Positions 1-64,000 of a stretch of DNA of 64,000 nt are shown here, one piece after another. Origin of the DNA: Streptomyces sp. Ag109_O5-10 (lineage in GTDB: Bacteria; Actinomycetota; Actinomycetes; Streptomycetales; Streptomycetaceae). A program made the translations under genes and the position numbers. The notes below the pieces were generated by a model. It did no database searches, had not been told where the DNA came from, and saw nothing but the letters and a program-made list of their open reading frames with translations. Numbering within the stretch: position 1 is the first letter of the stretch; every line of letters begins with the position of its first letter. The DNA is taken from NCBI RefSeq assembly GCF_900105755.1, contig NZ_FNTQ01000001.1, forward strand, positions 1,736,001 through 1,800,000, read 5' to 3'.

Positions 1-1
1 G

Positions 2-414
2 TACGGAAGAGCGGTCCAGGTCAGGTGGGTCAATCAACTGGTCGACACCAACGGCGGATATCTGCCGCATCTCCTCCCGGTCGATCCCGCACTCCACTGG
101 GCGAACCCACCGGGCGGGGTCGAGCGGCGGGACTCCCGACCCACGTTCACCTCGACACCCGGGCCGTACGGCGGACCGGTTCCCGTCGTCACTCACCTGC
201 ACGGCGGGGCGAACACGGAGGAGAGCGACGGATACGCACGAGGACAACGAAATGATGCGCCCCATGCACGTCGGTCCGGCCTGACATCCGTACGAGGTCG
301 TCGTGCACCGGCGGGCCGGCCTTCAAGCCGAGTGTTTCTCGTTTCCCGGGGTCGCACGGCCCTCATCTACTCAGGCCTGGATGTGTGGGGACTACGCGGG
401 GGAGTCGAGCCATA
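2..414 (+). pseudogene. Multicopper oxidase fragment (CotA/bilirubin-oxidase type), broken
   Basis: Frame 2 enters from the left edge already open. Its first roughly 75 residues match the N-terminal cupredoxin domain of spore-coat or bilirubin-oxidase-like multicopper oxidases: VNQLVDTNGGYLPHLLPVD, ALHWANPPGG, then the copper-ligand motif HLHGG near position 191. After DGY (about position 235) the family sequence stops, and unrelated residues run to a TAG at 412-414. The other three copper-binding blocks are absent downstream. The N-terminus lies outside the window, so the break point rather than the start is what can be seen. Confidence is high for the family and good for the truncation. Confidence 0.75.
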
Positions 415-654
415 GCACCGAACGAATTGCTGTGCCACGGCTCGCCCTCACCAACTACCAGGGCTCGCGCCGTCGACTACTTGTCCGCTACTTCCGACGC
501 CAGCCCGATGCCGGTTCGGCAGGAGGCTCCCCCGTTCGTGGATACTTCTGGGGGCACAGCTCAGCCCGGTAGAAGTCGCTCCCCTCCTCTGCCGGGCAGC
601 AACCACCCGAGGGTACGAGCAGTCGTAGACGGCCGTCTCGGGGACGCCAGCCCC
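415..654. other. Intergenic stretch, nothing recognised
   Basis: This lies between the multicopper oxidase relic and the small minus-strand ORF. Several open frames cross it, but none has a ribosome site or recognisable protein family. It may be the degraded remainder of whatever replaced the oxidase C-terminus. Confidence 0.4.
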
Positions 655-870
655 TCAGGCCCACTCCACCTCGCAATGGACGGCCAAAGAGCCTCCAGGC
701 TGCGGCAGGGGCATTCGCTGCGTCTCCCGCACGATCCCCTGCCGCCCACTCCGAGCACCGAGCGCCCGCAGGACGGCAGCCGCCTCTTCCTCGTCGCCGT
801 CCCCCAGGGCCTCCACGATCCGCCGCAACGCCTCACTCACGGCAGTGAGCGTGTCCGCTGGCCGGAGCAT
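655..870 (-). CDS. Small hypothetical protein, 71 aa
   Basis: The frame encodes an acidic N-terminal helix rich in E, A and L (SEALRRIVEALGDGDEEEAAAVLRAL) and a C-terminus ending CEVEWA. Composition and codon bias look coding, whereas the antisense frames are proline/arginine-rich shadows. An in-frame stop lies just upstream, so ATG at 870 is the only early start. A purine run (AAGAAGG) directly abuts it, too close for a normal ribosome site. It overlaps the 3' end of a 33-codon ORF (833-934), so translation could be coupled. Function unknown. Confidence 0.45.
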   Translation of the reverse strand: MLRPADTLTAVSEALRRIVEALGDGDEEEAAAVLRALGARSGRQGIVRETQRMPLPQPGGSLAVHCEVEWA

Positions 871-934
871 CCTTCTTGACCGTCAGCGGCAGCAACTTCT
901 TGCCGCTGTTGCCTACTTGTGGCCAAGTATCCAT
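833..934 (-). CDS. Possible 33-aa peptide overlapping the 71-aa ORF
   Basis: A short frame starting MDTWPQVGNSGKKLLPL runs into the start region of the 71-aa ORF in another frame, overlapping it by 38 bases. It could be a coupled leader, or the 5' part of the same gene separated by a frameshift. No clear ribosome site is visible. It is listed because the two frames abut in a way that looks non-random; coding status is uncertain. Confidence 0.22.
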   Translation of the reverse strand: MDTWPQVGNSGKKLLPLTVKKDAPASGHAHCRE

Positions 935-1019
935 CTGCGGATACACCCCGCAGTCAATGACCACGTAGCGTGCTGGATATCCGTTCGCCCCAAGCGGGTA
1001 TGACTCCTACTCTCGGCGC

Positions 1020-1748
1020 ATGAACAAGCCTCTCGTAGCCATCCTGAGTGGCGCAGGGATCTCCACCGATTCTGGGATCCCCGATTATCGCGGTCCCAAC
1101 GGGCTCTGGCGCAAGGATCCCGAGGCCGAGAAGCTCGTGACGTACGAGTACTACATGGGCGACCCGGAGATCCGGCGCCGGTCGTGGCAGATGCGACGGC
1201 AGAACCGCGCGCTCATGGCCGAGCCCAACGCGGCGCACCGGGCGGTCGCCGAGCTGGAGCGGTCGGGGACGCCGGTGCGGGTGATCACGCAGAACGTGGA
1301 CGGGCTGCACCAGCTCGCCGGGATGCCCGCCCGCAAGGTGCTCGAACTGCACGGCTCCGCACGCAGCGTGGTGTGCACGAAGTGCGGTGCCCGGGGGCCG
1401 ATGGCGGACGCGCTCGCCCGGGTCGAGGCCGGCGAGGAGGACCCGCCGTGCCTGGAGTGCGGGGGCATCCTCAAGTCGGCGACCGTGATGTTCGGCGAGC
1501 GGCTCGACCCGGTCGTCCTCGGCGACGCCCTCGCCATCAGCAAGGCGTGCCAGGTCTTCGTCGCCGTCGGCAGCAGCCTCCAGGTCCAGCCGGCCGCCGG
1601 GCTCGCGGGCGTCGCCGCCGACCGCGGCGCCCGGCTGGTCATCGTCAACGCCGAGCCGACGCCGTACGACGACCGGGCCGACGAGATCGTCCGGGAGCCG
1701 ATCGGCACCGCCCTGCCGCAGCTGCTCGCCGAGCTGCAGGCCGGTTAG
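1020..1748 (+). CDS. Sir2-family NAD-dependent protein deacylase
   Basis: A 242-residue sirtuin. The NAD-binding GAGIST motif is near residues 11-16, followed by GIPDYRG. QNVDGLH and the catalytic His (LELHG, H111) follow. Four zinc cysteines are present: C119/C122 (CTKC) and C144/C147 (CLEC). GSSLQV and VNAEPT complete the Rossmann fold. Sirtuins remove acyl groups from lysine using NAD, giving nicotinamide and O-acetyl-ADP-ribose. It is convergent with the ogt/ada pair. A macrodomain protein that could hydrolyse O-acetyl-ADP-ribose lies about 10 kb away (11193-11702), but no operon link is implied. Confidence 0.93.
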   Translation: MNKPLVAILSGAGISTDSGIPDYRGPNGLWRKDPEAEKLVTYEYYMGDPEIRRRSWQMRRQNRALMAEPNAAHRAVAELERSGTPVRVITQNVDGLHQLAGMPARKVLELHGSARSVVCTKCGARGPMADALARVEAGEEDPPCLECGGILKSATVMFGERLDPVVLGDALAISKACQVFVAVGSSLQVQPAAGLAGVAADRGARLVIVNAEPTPYDDRADEIVREPIGTALPQLLAELQAG

Positions 1749-1766
1749 ACGCCGGTCCCGAGCCGG

Positions 1767-2249
1767 TCAGAAGAGGCCTGCTCCCCGTTCGAAGTCGAGC
1801 AGGCGCTGCTTGCGGGGCAGGCCGCCGCCGTAGCCGGTGAGGCTGCCGCCGGCGCCGATCACCCGGTGGCAGGGGACGATGATGCTGACGGGGTTGCGGC
1901 CGTTGGCGAGGCCGACCGCGCGGGAGGCCTGGGGGTTGCCCAGGGCTGCGGCGAGTTCGCCGTAGGAACGGGTCTCGCCGTAGGGGATCAGGCACAGCTG
2001 TTCCCAGACGCTGCGCTGGAACGGGGTCCCGTTCAGGCGCAGTTCGACGGTGAACTCGGTCAGCTCGCCCGCGAAGTAGGCGGTCAGCTGTTCCTCGGCC
2101 TTGGTGAAGAGGGCGTCGTCGCGGGCGCCGAAGGTCTCCTCGGGCGGGCGGTGGCGCTGGTTCTCCATGTAGAGGCCGCAGAGGGTGCCGTCCTCGGCCA
2201 CCAGGGTGAGGGGGCCGTAGGGGCTGTCGGTCACGGTGTGGTTCTTCAC
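1767..2249 (-). CDS. ogt: Methylated-DNA--protein-cysteine methyltransferase
   Basis: A 160-residue O6-alkylguanine-DNA alkyltransferase. The acceptor Cys is in IIVPCHRVIG (C127 from this start), and the helix-turn-helix region contains SRAVGLANGRNP. It transfers the alkyl group to itself and is consumed. The GTG at 2249 is preceded by AAGGA at a 7-base spacing. An alternative GTG at 2273 overlaps the stop of the upstream Ada-AlkA gene as GTGA and would add eight residues. Either way the pair is a tight alkylation-repair operon. Confidence 0.93.
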   Translation of the reverse strand: MKNHTVTDSPYGPLTLVAEDGTLCGLYMENQRHRPPEETFGARDDALFTKAEEQLTAYFAGELTEFTVELRLNGTPFQRSVWEQLCLIPYGETRSYGELAAALGNPQASRAVGLANGRNPVSIIVPCHRVIGAGGSLTGYGGGLPRKQRLLDFERGAGLF

Positions 2250-2269
2250 GGCGATGTCCTTGAACTCCT

Positions 2270-3748
2270 TCACACGGGCAGGAAGTTGATCGGGTGGCTG
2301 TCGGTCGCCCACAGGTACTGGACGGCGTAGGCCCGCCAGGGGCGCCAGGCCGCCGCGCGGGCGGTGAGCGCGGCCGGGGTGCCGGGCAGGCCCAGCTCCT
2401 GGGCGGCGCGCCGGATGCCGAGGTCGGTGGGGAGGAAGGCGTCCGGGTCGCCGAGGGCGCGCATGGCGATGACGTCGACGGTCCAGGGGCCGAAGCCGGG
2501 GAGCGCGAGGAGCCGGGCCCGTGCCTCGGCCCAGTCGCTCTCGACGCCCAGGTGGAGGGTGCCGTCGGCGAGTTGGCGGACGAGGGTGGTGAAGGTGGTG
2601 CGGCGGGTGCGGGGCATCGCCAGGGAGTCCGGCGGCACGTCCGCGAGCGCCTCGGGGGACGGGAAGAGGTGGGTGAGGCCGCCCTCGGGGTCGTCCACCG
2701 GGGTGCCGTGTGCGGTCACCAGGCGGGCGGCGTGAGTGCGGGCGGCGGCCGTGGAGACCTGCTGCCCGAGTACGGCCCGGACGGCGAACTCCGCCTCGTC
2801 GACCGTGCGCGGCACCCGCCGTCCCGGCGCCTTGTCGACCAGCGGGGCGAGGAAGGGGTCCCTGCGCAGCTGGTCGTCGACGGCGACCGGGTCCGCGTCC
2901 AGGTCGAGCATGCGCCGGCAGCGGCTGATGGCGACGGGCAGGTCCCGCAGGTCGCTGAGGGTGAGCCGGCAGGCGATGTGGTCGGGCTTCGGGGTCAGGG
3001 CGGCGATGCCGTGGCCGTACGGCAGCCGCAGGGTCCGCCGGTAGGCGCCGTCCCGCCACTCCTCGACGCCGGGTACGGCGGTGGCCGCGAGGTGGCCGAA
3101 GAGGTTGTCGGGGTTGAGGGGGGCGCGGAAGGGCAGCCGGAGGGTGAGCGTGCCGGGGGCGAGCCGGGCCGACCTGGGGCGGCGGTCGCGCAGTTCGGTC
3201 GGCGAGAGCGCGAAGACCTCGCGGACGGTGCCGTTGAAGGTGCGGATCGAGGAGAACCCGGCCGCGAAGGCGACCTCCGCCATCGGCAGCGCCGTGGTCT
3301 CGATCAGCAGCCGGGCCGTTTGGGCGCGTTGGGCGCGGGCCAGGGCCAGCGGGCCGGCGCCGAGTTCGGCGAGCAGCTGGCGTTCGATCTGCCGGGGACT
3401 GTAGCCGAGGCGGGCGGCGAGGCCGGGGACGCCCTCACGGTCGACGACCCCGTCGGCGATCAGCCGCGTGGCCCGGGCGACCAGGTCGGCGCGCTGGTTC
3501 CACTCCGGGGAGCCGGGGCTGGTGTCGGGCCGGCAGCGCTTGCAGGCCCGGAACCCGGCCTGCTGGCAGGCGGCCGCGCTCGGGTAGAACGTCATGTTCT
3601 CGGGCTTGGGCGGTATCACCGGGCAGCTGGGCCGGCAGTAGATGCGGGTGGTCAGGACGGCCGTGAAGAACCAGCCGTCGAACCGTGCGTCCTTCGACTG
3701 CACGGCCCGTACGCAGTGCTCGCGGTCGAGGTGCATCCCTTTCTGCAT
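2270..3748 (-). CDS. Ada N-terminal/AraC/AlkA fusion: adaptive response regulator and DNA-3-methyladenine glycosylase
   Basis: About 492 residues from ATG 3748 (MQKGMHLDREHC). The Ada zinc domain carries the methyl-acceptor set C38, C42, C69, C72 (IYCRPSC, CKRC). An AraC-type helix-turn-helix follows (RQIERQL..., SSIRTFN). An AlkA N-terminal domain and the HhH-GPD glycosylase core complete it (AVLGQQVSTAAA, LPGFGPWT). The protein both senses methylphosphotriesters and excises 3-methyladenine. The frame is open to 3799, but residues before 3748 are not family-like. The 3' end overlaps the possible ogt start, implying coupled translation and self-induction. Confidence 0.93.
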   Translation of the reverse strand: MQKGMHLDREHCVRAVQSKDARFDGWFFTAVLTTRIYCRPSCPVIPPKPENMTFYPSAAACQQAGFRACKRCRPDTSPGSPEWNQRADLVARATRLIADGVVDREGVPGLAARLGYSPRQIERQLLAELGAGPLALARAQRAQTARLLIETTALPMAEVAFAAGFSSIRTFNGTVREVFALSPTELRDRRPRSARLAPGTLTLRLPFRAPLNPDNLFGHLAATAVPGVEEWRDGAYRRTLRLPYGHGIAALTPKPDHIACRLTLSDLRDLPVAISRCRRMLDLDADPVAVDDQLRRDPFLAPLVDKAPGRRVPRTVDEAEFAVRAVLGQQVSTAAARTHAARLVTAHGTPVDDPEGGLTHLFPSPEALADVPPDSLAMPRTRRTTFTTLVRQLADGTLHLGVESDWAEARARLLALPGFGPWTVDVIAMRALGDPDAFLPTDLGIRRAAQELGLPGTPAALTARAAAWRPWRAYAVQYLWATDSHPINFLPV

Positions 3749-3849
3749 GGCTTCAGCATCGGCCACCGGGGGTGACCGATGCTGGCGGAAATCCGACACG
3801 AAGGTGCGCTGACCGCCGGGTCCCCGACGATCGGGAGGCGCTGCGGCCG

Positions 3850-4740
3850 TCAGGCGAAGTAGTGGTCCTGGTCGAGGTCGGCCAGCAGGCCCGGCTGGAC
3901 GGGCCGCCAGTCGTACCGCTCGCGGGTGGCGGCGCCGGACGTGGGGTTGTCGTTGCCGACGAAGGCCGCCATCCAGCCGAAGTGGCCGGCCGCCTCCTCC
4001 GGTGCGAGGGACACGACCGGCACGTCGAGGCGGCGGCCGATGACCTCGGTGATGCCGCGCAGCGGGACCCCCTCGTCGGCGACCGCGTGCAGCACGGCCC
4101 CGGCCGGGGCCGTCTCCAGGGTCTTGCGGTAGAGGGTGGCGGCGTCCAGGCGGTGCACGGCCGACCAGCGGTTGGTGCCGTCCCCCAGGTGGGCGGCGAC
4201 ACCCTTGTCGCGGGCGATGCCGATCAGGAACGGGACGAAGGCGTGGTCGCCCGCTCCGTGCACCTGCGGGAGCCGGATCGCCGACACCCGCACCCCGCGG
4301 TCGGCCAGGGCCAGGGCGGAGCGTTCCGCCTTCGCCCGGTGGGCGCCGGGGCCCGCGGGGTCGGGGCCGTCCTCCTCGGTGCCGAGGCGCCCGGGAGCGA
4401 GAAGGCCGGTCACCGACGTGACGACCAGGGGCCGGCCGGACCCGGCGAGCGCGTCACCGAGGGCCTCCAGCGCGTCGAGTTCGGTACGAAGGGCGCCGGG
4501 CATGTCGGAGAAGTCGTGGTTGTACCCCGTGTGGATGACCCCGTCCGCCGCTCCCGCGGCCGCCCGCAGCCCGTCGACGTCGTTCAGGTCGCCGCGGTGC
4601 GCCTCCGCTCCCGCCTCCTTCAGGGCCGCCTCGGCCGCGTCCGAGCGGGCGAGGCCGAGCACCTGGTGGCCGGCGCCGAGCAGTTCCCGGACCACCGCGC
4701 TGCCGATGAACCCGGTGGAGCCGGTGACGAACACACGCAT
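3850..4740 (-). CDS. NAD(P)-dependent epimerase/SDR-like oxidoreductase
   Basis: A 296-residue extended/atypical SDR. The N-terminal nucleotide motif is TGSTGFIGS (residues 6-14), with a GDLND acidic turn and TSVTGLL in the active-site strand; no clear YxxxK was located by eye. GAGGTGA lies six bases before the ATG. Substrate unknown; related proteins act on sugars or small ketones. It is divergent from a LysR gene, the usual layout for a regulator and its target. Confidence 0.85.
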   Translation of the reverse strand: MRVFVTGSTGFIGSAVVRELLGAGHQVLGLARSDAAEAALKEAGAEAHRGDLNDVDGLRAAAGAADGVIHTGYNHDFSDMPGALRTELDALEALGDALAGSGRPLVVTSVTGLLAPGRLGTEEDGPDPAGPGAHRAKAERSALALADRGVRVSAIRLPQVHGAGDHAFVPFLIGIARDKGVAAHLGDGTNRWSAVHRLDAATLYRKTLETAPAGAVLHAVADEGVPLRGITEVIGRRLDVPVVSLAPEEAAGHFGWMAAFVGNDNPTSGAATRERYDWRPVQPGLLADLDQDHYFA

Positions 4741-4833
4741 GACAGATCACCTCGTGGAGAGTGGATGTGCTGGGACGACCTCAGCCTGCGTCCGGCCCCG
4801 GTGCCGGGTCCAAGACCTGTTCCGTACCCGGTG

Positions 4834-4849
4834 ATGACCGTACGGTCAT
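4834..4849. promoter_or_regulatory. Perfect 16-bp palindrome in the SDR/LysR divergent region
   Basis: ATGACCGTACGGTCAT is fully self-complementary and lies between the divergent SDR (start 4740) and LysR (start 4901) genes. It is a plausible operator for the LysR protein or another regulator, although the short gapless palindrome is more TetR-like than the usual interrupted LysR T-N11-A box. Confidence 0.5.
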
Positions 4850-4900
4850 GACCGCAGCTCACCGCGGCGACAGCAAGAGCGCCGGGAGTAGAGTCGAGGG

Positions 4901-5821
4901 GTGCCCGATGCCTTCGTACCGCCGGTGGACCTGGAACTGCGCCTGGTGCGCTACTTCACCGTGGTCGCCGAGGAGCTGCACTTCGGCCGCGCGGCCGACG
5001 CACTGCATCTCGCGCAGCCGTCGCTGAGCCGTCAGATCCGGCGGCTGGAGCGGGAGTTGGGCGTCCGGCTGCTGGACCGCACCCCGCGCGGCACCCGGCT
5101 CACCGAGGCCGGGGAGACCTTCCTGCCGCAGGCCAGGGAGCTGCTGCGGACCGCCGCCCGGGCCGCCGCCAGCGCCCGCTCGGCCGCCGGGCACGGCCCG
5201 TTCACCGTCGGCTACACCACCCACCAGATCGTCACCCCGGCCGTACGCGAACTGCGCCACCGGCACCCGGAGGCCGACGTCCGCACCCTGCACGTGGACT
5301 GGAACGAACCGCGCGCCGCGCTCCTCGACCACCGGGTCGACGTGGTGGTGACCCGGTTCCTGTTCGCCGCCGACGGCCTGGACATCACGGTCCTCTACGA
5401 CGAGCCGCGCGTCCTCCTGGTGCCGCTCGGCCACCGGCTGGCCGGCCGGGACTCGGTCACCCTCGCCGACTTCGCCGACGAGCCGCTCCCCCGGTTCACC
5501 GGTGCCGACCGGACCGGCGCGAATCCCCCCGGCCACACCAACCTGGGCGCCCTGGTGGAGACCCTGGAGGACAAGCTGGAGCTGGTGGCCAGCGGTGAGG
5601 TGGTGTCGCTGGCGCCGGCCGGGTTCAGCGGCGGCCTGCGGCCGGACATCGTCGCCGTGCCGATCGAGGACGCGGTCCCGCTCCAGGTGGTACTCGCCGC
5701 CCGGACCGGGGACCGGCATCCCCTGCGCCCGGCGTTCCGCCGTGCGGCGCGGGCCCATCTGGTCCCGCCCGGTGCCACCGGGACCGGGCGGCCGCACGCC
5801 GGGGCCGGGGCCGGCCGGTGA
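4901..5821 (+). CDS. LysR-family transcriptional regulator
   Basis: 306 residues. The N-terminal winged helix contains LRYFTVVAEELHFGRAA and LSRQIRRLE. The LysR substrate-binding domain begins near residue 100 (FTVGYTTHQIVTP). The assigned GTG start has only weak purines upstream; a GTG a few codons later (VDLELRLVRYF) is the more typical family start. It probably controls the divergent SDR gene. Confidence 0.9.
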   Translation: MPDAFVPPVDLELRLVRYFTVVAEELHFGRAADALHLAQPSLSRQIRRLERELGVRLLDRTPRGTRLTEAGETFLPQARELLRTAARAAASARSAAGHGPFTVGYTTHQIVTPAVRELRHRHPEADVRTLHVDWNEPRAALLDHRVDVVVTRFLFAADGLDITVLYDEPRVLLVPLGHRLAGRDSVTLADFADEPLPRFTGADRTGANPPGHTNLGALVETLEDKLELVASGEVVSLAPAGFSGGLRPDIVAVPIEDAVPLQVVLAARTGDRHPLRPAFRRAARAHLVPPGATGTGRPHAGAGAGR

Positions 5822-5928
5822 GCGGATCCGGGAGGGGCACGCTGAACGACGTGGTGCCGCCGGCGGTGTCTCGCGCGCCACGGTCGGCTTCGGCCGCGCG
5901 GGCCGCGCCGGGGCTGGACACGGTGGGA

Positions 5929-5988
5929 CCGGCACCGGTGCCGGCGCGGATCATCGTGCGGGACCCGGCCTGAGCGGAGTCCCGCACG
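5929..5988. terminator. Bidirectional terminator between LysR and DUF7144 genes
   Basis: Two structures lie between convergent genes: a perfect 16-bp palindrome CCGGCACCGGTGCCGG (5929-5944), and a 10-bp perfect stem CGTGCGGGAC / GTCCCGCACG (5955-5964 with 5979-5988) around a 14-base loop. Streptomyces terminators often lack the T-run. Confidence 0.65.
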
Positions 5989-6012
5989 AGGGAGACGGCA
6001 TGGGCCGGACCG

Positions 6013-6462
6013 TCAGCGCAGGTCCGTGCCCGTCGTGTCCGCGGAGCCGTCGCCGCGCGCCACGCAGAGCGCCCAGATGATGAACCCGGAGAGCGCGATC
6101 ATCACGACGGACCAGACCGGGTAGTACGGCAGGGACAGGAAGTTGGCGATGATCACCAGCGCGGCGATGGCCACCCCGGCGCCACGGGCCCACATGGCCG
6201 GCTGGAGGAGGCCGATGCCGACCACCACGGCGATCACGCCCAGGACCAGGTGGATCCAGCCCCAGCTGGTGAGGTCGAACTTGAACACGTAGTTGGGGGT
6301 CGTGACGAAGACGTCGTCCTGGGCGATCGCCATGATGCCCCGGAACACCGCGAGCAGTCCGGCGATCATGAGCATGACGGCGGCGAAGGCGGTCAGTCCG
6401 CCGGCCCACGCCATCTTGGCGGTGTGCTGGCGCGGGTGGTGCGCGGGATGTGTGGCGGTCAT
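6013..6462 (-). CDS. DUF7144-family membrane protein
   Basis: 149 residues with four predicted membrane helices. They include AFAAVMLMIAGLLAVFRG, a second after the amphipathic YVFKFDLTSWGWIHLVLG segment, and two near the C-terminus ending WALCVARG. The pattern matches the small four-helix DUF7144 proteins common in Streptomyces. GAGG lies upstream of the ATG. Function unknown. It sits 34 bp after the PLDc_N/SHOCT gene and may share its transcript. Confidence 0.82.
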   Translation of the reverse strand: MTATHPAHHPRQHTAKMAWAGGLTAFAAVMLMIAGLLAVFRGIMAIAQDDVFVTTPNYVFKFDLTSWGWIHLVLGVIAVVVGIGLLQPAMWARGAGVAIAALVIIANFLSLPYYPVWSVVMIALSGFIIWALCVARGDGSADTTGTDLR

Positions 6463-6496
6463 GGGGCTGCCTCGATTCGTTCTCGGAGGGGGATGC

Positions 6497-6973
6497 TCAG
6501 CGCCCGTGGGCGGTGGGCACCGAGCCGGAGCCGGAGCGCTCGGCCGGCCCGTAGTCGCTCAGGACCAGTGCCTTGGCCCTGCGGAACTCCTCGTCCGAGA
6601 TGTCACCGCGGGACTTCATCTCGGAGAGCCTGGCCAGTTCGTCGACGCTGCTGCTCTGACCCGGGCCGCTCTTGGCGGTCTGCCGGATGTACGACTCGAA
6701 CGCCTTCTGCTGGTCCCGGGCCTGGGCGATCTCCCGCTGCCCCATCCCCTTGCCGCGGGCGATCACGTAGACGAGGACGCCCAGGAAGGGGACGACGATG
6801 CAGAGGGCGAGCCAGCCGGCCTTGGCCCAGCCGCCCATCGAGTCGTCGCGGAAGATGTCCACGATGACCCGGAACAGCAGGACGAGCCACATGATCCACA
6901 GGAAGAGCCACAACATCGTCCAGAAGGCGCTCAGCAGCGGATAGTCGTATGCGAGGTAGGTCTGCGCGCTCAT
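6497..6973 (-). CDS. PLDc_N/SHOCT-domain membrane protein
   Basis: 158 residues. Two N-terminal membrane helices include the tryptophan-rich LWLFLWIMWLVLLFRVI and a GWLALCIVVPFLGVLVYVIARG segment typical of PLDc_N. A soluble linker (QAKAFE-like, QTAKSGPG) follows, then a C-terminal SHOCT motif, LARLSEMKSRGDISDEEF. GGAGG six bases before the ATG supports the start. SHOCT domains mediate oligomerisation; no enzymatic residues are present. Confidence 0.85.
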   Translation of the reverse strand: MSAQTYLAYDYPLLSAFWTMLWLFLWIMWLVLLFRVIVDIFRDDSMGGWAKAGWLALCIVVPFLGVLVYVIARGKGMGQREIAQARDQQKAFESYIRQTAKSGPGQSSSVDELARLSEMKSRGDISDEEFRRAKALVLSDYGPAERSGSGSVPTAHGR

Positions 6974-7099
6974 GTACGTCCTCCGTCCACGGCGCCGGCC
7001 GGTCGGCCGGGCCCTGCCGTCCCAGCGTGCGCACGGCGGGCGCCGGGGTTCCTCACCCGGTGCGGGTGATCGTGCGCGGCCGGCAGGACCGCGGCCCGG

Positions 7100-7297
7100 T
7101 CACTCCGGCAGGCGCCGCATCTCGACGACCCGCAGCCCCAGCGACTGGCAGCGGTTGAGCAGGCCGTACAGATGCGCCTCGTCGACGACGGGACCGAACA
7201 GGACCGTCTCGCCGGACATCGTCACGTGTTCCATCTCCGGGAAGGCCCGGGTCAGCGTCTCCGACATGGTCCCTTCGACGCGGATCTCGTAGCGCAT
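7100..7297 (-). CDS. Small hypothetical protein, 65 aa
   Basis: MRYEIRVEGTMSETLTRAFP... ending VVEMRRLPE. A compact alpha/beta fold (beta-strand, helix, strand) is suggested, as in small ACT-like proteins found beside Streptomyces stress regulators. GGGAGA lies six bases before the ATG. It is the gene immediately downstream of the large LuxR regulator, 113 bp after its stop. Confidence 0.75.
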   Translation of the reverse strand: MRYEIRVEGTMSETLTRAFPEMEHVTMSGETVLFGPVVDEAHLYGLLNRCQSLGLRVVEMRRLPE

Positions 7298-7410
7298 GAG
7301 CCGTCTCCCGCCGCGGGTCTGCTGCGGTCCGTCCGTTCCGTGATCCTGCCCCCGCGGCCACCGGCCGGCCTCACCCGGCACAGGTGAACCGGGCCGGGAC
7401 GGGCAACCGG

Positions 7411-10065
7411 TCAGAGCAGTCCGCGCTCGCGGGCCCGGCGCACCGCGTCGCCGCGCCGGCCGACGCCCAGTTTCCGGTAGATGCTCTTGAGGTGCGTCTT
7501 CACCGTGTTCACGGAGACGTACAGGTCGGCGGCGATCTCCTGCGTGGACATCATCTGCGCCAGCCGGCCGAGGACCTCGCGCTCGCGTTCGCTCAGCTCC
7601 TCGACGAGCAGCGGCGGGGAACCGGCGCCGGGGCCGTCGCCGTGGAGCCAGCCCGCTGCCAGGCCGTGCAGCGGCGGGGTGTCCAGGAGGCGGCGGATCC
7701 CCGGCCCGGCGTCGAGGAACGGGCGGCGCAGCCGGTCCCGGCGTGCCTCCAGGAGGGCGCGGGCGAGCAGCTTGCGGGCGGTGCCGGGGTCCCCCGCCTC
7801 GGCCGCCGCGCGGGCCCGCACCAGGGTGGCCCGGACGGTGACGCCGGGGCCGCTCCGGGCGTCCGCGCACAGCAGGTCGGCCGCCTCCAGGGCTTCCTCG
7901 CGGTGGCCGGCGGCGAGCCGCACCCACGCGGCCTCCGCGGCGCACAGGGGCCCGGGCAAGCCGTCGATCCCGTCCAGTACCTCGGCGGCGGTGCCGGTCC
8001 GGCCCTCGGCGAGCAGGACGGCCGCGGCGGCCAGGGCCGTGCTCGCCCGGGCCCAGGGCGAGCCCACGTGCGTCCGTAGGGCAGGGCCGGCCGCGTGCGT
8101 GGCGGCGGCCCGGTCGCCGAGGGCGAGCCGCAGCCGGCCGTCGGCGAGGGCGCGGCAGGCCTCGGTCACGGGGTCGGGCGCGCCGGGACCGGGGCCGGAC
8201 TCGGCGGCCTCGTCCAGCAGGGCCCGGGCCCGCTCCAGCTCGTCGCGGTCGACGGCGACGGCGGCCAGCACCAGCTGGCCGAGGCCGGCGCCGGGGAACG
8301 GGCGCCCGCCGCAGCTGCGGGTCGCCTCGGCCGCGACCAGTGCCCGGCTCTCCGCACGGTCGAGCCGGCCGTCGAGGTAGTCGATCAGCGCCAGATGGCC
8401 GAGGCTGTCCTCCCGGGGCAGTTCGGTCAGGGCGTCACCGGGGAGCTCGGCCACCTCGGTCAGGGCGGCCCGCGCCGTGTCGAAGTGCCCGGCCCAGAGG
8501 CGCGCCGAGCCCAGGTGGGTGTGGAGGAGGGCGGTGAGTTCGGGATGCCTGGCGAGGAGGCGGGCGGGCACCTCGTGGCGCAGCCGGGCGGCCGCGGCCA
8601 TCGCCTGCTCGGCCCTGTCCGGCGAGCCCGTCAGCCTCGCCGCCAGGGACTCCAGGAGCGCGAGGCTCAGCCGGGCCGGGGCGGCGGCCGCTCCGGTGGC
8701 GGGGCTCTCCGCCGCACGGCCGAGGTGGGCCAGTGCGCGGTCGAGGTCGTACTCGGCCAGCCCGCGGGCCGCGCGTACCAGCTCCACGGCCGTCCCGGTG
8801 GCCTCCGTGCCCAGCGTGGAGAACAGCCCGGTGAGGTCGTCCGCGCGCGGGCCGGTGAGGAGCCGGCCGATCCCCAGGTCGTCGACGAGGGTGCCGGCGG
8901 CGCACTCCCAGTCGCCCGCCGCCGCGCCGTGGGCCAGCGCCTCGGGTACGGCTCCGTGGGCCCGCAGCCACCACGCGGCGCGCCGGTGCAGTTCGGGTTC
9001 GAGCCCTGGGGAGCGGGCCCGCAGATGGACCCGGAGAATCTCCCCGAACAGCGGATGCAGCCGGTACCAGGAGTGTCCGAGGTCCTCGACGAAGGCGTTC
9101 TGCCGGCACAGCCCGGCCAGCAGCGGACCGGCGTCGGGGCGGCCGGTCAGCGCCTGAGCCAGCTCGGGCCCGAACCGGTCCAGGACGCTGACCCGCAGCA
9201 GCAGGTCCTGCGTCTCGGGCGGCTGCCGGCCGACCACCTCGGCGAGCAGGAAGTCGGCGATGGTGCCGTGGCCGGCCTCGAACTCCTTGAGGTACGTCTC
9301 CGGGTCGGCCCTCTGCTGTGCGGCCATGGCGCTCAGCCGCAGGCCGGCCGCCCAGCCCCGGGTGCGCTCGACCAGGGCGCGGGCGGCGTCGGCGGACAGC
9401 CGCAGGCCGTGCCGGGCCAGCAGGTCGCCCGCCTCCTCGGGGGTGAAGGCCAGCTCCTGGTTCCTGATCTCGGTGATGGCCGCCGCCGCGCGGTAGCGGT
9501 GCAGGGGCAGCAGGGGTTCGGTGCGGGTGACGAGGATCAGCCGCAGGCCCGCTCCCGCGTGGTGCAGGACGAACTCCAGTTGCTCGGCGGTCTCCGGGGC
9601 GGTCTGCCGGTCGAACTCGTCGAGGACCAGGATCGCGGGCCGGTCGCGTCCGCTCAGCTCGTCGGCGAGGCGGGCCAGCAGCCGGTGGTCCACCGTGCAC
9701 GGGCCTCCGGGAGCGCCGAAGGTCCCGGCGGGCGGCGGTGTTCCGGCGCCGTACAGGCCGTGCAGGACATAGGCCCAGAACACGCCGGGGCCCTGGTCGC
9801 CCGCCTCGTTGGTGAGCCAGGCCACCGGTCGGCCGAGCCGCGCCGCCCAGTCGGCGACGAGGAGGGTCTTTCCGGCGCCGGCCGCGCCGTTGACCATGGT
9901 CAGCGGGGTGTCGAGGGCCTGGTCGAGGTGTGCGGTCAGCCTGGGTCTGCGGACGAAGGTGGCGGGTCTGGCCGGTACGGCGAACCGGGTGCGCAGAAAC
10001 GGCTCCCCCAGGGGGTCGGCGTACCCGAGGGCCGCTCCCCGTGCGCTGTCGTCCCTCGCGGCCAC
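7411..10065 (-). CDS. LAL-type (MalT-like) LuxR-family transcriptional activator
   Basis: About 884 residues. The N-terminal STAND NTPase has a Walker A GAAGAGKT (about residues 60-67) and a Walker B-like AILVLDEF. A long alanine/leucine-rich TPR-like helical region follows. The C-terminal LuxR helix-turn-helix contains LSEREREVLGRLAQ and VNTVKTHLKSIYRKL. The GTG at 10065 has GGAGGTGA five bases upstream; the longer start at 10074 would overlap that site and is rejected. Such proteins bind ATP and a ligand before activating transcription. The inducer is unknown. Confidence 0.92.
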   Translation of the reverse strand: MAARDDSARGAALGYADPLGEPFLRTRFAVPARPATFVRRPRLTAHLDQALDTPLTMVNGAAGAGKTLLVADWAARLGRPVAWLTNEAGDQGPGVFWAYVLHGLYGAGTPPPAGTFGAPGGPCTVDHRLLARLADELSGRDRPAILVLDEFDRQTAPETAEQLEFVLHHAGAGLRLILVTRTEPLLPLHRYRAAAAITEIRNQELAFTPEEAGDLLARHGLRLSADAARALVERTRGWAAGLRLSAMAAQQRADPETYLKEFEAGHGTIADFLLAEVVGRQPPETQDLLLRVSVLDRFGPELAQALTGRPDAGPLLAGLCRQNAFVEDLGHSWYRLHPLFGEILRVHLRARSPGLEPELHRRAAWWLRAHGAVPEALAHGAAAGDWECAAGTLVDDLGIGRLLTGPRADDLTGLFSTLGTEATGTAVELVRAARGLAEYDLDRALAHLGRAAESPATGAAAAPARLSLALLESLAARLTGSPDRAEQAMAAAARLRHEVPARLLARHPELTALLHTHLGSARLWAGHFDTARAALTEVAELPGDALTELPREDSLGHLALIDYLDGRLDRAESRALVAAEATRSCGGRPFPGAGLGQLVLAAVAVDRDELERARALLDEAAESGPGPGAPDPVTEACRALADGRLRLALGDRAAATHAAGPALRTHVGSPWARASTALAAAAVLLAEGRTGTAAEVLDGIDGLPGPLCAAEAAWVRLAAGHREEALEAADLLCADARSGPGVTVRATLVRARAAAEAGDPGTARKLLARALLEARRDRLRRPFLDAGPGIRRLLDTPPLHGLAAGWLHGDGPGAGSPPLLVEELSEREREVLGRLAQMMSTQEIAADLYVSVNTVKTHLKSIYRKLGVGRRGDAVRRARERGLL

Positions 10066-10148
10066 AGAGATCACCTCCCGTGTCCGGTCGGCCGTGGTCG
10101 GCGCTCCGCACGATCAGGATCCCAGTGTTGCGGCCGGCGCGCAGGGCG

Positions 10149-11114
10149 TCAGGACGCCGGCGCTTCCGGGTCCCGGCGGGGCGGCGGGCTGCCGAGGCGG
10201 TCGGCGAGGAGGGGCTCCTGGGCGAGGACCGCGCCGGTGCTGACGCTGACGGTGGCGGTCAGGCAGACCACGATCAGCCAGGAGAGCAGCACGAACACCG
10301 AGCCGAGGGAGCCGTACTCGGCGACGGTGCGGTCGAGGGCGCGCGGCAGGTACAGCTGGGCGGTCGCGCTCAGCGCGGTGAGGGCGGCCGCCGTGATCAG
10401 GGCGCCGGGCAGCAGCGGCCGCCAGCCGATCCGGCCGCCGAGGAGCAGGTGCTGCGTCCACCACCACAGGCCGGTCTGGCAGACGAGGGTGACCGGGACG
10501 CCCAGCCAGACGCCCAGGCCGAAGCCGTTGTGCAGGGCGCCTTCCAGGAGCAGGGCGCCGATCCACAGGACGAGCCAGGCCACCCAGCGCCACGGGGCGA
10601 TCCGGGTGCCCCCGCGGGGGATCTGCCAGGCGCGTTTGCACAGCCGCTGCACGGCCCGGCTGACGGCCGTGGCGGAGATCAGCGCCATGAGGCCGCCGAT
10701 CACGCCGGTGGTCTGCCGCAGTTCCTCGTTCGGCGGCTGCAGCAGCTGCTGGACTCCGGTGTCGACCGGGCCGGACAGCCCGAAGGCCGAGCGCAGGGAG
10801 TGCAGCAGCTGGTCCCGGACGACCGGTGGGGCGTAGGCGGCGAAGACGAAGAGCAGCGGGACGGCGGTCAGGAAGCACTGCGCGGCCAGGCGGGTGGCGG
10901 TGTCGAAGATGTTCACGGACACCAGCCGTTCGGCGAGGTGCGTGACGACCGGGAAGCGGGTCTCCGCCCGCCGGTGCGCGGCCTGCGCGGCGCCGACCAG
11001 ACGCGCGGTCCGCGAGCGCCACCGGGACACGGCGGGCACGCTGGTGCCGGGCCCGCTGGTTCCGGACCCGCTGGTTCCGGACCCGTTGTGCGGCCTCCGC
11101 CCGCTGGCCGGCAT
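10149..11114 (-). CDS. YihY/BrkB-family membrane protein (copy 1)
   Basis: 321 residues. A soluble N-terminus carries a short tandem repeat encoding GSGTSGSGTSGPGTS (DNA around 11045-11090). About six membrane helices of the YihY/virulence-factor BrkB fold follow, with LLLGGRIGWRPLLPGALIT near the middle and a Pro/Arg-rich tail. This subfamily resembles the copy at 61018-61845. Function unknown; the family was once misnamed ribonuclease BN. Confidence 0.87.
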   Translation of the reverse strand: MPASGRRPHNGSGTSGSGTSGPGTSVPAVSRWRSRTARLVGAAQAAHRRAETRFPVVTHLAERLVSVNIFDTATRLAAQCFLTAVPLLFVFAAYAPPVVRDQLLHSLRSAFGLSGPVDTGVQQLLQPPNEELRQTTGVIGGLMALISATAVSRAVQRLCKRAWQIPRGGTRIAPWRWVAWLVLWIGALLLEGALHNGFGLGVWLGVPVTLVCQTGLWWWTQHLLLGGRIGWRPLLPGALITAAALTALSATAQLYLPRALDRTVAEYGSLGSVFVLLSWLIVVCLTATVSVSTGAVLAQEPLLADRLGSPPPRRDPEAPAS

Positions 11115-11192
11115 CGCCTGCTCCTCTCCCTGCTGCCTCCCTGCCGTCCAGGGTGCGGGGCGGGCGGTGCGACGGCACCCCGTGCCGTGCCG

Positions 11193-11702
11193 TCAGGGCA
11201 GCTGCCGGGCGAACGCCTCGTAGGCCCGCTCGTCGAAGAGCACGAACCGGACCTCCTCGACGGTCGTGTCCGCGTCCCGGACCGTCTCGACGGCGATCCG
11301 GGCGCCGTCGTCCATCGGCCAGCCGTAGATCCCCGTGGAGATGGCGGGGAACGCGACGGTGCGGGCGCCGAGTTCGTCGGCGCGCCGGAGGGACTCGCGG
11401 TAGCAGGAGACCAGCAGCTCGGAGCGGTCCAGACTCGGGGAGTGGACCGGGCCGACGGTGTGGATGACCCACTGGGCGTCCAGGTCGCCGGCCGTGGTGG
11501 CGACGGCCTGGCCGGTGGGCAGGCCCTTGCCGTAGTGCGAGGCGCGCAGCCTGCGGCAGTCCTCGAGGATGGCGGGGCCCCCGCGGCGGTGGATGGCGCC
11601 GTCGACGCCTCCGCCGCCGAGCAGGGAGGAGTTGGCCGCGTTGACGATGGCGTCGACGCTCTGCCGGGTGATGTCGCCCTGGACGAGGGTGATACGGGTC
11701 AT
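11193..11702 (-). CDS. Macrodomain protein, probable O-acetyl-ADP-ribose deacetylase
   Basis: 169 residues covering a single macrodomain: [27 protein letters not shown], and the phosphate loop [13 protein letters not shown]. These motifs match YmdB/MacroD-type hydrolases acting on O-acetyl-ADP-ribose or mono-ADP-ribosylated groups. The ATG overlaps the TGA of the upstream FAD oxidoreductase gene (ATGA), so the two are translationally coupled. This is useful context because a sirtuin, which makes O-acetyl-ADP-ribose, lies in the same window. Confidence 0.92.
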
Positions 11703-13108
11703 GACTGTCGCAACCTCCTCCACACGGCCTTCGCCGCGTTGTGCCCCGACATGCCGTGCACGCCCGGTCCCGGCGGGGTGGCCGACGAGCAGATGAAGAC
11801 GGCCGGATGCGGGGTGGCGTACGGGAACAGGGAGAGCTTGGGGCGGAGCATGATCTGCAGGCCGGAGACCGCGCCGGTGCCGATGTCGCCGCCGACGTAG
11901 TTGGCGTTGCGGGCGGCGAGTTCGGCGGGGCCGGCGGTGGCGCGGGCCAGCACGCGGTCGCGGAACCCCGGGGCGAAGCGCTCCAGTTGACGCTCCATCA
12001 CCTCGGTGAGGTCGCCGCTCCAGCCGTTCGGCACGTGGGCGTAGGCCCAGAAGACGTGCTGGTCCCCGGGGGCGCGGGTCGGGTCCACGACACTCGGCTG
12101 CACGGTGATCATGAACGGCCGGTCGGGAGCGCGGCCTTCGCGGGAGGCGGCGCGCAGGGCGGTGCCGATCTCCGCGCTGTCCGCGCCGATCTGCACGGTC
12201 CCGGCGCGGCGGGCCTCGGGTGCCGTCCACGGGACCGGCCCGTCCAGCGCGTAGTCGATCTTGAAGACACCGGGTCCGTACCGGTAGTCCCGGTAGTAGT
12301 TACCGAGGCCCGCGATGCGGGCCAGGGCGGTGGGCGAGGTGTCGAAGATGTACGACCGGGCGGGCGGCAGGTCGTCGAGGCGCTTGACCTCGTAGTCGGT
12401 GTGGATCGCGCCGCCGAGGTCCGTCAGGTAGGCGGCCAGGGCGTCGGAGATGGCCTGGGAGCCGCCGGCGGCCACCGGCCAGCCGCGGGCGTGCGCGGCG
12501 AGCGCGAAGACCAGGCCGACGGCGCCGGTGGCGAAGCCGCTGAGCGGGGCCATGACGTGGGCGACGAGTCCGGCGAAGAGGGTGCGGGCCCGGTCGTCGC
12601 GGAAGCGGCGCATCACCAGGGCCGCGGGCGGCAGCCCGGCGAGGCCGAACCGGGCGAGGGTGACCGGGTCGCGGGGCAGCGCGGTCAGCGGCAGGGACAT
12701 GAAGTCCCGGGCCAGGGTGTCCCACCTGGGCAGGAACGGCTCGACCAGCCTGCGGTAGGTGCCGGCGTCACGGGGCCCGAAGGAGGCCGCGGTCTCGGCG
12801 ACGGAGCGGGCCAGGACGGCCGCGCTCCCGTCCGGGAAGGGGTGCGCCATCGGCAGGTCCGGGTGCAGCCACGTCAGGCCGTAGCGCTCCAGGGGCAGGG
12901 CGCGGAACGCGGGCGAATTTATGCCGAGCGGGTGGGCCGCGGAGCACGGGTCGTGCCGGAAGCCGGGAAGGGTGAGCTCCTCGGTGCGGGCGCCGCCGCC
13001 CACGGTGTCCTTCGCCTCGAAGAGCGCCACGGAGAATCCGCGCCGGGCCAGCTCCACGGCGGCCGTCAGCCCGTTAGGCCCCGCCCCCACCACGACCGCA
13101 TCGAGCAT
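11699..13108 (-). CDS. FAD-dependent phytoene-desaturase-like oxidoreductase
   Basis: 469 residues. The N-terminal dinucleotide motif [13 protein letters not shown] is followed by [15 protein letters not shown]. The C-terminal FAD contact region contains [13 protein letters not shown], as in the CrtI/RetSat/Pyr_redox-like amine-oxidase superfamily. ATG 13108 has GAAGGTG five bases upstream; the GTG nine bases earlier is part of that ribosome site. Substrate unknown; no carotenoid genes are nearby. It is coupled to the macrodomain gene by a 4-base overlap. Confidence 0.88.
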
Positions 13109-13192
13109 CGACGGCACCTTCGGACCCCTTCGTCAGCCGATGGCCACTCGGGTTCAGGATATGCCGGGGGACTGACACTCCCCCCGCTCGGG

Positions 13193-14041
13193 TCACCAGT
13201 GCGGGTTCAGCAGCAGGTCCACGATCCGGTGGGCGGTGGCGGCGTCGCGGGCCGCGGTGAACGGCAGGGCGTTGCCACCGGTGATCCGGAACGGCTCGCC
13301 GGCGATCGTGAGGTGGGCGCCGCCCGCCTCCTCGACCAGCAGCAGCCCGGCGGCGTGGTCCCAGGCCGCCTCCCAACTGAACGCGGTGGCATCCAACTCG
13401 CCCCGGGCGACGGCGAGGTACTCCAGGCCCGCGGAGCCGCAGGGACGCGGGGCGAAGCCGTCGGTCCACAGCGGGAAGAGCGCGCGCTTCTGCGCGTCGG
13501 TCGTGTAGTCCGGGTGGGAGGTGGCGATCCGCAGGTCCCGGTCCCCCGCGGGGGCGCCGGAGAGCAGCCGCTCGCCGTCGAGGAAGGCGCCCTTCCCCCG
13601 TACCGCGGTGGCGAGTTGCTCGCGGGCCGGGGCGTAGGTCCAGGAGGCGAGCAGGACGCCCCGGTGGGCGAGCGCGATCAGGGTGCAGAAGCCGTCCTCG
13701 CCGCGCACGAACTGGCGGGTGCCGTCGACCGGGTCGACGATCCACACCGGCGCGTCGCCCTGGAGCGCGTCGTAGGTCTCCGGGTCGGCGTGCACCGCTT
13801 CCTCGCCGACCACGACGGAGCCGGGCAGGAGGGCGCCGAGCTCCGCGGTGAGGTACCGCTCGGCGAGCCGGTCGGCGTCGGTCACCAGGTCGTGCGGGCC
13901 GCTCTTCTGGTCGACCTCGTGGTCGGCGAGCCGGCGCCAGCGGGGCAGGATCTCGGTCCGGGCGGCCTTGCGGATGACGTCCTCGACGTCACCGGCGTGC
14001 TGGAGGAGGAACTCGTCGATGGTCTCCGTTGCTTCGATCAT
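13193..14041 (-). CDS. Inositol monophosphatase-family phosphatase
   Basis: 282 residues. The Mg-binding motifs are present: GEEAVHAD (first Glu), WIVDPVDGTRQF (DPxDGT), and WEAAWDHAAG near the C-terminus. Candidate substrates are inositol phosphate, histidinol phosphate or fructose-1,6-bisphosphate. GGAGG lies one base before the ATG, closer than usual, so a downstream start cannot be excluded. It is preceded by a 131-bp gap after the GGT-like gene. Confidence 0.9.
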   Translation of the reverse strand: MIEATETIDEFLLQHAGDVEDVIRKAARTEILPRWRRLADHEVDQKSGPHDLVTDADRLAERYLTAELGALLPGSVVVGEEAVHADPETYDALQGDAPVWIVDPVDGTRQFVRGEDGFCTLIALAHRGVLLASWTYAPAREQLATAVRGKGAFLDGERLLSGAPAGDRDLRIATSHPDYTTDAQKRALFPLWTDGFAPRPCGSAGLEYLAVARGELDATAFSWEAAWDHAAGLLLVEEAGGAHLTIAGEPFRITGGNALPFTAARDAATAHRIVDLLLNPHW

Positions 14042-14172
14042 GCCTCCATGAGAGCACGCGTCACTGACAACAATCCCCACGCGTCGGATGTACGGCACAT
14101 GGAATACGGACGAACAGGCGGTGCCGACGATCGGCGGGCCGTCGGCGGACGCACCGGGCCGGCGGACCCGCG

Positions 14173-15969
14173 TCAGCGTCCCACCGCGTAGCCCTGCATC
14201 CCGCGCGGGTTGGCCGCCGCCGACAGCACCCCGCTCTCCGGGTCCCGGGCCACCGCGCACAGGCGGCCCTCCGACCAGCCCGGCCCGACCGTCACGTCGT
14301 GGCCGCGCCGCCGCAGCTCCGCCACGACCTCGTCGTCCGTGCGGGACTCGACGGTCACGCTCCCGGGACGCCGGCCGCGGGGGTAGAAGGAGCTCGGGAA
14401 GCTGTCGTTGTGCCAGTTCGGGGCGTCGATCGCGCCCTGGAGGTCGAGGCCGCCGCGGACCTCGCCGCGCAGCGCGACAGCGAGGAGGAAGTGCAGCTGC
14501 CACTGGTCCTGCTGGTCTCCGCCGGGCGTACCGAAGGCCAGCACCGGGACGCCGTCGCGCAGGGCGAGCGACGGGGTGAGGGTGGTTCGGGGGCGCCTGC
14601 CGGGCGTGAGGGAGTTGGGCAGTCCCTCCTCCAGCCAGGCCATCTGGAGCCGGGTGCCGAGCGGGAAGCCCAGCTCGGGGACGACGGGGTTGGACTGGAG
14701 CCAGCCGCCGCTCGGCGTGGCCGCGACCATGTTGCCCCATCGGTCGACGACGTCCAGATGGCAGGTGTCGCCCCGGGTGGTGCCGTCGGCGGCGACCTGC
14801 GCGACCGTCGGCTCACCGGCACCGAGCGGGTCGAAGGCGGTTTTCCTCGCGGCCTCCACGCGCGCGTACCCGGGCAGCCGGGGCGCGCGTCCGCCGGGGC
14901 TGCCCGGCCGCAGCTCGTCGGAGGCCTTGGCGCCGATCAGCTCCCGCCGTCCGGCGTTGTAGGCGTCCGAGAGCAGCTCGGCCAGCGGTACCTCGGCCGC
15001 GTCCCCGTACCAGGCCTCGCGGTCGGCCATGGCGAGCTTGCAGCCCTCGATCAGGAGGTGGACGTAGTCGGCCGAGCCGTACTCGGGCAGTTCGGGCGGC
15101 AGCAGGGCGAGCTGCTGGAGCAGGGCCGGGCCCTGGCTCCAGGGGCCGGCCTTGCACACGGTCCAGCCGTTCCAGTCGTACGAGACCGGGCTCTCGTAGC
15201 CCGCGGACCAGCCGGCCAGGTCGGCGGCGGTGAGGGTGCCGGTGTGCCGGGTGCCGCTGGTGTCCATGGTGGGGCGGGCGGCCTGCCGCACCAGCGCCTC
15301 GGCGATGAAGCCGGTGCGCCACACCTCGCGGGCCGCGTCGATGCGTGCCTCGCGGTCCCCGGCGCCCGCGGTCTCGGCGAGCAGCCGCTTCCAGGTGTCG
15401 GCGAGGGCGGGGTTGCGCAGCAGCTCGCCGGGGCGGGGTGCGCGGCCGCCGGGCAGGTAGAGCTCCGCCGACGACGTCCACTCGGTCTCGAACAGCCTGC
15501 GGACGCTCTCCACCGTGGCGCCGACGTTCTCCACGGCCGGGTGCCCGTGCTCGGCGTAGCCGATGGCGTACCTCAGGACCTCGTCCAGCGGCTTGCTGCC
15601 GTGGTCGCGCAGCAGGAGCAGCCAGGCGTCGAAGGCGCCGGGTACGGCCGCGGCCAGCGGCCCGGTGCCGGGGACCAGGTCCAGGCCGAGGCTCCGGTAA
15701 TGGGCGACGTCCGCGCCCGCCGGGGCCACGCCCTGTCCGCACAGCACCCGCACCTCGCCGCCGGCCGGGGCGAGCAGGATCGGCACCTCGCCGGCCGGCC
15801 CGTTGAGGTGCGGCTCGACCACGTGCAGGACGAAGGCGCCGGCGACGGCCGCGTCGTACGCGTTCCCGCCGTTCTCCAGGACCGCCATCGCCGACTGGGA
15901 GGCCAGCCAGTGCGTGGACGAGACCATGCCGAAGGTGCCCTGGAGGGTGGGACGGGTGGTGAACTGCAT
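14173..15969 (-). CDS. Gamma-glutamyltransferase-family protein (cytoplasmic type)
   Basis: 598 residues without a signal peptide. N-terminal GMVSSTHWLASQSAMAVL and GGNAYDAAVA match the large subunit. The autoprocessing Thr lies in GDTCHLDVVDRWGN, followed by small-subunit motifs NPVVPELGFPLG and GTPGGDQQDQW. The family hydrolyses or transfers gamma-glutamyl groups, but members lacking a signal often act on other N-acyl substrates. GAGGTGA precedes the ATG. It is distinct from the secreted GGT at 34628. Confidence 0.9.
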   Translation of the reverse strand: MQFTTRPTLQGTFGMVSSTHWLASQSAMAVLENGGNAYDAAVAGAFVLHVVEPHLNGPAGEVPILLAPAGGEVRVLCGQGVAPAGADVAHYRSLGLDLVPGTGPLAAAVPGAFDAWLLLLRDHGSKPLDEVLRYAIGYAEHGHPAVENVGATVESVRRLFETEWTSSAELYLPGGRAPRPGELLRNPALADTWKRLLAETAGAGDREARIDAAREVWRTGFIAEALVRQAARPTMDTSGTRHTGTLTAADLAGWSAGYESPVSYDWNGWTVCKAGPWSQGPALLQQLALLPPELPEYGSADYVHLLIEGCKLAMADREAWYGDAAEVPLAELLSDAYNAGRRELIGAKASDELRPGSPGGRAPRLPGYARVEAARKTAFDPLGAGEPTVAQVAADGTTRGDTCHLDVVDRWGNMVAATPSGGWLQSNPVVPELGFPLGTRLQMAWLEEGLPNSLTPGRRPRTTLTPSLALRDGVPVLAFGTPGGDQQDQWQLHFLLAVALRGEVRGGLDLQGAIDAPNWHNDSFPSSFYPRGRRPGSVTVESRTDDEVVAELRRRGHDVTVGPGWSEGRLCAVARDPESGVLSAAANPRGMQGYAVGR

Positions 15970-16035
15970 CTGTCACCTCGCTGTGCGCACGGCCGGGCCA
16001 GGTGTCTGGCGGTTACATGCTTTCACGGCCGTGGC

Positions 16036-16064
16036 GAGGCGAACCCCCTCCGGGGGCTCGCCTC
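16036..16064. terminator. Strong hairpin terminator after the LCP gene
   Basis: GAGGCGA (16036-16042) pairs with TCGCCTC (16058-16064), enclosing a CCCCC/GGGGG inner stem with a three-base loop. It lies just beyond the LCP stop codon and before the GGT-like start. Confidence 0.75.
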
Positions 16065-16070
16065 TCCCCG

Positions 16071-17777
16071 TCACTTGTCCGAGTCGGGCTTGTTCCTCGC
16101 CGCCGCGTACGCCTGGGACGGAGTCATCGGGATCCCGTTGAGGCTGACCGTCTTGTACTGGCTGACCTTGGCACAGGTCTTGGTGTCGTCGGCGGTCGAG
16201 GCGTTGGCGTTGGCGACGGCCGCCTTGGTGTCTCCGGAGCTGGCCGGGTAGGACGTGCCGCTGCTCCAGTCGCTGCCGATCACCAGGACCACGCCGGTGC
16301 CGGAGCCCGACTTGATGTGCGAGGCGGGGATGTCCAGGGCCTTGGCGACGGTCTGGGCCTCGGCCTTGTCGCCGCTGCCGTAGGTCAGGGTGGTCGCGCT
16401 CGCGGAGTTCGGGGCGTTGGCCGTGCTGGTGCCGGTGCTGAAGCCCTGGGAGATCAGGGAGTTCGCGATGGCGGAGGCGCGGCCCGTGATGTCGGTGCCG
16501 TTCTCGACGGTCACGGCGATCTGGGAGGCGGGCACGGTCGCGGTGGGCGTCGGCTTCGCGCTCGCGGCCGCGGAGGCCGCCGACGACTTCTTGCCCGAGC
16601 TGGTGGTCAGCGACTGGTCGTTGGCCATGGTGGCGAACAGGTCCTTGGCTCCCGCGCCGACCACCACCCGGTTGCTGTTGTTCGGGTCGGGCGCGGTCTG
16701 CATGGTGGTGAACGTCATCCGCTTGGTGGGGACCTTGTTCACGTCGGCCGCGAGCGAGATCAGCTTCTTGACGCTGTCGAGTTCGTCGTCGACGGTGAGC
16801 GCCTTGGTGGCCGCGTCGGCGAGGCTGTAGACCGCGGTGGGGTCGGTGAGGGTGCCCGCGCTCTTGAACTTGCGGATCATCGCGCTGAGGAAGATGTGCT
16901 GGGAGACGGTACGGCCGAGGTCGCTGCCGTCGCCGAAGCCGTGCCGGGACCGGACGAACTCCAGCGCGGCCTCGCCCTTGAGGGTGTGGCTGCCCTTGGA
17001 CAGCTTCAGGTGCGAGTAGGTGTCGTACACGTTGTTGTTGACGCAGACGGAGACTCCGCCGACCGCGTCGGACATCTTGACCACACCGGAGAAGTCCAGC
17101 TTGACGAAGTGGTCGATGGGGACGCCGGTGAGCTGGTGGACGGTGGCGACCTGGCAGGCCGCGCCGTACTGGAGGGCGCTGTTGACCTGGCCGTAGTAGC
17201 CGGAGGTGGACTCGCCGCCCGATTTGTCCTTGCAGGCGGGGACGTCGACCATGGTGTCACGCGGGATGCTCATGACCGTGGCGTTGGAGCGGTCGGCGGA
17301 TATGTGGACGACCATCTCCACGTCGGCGTTGCCGTTGCCGGTCTGGACGCCGGTGTGCCTGCAGCCGCCGCCGAGCTTGCAGTCGGCCGAGCTGGTCCGG
17401 CCGTCCGAGCCGATCACCAGGATGTTGATCGGGGTTCGGCCGAACGCGTCGGCCTTCTCGGTGCCGCCCTTGCCGTCGAGGGAGACGCTGTTGATGTTGC
17501 CGTTGAGGTGCTCGTAGAACCACCAGCCCGCGCCGGCCGTGACCAGGACGAGGACCGCCGTGCACAGGCCCAGGATCTTCAGCACCCGCCTGCCGCGCCC
17601 CGTCGGCTTCGCCCGCCGGGAGCCCCCTCTGCCACCGCGGGTCTTCGCCGCCTGCCGGGCGGCGGCCCGGCCGCCGGTCGGCCGCGTCCCGTCCGGCAGG
17701 GCCCCACGCTGTCCGGGCACCCGGTCGGTGCGGCTGCGTGTGGCCTGGCCTCCCGGGCCGTCCCACGGGTCGGTCAT
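16071..17777 (-). CDS. LytR-CpsA-Psr (LCP) family wall-polymer ligase with C-terminal LytR_C domain
   Basis: 568 residues. A basic, Arg/Gly/Pro-rich cytoplasmic N-terminus precedes one membrane helix (about 66-86, ILGLCTAVLVLVTAGAGWWF). The extracellular LCP domain has ILVIGSDGR, MSIPRDTMVDVP and EFVRSRHGFGDGSDLGR, whose Arg/Asp residues bind the polyprenyl pyrophosphate substrate. A Ser/Ala-rich linker leads to a C-terminal LytR_C domain (VTVENGTDITGRASAIA). It attaches glycopolymers to peptidoglycan. GGAG lies six bases before ATG 17777; the longer start at 17849 lacks support. Confidence 0.93.
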   Translation of the reverse strand: MTDPWDGPGGQATRSRTDRVPGQRGALPDGTRPTGGRAAARQAAKTRGGRGGSRRAKPTGRGRRVLKILGLCTAVLVLVTAGAGWWFYEHLNGNINSVSLDGKGGTEKADAFGRTPINILVIGSDGRTSSADCKLGGGCRHTGVQTGNGNADVEMVVHISADRSNATVMSIPRDTMVDVPACKDKSGGESTSGYYGQVNSALQYGAACQVATVHQLTGVPIDHFVKLDFSGVVKMSDAVGGVSVCVNNNVYDTYSHLKLSKGSHTLKGEAALEFVRSRHGFGDGSDLGRTVSQHIFLSAMIRKFKSAGTLTDPTAVYSLADAATKALTVDDELDSVKKLISLAADVNKVPTKRMTFTTMQTAPDPNNSNRVVVGAGAKDLFATMANDQSLTTSSGKKSSAASAAASAKPTPTATVPASQIAVTVENGTDITGRASAIANSLISQGFSTGTSTANAPNSASATTLTYGSGDKAEAQTVAKALDIPASHIKSGSGTGVVLVIGSDWSSGTSYPASSGDTKAAVANANASTADDTKTCAKVSQYKTVSLNGIPMTPSQAYAAARNKPDSDK

Positions 17778-17871
17778 CTTCCACTCCCATGAACGGTCGG
17801 GTCCGTCTGCGGGTACGGTCGGGCGGGTCGGGCGTCCGCGGCGGGTCAAGGGCAGCCGCGAGGTGGGCCCA

Positions 17872-17908
17872 TTTGGGTTGCGTGATTGCGCAATCTAACA
17901 AACCCAAA
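17872..17908. promoter_or_regulatory. AT-rich 37-bp imperfect palindrome upstream of the LCP gene
   Basis: TTTGGGTT (17872-17879) is mirrored by AACCCAAA (17901-17908), with a perfect 10-bp palindrome ATTGCGCAAT at the centre (17885-17894). It lies about 95 bp upstream of the LCP start and downstream of the ArsR stop. Its AT content is unlike the surroundings. It could be an operator or the ArsR terminator; no T-run is present. Confidence 0.5.
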
Positions 17909-18014
17909 GCCCCGACAGCACAAACCCCACCCGAATTCACAGGTGAGGCATCTCATGAAACCTCCAGGACACACCTGCCGTCCGCCCCCGCGCACCGGGC
18001 CCGGGCCCGCTCCG

Positions 18015-18377
18015 TCAGACGCCGGCCTCGTACAACCGCCGCACCGGCACCGGTGCCTGGTGGGAGCGCGCGGTCAGCTGCCCGACGGTCACCCGCACCA
18101 CGGTCACGATGTCCGGATCATCCACGTAGTAGACCTGCCTGCGACCCTCGCGGCGGGACCGCACCAGACCGGCCAGCCGGAGTTTGGCCAGGTGCTGGCT
18201 GACCGCCGGCAGCGCGCCACCGACCCGGTCGGCGAGGCGCGTCACGTCGCTCTCGCCCTGGGACAGCGCCCACATGATGTGCAGCCTGGCCGGTGAGGCG
18301 AGCAGCCCGAACACCGCGGCCGCCTCCGTCAGCACCCCGTCGGAGGGGTCCGTGTAGCCGTCGCTGTTCTCCCCCAC
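18015..18377 (-). CDS. ArsR/SmtB-family transcriptional regulator
   Basis: About 120 residues from GTG 18377, which has GGAGG nine bases upstream; the frame extends to 18419 without ribosome-site support. The winged helix contains LASPARLHIMWALSQGE, LAPRVGG-like LADRVGGALPAVSQHLAKLRLAGLV and the wing RREGRRQVYYVDD. No N-terminal CxC metal motif is visible, so this may be a C-terminal-site metal sensor or a non-metal ArsR. No transporter gene follows it, unlike typical metal-resistance pairs. Confidence 0.9.
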   Translation of the reverse strand: MGENSDGYTDPSDGVLTEAAAVFGLLASPARLHIMWALSQGESDVTRLADRVGGALPAVSQHLAKLRLAGLVRSRREGRRQVYYVDDPDIVTVVRVTVGQLTARSHQAPVPVRRLYEAGV

Positions 18378-18561
18378 GGCCCGATCCCTCCCCCTCACCG
18401 CCTCGGCACAGGTGCCCACTCAGTGTAGGCGTACGGTCACGGCACCCCGCAACGCCTCCCCGCAATGTCCGCCACGTGTTCTCCGCATTGTCATGGGCGC
18501 GTGACAGATCATCGACGGCTCGGCGTCAGGCGTATACCGGCGACCGCCCCCGTTCCTAAGC

Positions 18562-18577
18562 TTGCGCAACAACGCAA
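18562..18577. promoter_or_regulatory. TTGCGCAA-containing candidate operator upstream of GlsB gene
   Basis: TTGCGCAACAACGCAA contains the same 8-bp palindrome TTGCGCAA found at the centre of the 17872-17908 palindrome. It sits between the divergent ArsR and GlsB genes, so it is a candidate ArsR site. Confidence 0.35.
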
Positions 18578-18646
18578 CTCTGCGGGGCGGCACCCCACGG
18601 AGGGGCGGCGCCCGTCAGGCAGCACCCGTACCGGAGGACAACGAAC

Positions 18647-18913
18647 GTGGGCATCATCGGCTGGATCGTCCTGGGCCTCCTCGCCGGAGCCATCGCCAAG
18701 GTCCTGCTGCCCGGCCGCGACCCGGGTGGCCTGATCGGCACCACCCTCATCGGCATCGCGGGCGCCTTCGTGGGCGGCTGGCTCTCCTCCCGCTTCCTCG
18801 ACCGCCCGGTGGAGAGGCACTTCTTCGACCTCTACACGTGGGGCGCCGCGATCGCCGGCTCCCTGGTCCTCCTCGTCGGCTACCGGCTGCTGTTCGGCAA
18901 CTCGCGCGACTGA
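18647..18913 (+). CDS. GlsB/YeaQ/YmgE-family stress-response membrane protein
   Basis: 88 residues with three membrane helices: GIIGWIVLGLLAGAIAKVL, a glycine-rich GGLIGTTLIGIAGAFVGGWL, and GAAIAGSLVLLVGYRLLFG. This is the transglycosylase-associated/GlsB pattern. GGAGG lies eight bases before the GTG start. The family is induced by stress in many bacteria, but its molecular role is unknown. Confidence 0.92.
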   Translation: MGIIGWIVLGLLAGAIAKVLLPGRDPGGLIGTTLIGIAGAFVGGWLSSRFLDRPVERHFFDLYTWGAAIAGSLVLLVGYRLLFGNSRD

Positions 18914-18969
18914 GTGCCGGACGGGCCCGACGGTGACTCCGGTCACCCTCGGGGCCGGATGCAGTCACC

Positions 18970-19016
18970 ACATTCCGGATGTACAGGGACCGCGGACGCG
19001 CGACATTCCGGATGTA
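18970..19016. repeat. Two direct copies of a 14-bp motif spaced 33 bp apart
   Basis: ACATTCCGGATGTA occurs at 18970-18983 and 19003-19016, each followed by a GGGAC-like tail. The 33-bp spacing is about three helical turns. Each copy has ACAT/ATGT half-sites around TCCGG. It lies between the GlsB stop and the lipoprotein start, a likely regulatory position. Confidence 0.6.
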
Positions 19017-19171
19017 GGGGGACGGCCCACGGCCGCTGTCAACAGCGCGCCGTACCCGGCCCACAGGCAAGGTACGGATTCCACTTCCGCCCCACAGGGA
19101 CTCGTGTGAAACTGGCGTCCCGTCCGCCGTGCGGACCACTCCGCACACCGTCCCCCAGCGAGAAGTGCGAC

Positions 19172-19855
19172 TTGCGTTCTCTTCCACTGCCGCTCGCCCT
19201 CACCGCGCGCCTGACGCCGGTCGCCGTGCTCGCCTGTGCGGGCTGGGTGATGGCGTCGGGCCCGGACACGACGACGTCCACGAACACCTCAGGTGACACC
19301 TCGGCCCAGCAGGGGGCCGGCCAGTCGGCGGGCGACTCCCCGTCGACGTCCGCCGCCTCCACGGACGCCACCAAGGCGTTCTCCGCCGCTCCCGCACCCT
19401 GCGGCAGCATCCCGGTGGCCACCGTCAAGTCGCTGGTGCCCGGCGCGAAGACGGCCGGCAAGGAGATCCCCTCCACCGACACCAAGCTGCGCCGCACCTG
19501 CTCGTGGAACGCGCTCAAGGGCTACGACTACCGCTGGCTCGACGTCTCCTTCGAGATCATGGACACGAACGCGGCGGCGGCGAAGGAGTACAAGGACCGG
19601 GTCGCGGAGAAGAGCGGCGGCGGGGCCGTGCCGGGGCTCGGCGACAGCGGCTACTCGGTGGTGAACCTCACCACCGAGGACAAGCAGCAGACCCGCGAGG
19701 GCGTGGTGATGGCCCAGGTCTCCAACGCGCTGGTGGTCGTCACCTACAACGGCAGCGACTTCGAGAACAAGAAGGCGCCCAGCACGGACGTGATCAACAA
19801 GGGCGCCATCCAGGCGGCGAAGGCCGCGGTGACCGCGCTGAAGGGCAGCCGGTAG
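19172..19855 (+). CDS. Secreted DUF3558-like lipoprotein
   Basis: About 227 residues from TTG 19172, which gives a basic start, a hydrophobic segment (LTPVAVLACAGWVMASG) and a lipobox-like LAC. A Ser/Thr/Gly-rich spacer follows, then a globular domain with CGSIPVATVKSLVPGA, RRTCSWNAL and VPGLGDSGYSV, the pattern of DUF3558 lipoproteins. GAGAAG precedes the TTG. The open frame extends back to 18914, but that part is Pro/Arg-rich and spans the direct repeats. Role unknown. Confidence 0.78.
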   Translation: MRSLPLPLALTARLTPVAVLACAGWVMASGPDTTTSTNTSGDTSAQQGAGQSAGDSPSTSAASTDATKAFSAAPAPCGSIPVATVKSLVPGAKTAGKEIPSTDTKLRRTCSWNALKGYDYRWLDVSFEIMDTNAAAAKEYKDRVAEKSGGGAVPGLGDSGYSVVNLTTEDKQQTREGVVMAQVSNALVVVTYNGSDFENKKAPSTDVINKGAIQAAKAAVTALKGSR

Positions 19856-19895
19856 CCGGACCGGCCGCCCTTCGCACGCACGCCGCGCCGCCTGC

Positions 19896-21416
<1,521 letters not shown>

Positions 21417-21501
21417 GGGCAGGCCAATCGGGTGAGGCGGGACGGGAGAGAGGCCGTGCGGGCGGGGCGGGGCGGGGGGGTACGCGTGGGATGCGCCCTG
21501 A

Positions 21502-21529
21502 CCCCCTTCCCGGGACGGCGGGAAGGGGG
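21502..21529. terminator. 11-bp perfect hairpin between LLM and permease genes
   Basis: CCCCCTTCCCG (21502-21512) pairs exactly with CGGGAAGGGGG (21519-21529) around a six-base loop. It follows the LLM stop on the minus strand and precedes the permease start, so it may terminate or attenuate read-through into the permease. Confidence 0.7.
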
Positions 21530-21550
21530 AGACCAACTGGCAGGAGGGGG

Positions 21551-22570
21551 TCAGCCGTTGACGGCCGGGATGACCTTCGTCCCGTACGCGTCGATGGTGG
21601 CCTCCTGTGCGTCGTGCATGTCGTAGACGGCGAACTGGTCGACGCCCAGCTCGCGCAGGGCGGTCAGCTTCTCGATGTGCTTCTCCGCCGGGCCGATGAC
21701 GCAGAAGCGGTCGACGATCTCGTCGGGCACGAACTCGGTGTCGGGGTTGCCGCTGCGTCCGTGGTGCGAGTAGTCGTAGCCCTGGCGGGCCTTGATGTAG
21801 TCGGTGAGTTCGTCGGGCACGGCGGCGGAGTGCTCACCGTACTTGGCGACCAGGTCGGCGACGTGGTTGCCGACCATGCCGCCGAACCAGCGGCACTGGT
21901 CGCGGGCGTGGGCGAGGGCCTCGGGCGAGTCGTCCTCGGTGACGTAGGCGGGAGCCGCGACACAGATCCTGACCTCGGACGGGTCGCGTCCGACGGCCAC
22001 GGCCGCGTCCTTCACCGCCTTGACCATGTACTCGGTGAGGTAGAGGTCGGAGAGCTGGAGGATGAAGCCGTCGGCCTCCTCCCCGGTCATCTTCAGGGCC
22101 TTCGGGCCGTACGCGGCCATCCAGACGGGGAGTTCGGCGCCCGGCTTGACCCAGGGGAACCTGATGACGGTCCCGCCGAGGTCGGCCTCGCCGCCGCTGC
22201 CGAGGGCGCGGATGACCTTCATGGCCTCGCTGATCCGGGCGAGGGTGTTGGGCTTGCGGCCGGCCACCCGCATCGCGGAGTCGCCGCGGCCGATGCCGCA
22301 GACCGTGCGGTTGCCGAACATGTCGTTGAGGGTGGCGAAGGTGGAGGCGGTGACCTCCCAGGTGCGGGTGCCCGGGTTGGTGACCATCGGGCCGACCGTC
22401 AGCTTGCTGGTGTTGGCCAGGATCTGACTGTAGATCACGAACGGTTCCTGCCAGAGCACGGCGGAGTCGAAGGTCCAGCCGTAGCGGAAGCCGTTGCGTT
22501 CGGCCCTCTTCATCAGGCTCACGACCCGGGAGGCCGGCGGGTCGGTCTGCAGGACGAGTCCGAAGTCCAT
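21551..22570 (-). CDS. LLM-class flavin-dependent oxidoreductase (probable F420 type)
   Basis: 339 residues of the luciferase-like TIM barrel: MDFGLVLQTDPPASR, GWTFDSAVLWQEPF, PMVTNPGTRTWEVTAS, GIGRGDSAMR and PVWMAAYGPKALKM. This is the pattern of the uncharacterised CPS_4354-like F420/LLM subgroup. GGAGAGG lies five bases before the ATG. It sits 11 bp after the dihydropyrimidinase gene, so the two are co-transcribed. The reaction is unknown; context suggests a ring-reduction, oxidation or opening step in pyrimidine or hydantoin use. Confidence 0.88.
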   Translation of the reverse strand: MDFGLVLQTDPPASRVVSLMKRAERNGFRYGWTFDSAVLWQEPFVIYSQILANTSKLTVGPMVTNPGTRTWEVTASTFATLNDMFGNRTVCGIGRGDSAMRVAGRKPNTLARISEAMKVIRALGSGGEADLGGTVIRFPWVKPGAELPVWMAAYGPKALKMTGEEADGFILQLSDLYLTEYMVKAVKDAAVAVGRDPSEVRICVAAPAYVTEDDSPEALAHARDQCRWFGGMVGNHVADLVAKYGEHSAAVPDELTDYIKARQGYDYSHHGRSGNPDTEFVPDEIVDRFCVIGPAEKHIEKLTALRELGVDQFAVYDMHDAQEATIDAYGTKVIPAVNG

Positions 22571-22581
22571 GTGCGCCTCTC

Positions 22582-23985
22582 CTAGTTGAGGTACTGACAG
22601 GTGGAGCGCGGGGTGTAGACGCCGTGCCCGGCGTGTCCGGTGTACTCCCGCTCGGTGATGACGGGCACGCCGCGCGAGAGGACCGTCTCGACGCGGCCGG
22701 TGAGGCGCTTGCCCTCGTACGCCGAGTAGTCGACGTTCATGTGGTGGGTCTCGGCGGAGACGACCTGCTCCGCGTGGGGGTCGTAGATGACGACGTCGGC
22801 GTCGGCACCCGGGGTGATGGTGCCCTTCTTCGGGTACATGCCGAACATCCGGGCCGGAGTGGCACAGGCGATCTCGATCCAGCGGCGGCGGGTGATGTGC
22901 CCGTCGACGACGGCCTGGTGGAGCAGGTCCATCCGGTTCTCGACGCCGGGCAGGCCGTTCGGGATCTTCGAGAAGTCGCCGCGGCCGAGTTCCTTCTGCC
23001 CGACGAAGCAGAAGGGGCAGTGGTCGGTGGAGACGACCTGGAGGTCGTTGGTCCTGAGGCCCTGCCAGAGCTTGGCCTGGTGCTCCTTGGGGCGCAGGGG
23101 TGTCGAGCACACGTACTTCGAACCCTCGAAGTCGGGCTCGGCGAGGTTGTCGGTGGAGAGGAAGAGGTACTGCGGGCAGGTCTCGCCGAAGACCGGGAGA
23201 CCCTCGTCGCGGGCGCGGGCCAGTTCGGCGACCGCTTCCATGGCCGAGACGTGCACGACGTACAGGGGCGCGCCCGCGACCTGGGCGAGTTTGATGGCGC
23301 GGTGCGTGGCCTCGGCTTCGAGCAGGGCCTTGCGGACCTCCCCGTGGTAGCGGGGGTCGGTCTCACCGCGGGCCAGCGCCTGTTCCACCAGCACGTCGAT
23401 GGCGATGCCGTTCTCGGCGTGCATCATGATCAGGCCGCCGTTCTCGGCGGAGCGCTGCATGGCGCGCAGGATCTGGCCGTCGTCGGAGTAGAAGACGCCG
23501 GGGTAGGCCATGAACTGCTTGAAGGAGGTGACGCCTTCCTCGACGAGGAGGTCCATCTCCTTGAGCGTGTCCTGGTTCACGTCGGAGACGATCATGTGGA
23601 AGCCGTAGTCGATGGCGCAGTTGCCCTCGGCCTTGGCGTGCCAGGCGTCGAGGCCCTCGCGCAGGCTGTGGCCGACGCTCTGCACGGCGAAGTCCACGAT
23701 GGTGGTCGTACCGCCCCAGGCCGCGGCCCGGGTGCCGGTCTCGAAGGTGTCGGAGGCGAAGGTGCCGCCGAAGGGCAGCTCCATGTGGGTGTGGGCGTCG
23801 ACGCCGCCCGGGATGACGTACTTGCCGGCGGCGTCGATGGTGCGCTCTGCGGTGAAGGCCTCGGCGGCGGGGGTGCCGGTCGCCGCGAGGGCGGCGATGC
23901 GGCCGTCCTCGATCAGGACGTCGGCGTGGATCTCGTCGGACGCGGTGATGACGAGTCCGCCACGGATGAGAGTGCGGCCGACCAT
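22582..23985 (-). CDS. hydA: Dihydropyrimidinase (D-hydantoinase)
   Basis: 467 residues of the cyclic amidohydrolase fold. Metal ligands are visible: VDAHTHMELPFGG (HxH), the carboxylated Lys in SFKQFMAYPG, His in MMHAENG and YVVHVSAM, and Asp in VSTDHCPF. It opens dihydrouracil, dihydrothymine or hydantoins to N-carbamoyl amino acids. ATG 23985 follows GGAG at nine bases; the much longer open frame to 25077 is a shadow of the adjacent amidohydrolase. It precedes the LLM gene by 11 bp. Confidence 0.95.
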   Translation of the reverse strand: MVGRTLIRGGLVITASDEIHADVLIEDGRIAALAATGTPAAEAFTAERTIDAAGKYVIPGGVDAHTHMELPFGGTFASDTFETGTRAAAWGGTTTIVDFAVQSVGHSLREGLDAWHAKAEGNCAIDYGFHMIVSDVNQDTLKEMDLLVEEGVTSFKQFMAYPGVFYSDDGQILRAMQRSAENGGLIMMHAENGIAIDVLVEQALARGETDPRYHGEVRKALLEAEATHRAIKLAQVAGAPLYVVHVSAMEAVAELARARDEGLPVFGETCPQYLFLSTDNLAEPDFEGSKYVCSTPLRPKEHQAKLWQGLRTNDLQVVSTDHCPFCFVGQKELGRGDFSKIPNGLPGVENRMDLLHQAVVDGHITRRRWIEIACATPARMFGMYPKKGTITPGADADVVIYDPHAEQVVSAETHHMNVDYSAYEGKRLTGRVETVLSRGVPVITEREYTGHAGHGVYTPRSTCQYLN

Positions 23986-24039
23986 GGGTTCACGCTCCGT
24001 TCGGTTGTCGGGAAAATGCCGGTCGTCTGTGGCTGGTCG

Positions 24040-24110
24040 CGCGGATCCTCCCCCAGCCTTCGGCCGGGGGTACCCCCAGCGCCCCTTACGGGGCGCTTTC
24101 AGCGGGGGCG
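24040..24110 (-). repeat. Dispersed intergenic repeat, copy with two hairpins
   Basis: Lies between the first amidohydrolase and dihydropyrimidinase genes. It contains CCCCCAGCCTTCGGCCGGGGG-like and AGCGCCCCTTACGGGGCGCT hairpins plus GGCTGGTCGCGCGG, which links it to the other copies at 26746-26830, 29145-29195 and 34569-34620. The hairpins probably also terminate or attenuate transcription. Confidence 0.65.
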
Positions 24111-24113
24111 CGG

Positions 24114-24956
24114 TCAGGGAGCCGTCAGCGGGCCGTACGCGTCCGGGCGGCGGTCGCGGAAGAACTGCCAGCGGTCGCGGACCTCGCGGAGCTTGGCCAG
24201 GTCCAGGTCGCGGACGACGAGTTCGGTCTCCTTGTCGGAGGCCACCTCGCCGACGAACTGGGCCTCCGGGTCCACGAAGTAGGAGGTCCCGTAGAAGTCG
24301 TTGTCGCCGAGGTCCTCCACGCCGACCCGGTTGATCGCTCCGACGAAGTACTCGTTGGCCACGGCCGCCGCCGGCTGCTCCAACTGCCACAGGTAGCGGG
24401 AGAGTCCGCGCGAGGTGGCGGAGGGGTTGAAGACGATCTCGGCACCGCCGAGACCCAGCGCCCGCCAGCCTTCCGGGAAGTGCCGGTCGTAGCAGATGTA
24501 GACGCCGATCTTCCCGACGGCCGTCTCGAAGATCGGCCAGCCCGCGTTCCCCGGACGGAAGTAGAACTTCTCCCAGAAGCCGGGGACCTGCGGGATGTGG
24601 TGCTTGCGGTACTTGCCGAGGTACGAGCCGTCGGCGTCGATCACGGCGGCGGTGTTGTAGAGGACGCCGGGCTGCTCCTCCTCGTACACCGGCAGGATCA
24701 GGACGAGGCCCAGTTCGCGGGCGAGGGCCTGGAAGCGCTGGACGACCGGGCCGTCCGGGACCTGCTCGGCGTACTCGTAGAAGGCCTTGTCCTGGACCTG
24801 GCAGAAGTAGGGTCCGTAGAACAGCTCCTGGAAGCACAGGACCCGCGCGCCCTGTGCGGCCGCGTCGCGGGCCGCCTGCTCGTGGACCTGGATCATCGAC
24901 TCCTTGTCGCCGGTCCAGGCGGTCTGGAAGAGGGCGGCACGAATCACTCGGCTCAT
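24114..24956 (-). CDS. Nitrilase-superfamily N-carbamoyl amidohydrolase (beta-ureidopropionase-like), copy 1
   Basis: 280 residues. The catalytic triad is E44 (CFQELF), K118 (KYRKHHIP) and C155 (GVYICYDRHFPEGW), with NPSATSRGLS and NEYFVGAINR near the C-terminus. It would release CO2 and ammonia from N-carbamoyl-beta-alanine or related carbamoyl amino acids. GGAGG precedes the ATG. It is about 72% identical to copy 2 (28143-28985) by ungapped hand alignment. Confidence 0.93.
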   Translation of the reverse strand: MSRVIRAALFQTAWTGDKESMIQVHEQAARDAAAQGARVLCFQELFYGPYFCQVQDKAFYEYAEQVPDGPVVQRFQALARELGLVLILPVYEEEQPGVLYNTAAVIDADGSYLGKYRKHHIPQVPGFWEKFYFRPGNAGWPIFETAVGKIGVYICYDRHFPEGWRALGLGGAEIVFNPSATSRGLSRYLWQLEQPAAAVANEYFVGAINRVGVEDLGDNDFYGTSYFVDPEAQFVGEVASDKETELVVRDLDLAKLREVRDRWQFFRDRRPDAYGPLTAP

Positions 24957-24996
24957 CGGGACCTCCGGTCGCTCGGTGTGCGAGAAGGCTAGAAAG

Positions 24997-25008
24997 CCCC
25001 GAAGTCCT
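24997..25008 (-). promoter_or_regulatory. AGGACTTCGGGG motif upstream of amidohydrolase copy 1
   Basis: On the minus strand AGGACTTCGGGG lies about 40 bp before the copy 1 start. The matching AGGACTCCGAGG lies about 40 bp before copy 2 (29028-29039). The shared position suggests a common operator, possibly for the PucR protein encoded between them. Confidence 0.4.
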
Positions 25009-25111
25009 CTTTGAGTTGCACCGTGTCACGTCTGCGGGCACCCGGCGTGGCACCGTGTCACGCTGCCGTCGGCTCATGTTTCACCGCCGTTTTCCCAGGT
25101 CGTCGCATGTT

Positions 25112-26692
25112 TCACTGCTGTTGCGCGTCGTGCGCGAGGAGTGCTATGTGCACCGAGGCCGCCTGCTCGAAGTCGTCGAGGTCGACGCCGAGCCGGGTCT
25201 GTATCGCCTCCAGGCGGCGGTACAGCGCGGGGCGGGAGACGTGGTGGAGCTGGGCGGTGCGGGACTTGTTGCGGCCGGTGGCGAGATAGGTCCGCAGCAC
25301 GCCGAGGAGATCCTGGTCGGTACCGTTCCCGCACAGCAGGCCGTCCAGCTCGCGCTCGGCGAAGGACTGGACGTGCGGGTCGTCCCGCAGCAGCCGGATC
25401 AGGCCGCGCAGGTGGACGTCCTTGAGGCGTACGACGGCCGGGAGGTCGAGGGCGGCGGTGGTGTCGGCGACCGCGTCCGCGACGTGCTGGGCCTCGCGCA
25501 GGCCGACCGGCACGTCGTCCCAGACGGTACGGGCGCCCGCGGCGGCCACCACCGCCCGGGCCCCCGCCGACTCGCCGTGCAGCCGGGCGGCGAAGTGCGC
25601 GGCGAGCGCGTCGGCGTCCTGGTCCCGGGCGAGGCTGAGGAGCACGGCGGTGGTGCGCTCGGTGAGTTCGGCGACGAGCCCGGGCAGGCCCAGCAGCCGC
25701 AGGATCCGCTCCAGTTGGGCCGGTTGCGCGTCCCGTACGACGAGCGGGACGAAGGTCCGCCGGTTGACCGGGAGGCCGGCCGCCCGGGCCCTGGGCAGCA
25801 GCTGGCGGGCCGGTACGACCCCGGAGACCAGGTCGGTCAGCAGGCTCTGCGCGGACTGCTCCTCCCAGGTGTGGGCGGAGCCGCCGCCGAGCATGCGGTG
25901 CAGGACGAGGGCCTCGGCGCCCCGCTCGGCCAGCAGCCGGCCGGTGGCGGTGTCGCCGCGGTAGCCGCAGAGCATGATCTGGCCCCAGCGCTCGCCCCGG
26001 CCGCCCAGTTCGGCGCGGATCCAGCCGTCGGCCGCGCCGCCGCCGGCCTGCCGGGCGATGCGTTCCCAGTCCCGCAGCACGTCGTCCACGGCCGACCGCT
26101 CCCCTGCGGTGGCGAGGACCCGGTGCGCGAGGTTGGTGACGACGACCGGGCAGGCGCTGTGCACGGCGACCTCGTCGAGGAGGCGCTGGAGGGGGGCAGC
26201 GGCCGTGATGAGGCCGGTGAGTGCGGTGCGGACGGACTCGGAGAGGCTGACGGCGGCGAATTTCCGCCGGACCAGTCTGGATTGGACCTCCTCCGTCAGT
26301 TCGGCGAAGGGGAAGGGGCGGTGCAGGACCACCAGAGGGAGGCCGCAGCGGTCCGCCGCGCGGCGCATGGCGTCGGGCGGGGCGGGGAAGGCGCGGCCGA
26401 GGCCGAGGACGACGGCCGCCGCCTCGGCCCGGTGCAGGGACTGGATGTACTCGGCCTGTTTGTGCTCGTCGCCGGCGAGCAGGACGCCGGTGGTGAGGAC
26501 CATCTCGCCGCCGGTGAGCATGACGCCGACGTCGGGGGCCTCGGCGACGTGCACCCAGCGGACGGGGCGGTCGAGATGGGCGGCGCCTGCCACCACCTCG
26601 GGGTCGCCGGCCAGGACCCGTTCCAGGGCGAGGATCTGGCGGACCGACAGTATGGGGTCTGTGGTGTGCGGGGGATCCCAGGTGGCGGTCAT
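25112..26692 (-). CDS. PucR-family transcriptional regulator
   Basis: 526 residues. The N-terminal PucR sensor domain (ILSVRQILALERVL, VRWVHVAEAPDVGVMLTGGEMVLTTG) is followed by a GGDEF-like/CdaR middle region. The C-terminal PucR helix-turn-helix contains LLGVLRTYLATGRNKSRTAQLHHVSRPALYRRLEAI. AAGGGA lies nine bases before ATG 26692. PucR proteins commonly control purine, allantoin or pyrimidine catabolism, which fits this cluster. Confidence 0.92.
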   Translation of the reverse strand: MTATWDPPHTTDPILSVRQILALERVLAGDPEVVAGAAHLDRPVRWVHVAEAPDVGVMLTGGEMVLTTGVLLAGDEHKQAEYIQSLHRAEAAAVVLGLGRAFPAPPDAMRRAADRCGLPLVVLHRPFPFAELTEEVQSRLVRRKFAAVSLSESVRTALTGLITAAAPLQRLLDEVAVHSACPVVVTNLAHRVLATAGERSAVDDVLRDWERIARQAGGGAADGWIRAELGGRGERWGQIMLCGYRGDTATGRLLAERGAEALVLHRMLGGGSAHTWEEQSAQSLLTDLVSGVVPARQLLPRARAAGLPVNRRTFVPLVVRDAQPAQLERILRLLGLPGLVAELTERTTAVLLSLARDQDADALAAHFAARLHGESAGARAVVAAAGARTVWDDVPVGLREAQHVADAVADTTAALDLPAVVRLKDVHLRGLIRLLRDDPHVQSFAERELDGLLCGNGTDQDLLGVLRTYLATGRNKSRTAQLHHVSRPALYRRLEAIQTRLGVDLDDFEQAASVHIALLAHDAQQQ

Positions 26693-26745
26693 CGTGCGTG
26701 ATCCCTTGGTCGGGTTCGGTGCGTTCGGAGACCGCGGGCCGGTGA

Positions 26746-26830
26746 GGCTGGTCGCGCCGTTCCCCGCGCCCCCGAAGCAAGGGGCTGCACAGCGCCCCTT
26801 AGGGGTGCGGGGAACGGCGCGACCGGCCAC
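26746..26830. repeat. Head-to-head pair of dispersed repeats forming a long inverted repeat
   Basis: A minus-orientation copy (about 26746-26780) and a plus-orientation copy (about 26792-26830) both contain GCGGGGAACGGCGCGACC followed by A/GGCC. They face each other across a short spacer, giving potential stems of about 28 bp between the PucR start and the aminotransferase stop. The structure likely stops aminotransferase transcripts from running into pucR. Confidence 0.7.
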
Positions 26831-26862
26831 GACGGCGCCGCGGTCGACACACGGCGGGTCGC

Positions 26863-28146
26863 CTAGTAGGCACTCCGCAGCGCCTGTTCCAGGATCGCCG
26901 CGCCCTCCTCCGCCTCCGCGACCGTCAATGACAGCGGCGGCGCGATGCGCAGCGCACTCGTGTCGTGGCCGCCGCCCTTGCCGATCAGGAGGCCGCCCTC
27001 CCTGGCCGCTTCCAGGACGGCGGAGGCGGACTTGGGGTCGGCCTCGTCGGTGCCGGGCTTGACCAGTTCGACGCCGATCATCAGGCCGCGGCCCCGGACC
27101 TCGCGTACGCCGGGCAGCTGGGCGGCGACCGCGCGGAGGCGTTCGATGAGGAGGCCGCCGACACGGCGGGCGTTGCCCTGGAGGTCGTGGTCCAGGAGGT
27201 ACGACAGGTTGGCGAGGCCCGCGGCCATGGTGATCTGGGTGCCGCCGAACGTCGAGATGCTGTTGGAGTCGAGGCAGTTCATGATCTCGGAGCGGGCCAC
27301 CACGCCGCCGATGGAGCTGCCGTTGCCGATGCCCTTGGCGAAGGTGAGGATGTCCGGCGGGCCGCTCTGGCCGTGTGCCTGCCAGCCCCAGAAGTGTTCA
27401 CCGGTGCGGCCCCAGCCGGTCTGCACCTCGTCGGCGATCCAGAGGATGCCCTGCTCCTGGAGGACCTTGCGGAAGGCCGCGTACAGCCCGTCGGGCGGGG
27501 AGGTGAAGCCGCCGACGCCCTGGATGGGTTCGGCGATCAGCGCGGCCGGCGGGCGGGTGTGGCCGAGGAGGTCGCGCAGGTCGGCGACGCAGGCCGCGAT
27601 GAAGTCACGGTCGTTCAGCTCGGCGAACGGGCCGCGGGTGCGGACGCCACCGTGCACGTACAGCGTCTGCAGCGGGGACAGGGAGGTCGGGGACCAGCCC
27701 TTGTTGCCGGTGATGCCGACCGCGCTGAAGGAGCGGCCGTGGTAGCTGTTGCGCATCGCCAGGACGGTGTTGGTGCGCCGGTAGGTCGTGGCGAGCAGCA
27801 GGGCCGTGTCGTTGGCCTCGGTGCCGGAGGTGGTGAAGAAGACCCGGGCGTCCGGGATGCCGCTCAGCTGGGCGATGCGCTCGGCCAGTTCGACCATCGG
27901 GCGGTTGAGGTAGAGGGTGGAGGAGTGGATGATCCGGCCGGCCTGCTCGCTCACCGCCTTCGTCACCTCGGGCAGCGCGTGCGCGGTCATCGTGGTGAGG
28001 ATGCCGCCGAAGAAGTCGAGGTAGCGGTTGCCGGCCGCGTCCCAGACGTGCCGGCCCTCGCCGTGGGTGATCTCCAGGGGCTCGTCGTAGTAGAGAGCCA
28101 GCCAGTCGGGCAGGACCTGGCGGTGGCGGGCGAAGAGGTCGTTCAC
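26863..28146 (-). CDS. Class III PLP-dependent aminotransferase (beta-alanine/omega-amino acid type)
   Basis: 427 residues from GTG 28146. Motifs: FFTTSGTEANDTALLLA for phosphate binding, NSYHGRSF, ILWIADEVQTGWGRTG, and the Schiff-base Lys in LTFAKGIGNG. FGGTQITMAAG follows. The GTG overlaps the TGA of amidohydrolase copy 2 as GTGA, so the two are coupled. It probably moves the amino group of the beta-amino acid released by that enzyme, giving malonate or methylmalonate semialdehyde; ornithine- or GABA-type activity is the alternative. Confidence 0.92.
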   Translation of the reverse strand: MNDLFARHRQVLPDWLALYYDEPLEITHGEGRHVWDAAGNRYLDFFGGILTTMTAHALPEVTKAVSEQAGRIIHSSTLYLNRPMVELAERIAQLSGIPDARVFFTTSGTEANDTALLLATTYRRTNTVLAMRNSYHGRSFSAVGITGNKGWSPTSLSPLQTLYVHGGVRTRGPFAELNDRDFIAACVADLRDLLGHTRPPAALIAEPIQGVGGFTSPPDGLYAAFRKVLQEQGILWIADEVQTGWGRTGEHFWGWQAHGQSGPPDILTFAKGIGNGSSIGGVVARSEIMNCLDSNSISTFGGTQITMAAGLANLSYLLDHDLQGNARRVGGLLIERLRAVAAQLPGVREVRGRGLMIGVELVKPGTDEADPKSASAVLEAAREGGLLIGKGGGHDTSALRIAPPLSLTVAEAEEGAAILEQALRSAY

Positions 28147-28985
28147 GGCTGTACCAGCCCTTCGTAGGCGTCGGGACGGCGGTCGCGGTAGAAGGCCCAC
28201 TGCTGCCGCACCTCGTCGATCAGGTCGAAGTCGAGGTCGCGGACGACGAGTTCCTCGCCCTTGTCACTCGCGACCTCACCCACGAACTGCCCACGCGGAT
28301 CGACGAAGTAGCTCGTCCCGTAGAAATCGTTGTCCCCGTACTCCTCCTGGCCCACCCGGTTGATGGCGGCGACGAAGTACTCGTTGGCGACGGCGGCGGC
28401 CGGCTGCTCCAGCTGCCAGAGGTAGGCCGACAGGCCGCGCGAGGTGGCCGACGGGTTGTAGACCAGCTGGGCGCCGTTGAGGCCGAGTTGCCGCCATCCC
28501 TCGGGGAAGTGGCGGTCGTAGCAGATGTACACGCCGACCTTGCCGACGGCGGTGTCGAAGACCGGCCAGCCGGCGTTCCCGGGCTTGAAGTAGTACTTCT
28601 CCCAGAAGCCCTTGACCTGGGGGATGTGGTGCTTGCGGTACTTGCCGAGGACGGTGCCGTCGGCGTCGATCACCGCGGCCGTGTTGTAGTAGAAGCCGGA
28701 CTGCTCGACCTCGAAGACCGGGACGACGATCACCATGCCGGTCTCGCGCGCGAGTTCCTGCATACGACGCGTGGTGGGACCGTCCGGGACCGGCTCGGCC
28801 CAGCGGTAGTGCTCGGGTTCCTGGACCTGGCAGAAGTAGGGGGCGTTGAAGACTTCCTGAAATCCGATGATCTTCGCGCCTCGACGGGCCGCCTCGCGGG
28901 CGTGTTCCTCGTGTTTCGCCACCATGGACTCGGTGTCGCCGGTCCATGTGGCCTGGACCAGAGCGGCGCGTACGACGTTGGCCAT
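28143..28985 (-). CDS. Nitrilase-superfamily N-carbamoyl amidohydrolase (beta-ureidopropionase-like), copy 2
   Basis: 280 residues, the same length as copy 1 with the same triad E44, K118, C155. Differences cluster in residues 1-100 and the last 30, while the catalytic core is nearly identical. AAGGAG lies six bases before the ATG, and a good vegetative-type promoter lies upstream. Its 3' end overlaps the aminotransferase start. Two copies in one cluster may divide substrates, for example carbamoyl-beta-alanine versus its methylated or alpha-amino analogues. Confidence 0.93.
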   Translation of the reverse strand: MANVVRAALVQATWTGDTESMVAKHEEHAREAARRGAKIIGFQEVFNAPYFCQVQEPEHYRWAEPVPDGPTTRRMQELARETGMVIVVPVFEVEQSGFYYNTAAVIDADGTVLGKYRKHHIPQVKGFWEKYYFKPGNAGWPVFDTAVGKVGVYICYDRHFPEGWRQLGLNGAQLVYNPSATSRGLSAYLWQLEQPAAAVANEYFVAAINRVGQEEYGDNDFYGTSYFVDPRGQFVGEVASDKGEELVVRDLDFDLIDEVRQQWAFYRDRRPDAYEGLVQP

Positions 28986-29016
28986 GAGCTGCTCCTTCTA
29001 CGCCCGTAGAGGGTCG

Positions 29017-29045
29017 AAAGTAGGCCTCCTCGGAGTCCTTGCCAA
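29017..29045 (-). promoter_or_regulatory. Predicted promoter of amidohydrolase copy 2/aminotransferase operon
   Basis: On the minus strand TTGGCA (29040-29045) and TACTTT (29017-29022) are separated by exactly 17 bp, a good HrdB-type promoter. The spacer carries AGGACTCCGAGG (29028-29039), shared with the region before copy 1, so a repressor bound there would block polymerase. Confidence 0.6.
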
Positions 29046-29144
29046 GACCATCGTCGTTAAGCCGCCGAGTCGATCGCGTTTCTTACCTGGCTGGCGGATG
29101 CGCGGCCGTCCCGGAAGCGCGCCGACTCGGCTGGGCGCCGTTCC

Positions 29145-29195
29145 TGACCGCGGGTGCGTGGGGGCTGGTCGCGTAGTCGCCCCCCCTGGCGGGGC
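29145..29195 (-). repeat. Dispersed intergenic repeat, copy near hypothetical gene end
   Basis: Minus-strand GCGACCAGCCCCCACGCACC matches the copy at 34569-34620 except at the second position of the CGACCAGCC core. It lies just past the stop of the 444-aa hypothetical gene. Confidence 0.6.
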
Positions 29196-29203
29196 GCGCG
29201 CCC

Positions 29204-30538
29204 TCAGGAAGCGAGGCCCGCCACCCGCAGGGCGTGCAGCAGGTCCCAGTGGCGCTGGTCGGAGATCTGCTGGGCCGAGCGGAGGAGCAGGGGGACCAGG
29301 CGCTGGGGATCGGGTTCCGCGCTGTGGGCCGTCTCCTCCGGGGGGCGGACCTGGACGTATGTGTCCAGCAGGGCCCGGGCCTCGCGGTGGCGGCCCTCCG
29401 TGTCCAGGGCCAGGACGGCCTCGCCGATCTCCGGGGCGGGGCGGGCGACGCCCTGGCGCAGGATCTGCCGGCCGTCGTCGGTCCGGCCCGCGGCGGTCAG
29501 GGCGTCGGCGGCCGCGACGAGCCGGGCGGGCGGCAGCGAGACCGCCTCCCACAGCAGCGTGGCCCAGTCGGCGCCGAGACCGGCGCGCTGGAGGGCGTCC
29601 GCGAGCAGCGGGAACCGGGCCGCGGGCCAGTGCGCGACCTCGGCCAGGAGCGCGTGCGCCTCGCCGGTGCGGCCCTCCGCCCGGAGCCGTTCGAGCATCT
29701 CCACGGCCGCGGCCACGGCCCGTCCCGACTCCTCGTCGGACTCCGCCGGCACCGGCTCCGGCCGCACCGGTGCCTCGACGGCCCCGGCGAAGCGGGCACC
29801 GCGCGGGGTACGGCGGCCGATGGCGGCCTCGGACACGGACGCCTCCGGCGTCTGCGGTACGACCTGCGGTACGGCGCCGGGCGCCGCCTCGTCCTCGGCC
29901 AGGCCGGCGAACCGGGCGCTGCCCCGGCGGCGCTTGCGCTGCTTGGCCGGGGCGGGGGCCGGGACAGGAGCCGGGGCGGGCTCGGGGGCCACGGTGCGGG
30001 TCTCGGCCCGCGGGGGCCCGGCGGGCTCGGCCCGGTGTTCCAGCCTTTCCAAGCGGGCCCGGAGCTCGGCGCACCGGGCGGAGGCCCGCTCGTGGTCGTC
30101 GCGGGCCCACGCGAGGTCGATCTGCAGGGCCTCGGCCTGCTCGCGGGAGTGCGCGGAGTCGAGGGCGCGGCCGAGCTGGGCCAGCCGTTCCGCGGCGTAG
30201 CGCTGTTCGCGGAGGGTGACGTCGAGGCGGTCGCTCAGGTGCTCGCGGGCGCCCGGCCGGGTGTCGTACGCGGCGAGCGCGTCCGCGTGCAGCCGGCGGG
30301 CCCGCTCGGCCTCACGCGCGGCGGCCTCGGTGCCGTGGACGGTCGCCAGGTCCTGGAGCAGGGCCTCCACGACGTCCCAGGGCGGCACCTCGCGCCCGCC
30401 GAGGCAGGCCTGCATACCGTCGGGATCGCGCTGCCAGAAGACCGCGCACCAGCCGCCGCCCTGGTCCAGGCGCGCCAGCAGGCCGTTCAGGTAGCTCGCG
30501 AACTCCCGCACTCGGCCCGGGAGTTGATCCACAGTCAT
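29204..30538 (-). CDS. Hypothetical 444-aa helical protein
   Basis: Start ATG 30538 has GGGAG seven bases upstream. Residues 1-70 are globular (LNGLLARLDQGGGWCAVFWQRDP, PPWDVVEALLQDLA). About 75-165 are charged helices likely to form a coiled coil (RRLHADALAAYD, LEHR). A Pro/Ala linker near 165-190 precedes basic patches and two SARFAG/GARFAG-like segments. The C-terminal third is tetratricopeptide-like, with repeated GRTxEAHALL, GRTDDGRQIL and GRHREARALL helices. No enzyme motif is seen. It could be a scaffold or regulator; function unknown. Confidence 0.72.
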   Translation of the reverse strand: MTVDQLPGRVREFASYLNGLLARLDQGGGWCAVFWQRDPDGMQACLGGREVPPWDVVEALLQDLATVHGTEAAAREAERARRLHADALAAYDTRPGAREHLSDRLDVTLREQRYAAERLAQLGRALDSAHSREQAEALQIDLAWARDDHERASARCAELRARLERLEHRAEPAGPPRAETRTVAPEPAPAPVPAPAPAKQRKRRRGSARFAGLAEDEAAPGAVPQVVPQTPEASVSEAAIGRRTPRGARFAGAVEAPVRPEPVPAESDEESGRAVAAAVEMLERLRAEGRTGEAHALLAEVAHWPAARFPLLADALQRAGLGADWATLLWEAVSLPPARLVAAADALTAAGRTDDGRQILRQGVARPAPEIGEAVLALDTEGRHREARALLDTYVQVRPPEETAHSAEPDPQRLVPLLLRSAQQISDQRHWDLLHALRVAGLAS

Positions 30539-30715
30539 CGCTCGACTCCCGCCAGACCGGAACACTCCGGTTCCGTAGGCAACACCAGTTGTGTTACGCG
30601 GTTGCTACGGGGAGTTTTCAGCGGGTGCGCGGAGCCCTCATTGCCCGATCTTGACCCGTGCGCGGCAGGCGCCGACGCGCGTCACGCACCGTCGCGTGTC
30701 TCGAACCGTCGTATG

Positions 30716-30967
30716 TCACACGACGACCAGGGCGCAGCGCTCCACCAGGTCGTCCATCGAGAGGCCGAGCGCACGGGCCAGCGCGGCCACGGTGAAGAAG
30801 GCGGGGGTCGGTGCCCGCCCGGTCTCGATCTTGCGGAGGGTCTCGGCCGAGATGCCCGCCGCGGCCGCCACCTCCGTCATGCTCCGCCCGCCGCGCTCCT
30901 CGCGCAGCAACCGCCCGAGCCGCTCGCCGCGTTCGCGCTCTTCCGGAGTGAGAGGGGTGCGTACCAT
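30716..30967 (-). CDS. Small XRE-family DNA-binding protein
   Basis: 83 residues, nearly all helix-turn-helix: ERLGRLLREERGGRSMTEVAAAAGISAETLRKIETGRAPTP. A C-terminal helix ends VERCALVVV. No ribosome site is present. Instead, a TAGAAT -10 box ends six bases before the ATG, indicating a leaderless message. It is divergent from a methionine aminopeptidase gene and probably regulates both. Confidence 0.88.
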   Translation of the reverse strand: MVRTPLTPEERERGERLGRLLREERGGRSMTEVAAAAGISAETLRKIETGRAPTPAFFTVAALARALGLSMDDLVERCALVVV

Positions 30968-30973
30968 GCCGTC

Positions 30974-31024
30974 ATTCTAAGCCGTGATTCTAACCCGGTC
31001 GAGAAAGCCGGTATATTAATTGGC
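30974..31024. promoter_or_regulatory. Divergent leaderless promoters with direct-repeat operator
   Basis: ATTCTAA occurs twice (30974-30980 and 30987-30993), 13 bp apart. Read on the minus strand, the first gives TAGAAT as the -10 box of the XRE gene. On the plus strand TATATT (31012-31017) lies seven bases before the methionine aminopeptidase ATG. Both placements put the start site at or next to the start codon. The repeat is a candidate XRE operator. Confidence 0.6.
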
Positions 31025-31804
31025 ATGGTGGAACTGAAGACAGACACATCGATCGACGCCATGTACGCGTCGGGCCAGGTCGTCGGGCGCGCTCTGACGG
31101 CCGTACACGAGGCGGCCGGCATCGGCGTCTCCCTGCTCGAACTGGACGAGGTGGCGCGGGAGGTGCTGCGCGAGGCCGGGGCCTCCTCCCCCTTCCTCGG
31201 TTACCGCCCCTCGTTCGCGCCCACCCCCTTCCCGGCCGTCATCTGCGCGTCCGTGAACGACGCGATCGTGCACGGCATCCCGACCGGCTACCGGCTGCGC
31301 GACGGAGACCTGGTCTCCATCGACTGCGGCGCGGTGCTGGACGGCTGGGCGGGCGACTCGGCGATCAGTTTCACGGTCGGCAGGCCCCGCCCGGCGAACG
31401 TACGGCTCGTCGAGACGGCCGAGCGGGCGCTCGCGGCGGGGATCGCGGCGGCGGTCGTCGGCAACCGCATCGGCGACATCGCGCACGCGGTCGGCCGGGT
31501 GTGCCGGGACGCCGGCTACGGCATCCCGCAGGACTTCGGTGGACACGGCATCGGCCGCCGTATGCACGAGGACCCCGGCGTACCGAACGAGGGCCGTCCC
31601 GGCCGCGGTCTCCCGCTCCGGCACGGCATGGTCCTCGCGATCGAGCCCATGCTGATCGGCGGCGGCCGGGACGGCTACCACGCGGCCGAGGACGGCTGGA
31701 CGCTGCGGACGAACGACGGTTCCCGGGCGGCGCACGCGGAGCACACGGTGGCGATCACGGAGTCGGGGCCGCGCGTTCTCACGGCCAGGAACCCGGAGAA
31801 CTGA
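31025..31804 (+). CDS. map: Type I methionine aminopeptidase (secondary copy)
   Basis: 259 residues. Metal ligands are visible: Asp in SIDCGAVLDGWAGDSAISF (two), His in GGHGIGRRMHEDPGVPN, Glu in AIEPML and Glu in AEHTVAI. The substrate His is in NDAIVHGIP. It removes initiator methionine from nascent proteins. It lacks the N-terminal zinc-finger extension. No ribosome site is seen and a -10 box is seven bases away, so the message is probably leaderless. Confidence 0.93.
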   Translation: MVELKTDTSIDAMYASGQVVGRALTAVHEAAGIGVSLLELDEVAREVLREAGASSPFLGYRPSFAPTPFPAVICASVNDAIVHGIPTGYRLRDGDLVSIDCGAVLDGWAGDSAISFTVGRPRPANVRLVETAERALAAGIAAAVVGNRIGDIAHAVGRVCRDAGYGIPQDFGGHGIGRRMHEDPGVPNEGRPGRGLPLRHGMVLAIEPMLIGGGRDGYHAAEDGWTLRTNDGSRAAHAEHTVAITESGPRVLTARNPEN

Positions 31805-32008
31805 CAGGGGCCGCCCCGGAGACCGATCACGCGGCAAGGGGGAAGGCGCGGTCCGGACCGTCGCCCGAACGGCTGGACGTGCCCCCCTCGGGCGGGCGTG
31901 CGAAGGTGGTGTGACCGGGCCCCGGCGAGGGGCACCCGCACGGACCGGCACGTCGACCAGCGAGCGCGTCCCACCAGGCGCCGGGACGCCGGAACGGAAC
32001 GAACGCTC

Positions 32009-34568
<2,560 letters not shown>

Positions 34569-34579
<11 letters not shown>

Positions 34580-34620
34580 GGGCGCGGGGAACTGCGCGGC
34601 CAGCCCCCACGCACCCGCAC
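34569..34620 (+). repeat. Dispersed intergenic repeat with terminator hairpin at the clp 3' end
   Basis: CGCCCC-GATA-GGGGCG (34569-34584) is followed by CGGGGAACTGCGCGGCCAGC and a CCCCCACGCACCCG tail. The TAG of the ClpC gene (34577-34579) falls in the hairpin loop. It probably terminates clp transcription toward the convergent GGT gene. Confidence 0.75.
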
Positions 34621-34627
34621 CCGGCGT

Positions 34628-36421
34628 CTAGGACGAAGGATCCACCACCTGGGCCGATCCCCCACCCCGCCGCACGGTCTCAGCCGCCGCCAGCCACTTC
34701 CCACCCGGCAACCGCTGCACACCAGTAGCCGCACCGATCTCCGGATTCAAGCTGAACGAGTGCCCGATCGCCTCCAACTTCCCCCTCAGTACAGGGTCGT
34801 TGTACAGCGCCGGCTCCAACTCGGTCTTCGCCGCGTTCCGCTGCGAGGCCCGGGGCGCGGCGATCGCGTCCACCAAGGGCAGATGCCGGTCGAGGAACTC
34901 GGTCAGCACCTGAAGCACCGTCGTGATGATGGTCGCCCCGCCGGGCGACCCCACGGCCACCACGGGACGGTTCGCCTTGTCCAGCACGACGGTCGGCGAG
35001 ATGGAGGACCGCGGCCGCTTCCCGGGCCCCGGCAGGTTCGGGTCGTGCACCGCGGGGTTCGCCGGGGTGAACGAGAAGTCGGTCAGCTCGTTGTTGAGCA
35101 GGAACCCGCGCCCCGGCACGGTGATCGCGCTGCCACCGGTCTGCTCGATGGTCAGCGTGTAGGAGACGACGTTCCCCCACTTGTCGGCGACCGTGAGGTG
35201 CGTCGTGTTCTCGCCCTCGTACGTGGTCGGCGCCGCCGTGCCGGTCGACCCGGGGCTGTTCGGGTCGCCCGGTGCGACCGGGCTGGTCAGCACCGCGTCG
35301 TCGCTGATCAGCTTCGCCCGCTCGTCGGCGTATCGCTGCGACAGCAGCCCCTTCGTCGGCACGTCCTCGAACGCGGGGTCCCCGACCCAGCGCCCGCGGT
35401 CGGCGAAGGAGATCCGGCTCGACTCGATGAAGTGGTGCAGGTACTGCACCTCACTGGCCTTGGAGAGGTCGGTGTTCTCCAGGATGTTGAGGGCCTCCCC
35501 GACCGTCGTCCCGCCGGACGACGACGGCGCGATCGAGTACACCTTCAGCCCGCGGTACCCCGTCTCGGTGGGCGCCTGCAGCTTGGCCCGGTAGGCGGCG
35601 AGGTCCTTCACGGACAGCTTGCCCGGCCGCGCCTTCCACCCCGAACCCGGGTCCACGGGTGGGTTGTCGACCGTCGACACGATGTCCTTGCCGAGGTCGC
35701 CGTTGTAGACGGCCCCGATCCCCTTCTTCCCCAGCTCCTCATAGGTCCGGGCCAGTTCGGGGTTCTTGAAGGTGGAGCCCACCGCCGGCGGCTTCCCGCC
35801 CGGCAGGAACAGCCTGGCCGTGTCGGGGAAGTAGCGGAACCGGGTCTCGTTCGCGGCGGTCTGGGACTGGAAGGTGCCGTCGACGACGAACCCGTCGCGG
35901 GCGATCCGCTCGGCCGGTTTCAGCACGGAGCCGAGCCGCTTGGTCCCCCACTGGCTGAGCGCCGTCTGCCAGGTGGCGGGCGTCCCCGGGGTGCCGACGC
36001 TCAGCCCGCTGCTGACGGCGTCGGCGAAGGCGAGCGGCTTGCCGTTCTCCACGAACAGGTTGGAGTCGGCGGTCAGCGGCGCGGTCTCGCGGCCGTCGAT
36101 GGTGTGCACCTTACGGGACTTGGCGTCGTAGTAGACGAAGTAGCCGCCGCCTCCGATGCCGGAGGAGTAGGGCTCGGTGACGCCGAGCGCGGCGGCGGTC
36201 GCGACGGCCGCGTCGACGGCGTTGCCGCCCTCGCGGAGCACCTCGATACCGGCGGCGGTGGCGTCCGCGTCGACGCTGGAGACCGCACCGCCGTAGCCGA
36301 CGGCCACCGGGGTTTTCGCGGTGGTGGCGGCGCCGGGGGCGGGAGGCGCCGCCGCCCCCACCGACACCACGGCGGCCGAGACCGCCAGGACCGTCAGTTT
36401 CCGCGCGACAGGGCGACGCAT
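34628..36421 (-). CDS. ggt: Secreted gamma-glutamyltransferase
   Basis: 597 residues. A signal peptide (basic RRPVARK, then LTVLAVSAAVVSVGAAA) precedes the mature GGT. Large-subunit motifs: GGNAVDAAVATAAALGVTEPYSSGIGGGGYFVYYD and DGRETAP. The nucleophile Thr at the cleavage site is in ENTTHLTVADKWGN. Small-subunit motifs GRGFLLNNELTDF, GKRPRSSISPT and VGSPGGATI follow. It cleaves gamma-glutamyl bonds such as glutathione outside the membrane. GGAGGT lies four bases before the ATG. Confidence 0.94.
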   Translation of the reverse strand: MRRPVARKLTVLAVSAAVVSVGAAAPPAPGAATTAKTPVAVGYGGAVSSVDADATAAGIEVLREGGNAVDAAVATAAALGVTEPYSSGIGGGGYFVYYDAKSRKVHTIDGRETAPLTADSNLFVENGKPLAFADAVSSGLSVGTPGTPATWQTALSQWGTKRLGSVLKPAERIARDGFVVDGTFQSQTAANETRFRYFPDTARLFLPGGKPPAVGSTFKNPELARTYEELGKKGIGAVYNGDLGKDIVSTVDNPPVDPGSGWKARPGKLSVKDLAAYRAKLQAPTETGYRGLKVYSIAPSSSGGTTVGEALNILENTDLSKASEVQYLHHFIESSRISFADRGRWVGDPAFEDVPTKGLLSQRYADERAKLISDDAVLTSPVAPGDPNSPGSTGTAAPTTYEGENTTHLTVADKWGNVVSYTLTIEQTGGSAITVPGRGFLLNNELTDFSFTPANPAVHDPNLPGPGKRPRSSISPTVVLDKANRPVVAVGSPGGATIITTVLQVLTEFLDRHLPLVDAIAAPRASQRNAAKTELEPALYNDPVLRGKLEAIGHSFSLNPEIGAATGVQRLPGGKWLAAAETVRRGGGSAQVVDPSS

Positions 36422-36564
36422 CCGCACCTCCAGTTCCGGAACGTCCGCGCAGCGTACCGACGGGGCCGGGGCCCCGACAGCCACATTCAGGGCACTGTCA
36501 TATGACCGCCACACTTCGAACACGGGTACGTTCCGGCCACCTGTGACCGCTAGCATGCGCGCCC

Positions 36565-37329
36565 ATGAATGACGACCTGCGCAACATTATCCTCGGCGTC
36601 GTGGCGGCCGGCATCAGCGCGGCGCTCGGCTGGCTGGCCCGCACCTCGCTGTGGCGCCGGAGCCTGCGCCGCAAGCAGGCCTTCTTCGGGCTGCCGGAGA
36701 ACTCCGAGTCGCTGCTGGTCGTCAACCGCGATCCGGCCACGTCCGAACCGGCCGTCCACCGTTTCGACGTGTTCGCACTCCTGGAACTGGCCGCGCTCAT
36801 CAAGGACTGCCGTGCGAACCTCCAGGTGGTGACCCAGGACAACGTCCAGCAGGGCTTCGGCGAGCGGACCGAGTTCTGCGTGGGAGGGCCCGGGTCGAAT
36901 CGCCGCATGCTCGCCCACATGTCCGCGATGCTGCCCGGCGTACGCGTCAACATCGACCCGGAACCGGGCCCCGACCGCGGCGCCTTCCAGATCGGCACCG
37001 AGCGCTACCGCCTCGACCCGGGCGTCACGGAGTACGTGCTGCTGGCCCGTCTCACCGCAGGCCAACGCCCGGACGCCCGACCGGTGTTCCTCTTCTGCGG
37101 TCAGCGCGCGATCACCAACCAGGCGGCCACCCGTTACCTCGCCCGCAACCACCAGCGGCTCGCCCGCAAGCACGGCAGGAACTCCTTCGTGCTGCTCCTC
37201 AAGGTCGTCAACTCGCAGGCGTACGGCCCTGACGTGGTCGAACTCGTCGAGGACGTCACCCGTGCCGCCCAGGCCCCGCTGCCGCCCGACGCGACCGAGA
37301 CGCCCCGCGCCTCGCACCGCGCCTCCTGA
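36565..37329 (+). CDS. Hypothetical single-pass membrane protein, 254 aa
   Basis: An N-terminal helix (NIILGVVAAGISAALGWLA) is followed by a basic stop-transfer (RRSLRRK), so the remainder is cytoplasmic. The soluble domain alternates strands and helices, with ESLLVVNRDP, FALLELAALIKDC, NLQVVTQDN, FCVGGPGSNRRMLAHMSAMLPGV and RPVFLFCGQRAITNQAATRYLARN. This suggests a Rossmann-like nucleotide- or ligand-binding fold with a GGPGSN loop. I do not recognise the family. The start has no strong ribosome site. It stands alone between GGT and the S15 hydrolase. Confidence 0.7.
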   Translation: MNDDLRNIILGVVAAGISAALGWLARTSLWRRSLRRKQAFFGLPENSESLLVVNRDPATSEPAVHRFDVFALLELAALIKDCRANLQVVTQDNVQQGFGERTEFCVGGPGSNRRMLAHMSAMLPGVRVNIDPEPGPDRGAFQIGTERYRLDPGVTEYVLLARLTAGQRPDARPVFLFCGQRAITNQAATRYLARNHQRLARKHGRNSFVLLLKVVNSQAYGPDVVELVEDVTRAAQAPLPPDATETPRASHRAS

Positions 37330-37445
37330 CCGGCCGCCTGGTCCAACAACCTTTACTGGTACGTAACTTACCGACGGGTTACTTGCGGTACGGGGTCGCG
37401 GTTACTGTCGGGTCACTTTGCTCTGACACAGACGGGGAGTGACCT

Positions 37446-39014
37446 GTGGGAACCCATCGCAAGGCCCTGCGCACGACCGCCGTGGGGGCGGTCTCCGCGA
37501 CCCTGATCGCCGGCGGCGTCCTCGGGTTCACCCCCGCCGCCCAGGCCGCCGGGAACGGCGTCCGGTTCGTCGACATCACCGGGGACGGCGGCACGACGCT
37601 CAAGGCGAACGTGGTCACGCCCGCGGGCGCCGACGGCTCGCACCGCTACCCGCTGCTCGTCATGCCCACGAGCTGGGGCTTCCCCCAGTTCGAGTACCTG
37701 GCCCAGGCCCAGAAGCTCGCCGACTCCGGCTATGTGGTGGTGGCCTACAACGTCCGGGGGTTCTGGCAGTCCGGCGGCGGAATAGAAGTGGCGGGGCCGC
37801 CCGACGTGGCCGACGCGTCGAAGGTGATCGACTGGGCGCTCGCCAACACCCCGTCCGACGCGGGGCACATCGGCATGGCGGGCGTGTCGTACGGCGCCGG
37901 CATCAGCCTGCTGGCGGCCGCGCACGACAACCGGATCAGGGCGGTCGCCTCGTTGAGCGGCTGGGCCGACCTGATCGACTCGATCTACTCGGGCCGCACC
38001 GAGCACTCCGAGGCCACCGCCCTCCTCGACGGTGTCGGCCAGGTCACCGGCCGCCCGAGCGCGGAGACCAGCCAGGTCTTCAAGGACTTCTTCGCCTCCG
38101 ACCTGTCCAACGAACAGGAACTGATCGACTGGGGCAAGCAGCGTTCCGCCGCGACCTATGTCGACCGGATCAACAAGAACGGCGCGGCGATCATGCTCGC
38201 CAACGCCTGGGGCGACACGGTCTTCCCGCCGAACCAGATCGCCGACTTCTACGGCCGGCTGACCGGTCCCAAGCGGCTCGAACTGCGCCCCGGTGACCAC
38301 GCGACCGCCGAGCTGACCGGACTGTTCGGGCTGCCCAACGACGTGTGGACGGACACCGAGCGCTGGTTCGACCACTACCTCAAGGGCGCGGACAACGGGA
38401 TCGACCGCGAGCAGCCGGTGGAGCTGAAGTCCCGTTCCACCGGTGGCTACGAGGGCTATCCGGACTGGAAGTCGGTCGGCGCCACCGGGCGGAAGATCGA
38501 CCTCGCGGGCACGGCCACCGTGCACGCGAACGTCGACTCGGGCGCGGACGGCGGGATCGTCTTCCTGTCCAGCATCCTCGACCAGGTCGCCCAGCTGCCG
38601 CCGGTCGCCTCGATCCCGCTGCTCCCCCGCCGCTGGGCCGCGGTCTGGCAGTCCGGACGGTACACCGACACCCAACAGGTGCGCGGCACGGCCCGGTTGC
38701 ACACCACCCTCACCCCGACCGCGGAGAGCGGCACCCTCGTCGCCTACCTCTACGACGTGGGGCCGCTCGGTCTGGGCAAGCTGGTCACCAACGCGCCATA
38801 CACCTGGCACGGCCGGACGCCCGGCAAGGCGTTCGACGTGGACCTGGACCTGTTCTCCACCGCCTACGACGTGCCCGCCGGGCACCGGCTCGCGCTGGTG
38901 ATCGACACGGTGGACCCGCTCTACATCGAGCACAACCCGCCCGGCGCGCAGCTGACCTTCTCCTCGCCGGTGGACGACCCGTCGTACGTGTCCGTTCCGC
39001 TGCGCGAGCAGTGA
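37446..39014 (+). CDS. Secreted CocE/NonD or S15-family alpha/beta hydrolase
   Basis: 522 residues. A signal peptide ends AAQAAG near residue 36. The hydrolase core has Ser in GVSYG (S148), Asp in NAWGDTVFPPNQ and His in PGDHATAE. A C-terminal jelly-roll domain typical of X-Pro dipeptidyl-peptidase/cocaine esterase proteins follows (LVAYLYDVGPLG, AFDVDLDLFSTAYDVPAGHRLALVIDTVDP). GGGGAGTGA precedes the GTG. TTAC-rich upstream DNA (37355-37420) may hold a regulator site. Confidence 0.9.
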   Translation: MGTHRKALRTTAVGAVSATLIAGGVLGFTPAAQAAGNGVRFVDITGDGGTTLKANVVTPAGADGSHRYPLLVMPTSWGFPQFEYLAQAQKLADSGYVVVAYNVRGFWQSGGGIEVAGPPDVADASKVIDWALANTPSDAGHIGMAGVSYGAGISLLAAAHDNRIRAVASLSGWADLIDSIYSGRTEHSEATALLDGVGQVTGRPSAETSQVFKDFFASDLSNEQELIDWGKQRSAATYVDRINKNGAAIMLANAWGDTVFPPNQIADFYGRLTGPKRLELRPGDHATAELTGLFGLPNDVWTDTERWFDHYLKGADNGIDREQPVELKSRSTGGYEGYPDWKSVGATGRKIDLAGTATVHANVDSGADGGIVFLSSILDQVAQLPPVASIPLLPRRWAAVWQSGRYTDTQQVRGTARLHTTLTPTAESGTLVAYLYDVGPLGLGKLVTNAPYTWHGRTPGKAFDVDLDLFSTAYDVPAGHRLALVIDTVDPLYIEHNPPGAQLTFSSPVDDPSYVSVPLREQ

Positions 39015-39048
39015 TCTCCGGCTGCCGCCGGCCGGGCCTGGCCCTTTG

Positions 39049-39071
39049 GCTGCTGCCCCTACGGCAGCAGC
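39049..39071. terminator. Bidirectional terminator between S15 hydrolase and ABC operon
   Basis: GCTGCTGCC (39049-39057) pairs with GGCAGCAGC (39063-39071) around a five-base loop. It overlaps the last codons and stop of the minus-strand permease gene. Confidence 0.7.
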
Positions 39072-39907
39072 GTCCCTGGTTCGGCCGGGGCCACCTCGGC
39101 GGCCCCGGTCCTGGGACTGTGCCGCTCCCGCCTGGCCACCCAGCCGGCGAACCACGAGAGCAACATGCACATCCCGATGTAGATCGGCGAGATCACCATC
39201 ACCACGGGGATGAAGGGCAAATCGTAGTCGAGGTTGGACGCGATCAGTTTCCCGGCATGGAGGAACTCCTCGTAGGTGATGAGATAGCCAAGCGAGGTGT
39301 CCTTCAGGGCCACCACGAGCTGGCTGATGACGGCGGGCAGCATGGCCCGGACGGCCTGGGGCGCCAGGACATACGACATGACCTGCGTCTTGCGCATGCC
39401 GAGCGCGAAAGCCGCCTCCCGCTGGCCGCGTTCGACGCTGTTCACCCCGGAGCGGAACACCTCGGCGAGCACCGAGCCGTTGTAGAGGGTGAGTCCGGCG
39501 ACCAGGGCGGGCAGGGGCTGGACCTTCAGCGCCACGAAGACGAAGAAGATCATGACCAGGACGGGCATGGCGCGAAAGAACTCCACGACGACGACGGCGA
39601 GCAGACGCACCGGCCGGTGCTCGGAGAGCCGTCCGGTGGCCAGCAGGCCGCCCAGCGCCAGGGAGAGGACGGCCGCCGTCGCGAAGGCCTTGAGCGTGTT
39701 GCCGAGACCGCGCAGGAGGAGCTTCTGGATCCCCTCGTAGGCGAAGGGCATCCACTTGGTGGGCGTGAACTGGCCGGCGGCGAGCAGGAGGTGGAGGATC
39801 CAGGCGAGCAGGGCCACGAGGACGGCGGCCGCGAGGACGCCGTACACCGCGTGCCGCCTTCTGGTGACGGGCCCCGGGATGTCGTAGAGGGCGGTGGCCT
39901 CGGTCAT
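39059..39907 (-). CDS. Polar amino-acid ABC transporter permease (GluD-type)
   Basis: 282 residues with five or six membrane helices. The EAA-type loop REAAFALGMRKTQVMSYVLAPQAVRAMLP identifies the glutamate/polar amino-acid permease family. Its ATG overlaps the TGA of the upstream permease by four bases. It is the last gene of a four-gene operon (ATPase, binding protein, permease, permease) and would pair with the other permease as a heterodimer. Confidence 0.92.
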   Translation of the reverse strand: MTEATALYDIPGPVTRRRHAVYGVLAAAVLVALLAWILHLLLAAGQFTPTKWMPFAYEGIQKLLLRGLGNTLKAFATAAVLSLALGGLLATGRLSEHRPVRLLAVVVVEFFRAMPVLVMIFFVFVALKVQPLPALVAGLTLYNGSVLAEVFRSGVNSVERGQREAAFALGMRKTQVMSYVLAPQAVRAMLPAVISQLVVALKDTSLGYLITYEEFLHAGKLIASNLDYDLPFIPVVMVISPIYIGMCMLLSWFAGWVARRERHSPRTGAAEVAPAEPGTLLP

Positions 39908-40548
39908 CGGGCGACTCCCCAGATGCGCTCCATCAGGTGGAACAGGGCGCTGATGGCGAGGGTGACGATCAGGTAGCCGACGGCGATCCACACGAAGATC
40001 CAGACGATGTTGTAGCCGAGTTCGCTCAGTGTCCGGTAGGTGCCGAGGAGTTCGGTGACGCTGAAGGCGCCCGCGATGGCGGAGTTCTTGGCCAGTGCGA
40101 TGAGGGTGGAGCCGACCGGCGGGATCACCGACCGGAACGCCTGGGGCAGGATCACCAGACGGAGCGTCTGCCCGAAGGTCATGCCCAGGCTGCGGGCCGC
40201 CTCGCCCTGCCCCCGGGGCACCGTGTTGATGCCGGAGCGCAGCGCCTCGCAGATGAACGCGGAGGTGTAGCAGCCGAGGGCGAGGACCGCGAAGACCTTG
40301 AAGGGCAGCACCAGTCCGAAGCGGGGCAGGCCGAGCAGCACCGCGAAGAACAGGAGCGTGAGCGGGGTGTTGCGGAGCACGGTGACCCAGGCCGTGCCGA
40401 AGGCCCGCAGGGAGCCGACGGGCGCGACCCGGAAGGACGCCATGACGAAGCCGAGGAGCAGGGCCAGCGCCGAGGAGTAGACGGTCAGTTCGAGCGTGCC
40501 GAGGAAACCCTCGGCGTACGTGCGGAAGTTGTCGGTCAGTACGCTCAT
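39904..40548 (-). CDS. Polar amino-acid ABC transporter permease (GluC-type)
   Basis: 214 residues with about four to five helices. The EAA loop is GEAARSLGMTFGQTLRLVILPQAFRSVIPP. Conserved RNTPLTLLFF and SAFICEALRSGINTVP are typical of His/Glu/Gln/Arg permeases. It sits 11 bp after the binding-protein stop and overlaps the next permease by four bases. Confidence 0.93.
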   Translation of the reverse strand: MSVLTDNFRTYAEGFLGTLELTVYSSALALLLGFVMASFRVAPVGSLRAFGTAWVTVLRNTPLTLLFFAVLLGLPRFGLVLPFKVFAVLALGCYTSAFICEALRSGINTVPRGQGEAARSLGMTFGQTLRLVILPQAFRSVIPPVGSTLIALAKNSAIAGAFSVTELLGTYRTLSELGYNIVWIFVWIAVGYLIVTLAISALFHLMERIWGVAR

Positions 40549-40559
40549 GCCGTCCTCGC

Positions 40560-41495
40560 TCAGCTCGCCGGACGGCGGTCGATCGGGGGCGGCGTCGGGG
40601 CGGGTACGCCGGACAGGCCGAGCGTCGCCTCGTACGCCTTCTTCCAGTCGCCGTTCTTCTCACGTGCCTCCAATGCGTCGTCCATCGCGAAGCGCAGGGC
40701 GGTGTCGCCGCGGGGGACGCCGATGCCGTACGGCTCCTTCGAGAAGGGCCTGCCGACGACCTTGAGTTCGCCGGGGGCCTTCGCCGCGTAGCCGATGAGG
40801 ATGGCGTCGTCGGTGGTGACGGCGTCGACCTGGTAGGTGAGCAGGTTGTCGACGCAGACGGAGTAGGTGTCGTAGGCGACGAGGACCGCCTTCGGGTAGT
40901 CGGCCCTGATCCGCTGGTACGGCGTCGACCCGGCCGCCGAGCAGACGCGCTTGCCGGCGAGGTCCTGGGGGCCGTGGATGTCGTTCTCGTCGTGGCGGAC
41001 GAGGAGGGACTGGCCCGCCATGTAGTACGGGCCGGCGAAGCCGACCAGCCGCTTGCGCTTGTCGTTGATGGTGTAGGTGCCGACGTAGTAGTCGATCTGG
41101 CCGTTCTGCAGGGCTGTCTCGCGGTTGGCGGAGGCGATGGTTCGGAAGCGGACGGTCTTCGGGGCGAGGCCGAGGGAGGCGGAGATCATCCTGGCGATCT
41201 CGACGTCGAAGCCCGAGTAGACGCCGGTGGCCGGGTCTCGCTCGCCGAGGTAGGGCTGGTCCTCCTTGGCGCCGACGACGAGGTGGCCGCGCTGCCTCGC
41301 CCGGGTCCAGGTCGGTGAGGCCGGCAGCCGGAAGCCCCGCGCGACCCGGTAGTCGGGGAGCGTGCCGGCCGCGGGGCCCTTCCGTGGCGGGCTGCCCTCC
41401 TTGCCGCAGCCGGCGACGCCGAACGCGGCACCGGCGCCGCTGATCAGCGCGGTGAACAGGGTCAGGGCGGCGGGCACACGGGGGGTACGGACCAT
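40560..41495 (-). CDS. Glutamate-type amino-acid-binding lipoprotein
   Basis: 311 residues. The lipoprotein signal ends in VAGC near residue 30. The SBP_bac_3 fold follows: GHLVVGAKEDQPYLGERDPATGVYSGFDVEIARMI, DYYVGTYTINDKRKRLVGFAGPYY, and Asp/Arg contacts typical of acidic amino-acid binding. GGGGAG precedes the ATG at eight bases. It delivers substrate to the two permeases below it in the operon. Confidence 0.92.
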   Translation of the reverse strand: MVRTPRVPAALTLFTALISGAGAAFGVAGCGKEGSPPRKGPAAGTLPDYRVARGFRLPASPTWTRARQRGHLVVGAKEDQPYLGERDPATGVYSGFDVEIARMISASLGLAPKTVRFRTIASANRETALQNGQIDYYVGTYTINDKRKRLVGFAGPYYMAGQSLLVRHDENDIHGPQDLAGKRVCSAAGSTPYQRIRADYPKAVLVAYDTYSVCVDNLLTYQVDAVTTDDAILIGYAAKAPGELKVVGRPFSKEPYGIGVPRGDTALRFAMDDALEAREKNGDWKKAYEATLGLSGVPAPTPPPIDRRPAS

Positions 41496-41511
41496 GGGTG
41501 GTGCTCCCCGC

Positions 41512-42255
41512 TCAGTGCTTGAGGATCTTGGACAGGAAGTCCCTGGCGCGTTCGCTGCGCGGGGCGGTGAAGAACTCCTCCGGGGTGCGGTCCTCGACGA
41601 TGCGGCCGTCGGCCATGAAGACGACCCGGTGTGCGGCGGAGCGGGCGAAGCCCATCTCATGGGTGACGACGACCATGGTCATGCCGTCCCGAGCGAGCTG
41701 CCGCATGACCTCAAGGACCTCGTTGATCATCTCGGGGTCGAGGGCGGAGGTCGGTTCGTCGAAGAGGAGGGCCTTGGGTTCCATAGCGAGGGCGCGGGCG
41801 ATGGCGACGCGCTGCTGCTGGCCGCCGGAGAGCTGTGCGGGGTACTTCCCGGCGTGCGCCGACAGGCCGACCCGGTCGAGGAGTGCGCGCGAGTGCCGGT
41901 CGGCCTGTTCCCTCGGGCGCCCGCGGACCTTGATCTGGGCGAGGGAGACGTTCTGCAGGACCGTCTTGTGGGCGAACAGGTTGAAGGACTGGAAGACCAT
42001 GCCGACCTCGGCACGGAGCCGCGCGAGGGCCTTGCCCTCCTGGGGCAGCGGCCTGCCGTCCAGCGTGATGGTCCCGGACTCGATGGTCTCCAGGCGGTTG
42101 ATCGTCCGGCACAGCGTCGACTTCCCCGACCCCGAGGGGCCGATGACGACGACCACTTCTCCCTTGCCGACGGTGAGATCGACGTCCTGGAGGACATGGA
42201 GCTCGCCGTAGTACTTGTTGACGTCCCGCAGTTCGATCAGAGGATCGACGGCCAT
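41512..42255 (-). CDS. Polar amino-acid ABC transporter ATPase (GluA-type)
   Basis: 247 residues. Walker A GPSGSGKST (about 39-47), Q-loop in MVFQSFNLFAHKTVLQNV, signature LSGGQQQR, Walker B ALLFDEPTSALDPE and switch His in VVVTHEMGFAR. The sequence is typical of the GlnQ/GluA family. It is the first gene of the operon, 16 bp before the binding protein. Confidence 0.95.
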   Translation of the reverse strand: MAVDPLIELRDVNKYYGELHVLQDVDLTVGKGEVVVVIGPSGSGKSTLCRTINRLETIESGTITLDGRPLPQEGKALARLRAEVGMVFQSFNLFAHKTVLQNVSLAQIKVRGRPREQADRHSRALLDRVGLSAHAGKYPAQLSGGQQQRVAIARALAMEPKALLFDEPTSALDPEMINEVLEVMRQLARDGMTMVVVTHEMGFARSAAHRVVFMADGRIVEDRTPEEFFTAPRSERARDFLSKILKH

Positions 42256-42400
42256 CCGCAGCCCTACCCGCTCTCAGCTGTGTCGTGGTTGCCGCAAACT
42301 ATCCAGCCGGGAGTGGGCTTAAGGCACGACACGCACTTTTCGGGCATTAGCCGTATTTATGCCATCTTTATTGCCGCCCTGTCGCAGGGTGTGCCGCGGC

Positions 42401-42808
42401 TCAGGTCTCGGCGACCTCCGCGTAGAGCTGGGAGAGTTCGGGGACCCCGCTCGCGGCCCAGTCGTGGCCGGCCTCGACGACCTCGAACTCCCGCCCGGAC
42501 GACAGCCGTACGACCGGCTCGCCGTCCGCCCGGATCTCCCACTCCGCGCCGGTCACGGTCCGGGTCAGGACGGTGCCCAGGTACAGGCCGGCGTCGGTGC
42601 CGAGCCAGGTCAGGGTCTCCTCGTCGTCCCGCCAGCGCGGGAGCAACTGGTCGAGGGCCTCCAGCGAGGCCGGGGTGTCGTCGAGCGTGACACCCTCCTC
42701 GGCCGCCTGGGCGCGCAGGAGCTCGCACTCGGCGAGCAGATCGGGGTCGGCGTGGTGGGGGACGTCACCGCTCTTGCCGTGCCTGTTGCCCAGGAAGGGG
42801 ATGTTCAT
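42401..42808 (-). CDS. DUF6278-like small hypothetical protein
   Basis: 135 residues from ATG 42808 (MNIPFLGN). Acidic and Trp/Leu-rich, with LLAECELLRAQAAEEG, SLEALDQLLPRW and TGAEWEIRADGEPVVRL. I recall this N-terminus from the Streptomyces DUF6278 family, but this was not checked. Probably a cytoplasmic regulator or immunity-like protein; function unknown. It starts 17 bp after the exonuclease III stop, so it is likely co-transcribed. Confidence 0.75.
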   Translation of the reverse strand: MNIPFLGNRHGKSGDVPHHADPDLLAECELLRAQAAEEGVTLDDTPASLEALDQLLPRWRDDEETLTWLGTDAGLYLGTVLTRTVTGAEWEIRADGEPVVRLSSGREFEVVEAGHDWAASGVPELSQLYAEVAET

Positions 42809-42824
42809 GGACCCAGGTTGACAC

Positions 42825-43604
42825 TCACACCTCGAGGTCCACCACCACCGGAGCATGGTCGGAAGCGCCCTTTCCCTTGCGCTCCTCGCGGTCGACGTAG
42901 GCGTCCTTCACGGCTTTGCCGAATGCTTCGTTGCCGTACACCAGGTCGATGCGCATGCCGCGGTTCTTGGGGAAGGCGAGCTGGCGGTAGTCCCAGTAGG
43001 TGTAGGGGTGGTCGTACTTCAGCGGGCGCGGGACGACGTCGGCCAGGCCGGTCTCGCGCAGGGCGGTGAGGGCGGCGCGCTCGGCCGGGGTGACGTGGGT
43101 GAGTCCCTCGAAGGCGGCCACGTCGAAGACGTCGTCGTCCGTCGGCGCCACGTTGTAGTCGCCGAGTACCGCGAAGGGGCGGCTGCCGCCCGCGTCCCCG
43201 GCGACGGCGGCCTTCAGCGCCTCGAACCACTGGAGTTTGTAGGCGTAGTGCGGGTGGCCCACCTCGCGCCCGTTGGGCACGTACACCGACCAGACCCGGA
43301 CCGGCCCGCAGGTCGCCGAGATCGCGCGGGGCTCGGGCGCGCCGTCGTAGCCCGGGTCGCCGGGCAGGCCCTTGACGACGTCCTCCAGGCCGACCTTCGA
43401 CAGCACCGCCACGCCGTTCCACCGGCCGGTGGCGTGGACCGCCGCCTCGTAGCCCAGCTCGCGCAGCTGCTCGAACGGGAACTGTGCCTCGGCGACCTTG
43501 GCCTCCTGGAGGCAGAGCACGTCGGTGCCGCTGCTCTCCAGCCAGGCGAGGAGCCTCGGCAGGCGTGCGGTGATCGAGTTCACGTTCCAGGTCGCGATGC
43601 GCAT
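42825..43604 (-). CDS. xthA: Exodeoxyribonuclease III (AP endonuclease)
   Basis: 259 residues of the endonuclease/exonuclease/phosphatase fold: MRIATWNVNSITARLP, LCLQEAKV (catalytic Glu), VYVPNGREVGHP, LGDYNVAPTDDDV (Asp/Asn) and ASDHAPVVVDLEV (Asp-His). It cleaves abasic sites and degrades 3' ends in base-excision repair. The ATG at 43604 is the family start; upstream residues to 43634 are non-conserved. Confidence 0.95.
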   Translation of the reverse strand: MRIATWNVNSITARLPRLLAWLESSGTDVLCLQEAKVAEAQFPFEQLRELGYEAAVHATGRWNGVAVLSKVGLEDVVKGLPGDPGYDGAPEPRAISATCGPVRVWSVYVPNGREVGHPHYAYKLQWFEALKAAVAGDAGGSRPFAVLGDYNVAPTDDDVFDVAAFEGLTHVTPAERAALTALRETGLADVVPRPLKYDHPYTYWDYRQLAFPKNRGMRIDLVYGNEAFGKAVKDAYVDREERKGKGASDHAPVVVDLEV

Positions 43605-43703
43605 GCTCCACAACTTACCGGGCGCCTCTGACAACGGGCCCTCGGCCGTCCGGCCCCGAACCTTCGGCCTCGCGTCCGCTCCCGCCTCGCGTCTCCTGCG
43701 GCC

Positions 43704-44339
43704 TCAGACGTCCGCCGAGGCCCCCGGCGCCAGCCGCTGGTGGTCCGCGCCGCCCAGGGCGCCGATCTGACGGTCGTAGATCGGCCGGGCGAGGTCGGTG
43801 AGCAGGGCGTCGTGGATGTCGTAGGCGCGCTGCGGCTTCACCTCGCGGACGTAGTCGATGACCTCGGAGATCTTGTTCCAGGGCGCCATCACGGGGAGCA
43901 TCAGCGTCTCGACGGGGTGGCCGGGGACGGTGAGGGCGTCACCGGGGTGGAAGACCCTGCCGCCGTCGATCAGGTAGCCGACGTTGGTGATGCGCGGGAT
44001 GTCCGGGTGGATCACCGCGTGCAGCTCGCCGTGCACCTGGACGTCGAAGCCGGCGGCGGTGAAGGTGTCGCCGTGGCCGACCGTGTGCACCCGGCCCGGG
44101 AAGGCCGCCGCGAGCTGGTCGGCGACGGACTTCAGGGTCCAGATCTCGGCGCCGGGGTTCGCGTCCAGCGCGGCCCGCAGCCGGCCTTCGTCGAAGTGGT
44201 CGGCGTGCTCGTGGGTGATCAGGATCGCCTCGGCGCCGACGGCCGCGTCCTGCTCGCTGAACCCGCCGGGGTCGAGGACGAGCGTGCGCCCGTCCTTCTC
44301 GAGGCGCACGCACGCGTGGGACTTCTTGGTGAGCTTCAT
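43704..44339 (-). CDS. MBL-fold metal-dependent hydrolase
   Basis: About 211 residues from ATG 44339 (MKLTKKSHACVRL), with an alternative ATG three codons earlier. The zinc motif is LITHEHADHFDEG (HxHxDH), with a further His in VHTVGHGD and VFHPGDALTVPG. This is the UlaG/L-ascorbate-6-phosphate-lactonase-like subgroup. Substrate unknown. Confidence 0.9.
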   Translation of the reverse strand: MKLTKKSHACVRLEKDGRTLVLDPGGFSEQDAAVGAEAILITHEHADHFDEGRLRAALDANPGAEIWTLKSVADQLAAAFPGRVHTVGHGDTFTAAGFDVQVHGELHAVIHPDIPRITNVGYLIDGGRVFHPGDALTVPGHPVETLMLPVMAPWNKISEVIDYVREVKPQRAYDIHDALLTDLARPIYDRQIGALGGADHQRLAPGASADV

Positions 44340-44358
44340 GGTCACCATCCTGCCCCGC

Positions 44359-45678
44359 TCAGCCCTCGGGGGTGGTCTCCTCGCGGATGACCTGCTGGGC
44401 GACCCGGAACGCGCTGTTCGCGGCCGGCACCCCGCAGTACACCGCCGCCTGGAGCAGCACTTCCTTGATCTCGGCCGGGGTGAGGCCGTTGCGCAGCGCG
44501 GCCCGGACGTGGAAGCCCAGTTCCTCCAGATGGCCGCCCGCGACCAGCGCGGTGAGCGTGACGCAGCTGCGCGAGCGCCGGTCGAGGCCCGGCCGGTCCC
44601 AGATCTCGCCCCACGCGTAGCGGGTGACGAACTCCTGGAAGTCCCCGGAGAACTCGTCGGCCTGCGCCAGCGCCCGGTCCACGTGCGCGTCCCCGAGCAC
44701 CTCCCGGCGGACCTTCAGCCCCGCCTCGTAGGGGTCGGGCCGCCCGAACGGCTGCGGCGCCACGACGGCCGGGGCGATCTCGGCGATCGGCGCCACCTGG
44801 GGCGCGACCTGCGGCACGGCCTGGGGCGCGGCGGCCAGCACCGGCTTGACGTGCGCGGCCGGGATGGCGATCTGTCCGGTGGCCGAGTCGTAGGCCGGCT
44901 GCCAGGCGGTGGAGAAGTGCCGTACCAGCAGGTCGGTGACGGCGGCGGGCTGCTCGACCGGGACCAGGTGGGAGGCGCCGGGCACGACCGCGAGCCGTGC
45001 GTCGGGGATCCCGGCGACCAGGGTGCGAGCCTCGGCCGGGCCGGTGATCTGGTCGTCGGAGCCGACCAGGACGAGCGTCGGTACGCCGACGCGGGCGAGC
45101 TCGTGCCGTACGTCGAAGCCGGCCAGCGCCTCGCAGGCGGCGATGTAGCAGCCGGGATCGGTGGTGCGGACCATCTGGACGGCCCACTCGGTGATCGCGG
45201 GCTGGGCGGCGGCGAACCCGCCGGTGAACCAGCGCTCGGGCGAGGTCCGGGCGATCGGGTCGAGACCGTTCGTCCGTACGATCACGCCGCGCTGCCGGAA
45301 CTCGTCCGGCGTCCCGAACCGGGGCGAGGCGGCGACCAGCGCCAGCGAGGCGATCCGCTCCGGGTGCCGCAGCGCCAGCTCGACGCCGACGGCTCCGCCC
45401 AGCGCGCAGCCCGCGTAGCCGAAGCGCTGTACACCGAAGGAGTCCAGCGTGGCCAGCAGCCGGGTGGTCAGCTCGGCCACGGAACCGGCCGGGTGCGCCG
45501 GGGCGCCGCCGTGTCCCGGCAGGTCGTAGCGGAAGACCCGCCACTGCTGGACCAGCTCCGGGATCTGCCGGTCCCACATGTGCCATGTGGTACCCAGTGA
45601 GGGACCCAAGATCAGGACCGGAGCGTCTTCTGGCCCGTCAAAGCGGTATTGCAGGGTGTTCGGTGGTGTCTCACTCAC
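44359..45678 (-). CDS. pcaL: Fused 3-oxoadipate enol-lactonase/4-carboxymuconolactone decarboxylase (PcaL-like)
   Basis: 439 residues from GTG 45678. An alpha/beta hydrolase domain (about 1-265) has GPSLGTTWHMWD, GYAGCALGGAVG at the nucleophile elbow, VGSDDQIT (Asp) and GASHLVPVEQP (His). An Ala/Pro/Gln linker (about 285-315) leads to a carboxymuconolactone decarboxylase domain (HLEELGFHVRAALRNGLTPAEIKEVLLQAAVYCGVPAAN). It would catalyse two steps of protocatechuate degradation. Oddly, the elbow reads GCALGG where PcaD enzymes have GxSxGG, so the expected serine is Ala92. No other pca genes are nearby. Confidence 0.85.
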   Translation of the reverse strand: MSETPPNTLQYRFDGPEDAPVLILGPSLGTTWHMWDRQIPELVQQWRVFRYDLPGHGGAPAHPAGSVAELTTRLLATLDSFGVQRFGYAGCALGGAVGVELALRHPERIASLALVAASPRFGTPDEFRQRGVIVRTNGLDPIARTSPERWFTGGFAAAQPAITEWAVQMVRTTDPGCYIAACEALAGFDVRHELARVGVPTLVLVGSDDQITGPAEARTLVAGIPDARLAVVPGASHLVPVEQPAAVTDLLVRHFSTAWQPAYDSATGQIAIPAAHVKPVLAAAPQAVPQVAPQVAPIAEIAPAVVAPQPFGRPDPYEAGLKVRREVLGDAHVDRALAQADEFSGDFQEFVTRYAWGEIWDRPGLDRRSRSCVTLTALVAGGHLEELGFHVRAALRNGLTPAEIKEVLLQAAVYCGVPAANSAFRVAQQVIREETTPEG

Positions 45679-45710
45679 GCCCCAGACCCTCTCACGTCTC
45701 ACGGACGCCC

Positions 45711-46808
45711 CTATAACGCGGGGGCGCGGGAAACCGGTCTGACCAGGTTGAAGACCTCGCGGGCGGCATACCGCTTGAGGCATCGGATGATCTCGCGTCG
45801 GGTCTTGCCCTCCTGGGTGCGGCGTTCGTAGTACGCCTGGGTGCGCGGGTCGTGGCGCAGGCGGGTGAACACGATGCGGTGCAGGGCCGCGTTCGCCTGC
45901 CGGTCGCCGCCGTGGTTGAGGCGGCGCGTGCGCCGCCGGCCGGAGGAGTACTCGATAGGGCTGACTCCGCAAAGGGCAGCAAAGGACGCCTCGGTGTTCA
46001 GCCGCTCGGGGTTGTCTCCCATAGTGATCAGGAGAGTGACGGCGCTGTCCGGGCCGATGCCCACCGGTACGAGCAGCTGGGGGGCGTGGCGCTCGACGAG
46101 CCGGGTCAGGCGCTGGTTCAGCTCATCGATCTGCCCTGTGAGCTGCTCAACGCGCTCGGCGAGCATGCGCAACGTCAGGTGGGTGGCCTGGGTCACCGCG
46201 TCCTCGTCTCCCCCACCGCCGGGTAGGCCGAGGCGTGCGCAGGTGCGGAACAGCTCGCGGTTGCCCAGGCTGGACAGCCGTTCCCGCAGGGCGGGATCGG
46301 CGATTACCAGGACGGCTTTGAGCTGGTTGATCGCCTGGGTACGGGCCTTGACCGCGGAGTCCTTGGCGAGCTTGAACAACCGGGCACTGTGCACCGGACC
46401 GTCGCCGGACTTGGCCCGGGCCCGGGCGCGGCCACTGAGCACGGCCCGCGCGGCGGCCTGCGCGTCGAGCGGGTCCGACTTCCCCAGTAGCCGGCGGGCT
46501 GAGCGGTCGGGGCGGTTCACTTCGTATACCTCGACCTGCTGCGCCAGCAGGTAGCGGGACAGGCCCGCGCCGAAGGTGCCGGTGCCCTCCACACCGGCCC
46601 GGCGCACCGTCCCCCGCTTGCGGGCCCACACGAGCAGCTGCCGATAGCCGGCCGCCGTCGCGGGAAAGGACTCCGTTCCCAGGATCTTCCCGAGCGGGGA
46701 GATCACGGCGGCAACATGCACCTCGCCGTGCGTGTCCACGCCCAGGACGACCTCGCGCCGAACGGGCGGATCCGTGCTCGAGGAGGTGCTGCGCTGTCTG
46801 GTCGTCAT
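45711..46808 (-). CDS. IS110-family transposase
   Basis: 365 residues from ATG 46808, with GGGAGG nine bases upstream. The N-terminal DEDD (RuvC-like) domain has D25 (VLGVDTHGEVH), E74 (AGVEGTGTFG), D112 and D115 (KSDPLDAQAAA). A helical middle follows. The C-terminal transposase_20 domain holds the serine (FAALCGVSPIEYSSGRRRTRRLNHGGDRQAN). All catalytic positions are present, so it is probably active. Confidence 0.94.
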   Translation of the reverse strand: MTTRQRSTSSSTDPPVRREVVLGVDTHGEVHVAAVISPLGKILGTESFPATAAGYRQLLVWARKRGTVRRAGVEGTGTFGAGLSRYLLAQQVEVYEVNRPDRSARRLLGKSDPLDAQAAARAVLSGRARARAKSGDGPVHSARLFKLAKDSAVKARTQAINQLKAVLVIADPALRERLSSLGNRELFRTCARLGLPGGGGDEDAVTQATHLTLRMLAERVEQLTGQIDELNQRLTRLVERHAPQLLVPVGIGPDSAVTLLITMGDNPERLNTEASFAALCGVSPIEYSSGRRRTRRLNHGGDRQANAALHRIVFTRLRHDPRTQAYYERRTQEGKTRREIIRCLKRYAAREVFNLVRPVSRAPAL

Positions 46809-47040
46809 GATGGTCGGCCTCCCGCGTGGTGACGTGCTGGGTGGATGGCACCGGCCTGCTCGGGCGGTCTGGACCGTGATGGCGCCTGAACGCGGCAAGG
46901 CCCCTATTGGGACACGCCCTGTGGCTCGGTGGCAGGCAGCATCCCGCAACGGCAGCCGACAGGTCCGTGACTGGACACTTCGGTCATAGATCTCACGAGT
47001 CAGACCCCCGCCCGGGACGGCACTGCGCAACCGTCCCATC
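46809..47040 (-). ncRNA. Candidate bridge-RNA region of the IS110 element
   Basis: IS110 elements encode a structured guide RNA in the noncoding end upstream of the transposase. This stretch holds no gene and includes a hairpin, GGGACGG (47014-47020) with CCGTCCC (47031-47037). Placement fits the family, but the guide loops were not resolved. Confidence 0.35.
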
Positions 47041-47180
47041 GATGCCGGTACAGCGGCGTGACTCGATCACTGCCGGATGACTTCGGCCGAACGGATGCTC
47101 AACCTGACTGAGCGGGCTGACAAAGCGTTGACTCTCGTCCACTCCTGACCGGTATTGGCAGGGAGACGTCACGCAAGGAG

Positions 47181-47671
47181 GTGGTGCTCACCGGCTGCGG
47201 AAGCTGCGGCTCCACCGGCGCCCAGCGCAACCTGCTCGGCTTCAAGGACGGCATCGCCAACCCCGACGTCGCCTCGTTCCGAGAAAGCAACCGTCCCATA
47301 TGGGGAGGGGGCGGCGCCGACGAGCCCGCCTGGGACAGGGGCGGCAGCTGCCAGGTCATACGGATCATCCGCGTGCTCGTCGAGTTCTTGGACCTGTCTA
47401 CCTCACCGAGCAGGAGAAGATGTTCGGCCGCCGCGAGGACACCGGCGCCCCGCTCGACAGCGTCAAGGAGACCGATGTCCCCAACTACGCCAAGGATTCG
47501 CACGGCAACCCGATCTCCCTCGACGCCCATATCCGCCTCGCCAACCCACGCACCGCCGCCACGGACGACTCCCGTATCCTGCGCCGCGGCTACAACTACG
47601 ACCGCGGAATCGACGATGTCGGCAACCTCGGCATGGGCCTGGTCTTCTGCTGCGCCGGGCGGGAAGTGTGA
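47181..47671 (+). pseudogene. DyP-type heme peroxidase relic
   Basis: Two frames together match the middle of dye-decolorizing (EfeB-like) peroxidases. Frame 1 has [17 protein letters not shown], the GxxDG heme motif, and [17 protein letters not shown]. The frame then changes near 47390, and the second frame gives [49 protein letters not shown] and LGMGLVFCC. The N-terminal half and the C-terminus after FCCAGRE are missing, and the proximal arm of the gene stops at the IS110 edge. Not functional. Confidence 0.85.
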
Positions 47672-47718
47672 CGGCCGCCGCCCGGCGCCCCGATCACCTC
47701 ACCCACTCGCACTCACGG

Positions 47719-48609
47719 TCATCTGGGCGCAGATCGTTTCGTGTCAGGGTCGGCTTCCCGAGTGGCGGCCCATGCGGAGAGCAGGCGCAGTCCTTCTTCG
47801 GAGGGTGAGCCGGGTTCGGCGGTGTAGATGGTGAGGGTGAGGCCGGGTTCTGCGGCCATCTCCAGGCCCTCGTAGGCGAGGGTGAGGTCGCCGACGGCGT
47901 GGTGGTGGAAGCGTTTGGTGCCGGTGCCGTGGTGGCGGACGTTGTGGGCGCCCCAGCGGGTGCGGAAGTCGTCGCTGCGGGTGGACAGCTCGCCGACGAG
48001 ATCGTGGAGGTCCTTGTCGTGGGGGTTGCGGCCGGCTTCGGTGCGCAGGATGGCGACGGAGATGTCGGCGGCCTGGTCCCAGTCCGGGTAGAAGCGGCGC
48101 GAGGCGGGGTCGAGGAACTGGAACCGGGCCAGGTTCGCCTGGTTGCCGGCCGTGGCGTAGACGTCGGCGTAGAAGGCGCGGGCGAGCTGGTTGGTGGCGA
48201 GCAGGTCCATGCGGCCGTTGCGGACGAACGCGGGCCCCGCGGTGACGGCGTCCAGCACCCATTGCAGGCTGCGGTGCGACGTCCAGGCCCGGGTGGTGCG
48301 GCGGCGTGGCCGGGTGAGGGCGTCGGAGCCGTCGGCGGCCTGGGCGAGATTGAGCAGGTGGGCGCGTTCGGCGTCGTCGAGCTGGAGGGCGCGGGCGACG
48401 GCTTCGAGTACAGCGGGGGAGACGCCGGCGAGGTTGCCGCGCTCGAGCTTGGCGTAGTACTCCACGCTCACATCGGCCAGGGCGGCGACCTCGCTGCGGC
48501 GCAGTCCGGGAACCCGGCGGCGGATGCCGGATGGCAGGCCCGCCCGCTCGGGAGTGATCTTCGCGCGCCGCGAGGTGAGGAACTCGCGGACCTCCTCACG
48601 GTTGTCCAT
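47719..48609 (-). CDS. XRE-family regulator with MmyB-like ligand-binding domain
   Basis: 296 residues. The N-terminal helix-turn-helix contains [44 protein letters not shown]. The MmyB-like (PAS-type, putative fatty-acid-binding) domain follows, with [51 protein letters not shown] and [29 protein letters not shown]. It is divergent from a zinc alcohol dehydrogenase gene; such regulators usually control the neighbouring reductase. Confidence 0.93.
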
Positions 48610-48834
48610 GCCTTCGACGGTACGTCCCGCCCGCCGCCGTAGGGGTGCACTGCCAGTACGCCCCTTGAGGGTGCCTCGCTCCGCGGCCCGGGAGCGGGTT
48701 ACCTGGATGGCGTGGTGCTTCCGCCCGCTCCGTCCCGGCGGGACGAGGCGGGGAAAGCGCACCCGGTCCTGCACTCTGCGGCGGCCCCGGACATCCGGCG
48801 GCCGCACGCCATGGCACGCAAAGGAATCCCTCTC

Positions 48835-49851
48835 ATGCGCGGCGCAGTGATCCACGCCCCCGGCGACGTCCGTTTCGAGACCCTGGACGACCCGAAGATC
48901 CTCCACTCGACCGACGCGATCATCCGTACGGCCGTGACCTGCGTATGCGGCTCCGACCTGTGGCCCTACCGCGGCGCGGAGCCGATCGGCGACCCGCATC
49001 CCATGGGACACGAGTACGTCGGCTTCGTCGAGGAGATCGGGTCCGAGGTCACCGCCGTCAAGCCGGGCCAGTTCGTCGTCGGCTCCTTCGCCACCTCGGA
49101 CAACAGCTGCGCGAACTGCCGGAACGGCTTCCCGTCCAACTGCCTGCACCGCGAGTTCATGTCCACCTGCCAGGCCGACTACGTGCGCATCCCCAACGCC
49201 CAGGGCACCCTGGTCGCCACTGACGAGATCCCTGACGAGCGGTTCTGGCCGGGTCTGCTGGCCGTCTCCGACGTGATGGGCACCGGCTGGTGGGCCGCCG
49301 ACGCCGCCGAGGTCGAGCCCGGCTCCACCGCCGTGGTCGTCGGCGACGGCGCGGTCGGGCTGTGCGCGGTGATCGCCGCCAAGGAGATGGGTGCCGAGCG
49401 CATCATCGTCATGAGCCGGCACGAGACGCGACAGAAGCTCGCCGAGGAGTTCGGCGCCACCGACATCGTCACCGAGCGCGGCGACGAGGGCGTGGCCCGG
49501 ATCAAGGACATGACCGGTGGAATCGGCGCCGATGCGGTGCTGGAGTGTGTCGGCACCGCCCAGGCCATGCGGCAGGCCCTGCACTCGGCACGCCCCGGCG
49601 GCAACGTCGGCTTCGTTGGCGTCCCCCACGAGGTCGCCATCGACGGCCAGGAGCTGTTCTTCTCCCACGTCGGCCTGCGCGGTGGCCCCGCTCCGGTGCG
49701 CCGCTACCTGCCCGACCTGATCGACCGCATCCTGACCGGAGCGATCGACCCGGGCAAGGTCTTCGACCTCACCCTGCCTCTGGACCAGGTCGCCGAGGGC
49801 TACCGGGCCATGGACGAGCGCCGCGCCATCAAGGCACTCCTCAAGCCCTGA
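48835..49851 (+). CDS. Zinc-dependent alcohol dehydrogenase (MDR family)
   Basis: 338 residues from ATG 48835, with AAGGA nine bases upstream. Catalytic zinc site CVCGSDLWPYRG and GHEYVG; a structural-zinc-like CxxC cluster in SCANCRNGFPSNC; NAD(P)-binding VVGDGAVGLCAV. MDR reductases of this type use glutathione-independent aldehydes or secondary alcohols. It is divergent from its likely XRE regulator and followed 46 bp later by a cupin gene. Confidence 0.93.
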   Translation: MRGAVIHAPGDVRFETLDDPKILHSTDAIIRTAVTCVCGSDLWPYRGAEPIGDPHPMGHEYVGFVEEIGSEVTAVKPGQFVVGSFATSDNSCANCRNGFPSNCLHREFMSTCQADYVRIPNAQGTLVATDEIPDERFWPGLLAVSDVMGTGWWAADAAEVEPGSTAVVVGDGAVGLCAVIAAKEMGAERIIVMSRHETRQKLAEEFGATDIVTERGDEGVARIKDMTGGIGADAVLECVGTAQAMRQALHSARPGGNVGFVGVPHEVAIDGQELFFSHVGLRGGPAPVRRYLPDLIDRILTGAIDPGKVFDLTLPLDQVAEGYRAMDERRAIKALLKP

Positions 49852-49897
49852 CCCACCCACTCCGTCCTCCCGAACAGGAAGCAAGGAGCAAGCAACC

Positions 49898-50308
49898 GTG
49901 CAGATCACCCGCAGCTCGATCGACACCGTCAAGGGCCCCGCCGACTGGTTCACCGGCGACGTCTACATCGACCCCGTCGCCGCCGCACCCGAGCCCTCAC
50001 GGGTCAGCGCCGCCCTGGTGCACTTCATGCCCGGCGCCCGCACCCACTGGCACCGCCACCCGCTCGGCCAGACCGTCTTCGTCACCGAGGGCATCGGCCT
50101 GTGCCAGCGCCGCGGCGGACCCATCGAGGTCATCCGGCCCGGCGACCGCGTCCTGTTCGAGGCCGACGAAGAGCACTGGCACGGCGCCGCGCCGAACCGG
50201 CTGATGGTCCACCTGGCCATCAACGAGAGCGACGCCGACCACGACGTCGTGCACTGGCTCACCCCCGTCACCGACGAGGAGTACGCCGCCGCACCGGCCA
50301 CCAGCTGA
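49898..50308 (+). CDS. Cupin-domain protein
   Basis: 136 residues. The metal-binding cupin motif is visible in FMPGARTHWHRHPLGQTVFVTEG (HxH...) and PGDRVLFEADEEHWHGAAP. These proteins, sometimes annotated as tautomerase- or decarboxylase-associated cupins, commonly follow MDR dehydrogenases and XRE regulators in Streptomyces. AAGGAG lies nine bases before the GTG. Function likely in the same detoxification or carbonyl-metabolism module. Confidence 0.9.
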   Translation: MQITRSSIDTVKGPADWFTGDVYIDPVAAAPEPSRVSAALVHFMPGARTHWHRHPLGQTVFVTEGIGLCQRRGGPIEVIRPGDRVLFEADEEHWHGAAPNRLMVHLAINESDADHDVVHWLTPVTDEEYAAAPATS

Positions 50309-50465
50309 ACCTCGTACCGGGCCGTCGCATCCGACCGGCGCTCGCCTTCGGCACTGCCGCGCTCAGGATGCTGCGGCTGCTCACTCGCCCCAGCGGAGTT
50401 GGGAGGAACAGGCCCGTGCTTCGCGCCCTCCTCGCACTGTCCTGCTCGCCATCCTGGTCTGGCCC

Positions 50466-50915
50466 ATGACGGCGTGCGACGATCCCCCGCCGCCTGCTGC
50501 GCCGTCCTCGCACCCGTCGACTTCCACGCGAGGCACATCGTCCGCACCGTCCGACAGGATCAACGCCATGCGCATTCGCCTGACGATCGACGGCCACAAG
50601 GCCGACGGCACCTTGAACGACAGCCCCGCCGGCCGCGACCTGGCCGGCCTGCTCCCGCTCACCCTCGCGCTGGAGGACTTCCACGGCACGGAGCGGATCG
50701 GCTACCCGCCACGCAAGCTCACCACCGACGGCGCCCCCCAGCCGTCCGCGGCGAAGGCCCGCGATCTGGCCTACTACGCGCCGTGGGGCAACCTGGCCGT
50801 CTTCTACCAGGACGGCCCGGCCCCCTCGGCCGACCTGCTGATCCTCGGCCACCTCGACGCCCCCGTCGAGCAGCTGGCAAGAGCCGAGCGGATCACCGTC
50901 GAGCCCGCCAGCTGA
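50466..50915 (+). CDS. Cyclophilin-like fold lipoprotein, signal region probably frameshifted
   Basis: The globular part from ATG 50568 (MRIRLTIDGHKADGTLND, PLTLALEDFHGTERIGYPPRKL, YYAPWGNLAVFYQD) is the cyclophilin-like DUF4440-adjacent fold common in Streptomyces. The frame also reads upstream as LLAILVWPMTACDDPPPP, a lipobox MTAC followed by a Pro/Ser/Thr tether. It has no in-frame start codon there; a GTG at 50416 opens the matching hydrophobic start in another frame. Either a base was lost or gained, or translation starts internally and the protein is cytoplasmic. Confidence 0.7.
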   Translation: MTACDDPPPPAAPSSHPSTSTRGTSSAPSDRINAMRIRLTIDGHKADGTLNDSPAGRDLAGLLPLTLALEDFHGTERIGYPPRKLTTDGAPQPSAAKARDLAYYAPWGNLAVFYQDGPAPSADLLILGHLDAPVEQLARAERITVEPAS

Positions 50916-50929
50916 AGACCCTTTCCACC

Positions 50930-51438
50930 TGGCCATCCCTTCCACGACCACGGAAGTCGTCATGCCCCACACCGCTGCTCCTGCGCCGGGCAAGCCAGCC
51001 TCCCGGGGAGCCCTGCCGCTCCGGACCTGGCCGCCTCCGGCACCGGTTCACTGGGCGGGCACCGCGATCGGCGGCCGGCGCCCCATGACCGCGACGATCC
51101 CTGATCCTTCTGATGGCCCTGACCGGGTTCACGGTCAACCCGGTCGTCACCGCCCTCGCGGTCCGCTTCGCCGGGGACGCGCCCACCCTGACCTCGACGC
51201 CGACCACGTCCGCCTACAACGCCGGCTCAGCCCCGGCAGGCCAGGCCCTCGCCCCTCCCTCGGCGTGACCGGCCCCGCGCTGGTCGGGGCGCCCTTAACG
51301 GGCCATACCTCGCTACCGCTGATCGCGCCGGTCACCGACGCGAAGCCCGGAGCGAACCGGATCGTCGCACGGAGCACCCCCGACACTCGGCCCCCCGCAC
51401 CACGGCAGGCCGCCGAAAGGACATCGACGCGATCCTGA
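50930..51438 (+). pseudogene. MFS transporter relic (DHA1-type, several deletions)
   Basis: Three frame fragments recall a 12-helix MFS exporter. About 50935-51080 gives a central-loop-like IPSTTTEVVMPHTAAPAPGKPAS. About 51100-51268 gives LILLMALTGFTVNPVVTALAVRFAGDAPTLTS, TTSAYNAG. From about 51261 in another frame comes SLGVTGPALVGAPLTG and TDAKPGANRIVARSTPDTR. The N-terminal half and several helices are missing and at least two frame changes are needed. It lies directly upstream of an intact SDR, as MFS and SDR genes often pair. Confidence 0.7.
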
Positions 51439-51482
51439 ATCCGCCCGGCCCAACACTCGCTTCGTCCAGCAGGAGGAACCCC

Positions 51483-52250
51483 GTGAACCCCACCTACGAC
51501 TTCACCGGCCAGGTCGCCTTCATCACCGGCGCCGGCTCCGGCATGGGCCTGGCCACCGCCCGCGCCTTCGCCGCCTCCGGCGCCGCCGTCGCCCTCGCCG
51601 ACATCGACGAGACGGCCGTGAACGCGGCGGCGAAGGACCTCACCGACGCGGGCCACCAGGCCCTCGCCCTGGTCTGCGACGTCAGCGACGAGGACCAGGT
51701 CGCCGCTGCCGTCGACCGCACCGTGGCCACCTTCGGCCGCCTCGACATGGCCTACAACAACGCCGGCATCCAGATCCCGCCCACCGACGCCGCCGACGAG
51801 TCCCTCGAGCAGTTCGAGAAGGTCCACGCCATCAACCTGCGCGGCGTCTGGGCGTCCATGAAGCACGAACTGCGCCACATGCGCGCGCAGGGCGGCGGCG
51901 CCATCGTCAACTGCTCCTCCCTCGGCGGCCTGGTCGGCATCCCCGGCCGCGCCTCCTACCACTCCACCAAGCACGGCGTGATCGGCCTGACCACAAGCGC
52001 CGCCCTCGAATACGCGCCCCGCGGCATCCGTATCAACGCCATCTGCCCCGGCACCATCGACACCCCCATGGTCAGCGACATGATCGCCAGGGGAGAACTC
52101 GACCGCGCCCAGGCCGAAGCCAACCAACCGATCAACCGGCTCGGCACCGCCGACGAGATGGCCCAGGCCGTCCTGTGGCTGTGCAGCCCCGGCGCGGGCT
52201 TCGTCGTCGGCGTCGCGCTCCCCGTCGACGGCGGCTACACCGCCCGCTGA
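51483..52250 (+). CDS. SDR-family NAD(P)-dependent oxidoreductase
   Basis: 255 residues of the classical SDR fold. TGAGSGMG cofactor motif (15-22), NNAG, catalytic Ser in NCSSLGGLVGIPG and YHSTKHG (YxxxK), then ICPGTIDTPM and PVDGGYTAR. GGAGG lies seven bases before the GTG start. Substrate unknown. It follows the MFS relic. Confidence 0.93.
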   Translation: MNPTYDFTGQVAFITGAGSGMGLATARAFAASGAAVALADIDETAVNAAAKDLTDAGHQALALVCDVSDEDQVAAAVDRTVATFGRLDMAYNNAGIQIPPTDAADESLEQFEKVHAINLRGVWASMKHELRHMRAQGGGAIVNCSSLGGLVGIPGRASYHSTKHGVIGLTTSAALEYAPRGIRINAICPGTIDTPMVSDMIARGELDRAQAEANQPINRLGTADEMAQAVLWLCSPGAGFVVGVALPVDGGYTAR

Positions 52251-52928
52251 CAGCCCATGGGCCCACCGTGAGCAGCGGCCGCCATCAGCGGCGCCGGAAC
52301 CCGGCCGCTTTTCCTTCAACTCCCGCAAGGACAGCCTGCGGGGGTTCGCCTTTCACCTGGCATGACCTGCGCGACCAGCCGGGTGATGCCCTGCCAGAAC
52401 ACGCGTCAAGTGAACGTCATGACCTCCAGCCCATCCCCCTCCTCGGGTGGAACAGACCACCATGCCCGGCCAGCGCATGCGGTCGTAAAGCTGCCGCTGC
52501 ACATGGCCTGATCCGGGATGACCCGTACGACCTGAGCAACCTCGCCGGCGCGTGGACCTGTACCGCACCGCCCTGCACAGTGCCTGCACGACGACCGCGC
52601 CACCTCAACCGGAACCACTCCCCCAGATGTGGCCCGTGCTGCGCGAACTCGTCGGTCGCACCATCCGCACCGTGCGGGAAGACGCCTTCGCAGGCGGCTC
52701 CTGGCGGATGTGACTGCCCCTTGGCTCGCCATATCGCCTGGTCCACACCGGCGAGTACGCAGTGAGGAAGCACCACCTCGTGAGCCGTCCCCGCCAGCAC
52801 GTCGAGGAGGGCGGACTCGTTCGCCTGGTTCGCCCAGCACGGGAACGCCTGCGACCCGGGCAATGCCGCCCTGGCCGGCTTTCCCCCTCGCGGTCCCGCG
52901 TGCCTGGCGTTCGACGTGGCGCCGCGGG
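52251..52928. other. Long gene-poor stretch, probably degraded coding DNA
   Basis: No frame of normal quality crosses this interval. Minus-strand pieces such as NESALLDVLAGTAHEVVLPH look protein-like but could not be assigned. It is bounded by an intact SDR and by an SDR relic, so it may hold the remnant of a further reductase-module gene. Confidence 0.4.
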
Positions 52929-53568
52929 TCAGTCGGGCAGGGGCTCGGCGTAGTGGCGGCAGCCGTGGCGCTTGAGGTATGTCGTACAGGCGGTGTTCCA
53001 GCGCCTCAGGGCTGCTGTGCTCAGCGTCGGGGCGGATGGCTCCCGGGATGATCAACTGGGTGGTGTGAATGTTCTCCGAGGCGAGGGCGTCGTGCAGCAT
53101 GCGGGCGTAGGCGCTCTCGGCGGCGAAGGCGATCGAGGTGCCGGCGCGGTCCGGGTGGGGGCGTGCGGCGCTGCCGCCGTTGAACAGAAGGGTGCCGCCG
53201 CCGAGTCGCGCATGCCGAGCAGGACGGTATGCACGCGGGGACGGGGCCCTTGACGGAGAAGCGAGGGGCGCGTCGAGGTCGTCGGCAGTCCTGCCGACGA
53301 CCGGCTTCGTGAAGTCTGCGCGGGGTACCAGGCTGTACTGCAGGATTTCGATGGACCCCAGGGGTGGCTGCCGCCGCGTACAGGGCCGCGTCCAGGGACT
53401 CGATGTCGAGGACGTCGCGGTGAAGATGCCGTCGCCGGCCAGCTCGGCGGTCAGCCCGTCCAGCTTCCCGGCGCTGAGGGAGGTGAGGGCGAGGGGGTGT
53501 CCGGCGGTTCCGAAGCGGCGGTCGGTGGCGAGCCCCAGGCCGGCGCCGACGAGGGCGAAGGTCGTCAT
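52929..53568 (-). pseudogene. SDR oxidoreductase relic, multiply frameshifted
   Basis: Starts at ATG 53568 with MTTFALVGAGLGLATDRRFG, then switches frames repeatedly. Identifiable pieces include AGKLDGLTAELAGDG, DVLDIESLDAALYAAAA, EILQYSLVPRADFTKPVVG, TADDLDAPLA, FSVKGPV, TSIAFAAESAYARMLHDAL, ENIHTTQLIIPGAIRPD and a terminal YLKRHGCRHYAEPLPD with TGA at 52929. At least six frame changes are needed. It would be a short NAD-binding SDR and is divergent from the truncated XRE gene, mirroring the intact 47719/48835 module. Confidence 0.85.
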
Positions 53569-53786
53569 GGTGAGTCCTTGTCGATGGAGGGGCTTCGCTC
53601 GGGCTTGGGAAGGACCTTGCCTGCACGGCGCTCGGATCGCCGCGCGCACTGCTCTATGCCGAGCCCCACATGCCAGGGCAGGAGCGAAATGCGGAGACAG
53701 GCATCCAGGGAGGGAGACATCCCGGGTGGAAACCCTCCCTCCTTCCTCTGATGCGTTCGGTGTCACGCTGAGCGGCATGACCGGCA

Positions 53787-54437
53787 ATGTTCCCCTACAA
53801 CGAGCTGGGAGAATTTCTCAAGAAACGTCGCGCCGAGCTGAGCACGCGCACTGTGGGCCTGCCCGACAACGGCGGCCCCCGCCGGGTCGCCGGGCTGCGC
53901 CGCGAAGAGGTCGCCCAGCACGCCAGCATCAGCACCGGCTACTACACGCATCTCGAACAGGGCCGTATGCAGGCGTCCGCGCCCGTGCTGGACGCGCTCG
54001 CCCGGGTGCTCCGTCTCGACGACGAACGGGGCTTTCTCTTCCAGCTCGTCGGCAAGACCACCACCCACACCGGCAGGAGGCGGCGGCAGAAGATCCAGCC
54101 GCAGTTGCAGCGCGTGCTGGACGGCGGGCGCGCGGGGTCAAACCCCGGGCACCGTGCCCGCCGGCTGCTCTTCCACGCGTTCCCGCGCGGCACCGTAGGA
54201 CCGGGAGATGCCGCTGCCCAACGCATGGACACCGGCCACATCACGGGCCGCCATCCCGGCGATCTTCTCGACCACACCCTCGGCGATGGTGGTTTGACCC
54301 CGCGCGCCCGGGTCGCCGCGCTTCACGCCGGCGTTCTTCCTGGTCCCCTCGCCCATGGACTCTGCTCCGGATGCCTCGGGGCGGTTCTGCTGTCCGCTCT
54401 CGGTCATGGCCGGTCGTCCCTTTCCCAGAAGAGGTGA
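53787..54437 (+). pseudogene. Truncated XRE/MmyB-type regulator
   Basis: The first about 112 residues are a normal XRE helix-turn-helix of the MmyB class: LGEFLKKRRAELSTRTVGLP, RRVAGLRREEVAQHASISTGYYTHLEQGR, ending QPQLQRVLDGG near 54127. The ligand-binding domain is absent. The frame continues to 54437 only because it reads the antisense of an Asp23 gene, giving a non-family tail. It is a broken copy of the regulator type at 47719-48609. Confidence 0.82.
54138..54407 (-). pseudogene. Truncated Asp23/Gls24-family envelope-stress gene
   Basis: Starts at ATG 54407 with AAAGGG upstream. An acidic, polar N-terminus leads to the Asp23 core GQTTIAEGVVEKIAGMAARDVAGVHALGSG and ARERV, where the family match ends. 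A stop follows at 54138. About two thirds of the domain is lost where the gene meets the truncated XRE gene tail-to-tail. Its divergent neighbour, the P10-like gene, is intact. Confidence 0.8.
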
Positions 54438-54610
54438 CAGCCGCCCGCTTTTCCACCTCAGGTCCGTTTGGCTGGCACTGCTCCAGGGATACGGCAGACG
54501 TGGGACCGCCCCACCGAACAGGTGGCATGAGCAGCCGCAACAGGGTGGTTCCGGCAGTCTGGGCACAGCAGGTCAGTGGAAGAACGCGGTAAGAGAAGGG
54601 GTGAGAACCG

Positions 54611-55441
54611 ATGACGGATGACGGATGGCCCCAGGCCGTACGGCAGCAACTCGGCCTGGGCCGACTACTGCCGCTCGGCGGGCCGGAGGACGGGTCCTGG
54701 ATCACCGAACGAGCCGCTGGCGGGGTACTGAGCCGCGCAGCCTCCGGAGTATCCGGGATTCGGCCGGGCACGCTGCGGATTCGCCTGGCCGACCCGGAAG
54801 CAGCGCCGGAGCCAAGTGTCCCGGCGCCCCGGACTGCACTGCCGCCCGGACCGCTGCGGATCGAGGCGGATTTCTCGGCGCAGGCGCGGCAGCCCCTGCC
54901 CCAGGTCGCGGAGCAGCTGCGGCATACGCTGTTCGCAGCGGCTGTTGAACGTCTCGGGCTGGTAGTGGCCGAGGTCAATCTGCATGTGACGGACCTGCTG
55001 GAGGTGCCGCGGTCGGCGCAGCAGCCGACCGCGGCCGAAGCCTGCGAAAGTGCAGCGGGAGAAACCAGTGCCTCGCACGTCGCGGTCACTAAGCCCGAGC
55101 ACCCGTCGCCCGGGCCGGTGCCTGTGCGGGACCCGGCAGCGGAGCTGGCCACCGTTGTCATGGCTGTCCCCGGTGTGACCCGCCTCGCCCCCGTTCCAGG
55201 AGTGCCCGGGCCCGTGGCCAGGGGAGGTCTTGCGTGCCCCGTCCGGATCGAGGACAGCGACGAGCCCCCAGGCAGACACCTCCAGATCCATCTGGCGGTC
55301 GCCGAGACTCATCGCGCCCTTGATGTCTCCCTCGCCGTCCGGGCGGCGGTGGCCGCGGCAGCGGAAGGGGACGCCCCCGGTCCGGTGACCGTCGCCGTCC
55401 TGGTGACAGCGGTGGAGCCGGGTCAGGCCGTGCCGACATGA
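54611..55441 (+). CDS. Nucleopolyhedrovirus P10-like Streptomyces protein (Asp23-associated)
   Basis: 276 residues; AAGGGGTGA lies before the ATG. Starts TDDGWPQAVRQQLGLGRLLPLGGPEDG. Two Asp23-like beta-alpha segments are visible, ELATVVMAVPGVTRL and a final VAAAAEGDAPGPVTVAVLVTAV, separated by a disordered Pro/Ser linker. I recall the P10 label from Streptomyces genomes, where this gene stands beside Asp23 genes; it is not viral. It probably works with Asp23-family proteins at the membrane or cell wall. Confidence 0.75.
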   Translation: MTDDGWPQAVRQQLGLGRLLPLGGPEDGSWITERAAGGVLSRAASGVSGIRPGTLRIRLADPEAAPEPSVPAPRTALPPGPLRIEADFSAQARQPLPQVAEQLRHTLFAAAVERLGLVVAEVNLHVTDLLEVPRSAQQPTAAEACESAAGETSASHVAVTKPEHPSPGPVPVRDPAAELATVVMAVPGVTRLAPVPGVPGPVARGGLACPVRIEDSDEPPGRHLQIHLAVAETHRALDVSLAVRAAVAAAAEGDAPGPVTVAVLVTAVEPGQAVPT

Positions 55442-55578
55442 TCTACAGGATGAACACGGAAACCGCGTCTCAACCGGCACCACACCCCTCCCAATCACGT
55501 GGGCAAGGATCCGGACGTCGAAGTGGGCGCGTTGGGGTGGAGACAGGCCCAGGCCGTCGAACGCGAAGGCTTCGCACT

Positions 55579-56204
55579 TTTGTGACGAAACGTCAGGCAA
55601 GGCTTTTACCCGATGCCGTTGCTGGAGGGCTTCGCGCTGAAGGTCGCCAGCATCATGGGCCTCAAGCGGCAGCCAGCACGTGGGGGCTGTCGAGGGAGCG
55701 CTGCTCGCCGCGCACCTGATCGGTTACGCGGACCTGCTGTCATCGGCGATGCCGGTGGGTGTCGCCGCGGTCTTCGCGCTGCTGCATCACGCGCTGTTCG
55801 GGCTGCACCTGGGCTGCTCCTTCGCGCCGAACCACAAGGGTATGCCGATGCCTGAGGCGGACGGCGAACGGCGGGGGCATCTACGCTGCCAGGTGCTGAC
55901 CTCGCGCAATGTGCGGGGCGGACGGGTGACCGACTGGTCCCTGGGCGGTCTGAACTACCTGGTGGAGCATCACCTCTTTCCGAGCATGCCGCGCCACAGC
56001 CTGCGCCTGACCCGGCCTGTGGTGCGCGAGCGCTGCCACCGACGCGGCGTGCCGTACACCGAGGCGGGCCTGATCGACTCCAATGTCCGCGCTGCGGCAT
56101 ACGCACGCGGTCGGCGCTCCGCTGCGGGCAACTCGATAAGCGACGGCCGACTGCGCCACGGCGTGGCCTTTTGCGCAGTCGGCCGGCGGAGGGTCAGGTG
56201 CTGA
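55579..56204 (+). pseudogene. Fatty-acid desaturase relic (C-terminal third)
   Basis: Three frames give FVTKRQARLL, then PLLEGFALKVASIMGLKRQPAR, then EGALLAAHLIGYADLL, LGCSFAPNHKGMP, RCQVLTSRNVRGG and LNYLVEHHLFPSMPR. Frameshifts fall near 55605 and 55675. The first two histidine boxes are missing; the third (EHHLF) remains. It is a paralogous relic of the intact desaturase at 62470-63522. Codon use matches the surroundings, so decay is recent or was after duplication. Confidence 0.82.
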
Positions 56205-56700
56205 GCAGGCGGTCGAAGAAGGACCGGTACTGCTGCAGGGCTTTGCGCAGGTCCTCGGTGGCGACCTCCTCGCCGCGGTGCCATTGACCTTCCAACCCGT
56301 GCTTGTGGTCGGCGAATGTGGTGGCGAGCAGCTGCATCACCTCGGCGACGAGCGCGTCTGCCGCACGCACCGACTGCTGCGGGTCATCGACGAATCCCTG
56401 CTGGATCTCCTGCCACCTGGTCCGGAGGTCCTCTGTCTCCTGGGGTCCGAGAAGCGGGGCGGTATCGGGCTTCTGCGCGGACGCGTCGTGTCCGCCGGCT
56501 GCGGCGTCCGGCTCCCCTTCGGCCGCGTCCGTGATTCTGGTCCTGGGCGCAGCCCGGTCGGCTGCGGGGGCTGCCGTCAGGTCATCGTCGGGGGGTTGTT
56601 GCGGTGCATCTGTCCGGGGCCGGGCGATGTCCTCGGTGGACAGACCCTCTTGGCCGGGCTCGGCATACTCGTCGCGCCCGAATGGTCCTTCTCTCTGCAT
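56194..56700 (-). CDS. Hypothetical stress-associated protein with shared C-terminal domain (paralog A)
   Basis: 168 residues. Residues 1-85 are low-complexity, acidic and probably disordered. The C-terminal about 85 residues are a helical domain, RTRWQEIQQGFVDDPQQSVRAADALVAEVMQLL and EDLRKALQQYRSFFDRLLST. The same spaced pattern (Wxx[IV]Qxx FVDxPxQ and YRxxFxxLL) occurs in the neighbouring gene. No enzyme motifs. AAGGG precedes the ATG. Its 3' end overlaps the desaturase relic by 11 bp. Confidence 0.78.
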   Translation of the reverse strand: MQREGPFGRDEYAEPGQEGLSTEDIARPRTDAPQQPPDDDLTAAPAADRAAPRTRITDAAEGEPDAAAGGHDASAQKPDTAPLLGPQETEDLRTRWQEIQQGFVDDPQQSVRAADALVAEVMQLLATTFADHKHGLEGQWHRGEEVATEDLRKALQQYRSFFDRLLST

Positions 56701-56745
56701 GTCCCTTCACCTCCATGCGGTGGTCACGCTCCCGGCTGCTGGGCA

Positions 56746-57300
56746 CTATCGGCGTTCCTTGTCCGACGAAGCGGTGCCGCCGTCGTGCAGCAGTTCCTCG
56801 AACAACGCCCGGTAGTGGACCATCGCGCTCCGCAGTTCTTCGGTTGACGTGCCCCTGCTGCCGGCGCGCTCGTTGATCTCGTGGGCGATGCGGTAGTGCT
56901 GCAGCGTTTGGGCGTGTTCGACCGAGAGATCCCGCTCTTGTTGCTCGTAACCCTCGGTCGGGTAGCCCCGCTCGCTCATGAGCGTGGTCACGAGCCGGTC
57001 CGCCTCGCCCACGGCCTGGTCGGGACGGTCGACGAAGTGTTCCTGCACGCTGGTCCAGTCCCGGGCGTACCGGTCCCGCACCGTCGAGGGCAGTGGCCTG
57101 ATCTCCAGCGTTTCATGCCGCTCCTCCCTCGCCCTCAGGTCGCGGTCGGCCGCGCCACGGCTGTGCTTCGCCTGGACCGTGCGCTCGTATTCCGGCCCGA
57201 AACGTTCCCGCAGCCGCTGGCGCCGGATCGTGGTCCGCAGGACCAGCGCGACCACGGCCAGGATGACCACGACAGCCACGATGATGACGATGGTCGACAT
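56746..57300 (-). CDS. Membrane-anchored protein with shared C-terminal domain (paralog B)
   Basis: 184 residues from ATG 57300, with GGAGG five bases upstream. A strong N-terminal membrane helix (TIVIIVAVVVILAVVALVL) precedes basic and charged helices (HSRGAADRDLRAREERHE). The C-terminal domain shares with paralog A the pattern WTSVQEHFVDRPDQAVGEADRLV and ELRSAMVHYRALFEELL. It is likely a periplasmic-face or cytoplasmic helical domain tethered to the membrane. Function unknown. Confidence 0.8.
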   Translation of the reverse strand: MSTIVIIVAVVVILAVVALVLRTTIRRQRLRERFGPEYERTVQAKHSRGAADRDLRAREERHETLEIRPLPSTVRDRYARDWTSVQEHFVDRPDQAVGEADRLVTTLMSERGYPTEGYEQQERDLSVEHAQTLQHYRIAHEINERAGSRGTSTEELRSAMVHYRALFEELLHDGGTASSDKERR

Positions 57301-57578
57301 CGCATCCTCCACTCCTTACAGCCCACGACCGGCAGCCATGTTTCAGAAACGACTGAGCCGCATGCAGCTCGGCGCGCCCCGCACGACAGGCTTCAACGGC
57401 CACCGGTGACGTACTGCCCAGGCACGCGGTGCGCCGCACTCTCATCGGGACTTCCCCACACGATCTTGATCTCACGGGTGAGCACGCAACGACGCGTGCC
57501 ACACACGGCCGTCGTTACATCGCCGGCCATCGGCTCTACACGCGCGGGACTTCATCGCCGTGCGGGTGTCGAGGCCCT

Positions 57579-57734
57579 CTACCAGTAGTGCCGTCGCCCG
57601 CGGACCCCATGCCCAACAGCGCCCAGGAGCAACAAGATCAGTCCAATGACGAGCAGGATGATCCCGATGGTCCACAGAATGGCGATCTTGGCCAGGAACC
57701 CGATGACGAGCAGAATGACTCCCAGGGCGATCAC
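57579..57734 (-). CDS. DUF6131-like small membrane protein, 51 aa
   Basis: GTG 57734 has GGAGG five bases upstream. Two hydrophobic stretches, ALGVILLVIGFLAKIAILW and IGIILLVIGLILLLLGAVG, are followed by the basic tail VRGRRHYW. This matches small DUF6131-type stress-associated membrane proteins of Streptomyces. It is too short to appear in a normal ORF listing. Confidence 0.85.
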   Translation of the reverse strand: MIALGVILLVIGFLAKIAILWTIGIILLVIGLILLLLGAVGHGVRGRRHYW

Positions 57735-58326
57735 GGTGTCCTCCGATCTCGCACAATGCTCTCCCTCCCACTGTGGCGCTCACCTGCCCCTCACGGCAAC
57801 CGCTTCCAAATCCCGCTGACCTCCTGATGTTTCAGGCCGTCCGGGCGAGATGCCTTCGCTGTGTCGGTCGCCGGTCTCCGGGGTGGAACCGGGTGGATGG
57901 GTGGGGTGTTCTTGGCCGGAGGCCGGGGTGCAAGCTGATCACGGGGATCGAAATCATTCCCGTTTTGTCGTGATCGCCAAGGTCGCGGCGGAGCCGTCGG
58001 GCCGGGCGGTCCGCAGCGGCGTTCGCCGAGACCATGTGGCATTTTGGAATGCCATCCGAGGAGGTGCTGACCGGCAGTGGGGAGCAGTGCGCTGGCCGGT
58101 TCACCAGGCTCGCCCCGGCTGGGGTGCTCTTCGAGCGGCAATACCGCGCTGACTCACCAAGCCCTCGCTCGCCTACGGCCACCTGGAAGATCGAGCGCTG
58201 TCGCGGTCGATGGTCTCCAGGAAGTGAGCCGCCAGTCCCCAGGGAATCCTGCCGTCCCTGCCGCGGTGGCTTCATGGACGGCGCGGTTCTACCGTGGGTG
58301 TAGCAGGTAGATCCTTGGAGCGGGTC
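57735..58326. other. Gene-poor spacer, nothing firmly recognised
   Basis: Small frames occur (for example 58034-58303 on the plus strand) but have poor composition and no ribosome site. The right end holds the promoter region of the 156-aa membrane protein, with GGGTGT near 58294 as a weak stress-sigma-like element. Confidence 0.4.
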
Positions 58327-58797
58327 ATGATCGCCATCCTCGGACTCATCGTCTTGATCGCCGCGGTAGTCGTCGGCGTGGCCGGTGTTCTCACCAACCG
58401 CGGCAGCGGGCATGAACTCACCGGCGGGTTCTCGGTATTCGGCCACGGCATGACCGGTTCCACCGGCACGCTGTTCCTGTCCGGCATCGTCGTCGGAGCG
58501 GCGGCCCTGTTCGGGCTGAGCCTGCTCTTGACCGGTGCACGCCGCCGCGCTTCTCGCCGGGGCAGCGCGTCGCGCCGCGGAGTCAAGGAGTCGCGCCGCG
58601 AGGCGCCTTTTGCCGGGAGGGGCCGCGACGACCTGGGCGACCAACGCGAGCCCGCCCGCGCGGAGAACGCGAACGCGCAGAGGGACTCACCCCACGGTGA
58701 TCACGCTCCCGCCCCGGACGGCGGGCGTCGGAGCAGGCTGCACTTGTTCGGGCACCGATCCGCCCCCGGTAGACCGCCCCCACGCGCAGCTCGGTGA
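58327..58797 (+). CDS. Two-helix membrane protein, hypothetical
   Basis: 156 residues from ATG 58327 with GGAG upstream. Helix 1 IAILGLIVLIAAVVVGVAGVLT, loop GSGHELTGGFSVFGHGMTGSTGTLF, helix 2 GIVVGAAALFGLSLLLTG. A highly basic RRRASRRGSASRRGVKESRRE segment precedes a hydrophilic tail. The shape is common in Streptomyces near CsbD and DUF6131 genes. Function unknown. Confidence 0.8.
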   Translation: MIAILGLIVLIAAVVVGVAGVLTNRGSGHELTGGFSVFGHGMTGSTGTLFLSGIVVGAAALFGLSLLLTGARRRASRRGSASRRGVKESRREAPFAGRGRDDLGDQREPARAENANAQRDSPHGDHAPAPDGGRRSRLHLFGHRSAPGRPPPRAAR

Positions 58798-58865
58798 CCG
58801 GCCAGCGCCATGGATCTTCCTGCCACCGTGAACCCCAGCAGACTACTCACCCAGGGTGGTAACCC

Positions 58866-59039
58866 ATGAGTATCTCGAAGAAGATCGCGCACAAAGCCGA
58901 AGCGATGAAAGGTGGCGCCAAGAAGACGACCGGCCGCGCCACCGGCAGTCGGCGCCTGCAGGCCGAAGGCCGCGGAGACCAAGTCAAGGGCAACATCAAG
59001 CAGGCCGGGGCGAAGATCAAGGACGTCTTCAAGCACTGA
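58866..59039 (+). CDS. CsbD-family general stress protein, 57 aa
   Basis: MSISKKIAHKAEAMKGGAKK, followed by RLQAEGRGDQVKGNIKQAG. This is the lysine/glycine-rich CsbD signature (GxxDQxKGxxKQAxGKxKD). GGGTGG lies upstream. CsbD proteins are abundant under osmotic and other stress and are sigma-B targets in several Gram-positives. Too short for a standard ORF cutoff. Confidence 0.93.
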   Translation: MSISKKIAHKAEAMKGGAKKTTGRATGSRRLQAEGRGDQVKGNIKQAGAKIKDVFKH

Positions 59040-59370
59040 CCACTCCGCCCCGGACCCGGCGCGGTACGGGTCGATGGTTCCAGTTGAGCCGTCCCGCTAG
59101 GAGTGGAAGCCGTGACAAGCGGGGACTTTCGCTGTCTGCGGGGAGTTTTGGGGTCCGCCAGTGGGTGGTGATCGTTTCCGCCGCTCGGGAGATCAAGGTT
59201 TCCGCCGACAATCCGGGCCCTCCAGCGGGTTCGCAGTGCATGCAAGTCGGTTACCGCGACTGCTCTGTCCCTGAACTGGCGGCCGAACGATCTCAGCGCG
59301 GAAAGCGGGTTTCGCCGCCACATGCTGCTTCTCTCTCCCCCCGTGGGTACGCTGAGAGCAGGTGTTCACC
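59040..59370 (+). other. Noncoding leader/promoter region of YihY copy 2
   Basis: No gene is seen. The right end carries the stress-sigma-like promoter described separately; the remainder is unremarkable. Confidence 0.4.
59327..59350 (+). promoter_or_regulatory. Sigma-B-like promoter before YihY copy 2
   Basis: GCTT (59327-59330), 14 bases, then GGGTAC (59345-59350). This matches the Streptomyces general-stress sigma consensus GNNT-N14-16-GGGTA(C/T). The start codon follows 20 bp later with a purine-rich AGAGCAGGTG ribosome site. Confidence 0.55.
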
Positions 59371-60357
59371 ATGGATTGGCTGACAAGGCTTCCTGGCATC
59401 GCACGGCTGATGCGTACGCACGTGTGGCGGGCGTACGAGCGGCTGGCCAAGACCCACTGGGCCCGGCTCGCCGCCGCCATCACCTACATCAGTTTCGTCG
59501 CACTCTTTCCTCTGATCACTGCGGGCGCGGCGATCGGCGCCAAGCTGCTGAGCAAGGACCAGCTCAGCAAGCTCCAGGACAAGATCGCCGGCCAGGCACC
59601 GGGCCTCTCCAACCTGCTGAACCTGAACAGCCTCGTCGCGAACGCCGGAACCGTCGGGCTCATCGCAGGCGCGCTGCTGCTCGTGATCGGCATCAACTGG
59701 GTCGGCGCCCTTCGCGGCTGCCTGCGTGCGGTCTGGGAAAAGGAGCAGGACCCGGGGAATCCGATCCTGCTCAGACTCAAGGACACCGGGGTACTGGTCG
59801 GTCTCGGCGTGGTCGGGCTGGTAGCGATGGGCAGTTCGGTGTTCGCGAACAGCGCGGTCGGCTGGGCCGCCGACAAGGTCGGGATCGAGGGCAGCGCGGG
59901 ACGGGTGCTGCTGTACTTCGCCGGCCTGGCCATCGCCCTGCTCGTCGACTTCCTACTCCTGGTCTACCTGCTCACCCGGCTGCCGCGAGTGCATCCCGGG
60001 CGACGTGCGGTCGTGGTCGCCGGGCTGATCGGTGCGGTCGGCTTCGAACTGCTCAAGCTGCTGCTGACCGGCTATTTCCAGGGCGTCGCAGGGAAGAGCA
60101 TGTACGGCGCCTTCGCCGTCCCGGTCGCCGTCGTGCTGTGGATCAACCTCATGGCCAGGCTGCTGCTGTACTGCGCCGCTTGGACGGCGACGGGCACAGC
60201 AGCGGAGTCCAGCGAAGCAGACGCAGGTGAGGGCCCGGTTCCCGGGACCAGACCCGCAGTGACCGACGAGCCCCAGCGGGCAGCGGAAGGCGCCGGTCCA
60301 CCAACAACACCGCGCAGGCCCTTATGCCGAGCGGTCCCCGACCCGCCCCGGCGGTGA
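59371..60357 (+). CDS. YihY/BrkB-family membrane protein (copy 2)
   Basis: About 328 residues from ATG 59371 (an in-frame GTG at 59362 is possible). Six membrane helices; conserved WARLAAAITYISFVALFPLI, NWVGALRGCLRAVWEKEQDPGNP, VLLYFAGLAIALLVDFLLLVYLL, and FELLKLLLTGYFQGVAGKSMYGAFAVPVAVVLWINL. A hydrophilic Pro/Ala tail follows. Belongs to the classical YihY subfamily, different from copies 1 and 3. Confidence 0.92.
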   Translation: MDWLTRLPGIARLMRTHVWRAYERLAKTHWARLAAAITYISFVALFPLITAGAAIGAKLLSKDQLSKLQDKIAGQAPGLSNLLNLNSLVANAGTVGLIAGALLLVIGINWVGALRGCLRAVWEKEQDPGNPILLRLKDTGVLVGLGVVGLVAMGSSVFANSAVGWAADKVGIEGSAGRVLLYFAGLAIALLVDFLLLVYLLTRLPRVHPGRRAVVVAGLIGAVGFELLKLLLTGYFQGVAGKSMYGAFAVPVAVVLWINLMARLLLYCAAWTATGTAAESSEADAGEGPVPGTRPAVTDEPQRAAEGAGPPTTPRRPLCRAVPDPPRR

Positions 60358-60733
60358 GTGCCCGCCGACACCCACTGAAGGGGATTGGGCTCCCGCCAGT
60401 TCCTGCTTCATCCCCACGACGAGGGCGCGCCAACAATCCGCCGCAACAGCCACACTGGGGCAGCCTGCCGAAGGGCCAGGGGTGGACGGGCCGCCGACGA
60501 CGAGTCGGTGACCGTGTTCACGGAGTGTCGCAATACTCGTGACTCACATTGAGTCCGAGCAGGTTGACACCTTCCGGTTCACCCGATCGGCCCCTTTCCG
60601 ATGGTCCGATCAGGTGTTGCGCAGTTGCATGGACGAGCGGGGTGGGGTCCGGTCCGGCCAGCAGCGCGCTACCCGGCTCGCCCCAGACGAAGCGACCCAC
60701 GGCCCGCCGGGGTCTCAACCAGGGGAGAGGCCG
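60358..60733 (+). other. Intergenic spacer before the zinc-ribbon-like gene
   Basis: An open frame starts at 60539 in phase with the 69-aa gene, but its N-terminal 65 codons are not family-like. A TTGACA occurs near 60563 without a good -10 partner. Nothing else is recognised. Confidence 0.35.
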
Positions 60734-60943
60734 ATGTACGAGATGATCGCCGACCCTGCAACGACCGGTGCCGGGGTCATGTGGCACCTCAGGGCCAAGA
60801 GCGATGCCCGCACCACACTGTGCGGACAGGAGGTCGCACAAACCGTGCGTGCCAGACCCGTCCTCGATGACACGCCGGCCGAACGCTACTGCTCGCCGTG
60901 CATGGCCGTCGTCCACGCGAGAATGCGGTCTGATGCACCCTGA
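60734..60943 (+). CDS. Small zinc-ribbon-like protein, 69 aa
   Basis: ATG 60734 has GGGGAGAG four bases upstream. VMWHLRAKSDARTTLCGQEV and DTPAERYCSPCMAVVHARM show Trp-His and three cysteines (TLCG, YCSPC) in an arrangement typical of small actinobacterial zinc-binding proteins of unknown role. Confidence 0.7.
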   Translation: MYEMIADPATTGAGVMWHLRAKSDARTTLCGQEVAQTVRARPVLDDTPAERYCSPCMAVVHARMRSDAP

Positions 60944-61017
60944 TCAGGCGCACGCCTCACCGGCGCCGGGCGTCCGGGCGTCCGGGCGTGAGCAGCTCCG
61001 GGCTCCGAGGTCCCGTC

Positions 61018-61845
61018 TCATCCTCGCCGTTTCAGGGCACGTGCCACGCGCGGGAGTTCCTCGTGCAGCAGCCGGCCTACCAGGGCACCGCCGAAGACGA
61101 CGACGCCCACACCGACTAGCCAGGACTGGATGACCAGGACGGTTCCGACGGGGCCGTAGGTGACGGCGTTGGACACGATCAGCGGCGAGTAGACGAGCCG
61201 GGAGAAGACCCTGAGACCGAGCAGCCCGACCATGGTGGCCACCGCGCCGGGCAACAGAGCGCGCCAGCGAACCCGCCCGCCCAGCAGTATCCGCTGCGAC
61301 CACCAGAAGAACAGGACGGCGCTCAGCGATGCAACGAACGCGCCGGCCAGGGATTCAGGTCGCAGCGTGGTGGTGGCGGAAGCGAAGAGATAGCCGATGA
61401 GTACGCCGAGCCACACCACATGGCGCCACCTGGCCCACCAGCGGGCCGGGGGCAGATCCCAGACCTTCTCATAGCCGGACTGCACCGCTACCCCGAAGGC
61501 CAGGCCGAAAGCGGCGAGGACGGCGATTCCGAACGCGGTCGTGGTCCGCAGAGCCTGACCGGGACGAATGAACAACTGCTCCACATGTTCCCTGGAGGTC
61601 GTCGACACGCCGAGTCCTTCCCCCAGCCACTGCGCGAATCCCCGCCCATGCTTTGGATCGGCCGAAGAGACAATGATCAGCAGCGGCACCAGCGTGAGGA
61701 ACCCCAGCGCCGCGAAGCCCAGCGAACGCTGCCCCAAGCCCAGGTCGCTGCTCCGCCGCCATCCACGTCCAATTGGTGAATGGCTGATCACGCGGCCCAG
61801 CCATTCGAACAGAGAGGAACGGCCCGCAGCACCCGGGGTCTTCAT
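61018..61845 (-). CDS. YihY/BrkB-family membrane protein (copy 3)
   Basis: About 275 residues from ATG 61845, with an ACAGG site seven bases upstream; ATG 61851 is an alternative. Conserved LGFAALGFLTLVPLLIIVSS, WARWRHVVWLGVLIGYL, WWSQRILLGGRVRWRALLPGAVAT and GPVGTVLVIQSWLVGVGVVVFGGALVGRLLHEE. It belongs to the same subfamily as copy 1 (10149-11114). Confidence 0.9.
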   Translation of the reverse strand: MKTPGAAGRSSLFEWLGRVISHSPIGRGWRRSSDLGLGQRSLGFAALGFLTLVPLLIIVSSADPKHGRGFAQWLGEGLGVSTTSREHVEQLFIRPGQALRTTTAFGIAVLAAFGLAFGVAVQSGYEKVWDLPPARWWARWRHVVWLGVLIGYLFASATTTLRPESLAGAFVASLSAVLFFWWSQRILLGGRVRWRALLPGAVATMVGLLGLRVFSRLVYSPLIVSNAVTYGPVGTVLVIQSWLVGVGVVVFGGALVGRLLHEELPRVARALKRRG

Positions 61846-61954
61846 CGGCATGCCTGTCGACTACCACGGTCGACCCCGGTGCCCCGCGAGGGCGCGACGC
61901 AGCTGCCCGAACGGCTCAGGACGAGGCCCCGATCCAGGAAGCCGGTATCCGTGA

Positions 61955-62340
61955 GTGCGCAACCACAACATCGTGGATCCCAGGGGCCACAACATCGCCA
62001 AACGGCCCGTGATGATCATGCTCTTCGCCGCGATCACCGCCCTGCTGTACTGGGCGGCACCCAACGTCAAACGCACGTTCCGGTGGATCAGCCCGGCAGC
62101 CTCATGGCCATCGTCCTCTGGTTCATCGCCTCCGCCGCGTTCGCCTTCTACGCGGCGCACTTGAGCAGCTACCACAAGACCTACGGCGAATTGGCCGCGA
62201 TCATCATCTTCCTGGTCTGGATGTGGATCTCCAACCTTGCCATCCTGCTCGGCCTGGAATTCAACGCCGAACTCGAACGCGCCCGGGCCATCGACAGCGG
62301 CCACCCGTCCGGGGAGACGTCCTGCGTCGAGAGCCCCGCG
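61955..62340 (+). pseudogene. YihY/BrkB relic (C-terminal third)
   Basis: Two frames: KRPVMIMLFAAITALLYWAAP, NVKRTFRWISP, then after a lost base near 62093 GSLMAIVLWFIASAAFAFYAAHLSS, YGELAAIIIFLVWMWISNLAIL and LGLEFNAELERARAI. A second shift near 62325 gives RDTRKLW in another frame. The first two thirds of the gene are missing. One open frame runs from 61780 through this relic into the desaturase, but it is not one protein. Confidence 0.82.
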
Positions 62341-62373
62341 ACACCCGCAAACTCTGGCAAGCACCCCTGGCCG

Positions 62374-62400
62374 GTTTGCCGGTCTCAGGGATGTGGGTAC
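62374..62400 (+). promoter_or_regulatory. Possible stress-sigma promoter of the intact desaturase
   Basis: GTTT (62374-62377), 17 bases, then GGGTAC (62395-62400), 70 bp before the desaturase ATG. Spacing is one base beyond the usual 14-16. It lies inside the YihY relic. Confidence 0.35.
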
Positions 62401-62469
62401 CCGGCTGCCGCCTCGCTTCCGGCACACCGACGGACGCGGCCCATCAGCCGGGAAGGACACACCGACAGC

Positions 62470-63522
62470 ATGACCACGCATACCCCGCCCCGTCGCCCGC
62501 CTCCCCCCGCAGGCGGCAGTGATTTCGCCCGCCTGTCAAGGAAGATCACCGAGGCCGGCCTGATGAACCGGCGCCCCGGCTACTACACCGTCCGGTCCAT
62601 CGTCGTGGCCGTCGCCTACGCCGGCGGCTGGAGCGCGTTCGTCCTCATCGGCGCCAGCTGGTGGACCCTGGCGCTCGCCGCGTTCCTCGCCGTGATGTTC
62701 GGGCAGGTGGCTCTGCTCGCCCACGACGTCGCGCACCGCCAGGTCTTCCGCCGGCGCCGGCCCAGCGAGACGTGCGGCCGCATCGCCGGGGCCGCGATCG
62801 GCATGGGCTACGGATGGTGGCAGGACAAACACACCCGCCACCACGCCAACCCCAACCACGAGGGCCTCGACCCCGACATCGCCCCCGACCTGCTCGTGTG
62901 GTCCCAGGACCAGGCCCGCGCCGCGACCGGACTGCCGAGGCTCCTCGGCCGCCGGCAGGCGTTCCTCTTCTTTCCCCTGCTCCTACTCGAAGGGGTCAAC
63001 CTTCATGTCTCCAGCGCGCGAGCATTGCGCAACCGCGCCCTGAAGAACCGCGCCCTGGACGGCACGCTGCTCTACGGGCACATCGCCGCCTACCTGACCG
63101 CAGTGTTCCTCGTCCTCCCGCCAGGCATGGCCATGGCGTTCCTGGCCGTCAACCAGGGACTGTTCGGCATCTACCTCGGCTGCCTCTTCGCCCCCAACCA
63201 CAAAGGCATGCCGATCCTCACCGGCAACGACCGCCCCGACTTCCTGCGCCGACAAGTCCTCACCGCACGCAACGTACGCGGCAGCTGGTTCACCGACCTC
63301 GCCCTGGGCGGACTGAACCACCAGATCGAGCACCACTTGTTCCCCAGCATGCCCAGCCCCCACCTGCGCAAGGCCCGGTCCATCGTCCGCCACTACTGCC
63401 AGGACCTGGGCGTGGACTACCTGGAAACCGGACTGATCACCTCCTACCGGCAAGCACTCGCCAGCCTCCACCGAGCAGGAGCGCCACTGCGGCGAGCCCG
63501 TGTCAGCACCGCCCACGTATGA
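62470..63522 (+). CDS. Membrane fatty-acid (acyl-CoA) desaturase
   Basis: 350 residues. Three histidine boxes are intact: HDVAH (H85-H90), HTRHH (H121-H125) and NHQIEHH (N283-H289), the diiron ligands. Membrane helices flank them, with FALVLLEGVNLHV-like LLLLEGVNLHVSS and GIYLGCLFAPNHKGMP. It introduces a double bond into acyl chains, which would keep membranes fluid under cold or osmotic stress. Start ATG 62470 gives a Pro-rich cytoplasmic N-terminus; the in-frame extension to 61780 belongs to the YihY relic. AAGGA is 12 bases away, so a longer leader may matter. Confidence 0.93.
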   Translation: MTTHTPPRRPPPPAGGSDFARLSRKITEAGLMNRRPGYYTVRSIVVAVAYAGGWSAFVLIGASWWTLALAAFLAVMFGQVALLAHDVAHRQVFRRRRPSETCGRIAGAAIGMGYGWWQDKHTRHHANPNHEGLDPDIAPDLLVWSQDQARAATGLPRLLGRRQAFLFFPLLLLEGVNLHVSSARALRNRALKNRALDGTLLYGHIAAYLTAVFLVLPPGMAMAFLAVNQGLFGIYLGCLFAPNHKGMPILTGNDRPDFLRRQVLTARNVRGSWFTDLALGGLNHQIEHHLFPSMPSPHLRKARSIVRHYCQDLGVDYLETGLITSYRQALASLHRAGAPLRRARVSTAHV

Positions 63523-63867
63523 CGCTCATCTGCCCCAGGGGGCCGTGTCACCATGCTCGTCCCGGTCCGCGGGGCCGAACCCGCAGCCGACCCGTCAGCG
63601 GGCGGGCGAGAGCAGGCACCGCCGCCACTATGAGCGGTGTTCCCCGACCTCGGCCCGATGGTGAGGGCCGCAACAGAAACCGGGCCCGTACCGGCGGTCA
63701 CCCATCGGTGGCGCGCTCCCGGTCCTCGCCGGCGCCGCGCACTGCGATCGCTTCGCGCTGTCGGCGATGCGACCGCTGTCAGACCAGTGGCCCTCGGGCC
63801 GCGACCGGGCACATCTGCGGGAGCCCGGTGAACGCCAGCGGGGCGAGCGAGCCCGTCTTCGGAGTCC
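63523..63867. other. Spacer after desaturase, nothing recognised
   Basis: No frame with normal composition or ribosome site was seen. It may be further degraded coding DNA like the deacetylase relic to its right. Confidence 0.35.
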
Positions 63868-64000
63868 ATTCACCGCACCGTCGTCCGCGACCTGGACGGC
63901 GGCGGCACCATCCTGCTCCACGACTCCGACTGCACGTCGGCCCCGGCGCCTGGCGCTCGGCCCTCGGCGCTCTGCCCCGCATCCTCGACACCTGCATGGC
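63868..64000 (+). pseudogene. Polysaccharide deacetylase (NodB-type) relic at window edge
   Basis: SIHRTVVRDLDGGGTILLHDSDCTS matches the C-terminal HD-type motif of NodB/CE4 deacetylases (LLHDSD). One base is missing near 63944, after which another frame continues PGAWRSALGALPRILDTCM. The N-terminal catalytic region is not visible upstream in any frame. The gene may continue beyond the window. Confidence 0.65.

Follow-up and report, generated by a model that had tools for sequence, protein, structure and literature searches.

Two adjacent genes of Streptomyces sp. Ag109_O5-10 encode a membrane-anchored protein, here called B, and a soluble partner, A, which share one helical domain. As judged from their sequences, A and B are a real, widespread and unnamed pair. 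We propose tentatively, with a probability of roughly 0.45, that the two genes make up a general-stress operon, with B holding A beneath the membrane in the manner of the staphylococcal AmaP-Asp23 system and through an unrelated domain. The genes lie in a window of 64,000 nucleotides (the whole stretch of DNA that was analysed) within a genome of 9.46 Mb. An earlier note on this DNA had placed two reading frames on the minus strand, at 56194-56700 and 56746-57300, and both are found there. The features on which the text draws are:

56746..57300, minus strand: gene B, membrane-anchored protein of 184 aa, with the ATG chosen in the earlier note as its start
56194..56700, minus strand: gene A, soluble partner of 168 aa, which starts 45 bp past the stop of B
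57579..57734, minus strand, upstream of B: DUF6131 small membrane protein of 51 aa (Pfam PF19626, E 2.4e-9)
58866..59039, plus strand, 1.6 kb from B: CsbD-like protein of 57 aa (Pfam PF05532, E 1.9e-14)
57301..57578, minus strand: intergenic stretch ahead of B, searched for a SigB-type motif

The common domain of A and B

That A and B share one helical domain, as the earlier note had suggested, is confirmed by pairwise and profile matches, while the reversed and shuffled controls were empty. All three motifs on which the suggestion was based occur in both proteins, namely W-x2-[IV]-Q-x2-FVD-x-P-x-Q (WQEIQQGFVDDPQQ and WTSVQEHFVDRPDQ), AD-x-LV (ADALV and ADRLV) and the end motif [LR]-x-A-x3-YR-x2-F-x2-LL (LRKALQQYRSFFDRLL and LRSAMVHYRALFEELL). 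BLASTP aligned A with B at an E value of 4e-8 (30% over 91 columns), and in the profile check of this kinship, for which 24 B's and 27 A's were each turned into a profile of their own, the two matched at 99.3% (E 3.6e-20, 93 columns). At an E value of 1e-3, an A-only profile recovered 79/79 B's and a B-only profile 77/77 A's, with 0 matches among the reversed versions of these sequences (79 and 77) or among shuffled ones (790 and 770). These proteins were drawn from 80 loci, in which 80 B's and 78 A's were found, one of each being dropped for unclear letters or the lack of a start; the pattern W..[IVL][QK]..F[VIL][DE].P is present in 75 of the 77 A relatives and 77 of the 79 B relatives. The simplest reading of the sequences is that A and B are descendants of one old duplication.

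The two proteins differ in their N-terminal parts much as the earlier note had described them. B is membrane-anchored by a strong N-terminal membrane helix. A is soluble with an acidic head that is predicted to be disordered: residues 1-80 have block pLDDT values of 43-57 and contain 18 acidic and 8 basic residues. Across 75 relatives, the A heads carry a mean charge of -0.15 per residue, and no 19-residue stretch in these 75 proteins lies above 1.56 on the Kyte-Doolittle scale. Net charge in 79 B's averages -0.05 before the membrane helix versus +4.2 over the 15 residues after it, and the C-terminal side of the helix is the more positive one in 78/79. From this charge pattern and the positive-inside rule, the helical domain of B should face the cytoplasm, the same side as A.

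The likeness expected of the predicted structures is partial, since both domains are helical, whereas B has a four-helix core and A three helices, one of them long. In the AlphaFold model of B (mean pLDDT 86.3), a helix at residues 2-34, within which the membrane segment lies, is followed by linker helices (36-45 and 48-63) and by the core (72-171) with helices at 72-91, 93-111, 127-146 and 153-171. The model of A (mean pLDDT 71.6) consists of the disordered head (1-80) and a domain at 86-167, with block pLDDT values of 81-98 and helices at 86-102, 107-140 (the long one) and 148-167. In these models, the long middle helix of A looks like helices 2 and 3 of B joined; on this reading A would be unable to complete a four-helix bundle by itself, and swapped dimers or its insertion into a partner would be favoured.

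The domain is unnamed, as the earlier note had said, in so far as searches of Pfam, NCBIfam and the PDB yielded no name. Neither A nor B of the window has a match above cut-off in Pfam or NCBIfam. Pfam was run on the window's A, on the lone A of locus L064 and on 64 B's, for which the best E value was 7e-4 among the first 25 of 45 families; NCBIfam was run on the window's B and on 66 A's, for which it was 5.5e-4. Matches were scattered over unrelated families in both sets. In a sequence search of the PDB, B had three matches, of which none is credible (best E 0.28), and A had none; with Foldseek, neither model matched any structure at an E value of up to 0.001. In a second look (VIA), the top matches were 2hsb for B (Z 8.5, rmsd 3.8, 110 aligned) and 5lcy for A (Z 7.2, rmsd 3.9, 79 aligned). 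These fold matches, at Z 6-8.5, were set aside as generic helical bundles (HEPN, GIT1/p130Cas, FRB, designed proteins) in the chance range. FrmR/CsoR-like proteins, to which 5lcy belongs, have three helices and need a partner to close the bundle, but 5lcy and A are 8% identical, with a Foldseek E value of 3.9 and a Z within the chance range for helical bundles. Among 12 plasmid-collection records with B, the protein is annotated as hypothetical in seven, is no listed gene in four and stands in an unannotated record in one; the A's adjoining B in three Streptomyces plasmid records are hypothetical proteins as well. We found no name for A or B in the literature, where nameless proteins offer nothing to search by and most subscription papers lay outside the search.

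Distribution and inheritance of the pair

The family is large. One scan of genome contigs gave at least 595 stretches, at least 581 of them encoding relatives, the best 80 of which are the loci analysed here. Streptomyces inhibens, Actinacidiphila and Kitasatospora carry the closest kin of the pair among the matches listed. B is present in 46 of 61 genomes (own genome included) and in 53/296 genomes spread over the phylum; matches to the A profile occur in 91/296 class genomes, a count which includes B's that the A profile also finds. B is also carried by 12 plasmid-collection records. A B with 48% identity was found on a plasmid of the alphaproteobacterium Qipengyuania citrea, with no A within the 16 kb examined; this B (L193:7890-8528) is directly 5' of a lysophospholipid acyltransferase gene and a DUF1295 gene, neighbours which give a hint of a lipid role. 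A phage or mobile origin of the family was rejected: the phage collection of 50,697 records contained no match, and none of five pattern matches in viral contigs is a relative.

In 78 of these 80 loci, the gene directly 3' of B on its strand is A, with gaps that are all 200 bp or less (median 16 bp, gene starts taken mechanically). A 79th locus (L092) has a tblastn match to A downstream of B, and the last one (L115) has none after B. The 80 loci are the closest relatives of B, so that the rate of 78/80 is not valid for all B's. With flanks of up to 1.5 kb, an A was near B in 25/29 loci of a wider sample (L004-L032, of which L015 ends about 330 bp after B) and in 15/30 loci of a phylum-level sample (L163-L192, the window's own pair included), which leaves 15/30 phylum-level actinobacterial loci with no A near B. 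Because B stands without a nearby A in many actinobacteria and in Qipengyuania, it must also act alone, and this wider occurrence without A suggests that B is probably the older form.

An unrooted tree was built for 31 A domains and 45 B domains from 112 columns, which are few for this number of rows; in it, a single branch with 100/100 support separates A from B. The genome has a second B-A pair (C1: 6601619-6602143 and 6602395-6602775), whose A falls among the A's and whose B falls among the B's, so that the pair seems to have been duplicated as a unit. The simplest reading of the tree would be that A and B were split by one duplication and that whole pairs were duplicated later. The B of Microtetraspora glauca (L144) is placed inside the Streptomycetaceae B's (98/97 for a set of five) and its A in an unresolved fork with Streptomycetaceae A's; transfer of this pair as a unit is possible.

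Upstream motif and neighbouring genes

A link to stress control, which the earlier note had considered, is supported in part. A SigB-type motif precedes B in 34/80 loci, and genes for CsbD or sigma-factor regulators are neighbours in part of the loci, but in the window itself, the stretch ahead of B (57301..57578) lacks this motif. A narrow SigB pattern, GNNT-N14-16-GGGTAY, was rejected with 1 match in 81 upstream regions against 1.08 expected by chance. A second pattern tested alongside it (9/81 versus 1.42) was rejected too, most of its matches being in the start of the gene itself. An unguided search in a thinned set of 74 upstream regions found TTT-N15-GGGC in 29, compared with 0.33 in shuffles. 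The form GTTT-N14-17-GGG[TC]A lies within 500 nt before B in those 34 of the best 80 of at least 581 relatives (30 as N15-GGGCA, three as N16-GGGCA, one as N15-GGGTA), a count made post hoc, after the narrow pattern had failed, and over loci which are related and thus not independent. The other 46/80 have no motif within 500 nt before B. Matches extend over Streptomyces, Kitasatospora, Actinacidiphila, Nonomuraea, Microtetraspora, Streptosporangium, Lentzea and Amycolatopsis, and 29 of them stand 50-80 nt before the assumed start of B (555 nt ahead of its stop).

Within 300 nt, the motif precedes 32/80 B's versus 18/784 other genes of the same loci, as delimited by our own simple gene caller (Fisher p 7e-24, which ignores the kinship of the loci). 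When the spacing was varied as a control, 29 B matches had a spacing of 15 and three a spacing of 16; the spacings 5, 9 and 21 gave a single match apiece. The 80 loci (0.93 Mb) contain 62 motif sites compared with about 20 in shuffles; 34 of these precede the gene cluster of the pair and three precede CsbD genes. According to PMC8346170, the SigB consensus of B. subtilis is GTTTAA-N12-14-GGG, and in S. coelicolor GTTT and GGGCA occur in promoters that SigB homologues recognise. In its sequence, the motif upstream of B has the form of such promoters, and we infer that it may be a working promoter. In the genome studied here, GTTT-N15-GGGCA occurs at 16 sites, compared with 6 for the pattern read backwards, and none of the 16 is at either B-A pair. 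GTTT-N14-17-GGGCA is absent from the window, which has one GGGTA form at 62374, away from the pair. A site of the form GCTT-N14-GGGTAC at 59327-59350 on the plus strand, just 5' of a BrkB/YihY membrane protein gene (59362-60357), fits a looser SigB-type pattern; it is one of four such matches on the same strand after 50 kb and may be a chance match.

Neighbours at a distance of up to about 5.5 kb were counted in the 80 loci, of which some are shortened by contig ends. Each group was named from the Pfam match of a single member, except that DUF6131 and CsbD were assigned by likeness to the window's proteins. STAS was found in 20 loci, SpoIIE/PAS proteins in 15, sigma-70 in 13, HATPase_c_2 in 10 and 5, DUF6131 in 11, hemerythrin in 6 and CsbD in 5. 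SigBFG model matches number 15-31 in genomes of the same genus and reach at least 39 in large genomes of another family, corresponding to a background per 11 kb of about 3% for the own genus and of no less than 3% for the other family. Sigma factors were nonetheless rejected as a general neighbour of the pair: their 13/80 exceeds the 3% background, yet 10 of the 13 come from one Streptosporangiaceae block, and the signal may therefore be a single event.

In the window, DUF6131 is upstream of B and CsbD is on the opposite strand; on a plasmid of Streptomyces sp. NBC_00984, DUF6131, B, A and CsbD stand in line, and in genome G012 a gene assigned by likeness to DUF6131 is likewise upstream of the pair. 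CsbD was rejected as a general neighbour, with its 5/80 loci and, in a comparison of 61 genomes made by eye, five CsbD matches at 5 kb or less from a match to A or B. Of these five, G000 has two and G012 one, and the other two, in G043 and G046, are next to weak A-like matches. Three CsbD matches were found in this genome. It also has a third A-type gene, without a B (C1:218298-218645 by our own caller, profile E 2.1e-22), which overlaps by 4 bp a CsbD-like gene scoring 28.8 of 40 bits, below the Pfam cut-off. These two genes (L064:8114-8646, C1:218113-218645) have transposase-like genes nearby, as seen by eye.

On the other side of the pair, the C-terminal piece of a fatty acid desaturase (55680-56204, plus strand, profile positions 142-251 of 253) overlaps the 3' end of gene A by 11 bases on the opposite strand. 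A truncated Asp23-like gene (54138-54566, minus strand), 1.6 kb from gene A, covers profile positions 2-37 of 108 only, with E 1e-5 and 26.3 bits, below the Pfam cut-off of 28. These two pieces suggest gene remnants on the A side of the pair.

Possible roles of the pair

The AmaP-Asp23 operon is under SigB control, and CsbD is SigB-controlled in Bacillus. In Staphylococcus aureus, the soluble Asp23 is held under the membrane by its anchor AmaP, encoded in the same operon, and the loss of either protein induces a cell wall stress response, which connects them to envelope homeostasis (PMC6954212). The A-B pair resembles this system in that the genes for a membrane protein and a soluble partner are adjacent, B then A, 45 bp apart here and kept together in 78/80 relatives. 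It differs in that neither A nor B matches Asp23 (PF03780, up to E 1), in its all-helical models and in the one domain common to both partners. By analogy, A and B may work like AmaP-Asp23; since neither protein matches Asp23, they are not members of that system. CsbD-like proteins (PF05532) are neighbours of the pair here and in NBC_00984 and of the lone A-type gene, and three of their genes are preceded by the same motif as B, but the CsbD profile has no match in A, B or the lone A-type protein of L064. The motif GTTT ... GGGCA is common to the SigB-type general stress regulon of Streptomyces and to some relatives of B, a likeness from which the window's own pair departs.

The earlier note's picture of a soluble and a tethered partner stands as to soluble A and membrane-anchored B, and is refined by the predicted cytoplasmic side of the B domain. 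In the general-stress operon that we favour, A and B would be kept as one operon and belong, in many actinomycetes, to the SigB-type general stress regulon, so that stress would open the operon via a SigB-type sigma factor. B would enter the membrane with its helical domain toward the cytoplasm, and A would bind B through the sister domain, either alone or as A oligomers, for which the long middle helix would favour swapped dimers. From the B-bound A, the acidic disordered head would reach outward, and A held by B could form a stress-induced layer or docking site beneath the membrane, with a putative envelope-protective role. We consider it rather unlikely that the unnamed family goes as far as founding a stress-induced scaffold at the inner membrane face in actinomycetes, anchored by B and built of oligomers of A, whose long central helix would be swapped with other A's or with B; such a scaffold would have been invented separately from AmaP-Asp23 and have arrived at a like arrangement. 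The kept partner, the recurring motif and the predicted topology together give the pair a testable job in Streptomyces and its relatives, as a complex that stress induces on the inner side of the membrane. In these bacteria, SigB-type responses tie osmotic stress to development (PMC8346170).

Other roles can be weighed against this operon. The Streptosporangiaceae, in which the pair is often beside STAS, HATPase, SpoIIE/PAS and sigma-factor genes, could point to A as a regulator of a sigma factor or another regulator, with B as a membrane-bound antagonist that frees or captures A when the envelope gives a signal, as in a partner-switching or anti-sigma pair, and the weak match of B to RskA_C (E 0.048) would agree with such an anti-sigma role. 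This match, however, scores 14.4 bits against a cut-off of 29.4 and covers residues 9-83, so beginning in the membrane segment; up to E 1, neither A nor B matches a STAS, HATPase_c_2, SpoIIE or zinc anti-sigma domain, and of the Streptomyces loci in the set of 80, just three have a sigma gene at a distance of about 5.5 kb or less. We regard this role as distinctly unlikely. It is improbable, too, that B alone serves lipid or envelope metabolism as a membrane adaptor, with A as a soluble competitor which joins the B bundle and limits the self-association of B. B seems wider spread than A and lacks a nearby A in distant actinobacteria, and the Qipengyuania plasmid B precedes an acyltransferase and a DUF1295 gene; the lipid neighbourhood is one case, however, A is kept beside B in nearly all close relatives, and a mere competitor would not need a long disordered head.

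Co-expression alone would yield the same operon and promoter if A and B were paralogues with separate jobs in the stress response and no contact, and this genome does have an A-type gene without B beside a CsbD-like gene. Separate jobs, which we consider unlikely, are argued against by the long shared inheritance of the two genes, by their duplication as a pair and by the charge pattern, which would place both proteins on the same side of the membrane.

Two further conserved proteins are encoded near the pair, neither with a Pfam match. One, of 144 aa, has its gene upstream of B, on the strand of B, in 14 loci of Nonomuraea, Planotetraspora, Microbispora and Streptosporangium, L149:4985-5419 among them. 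The other, a small protein of 64 aa that is hydrophobic by eye (L129:7227-7421 and 12 further loci), is encoded directly 3' of A on the same strand in these 13 loci and is a possible third member of the operon.
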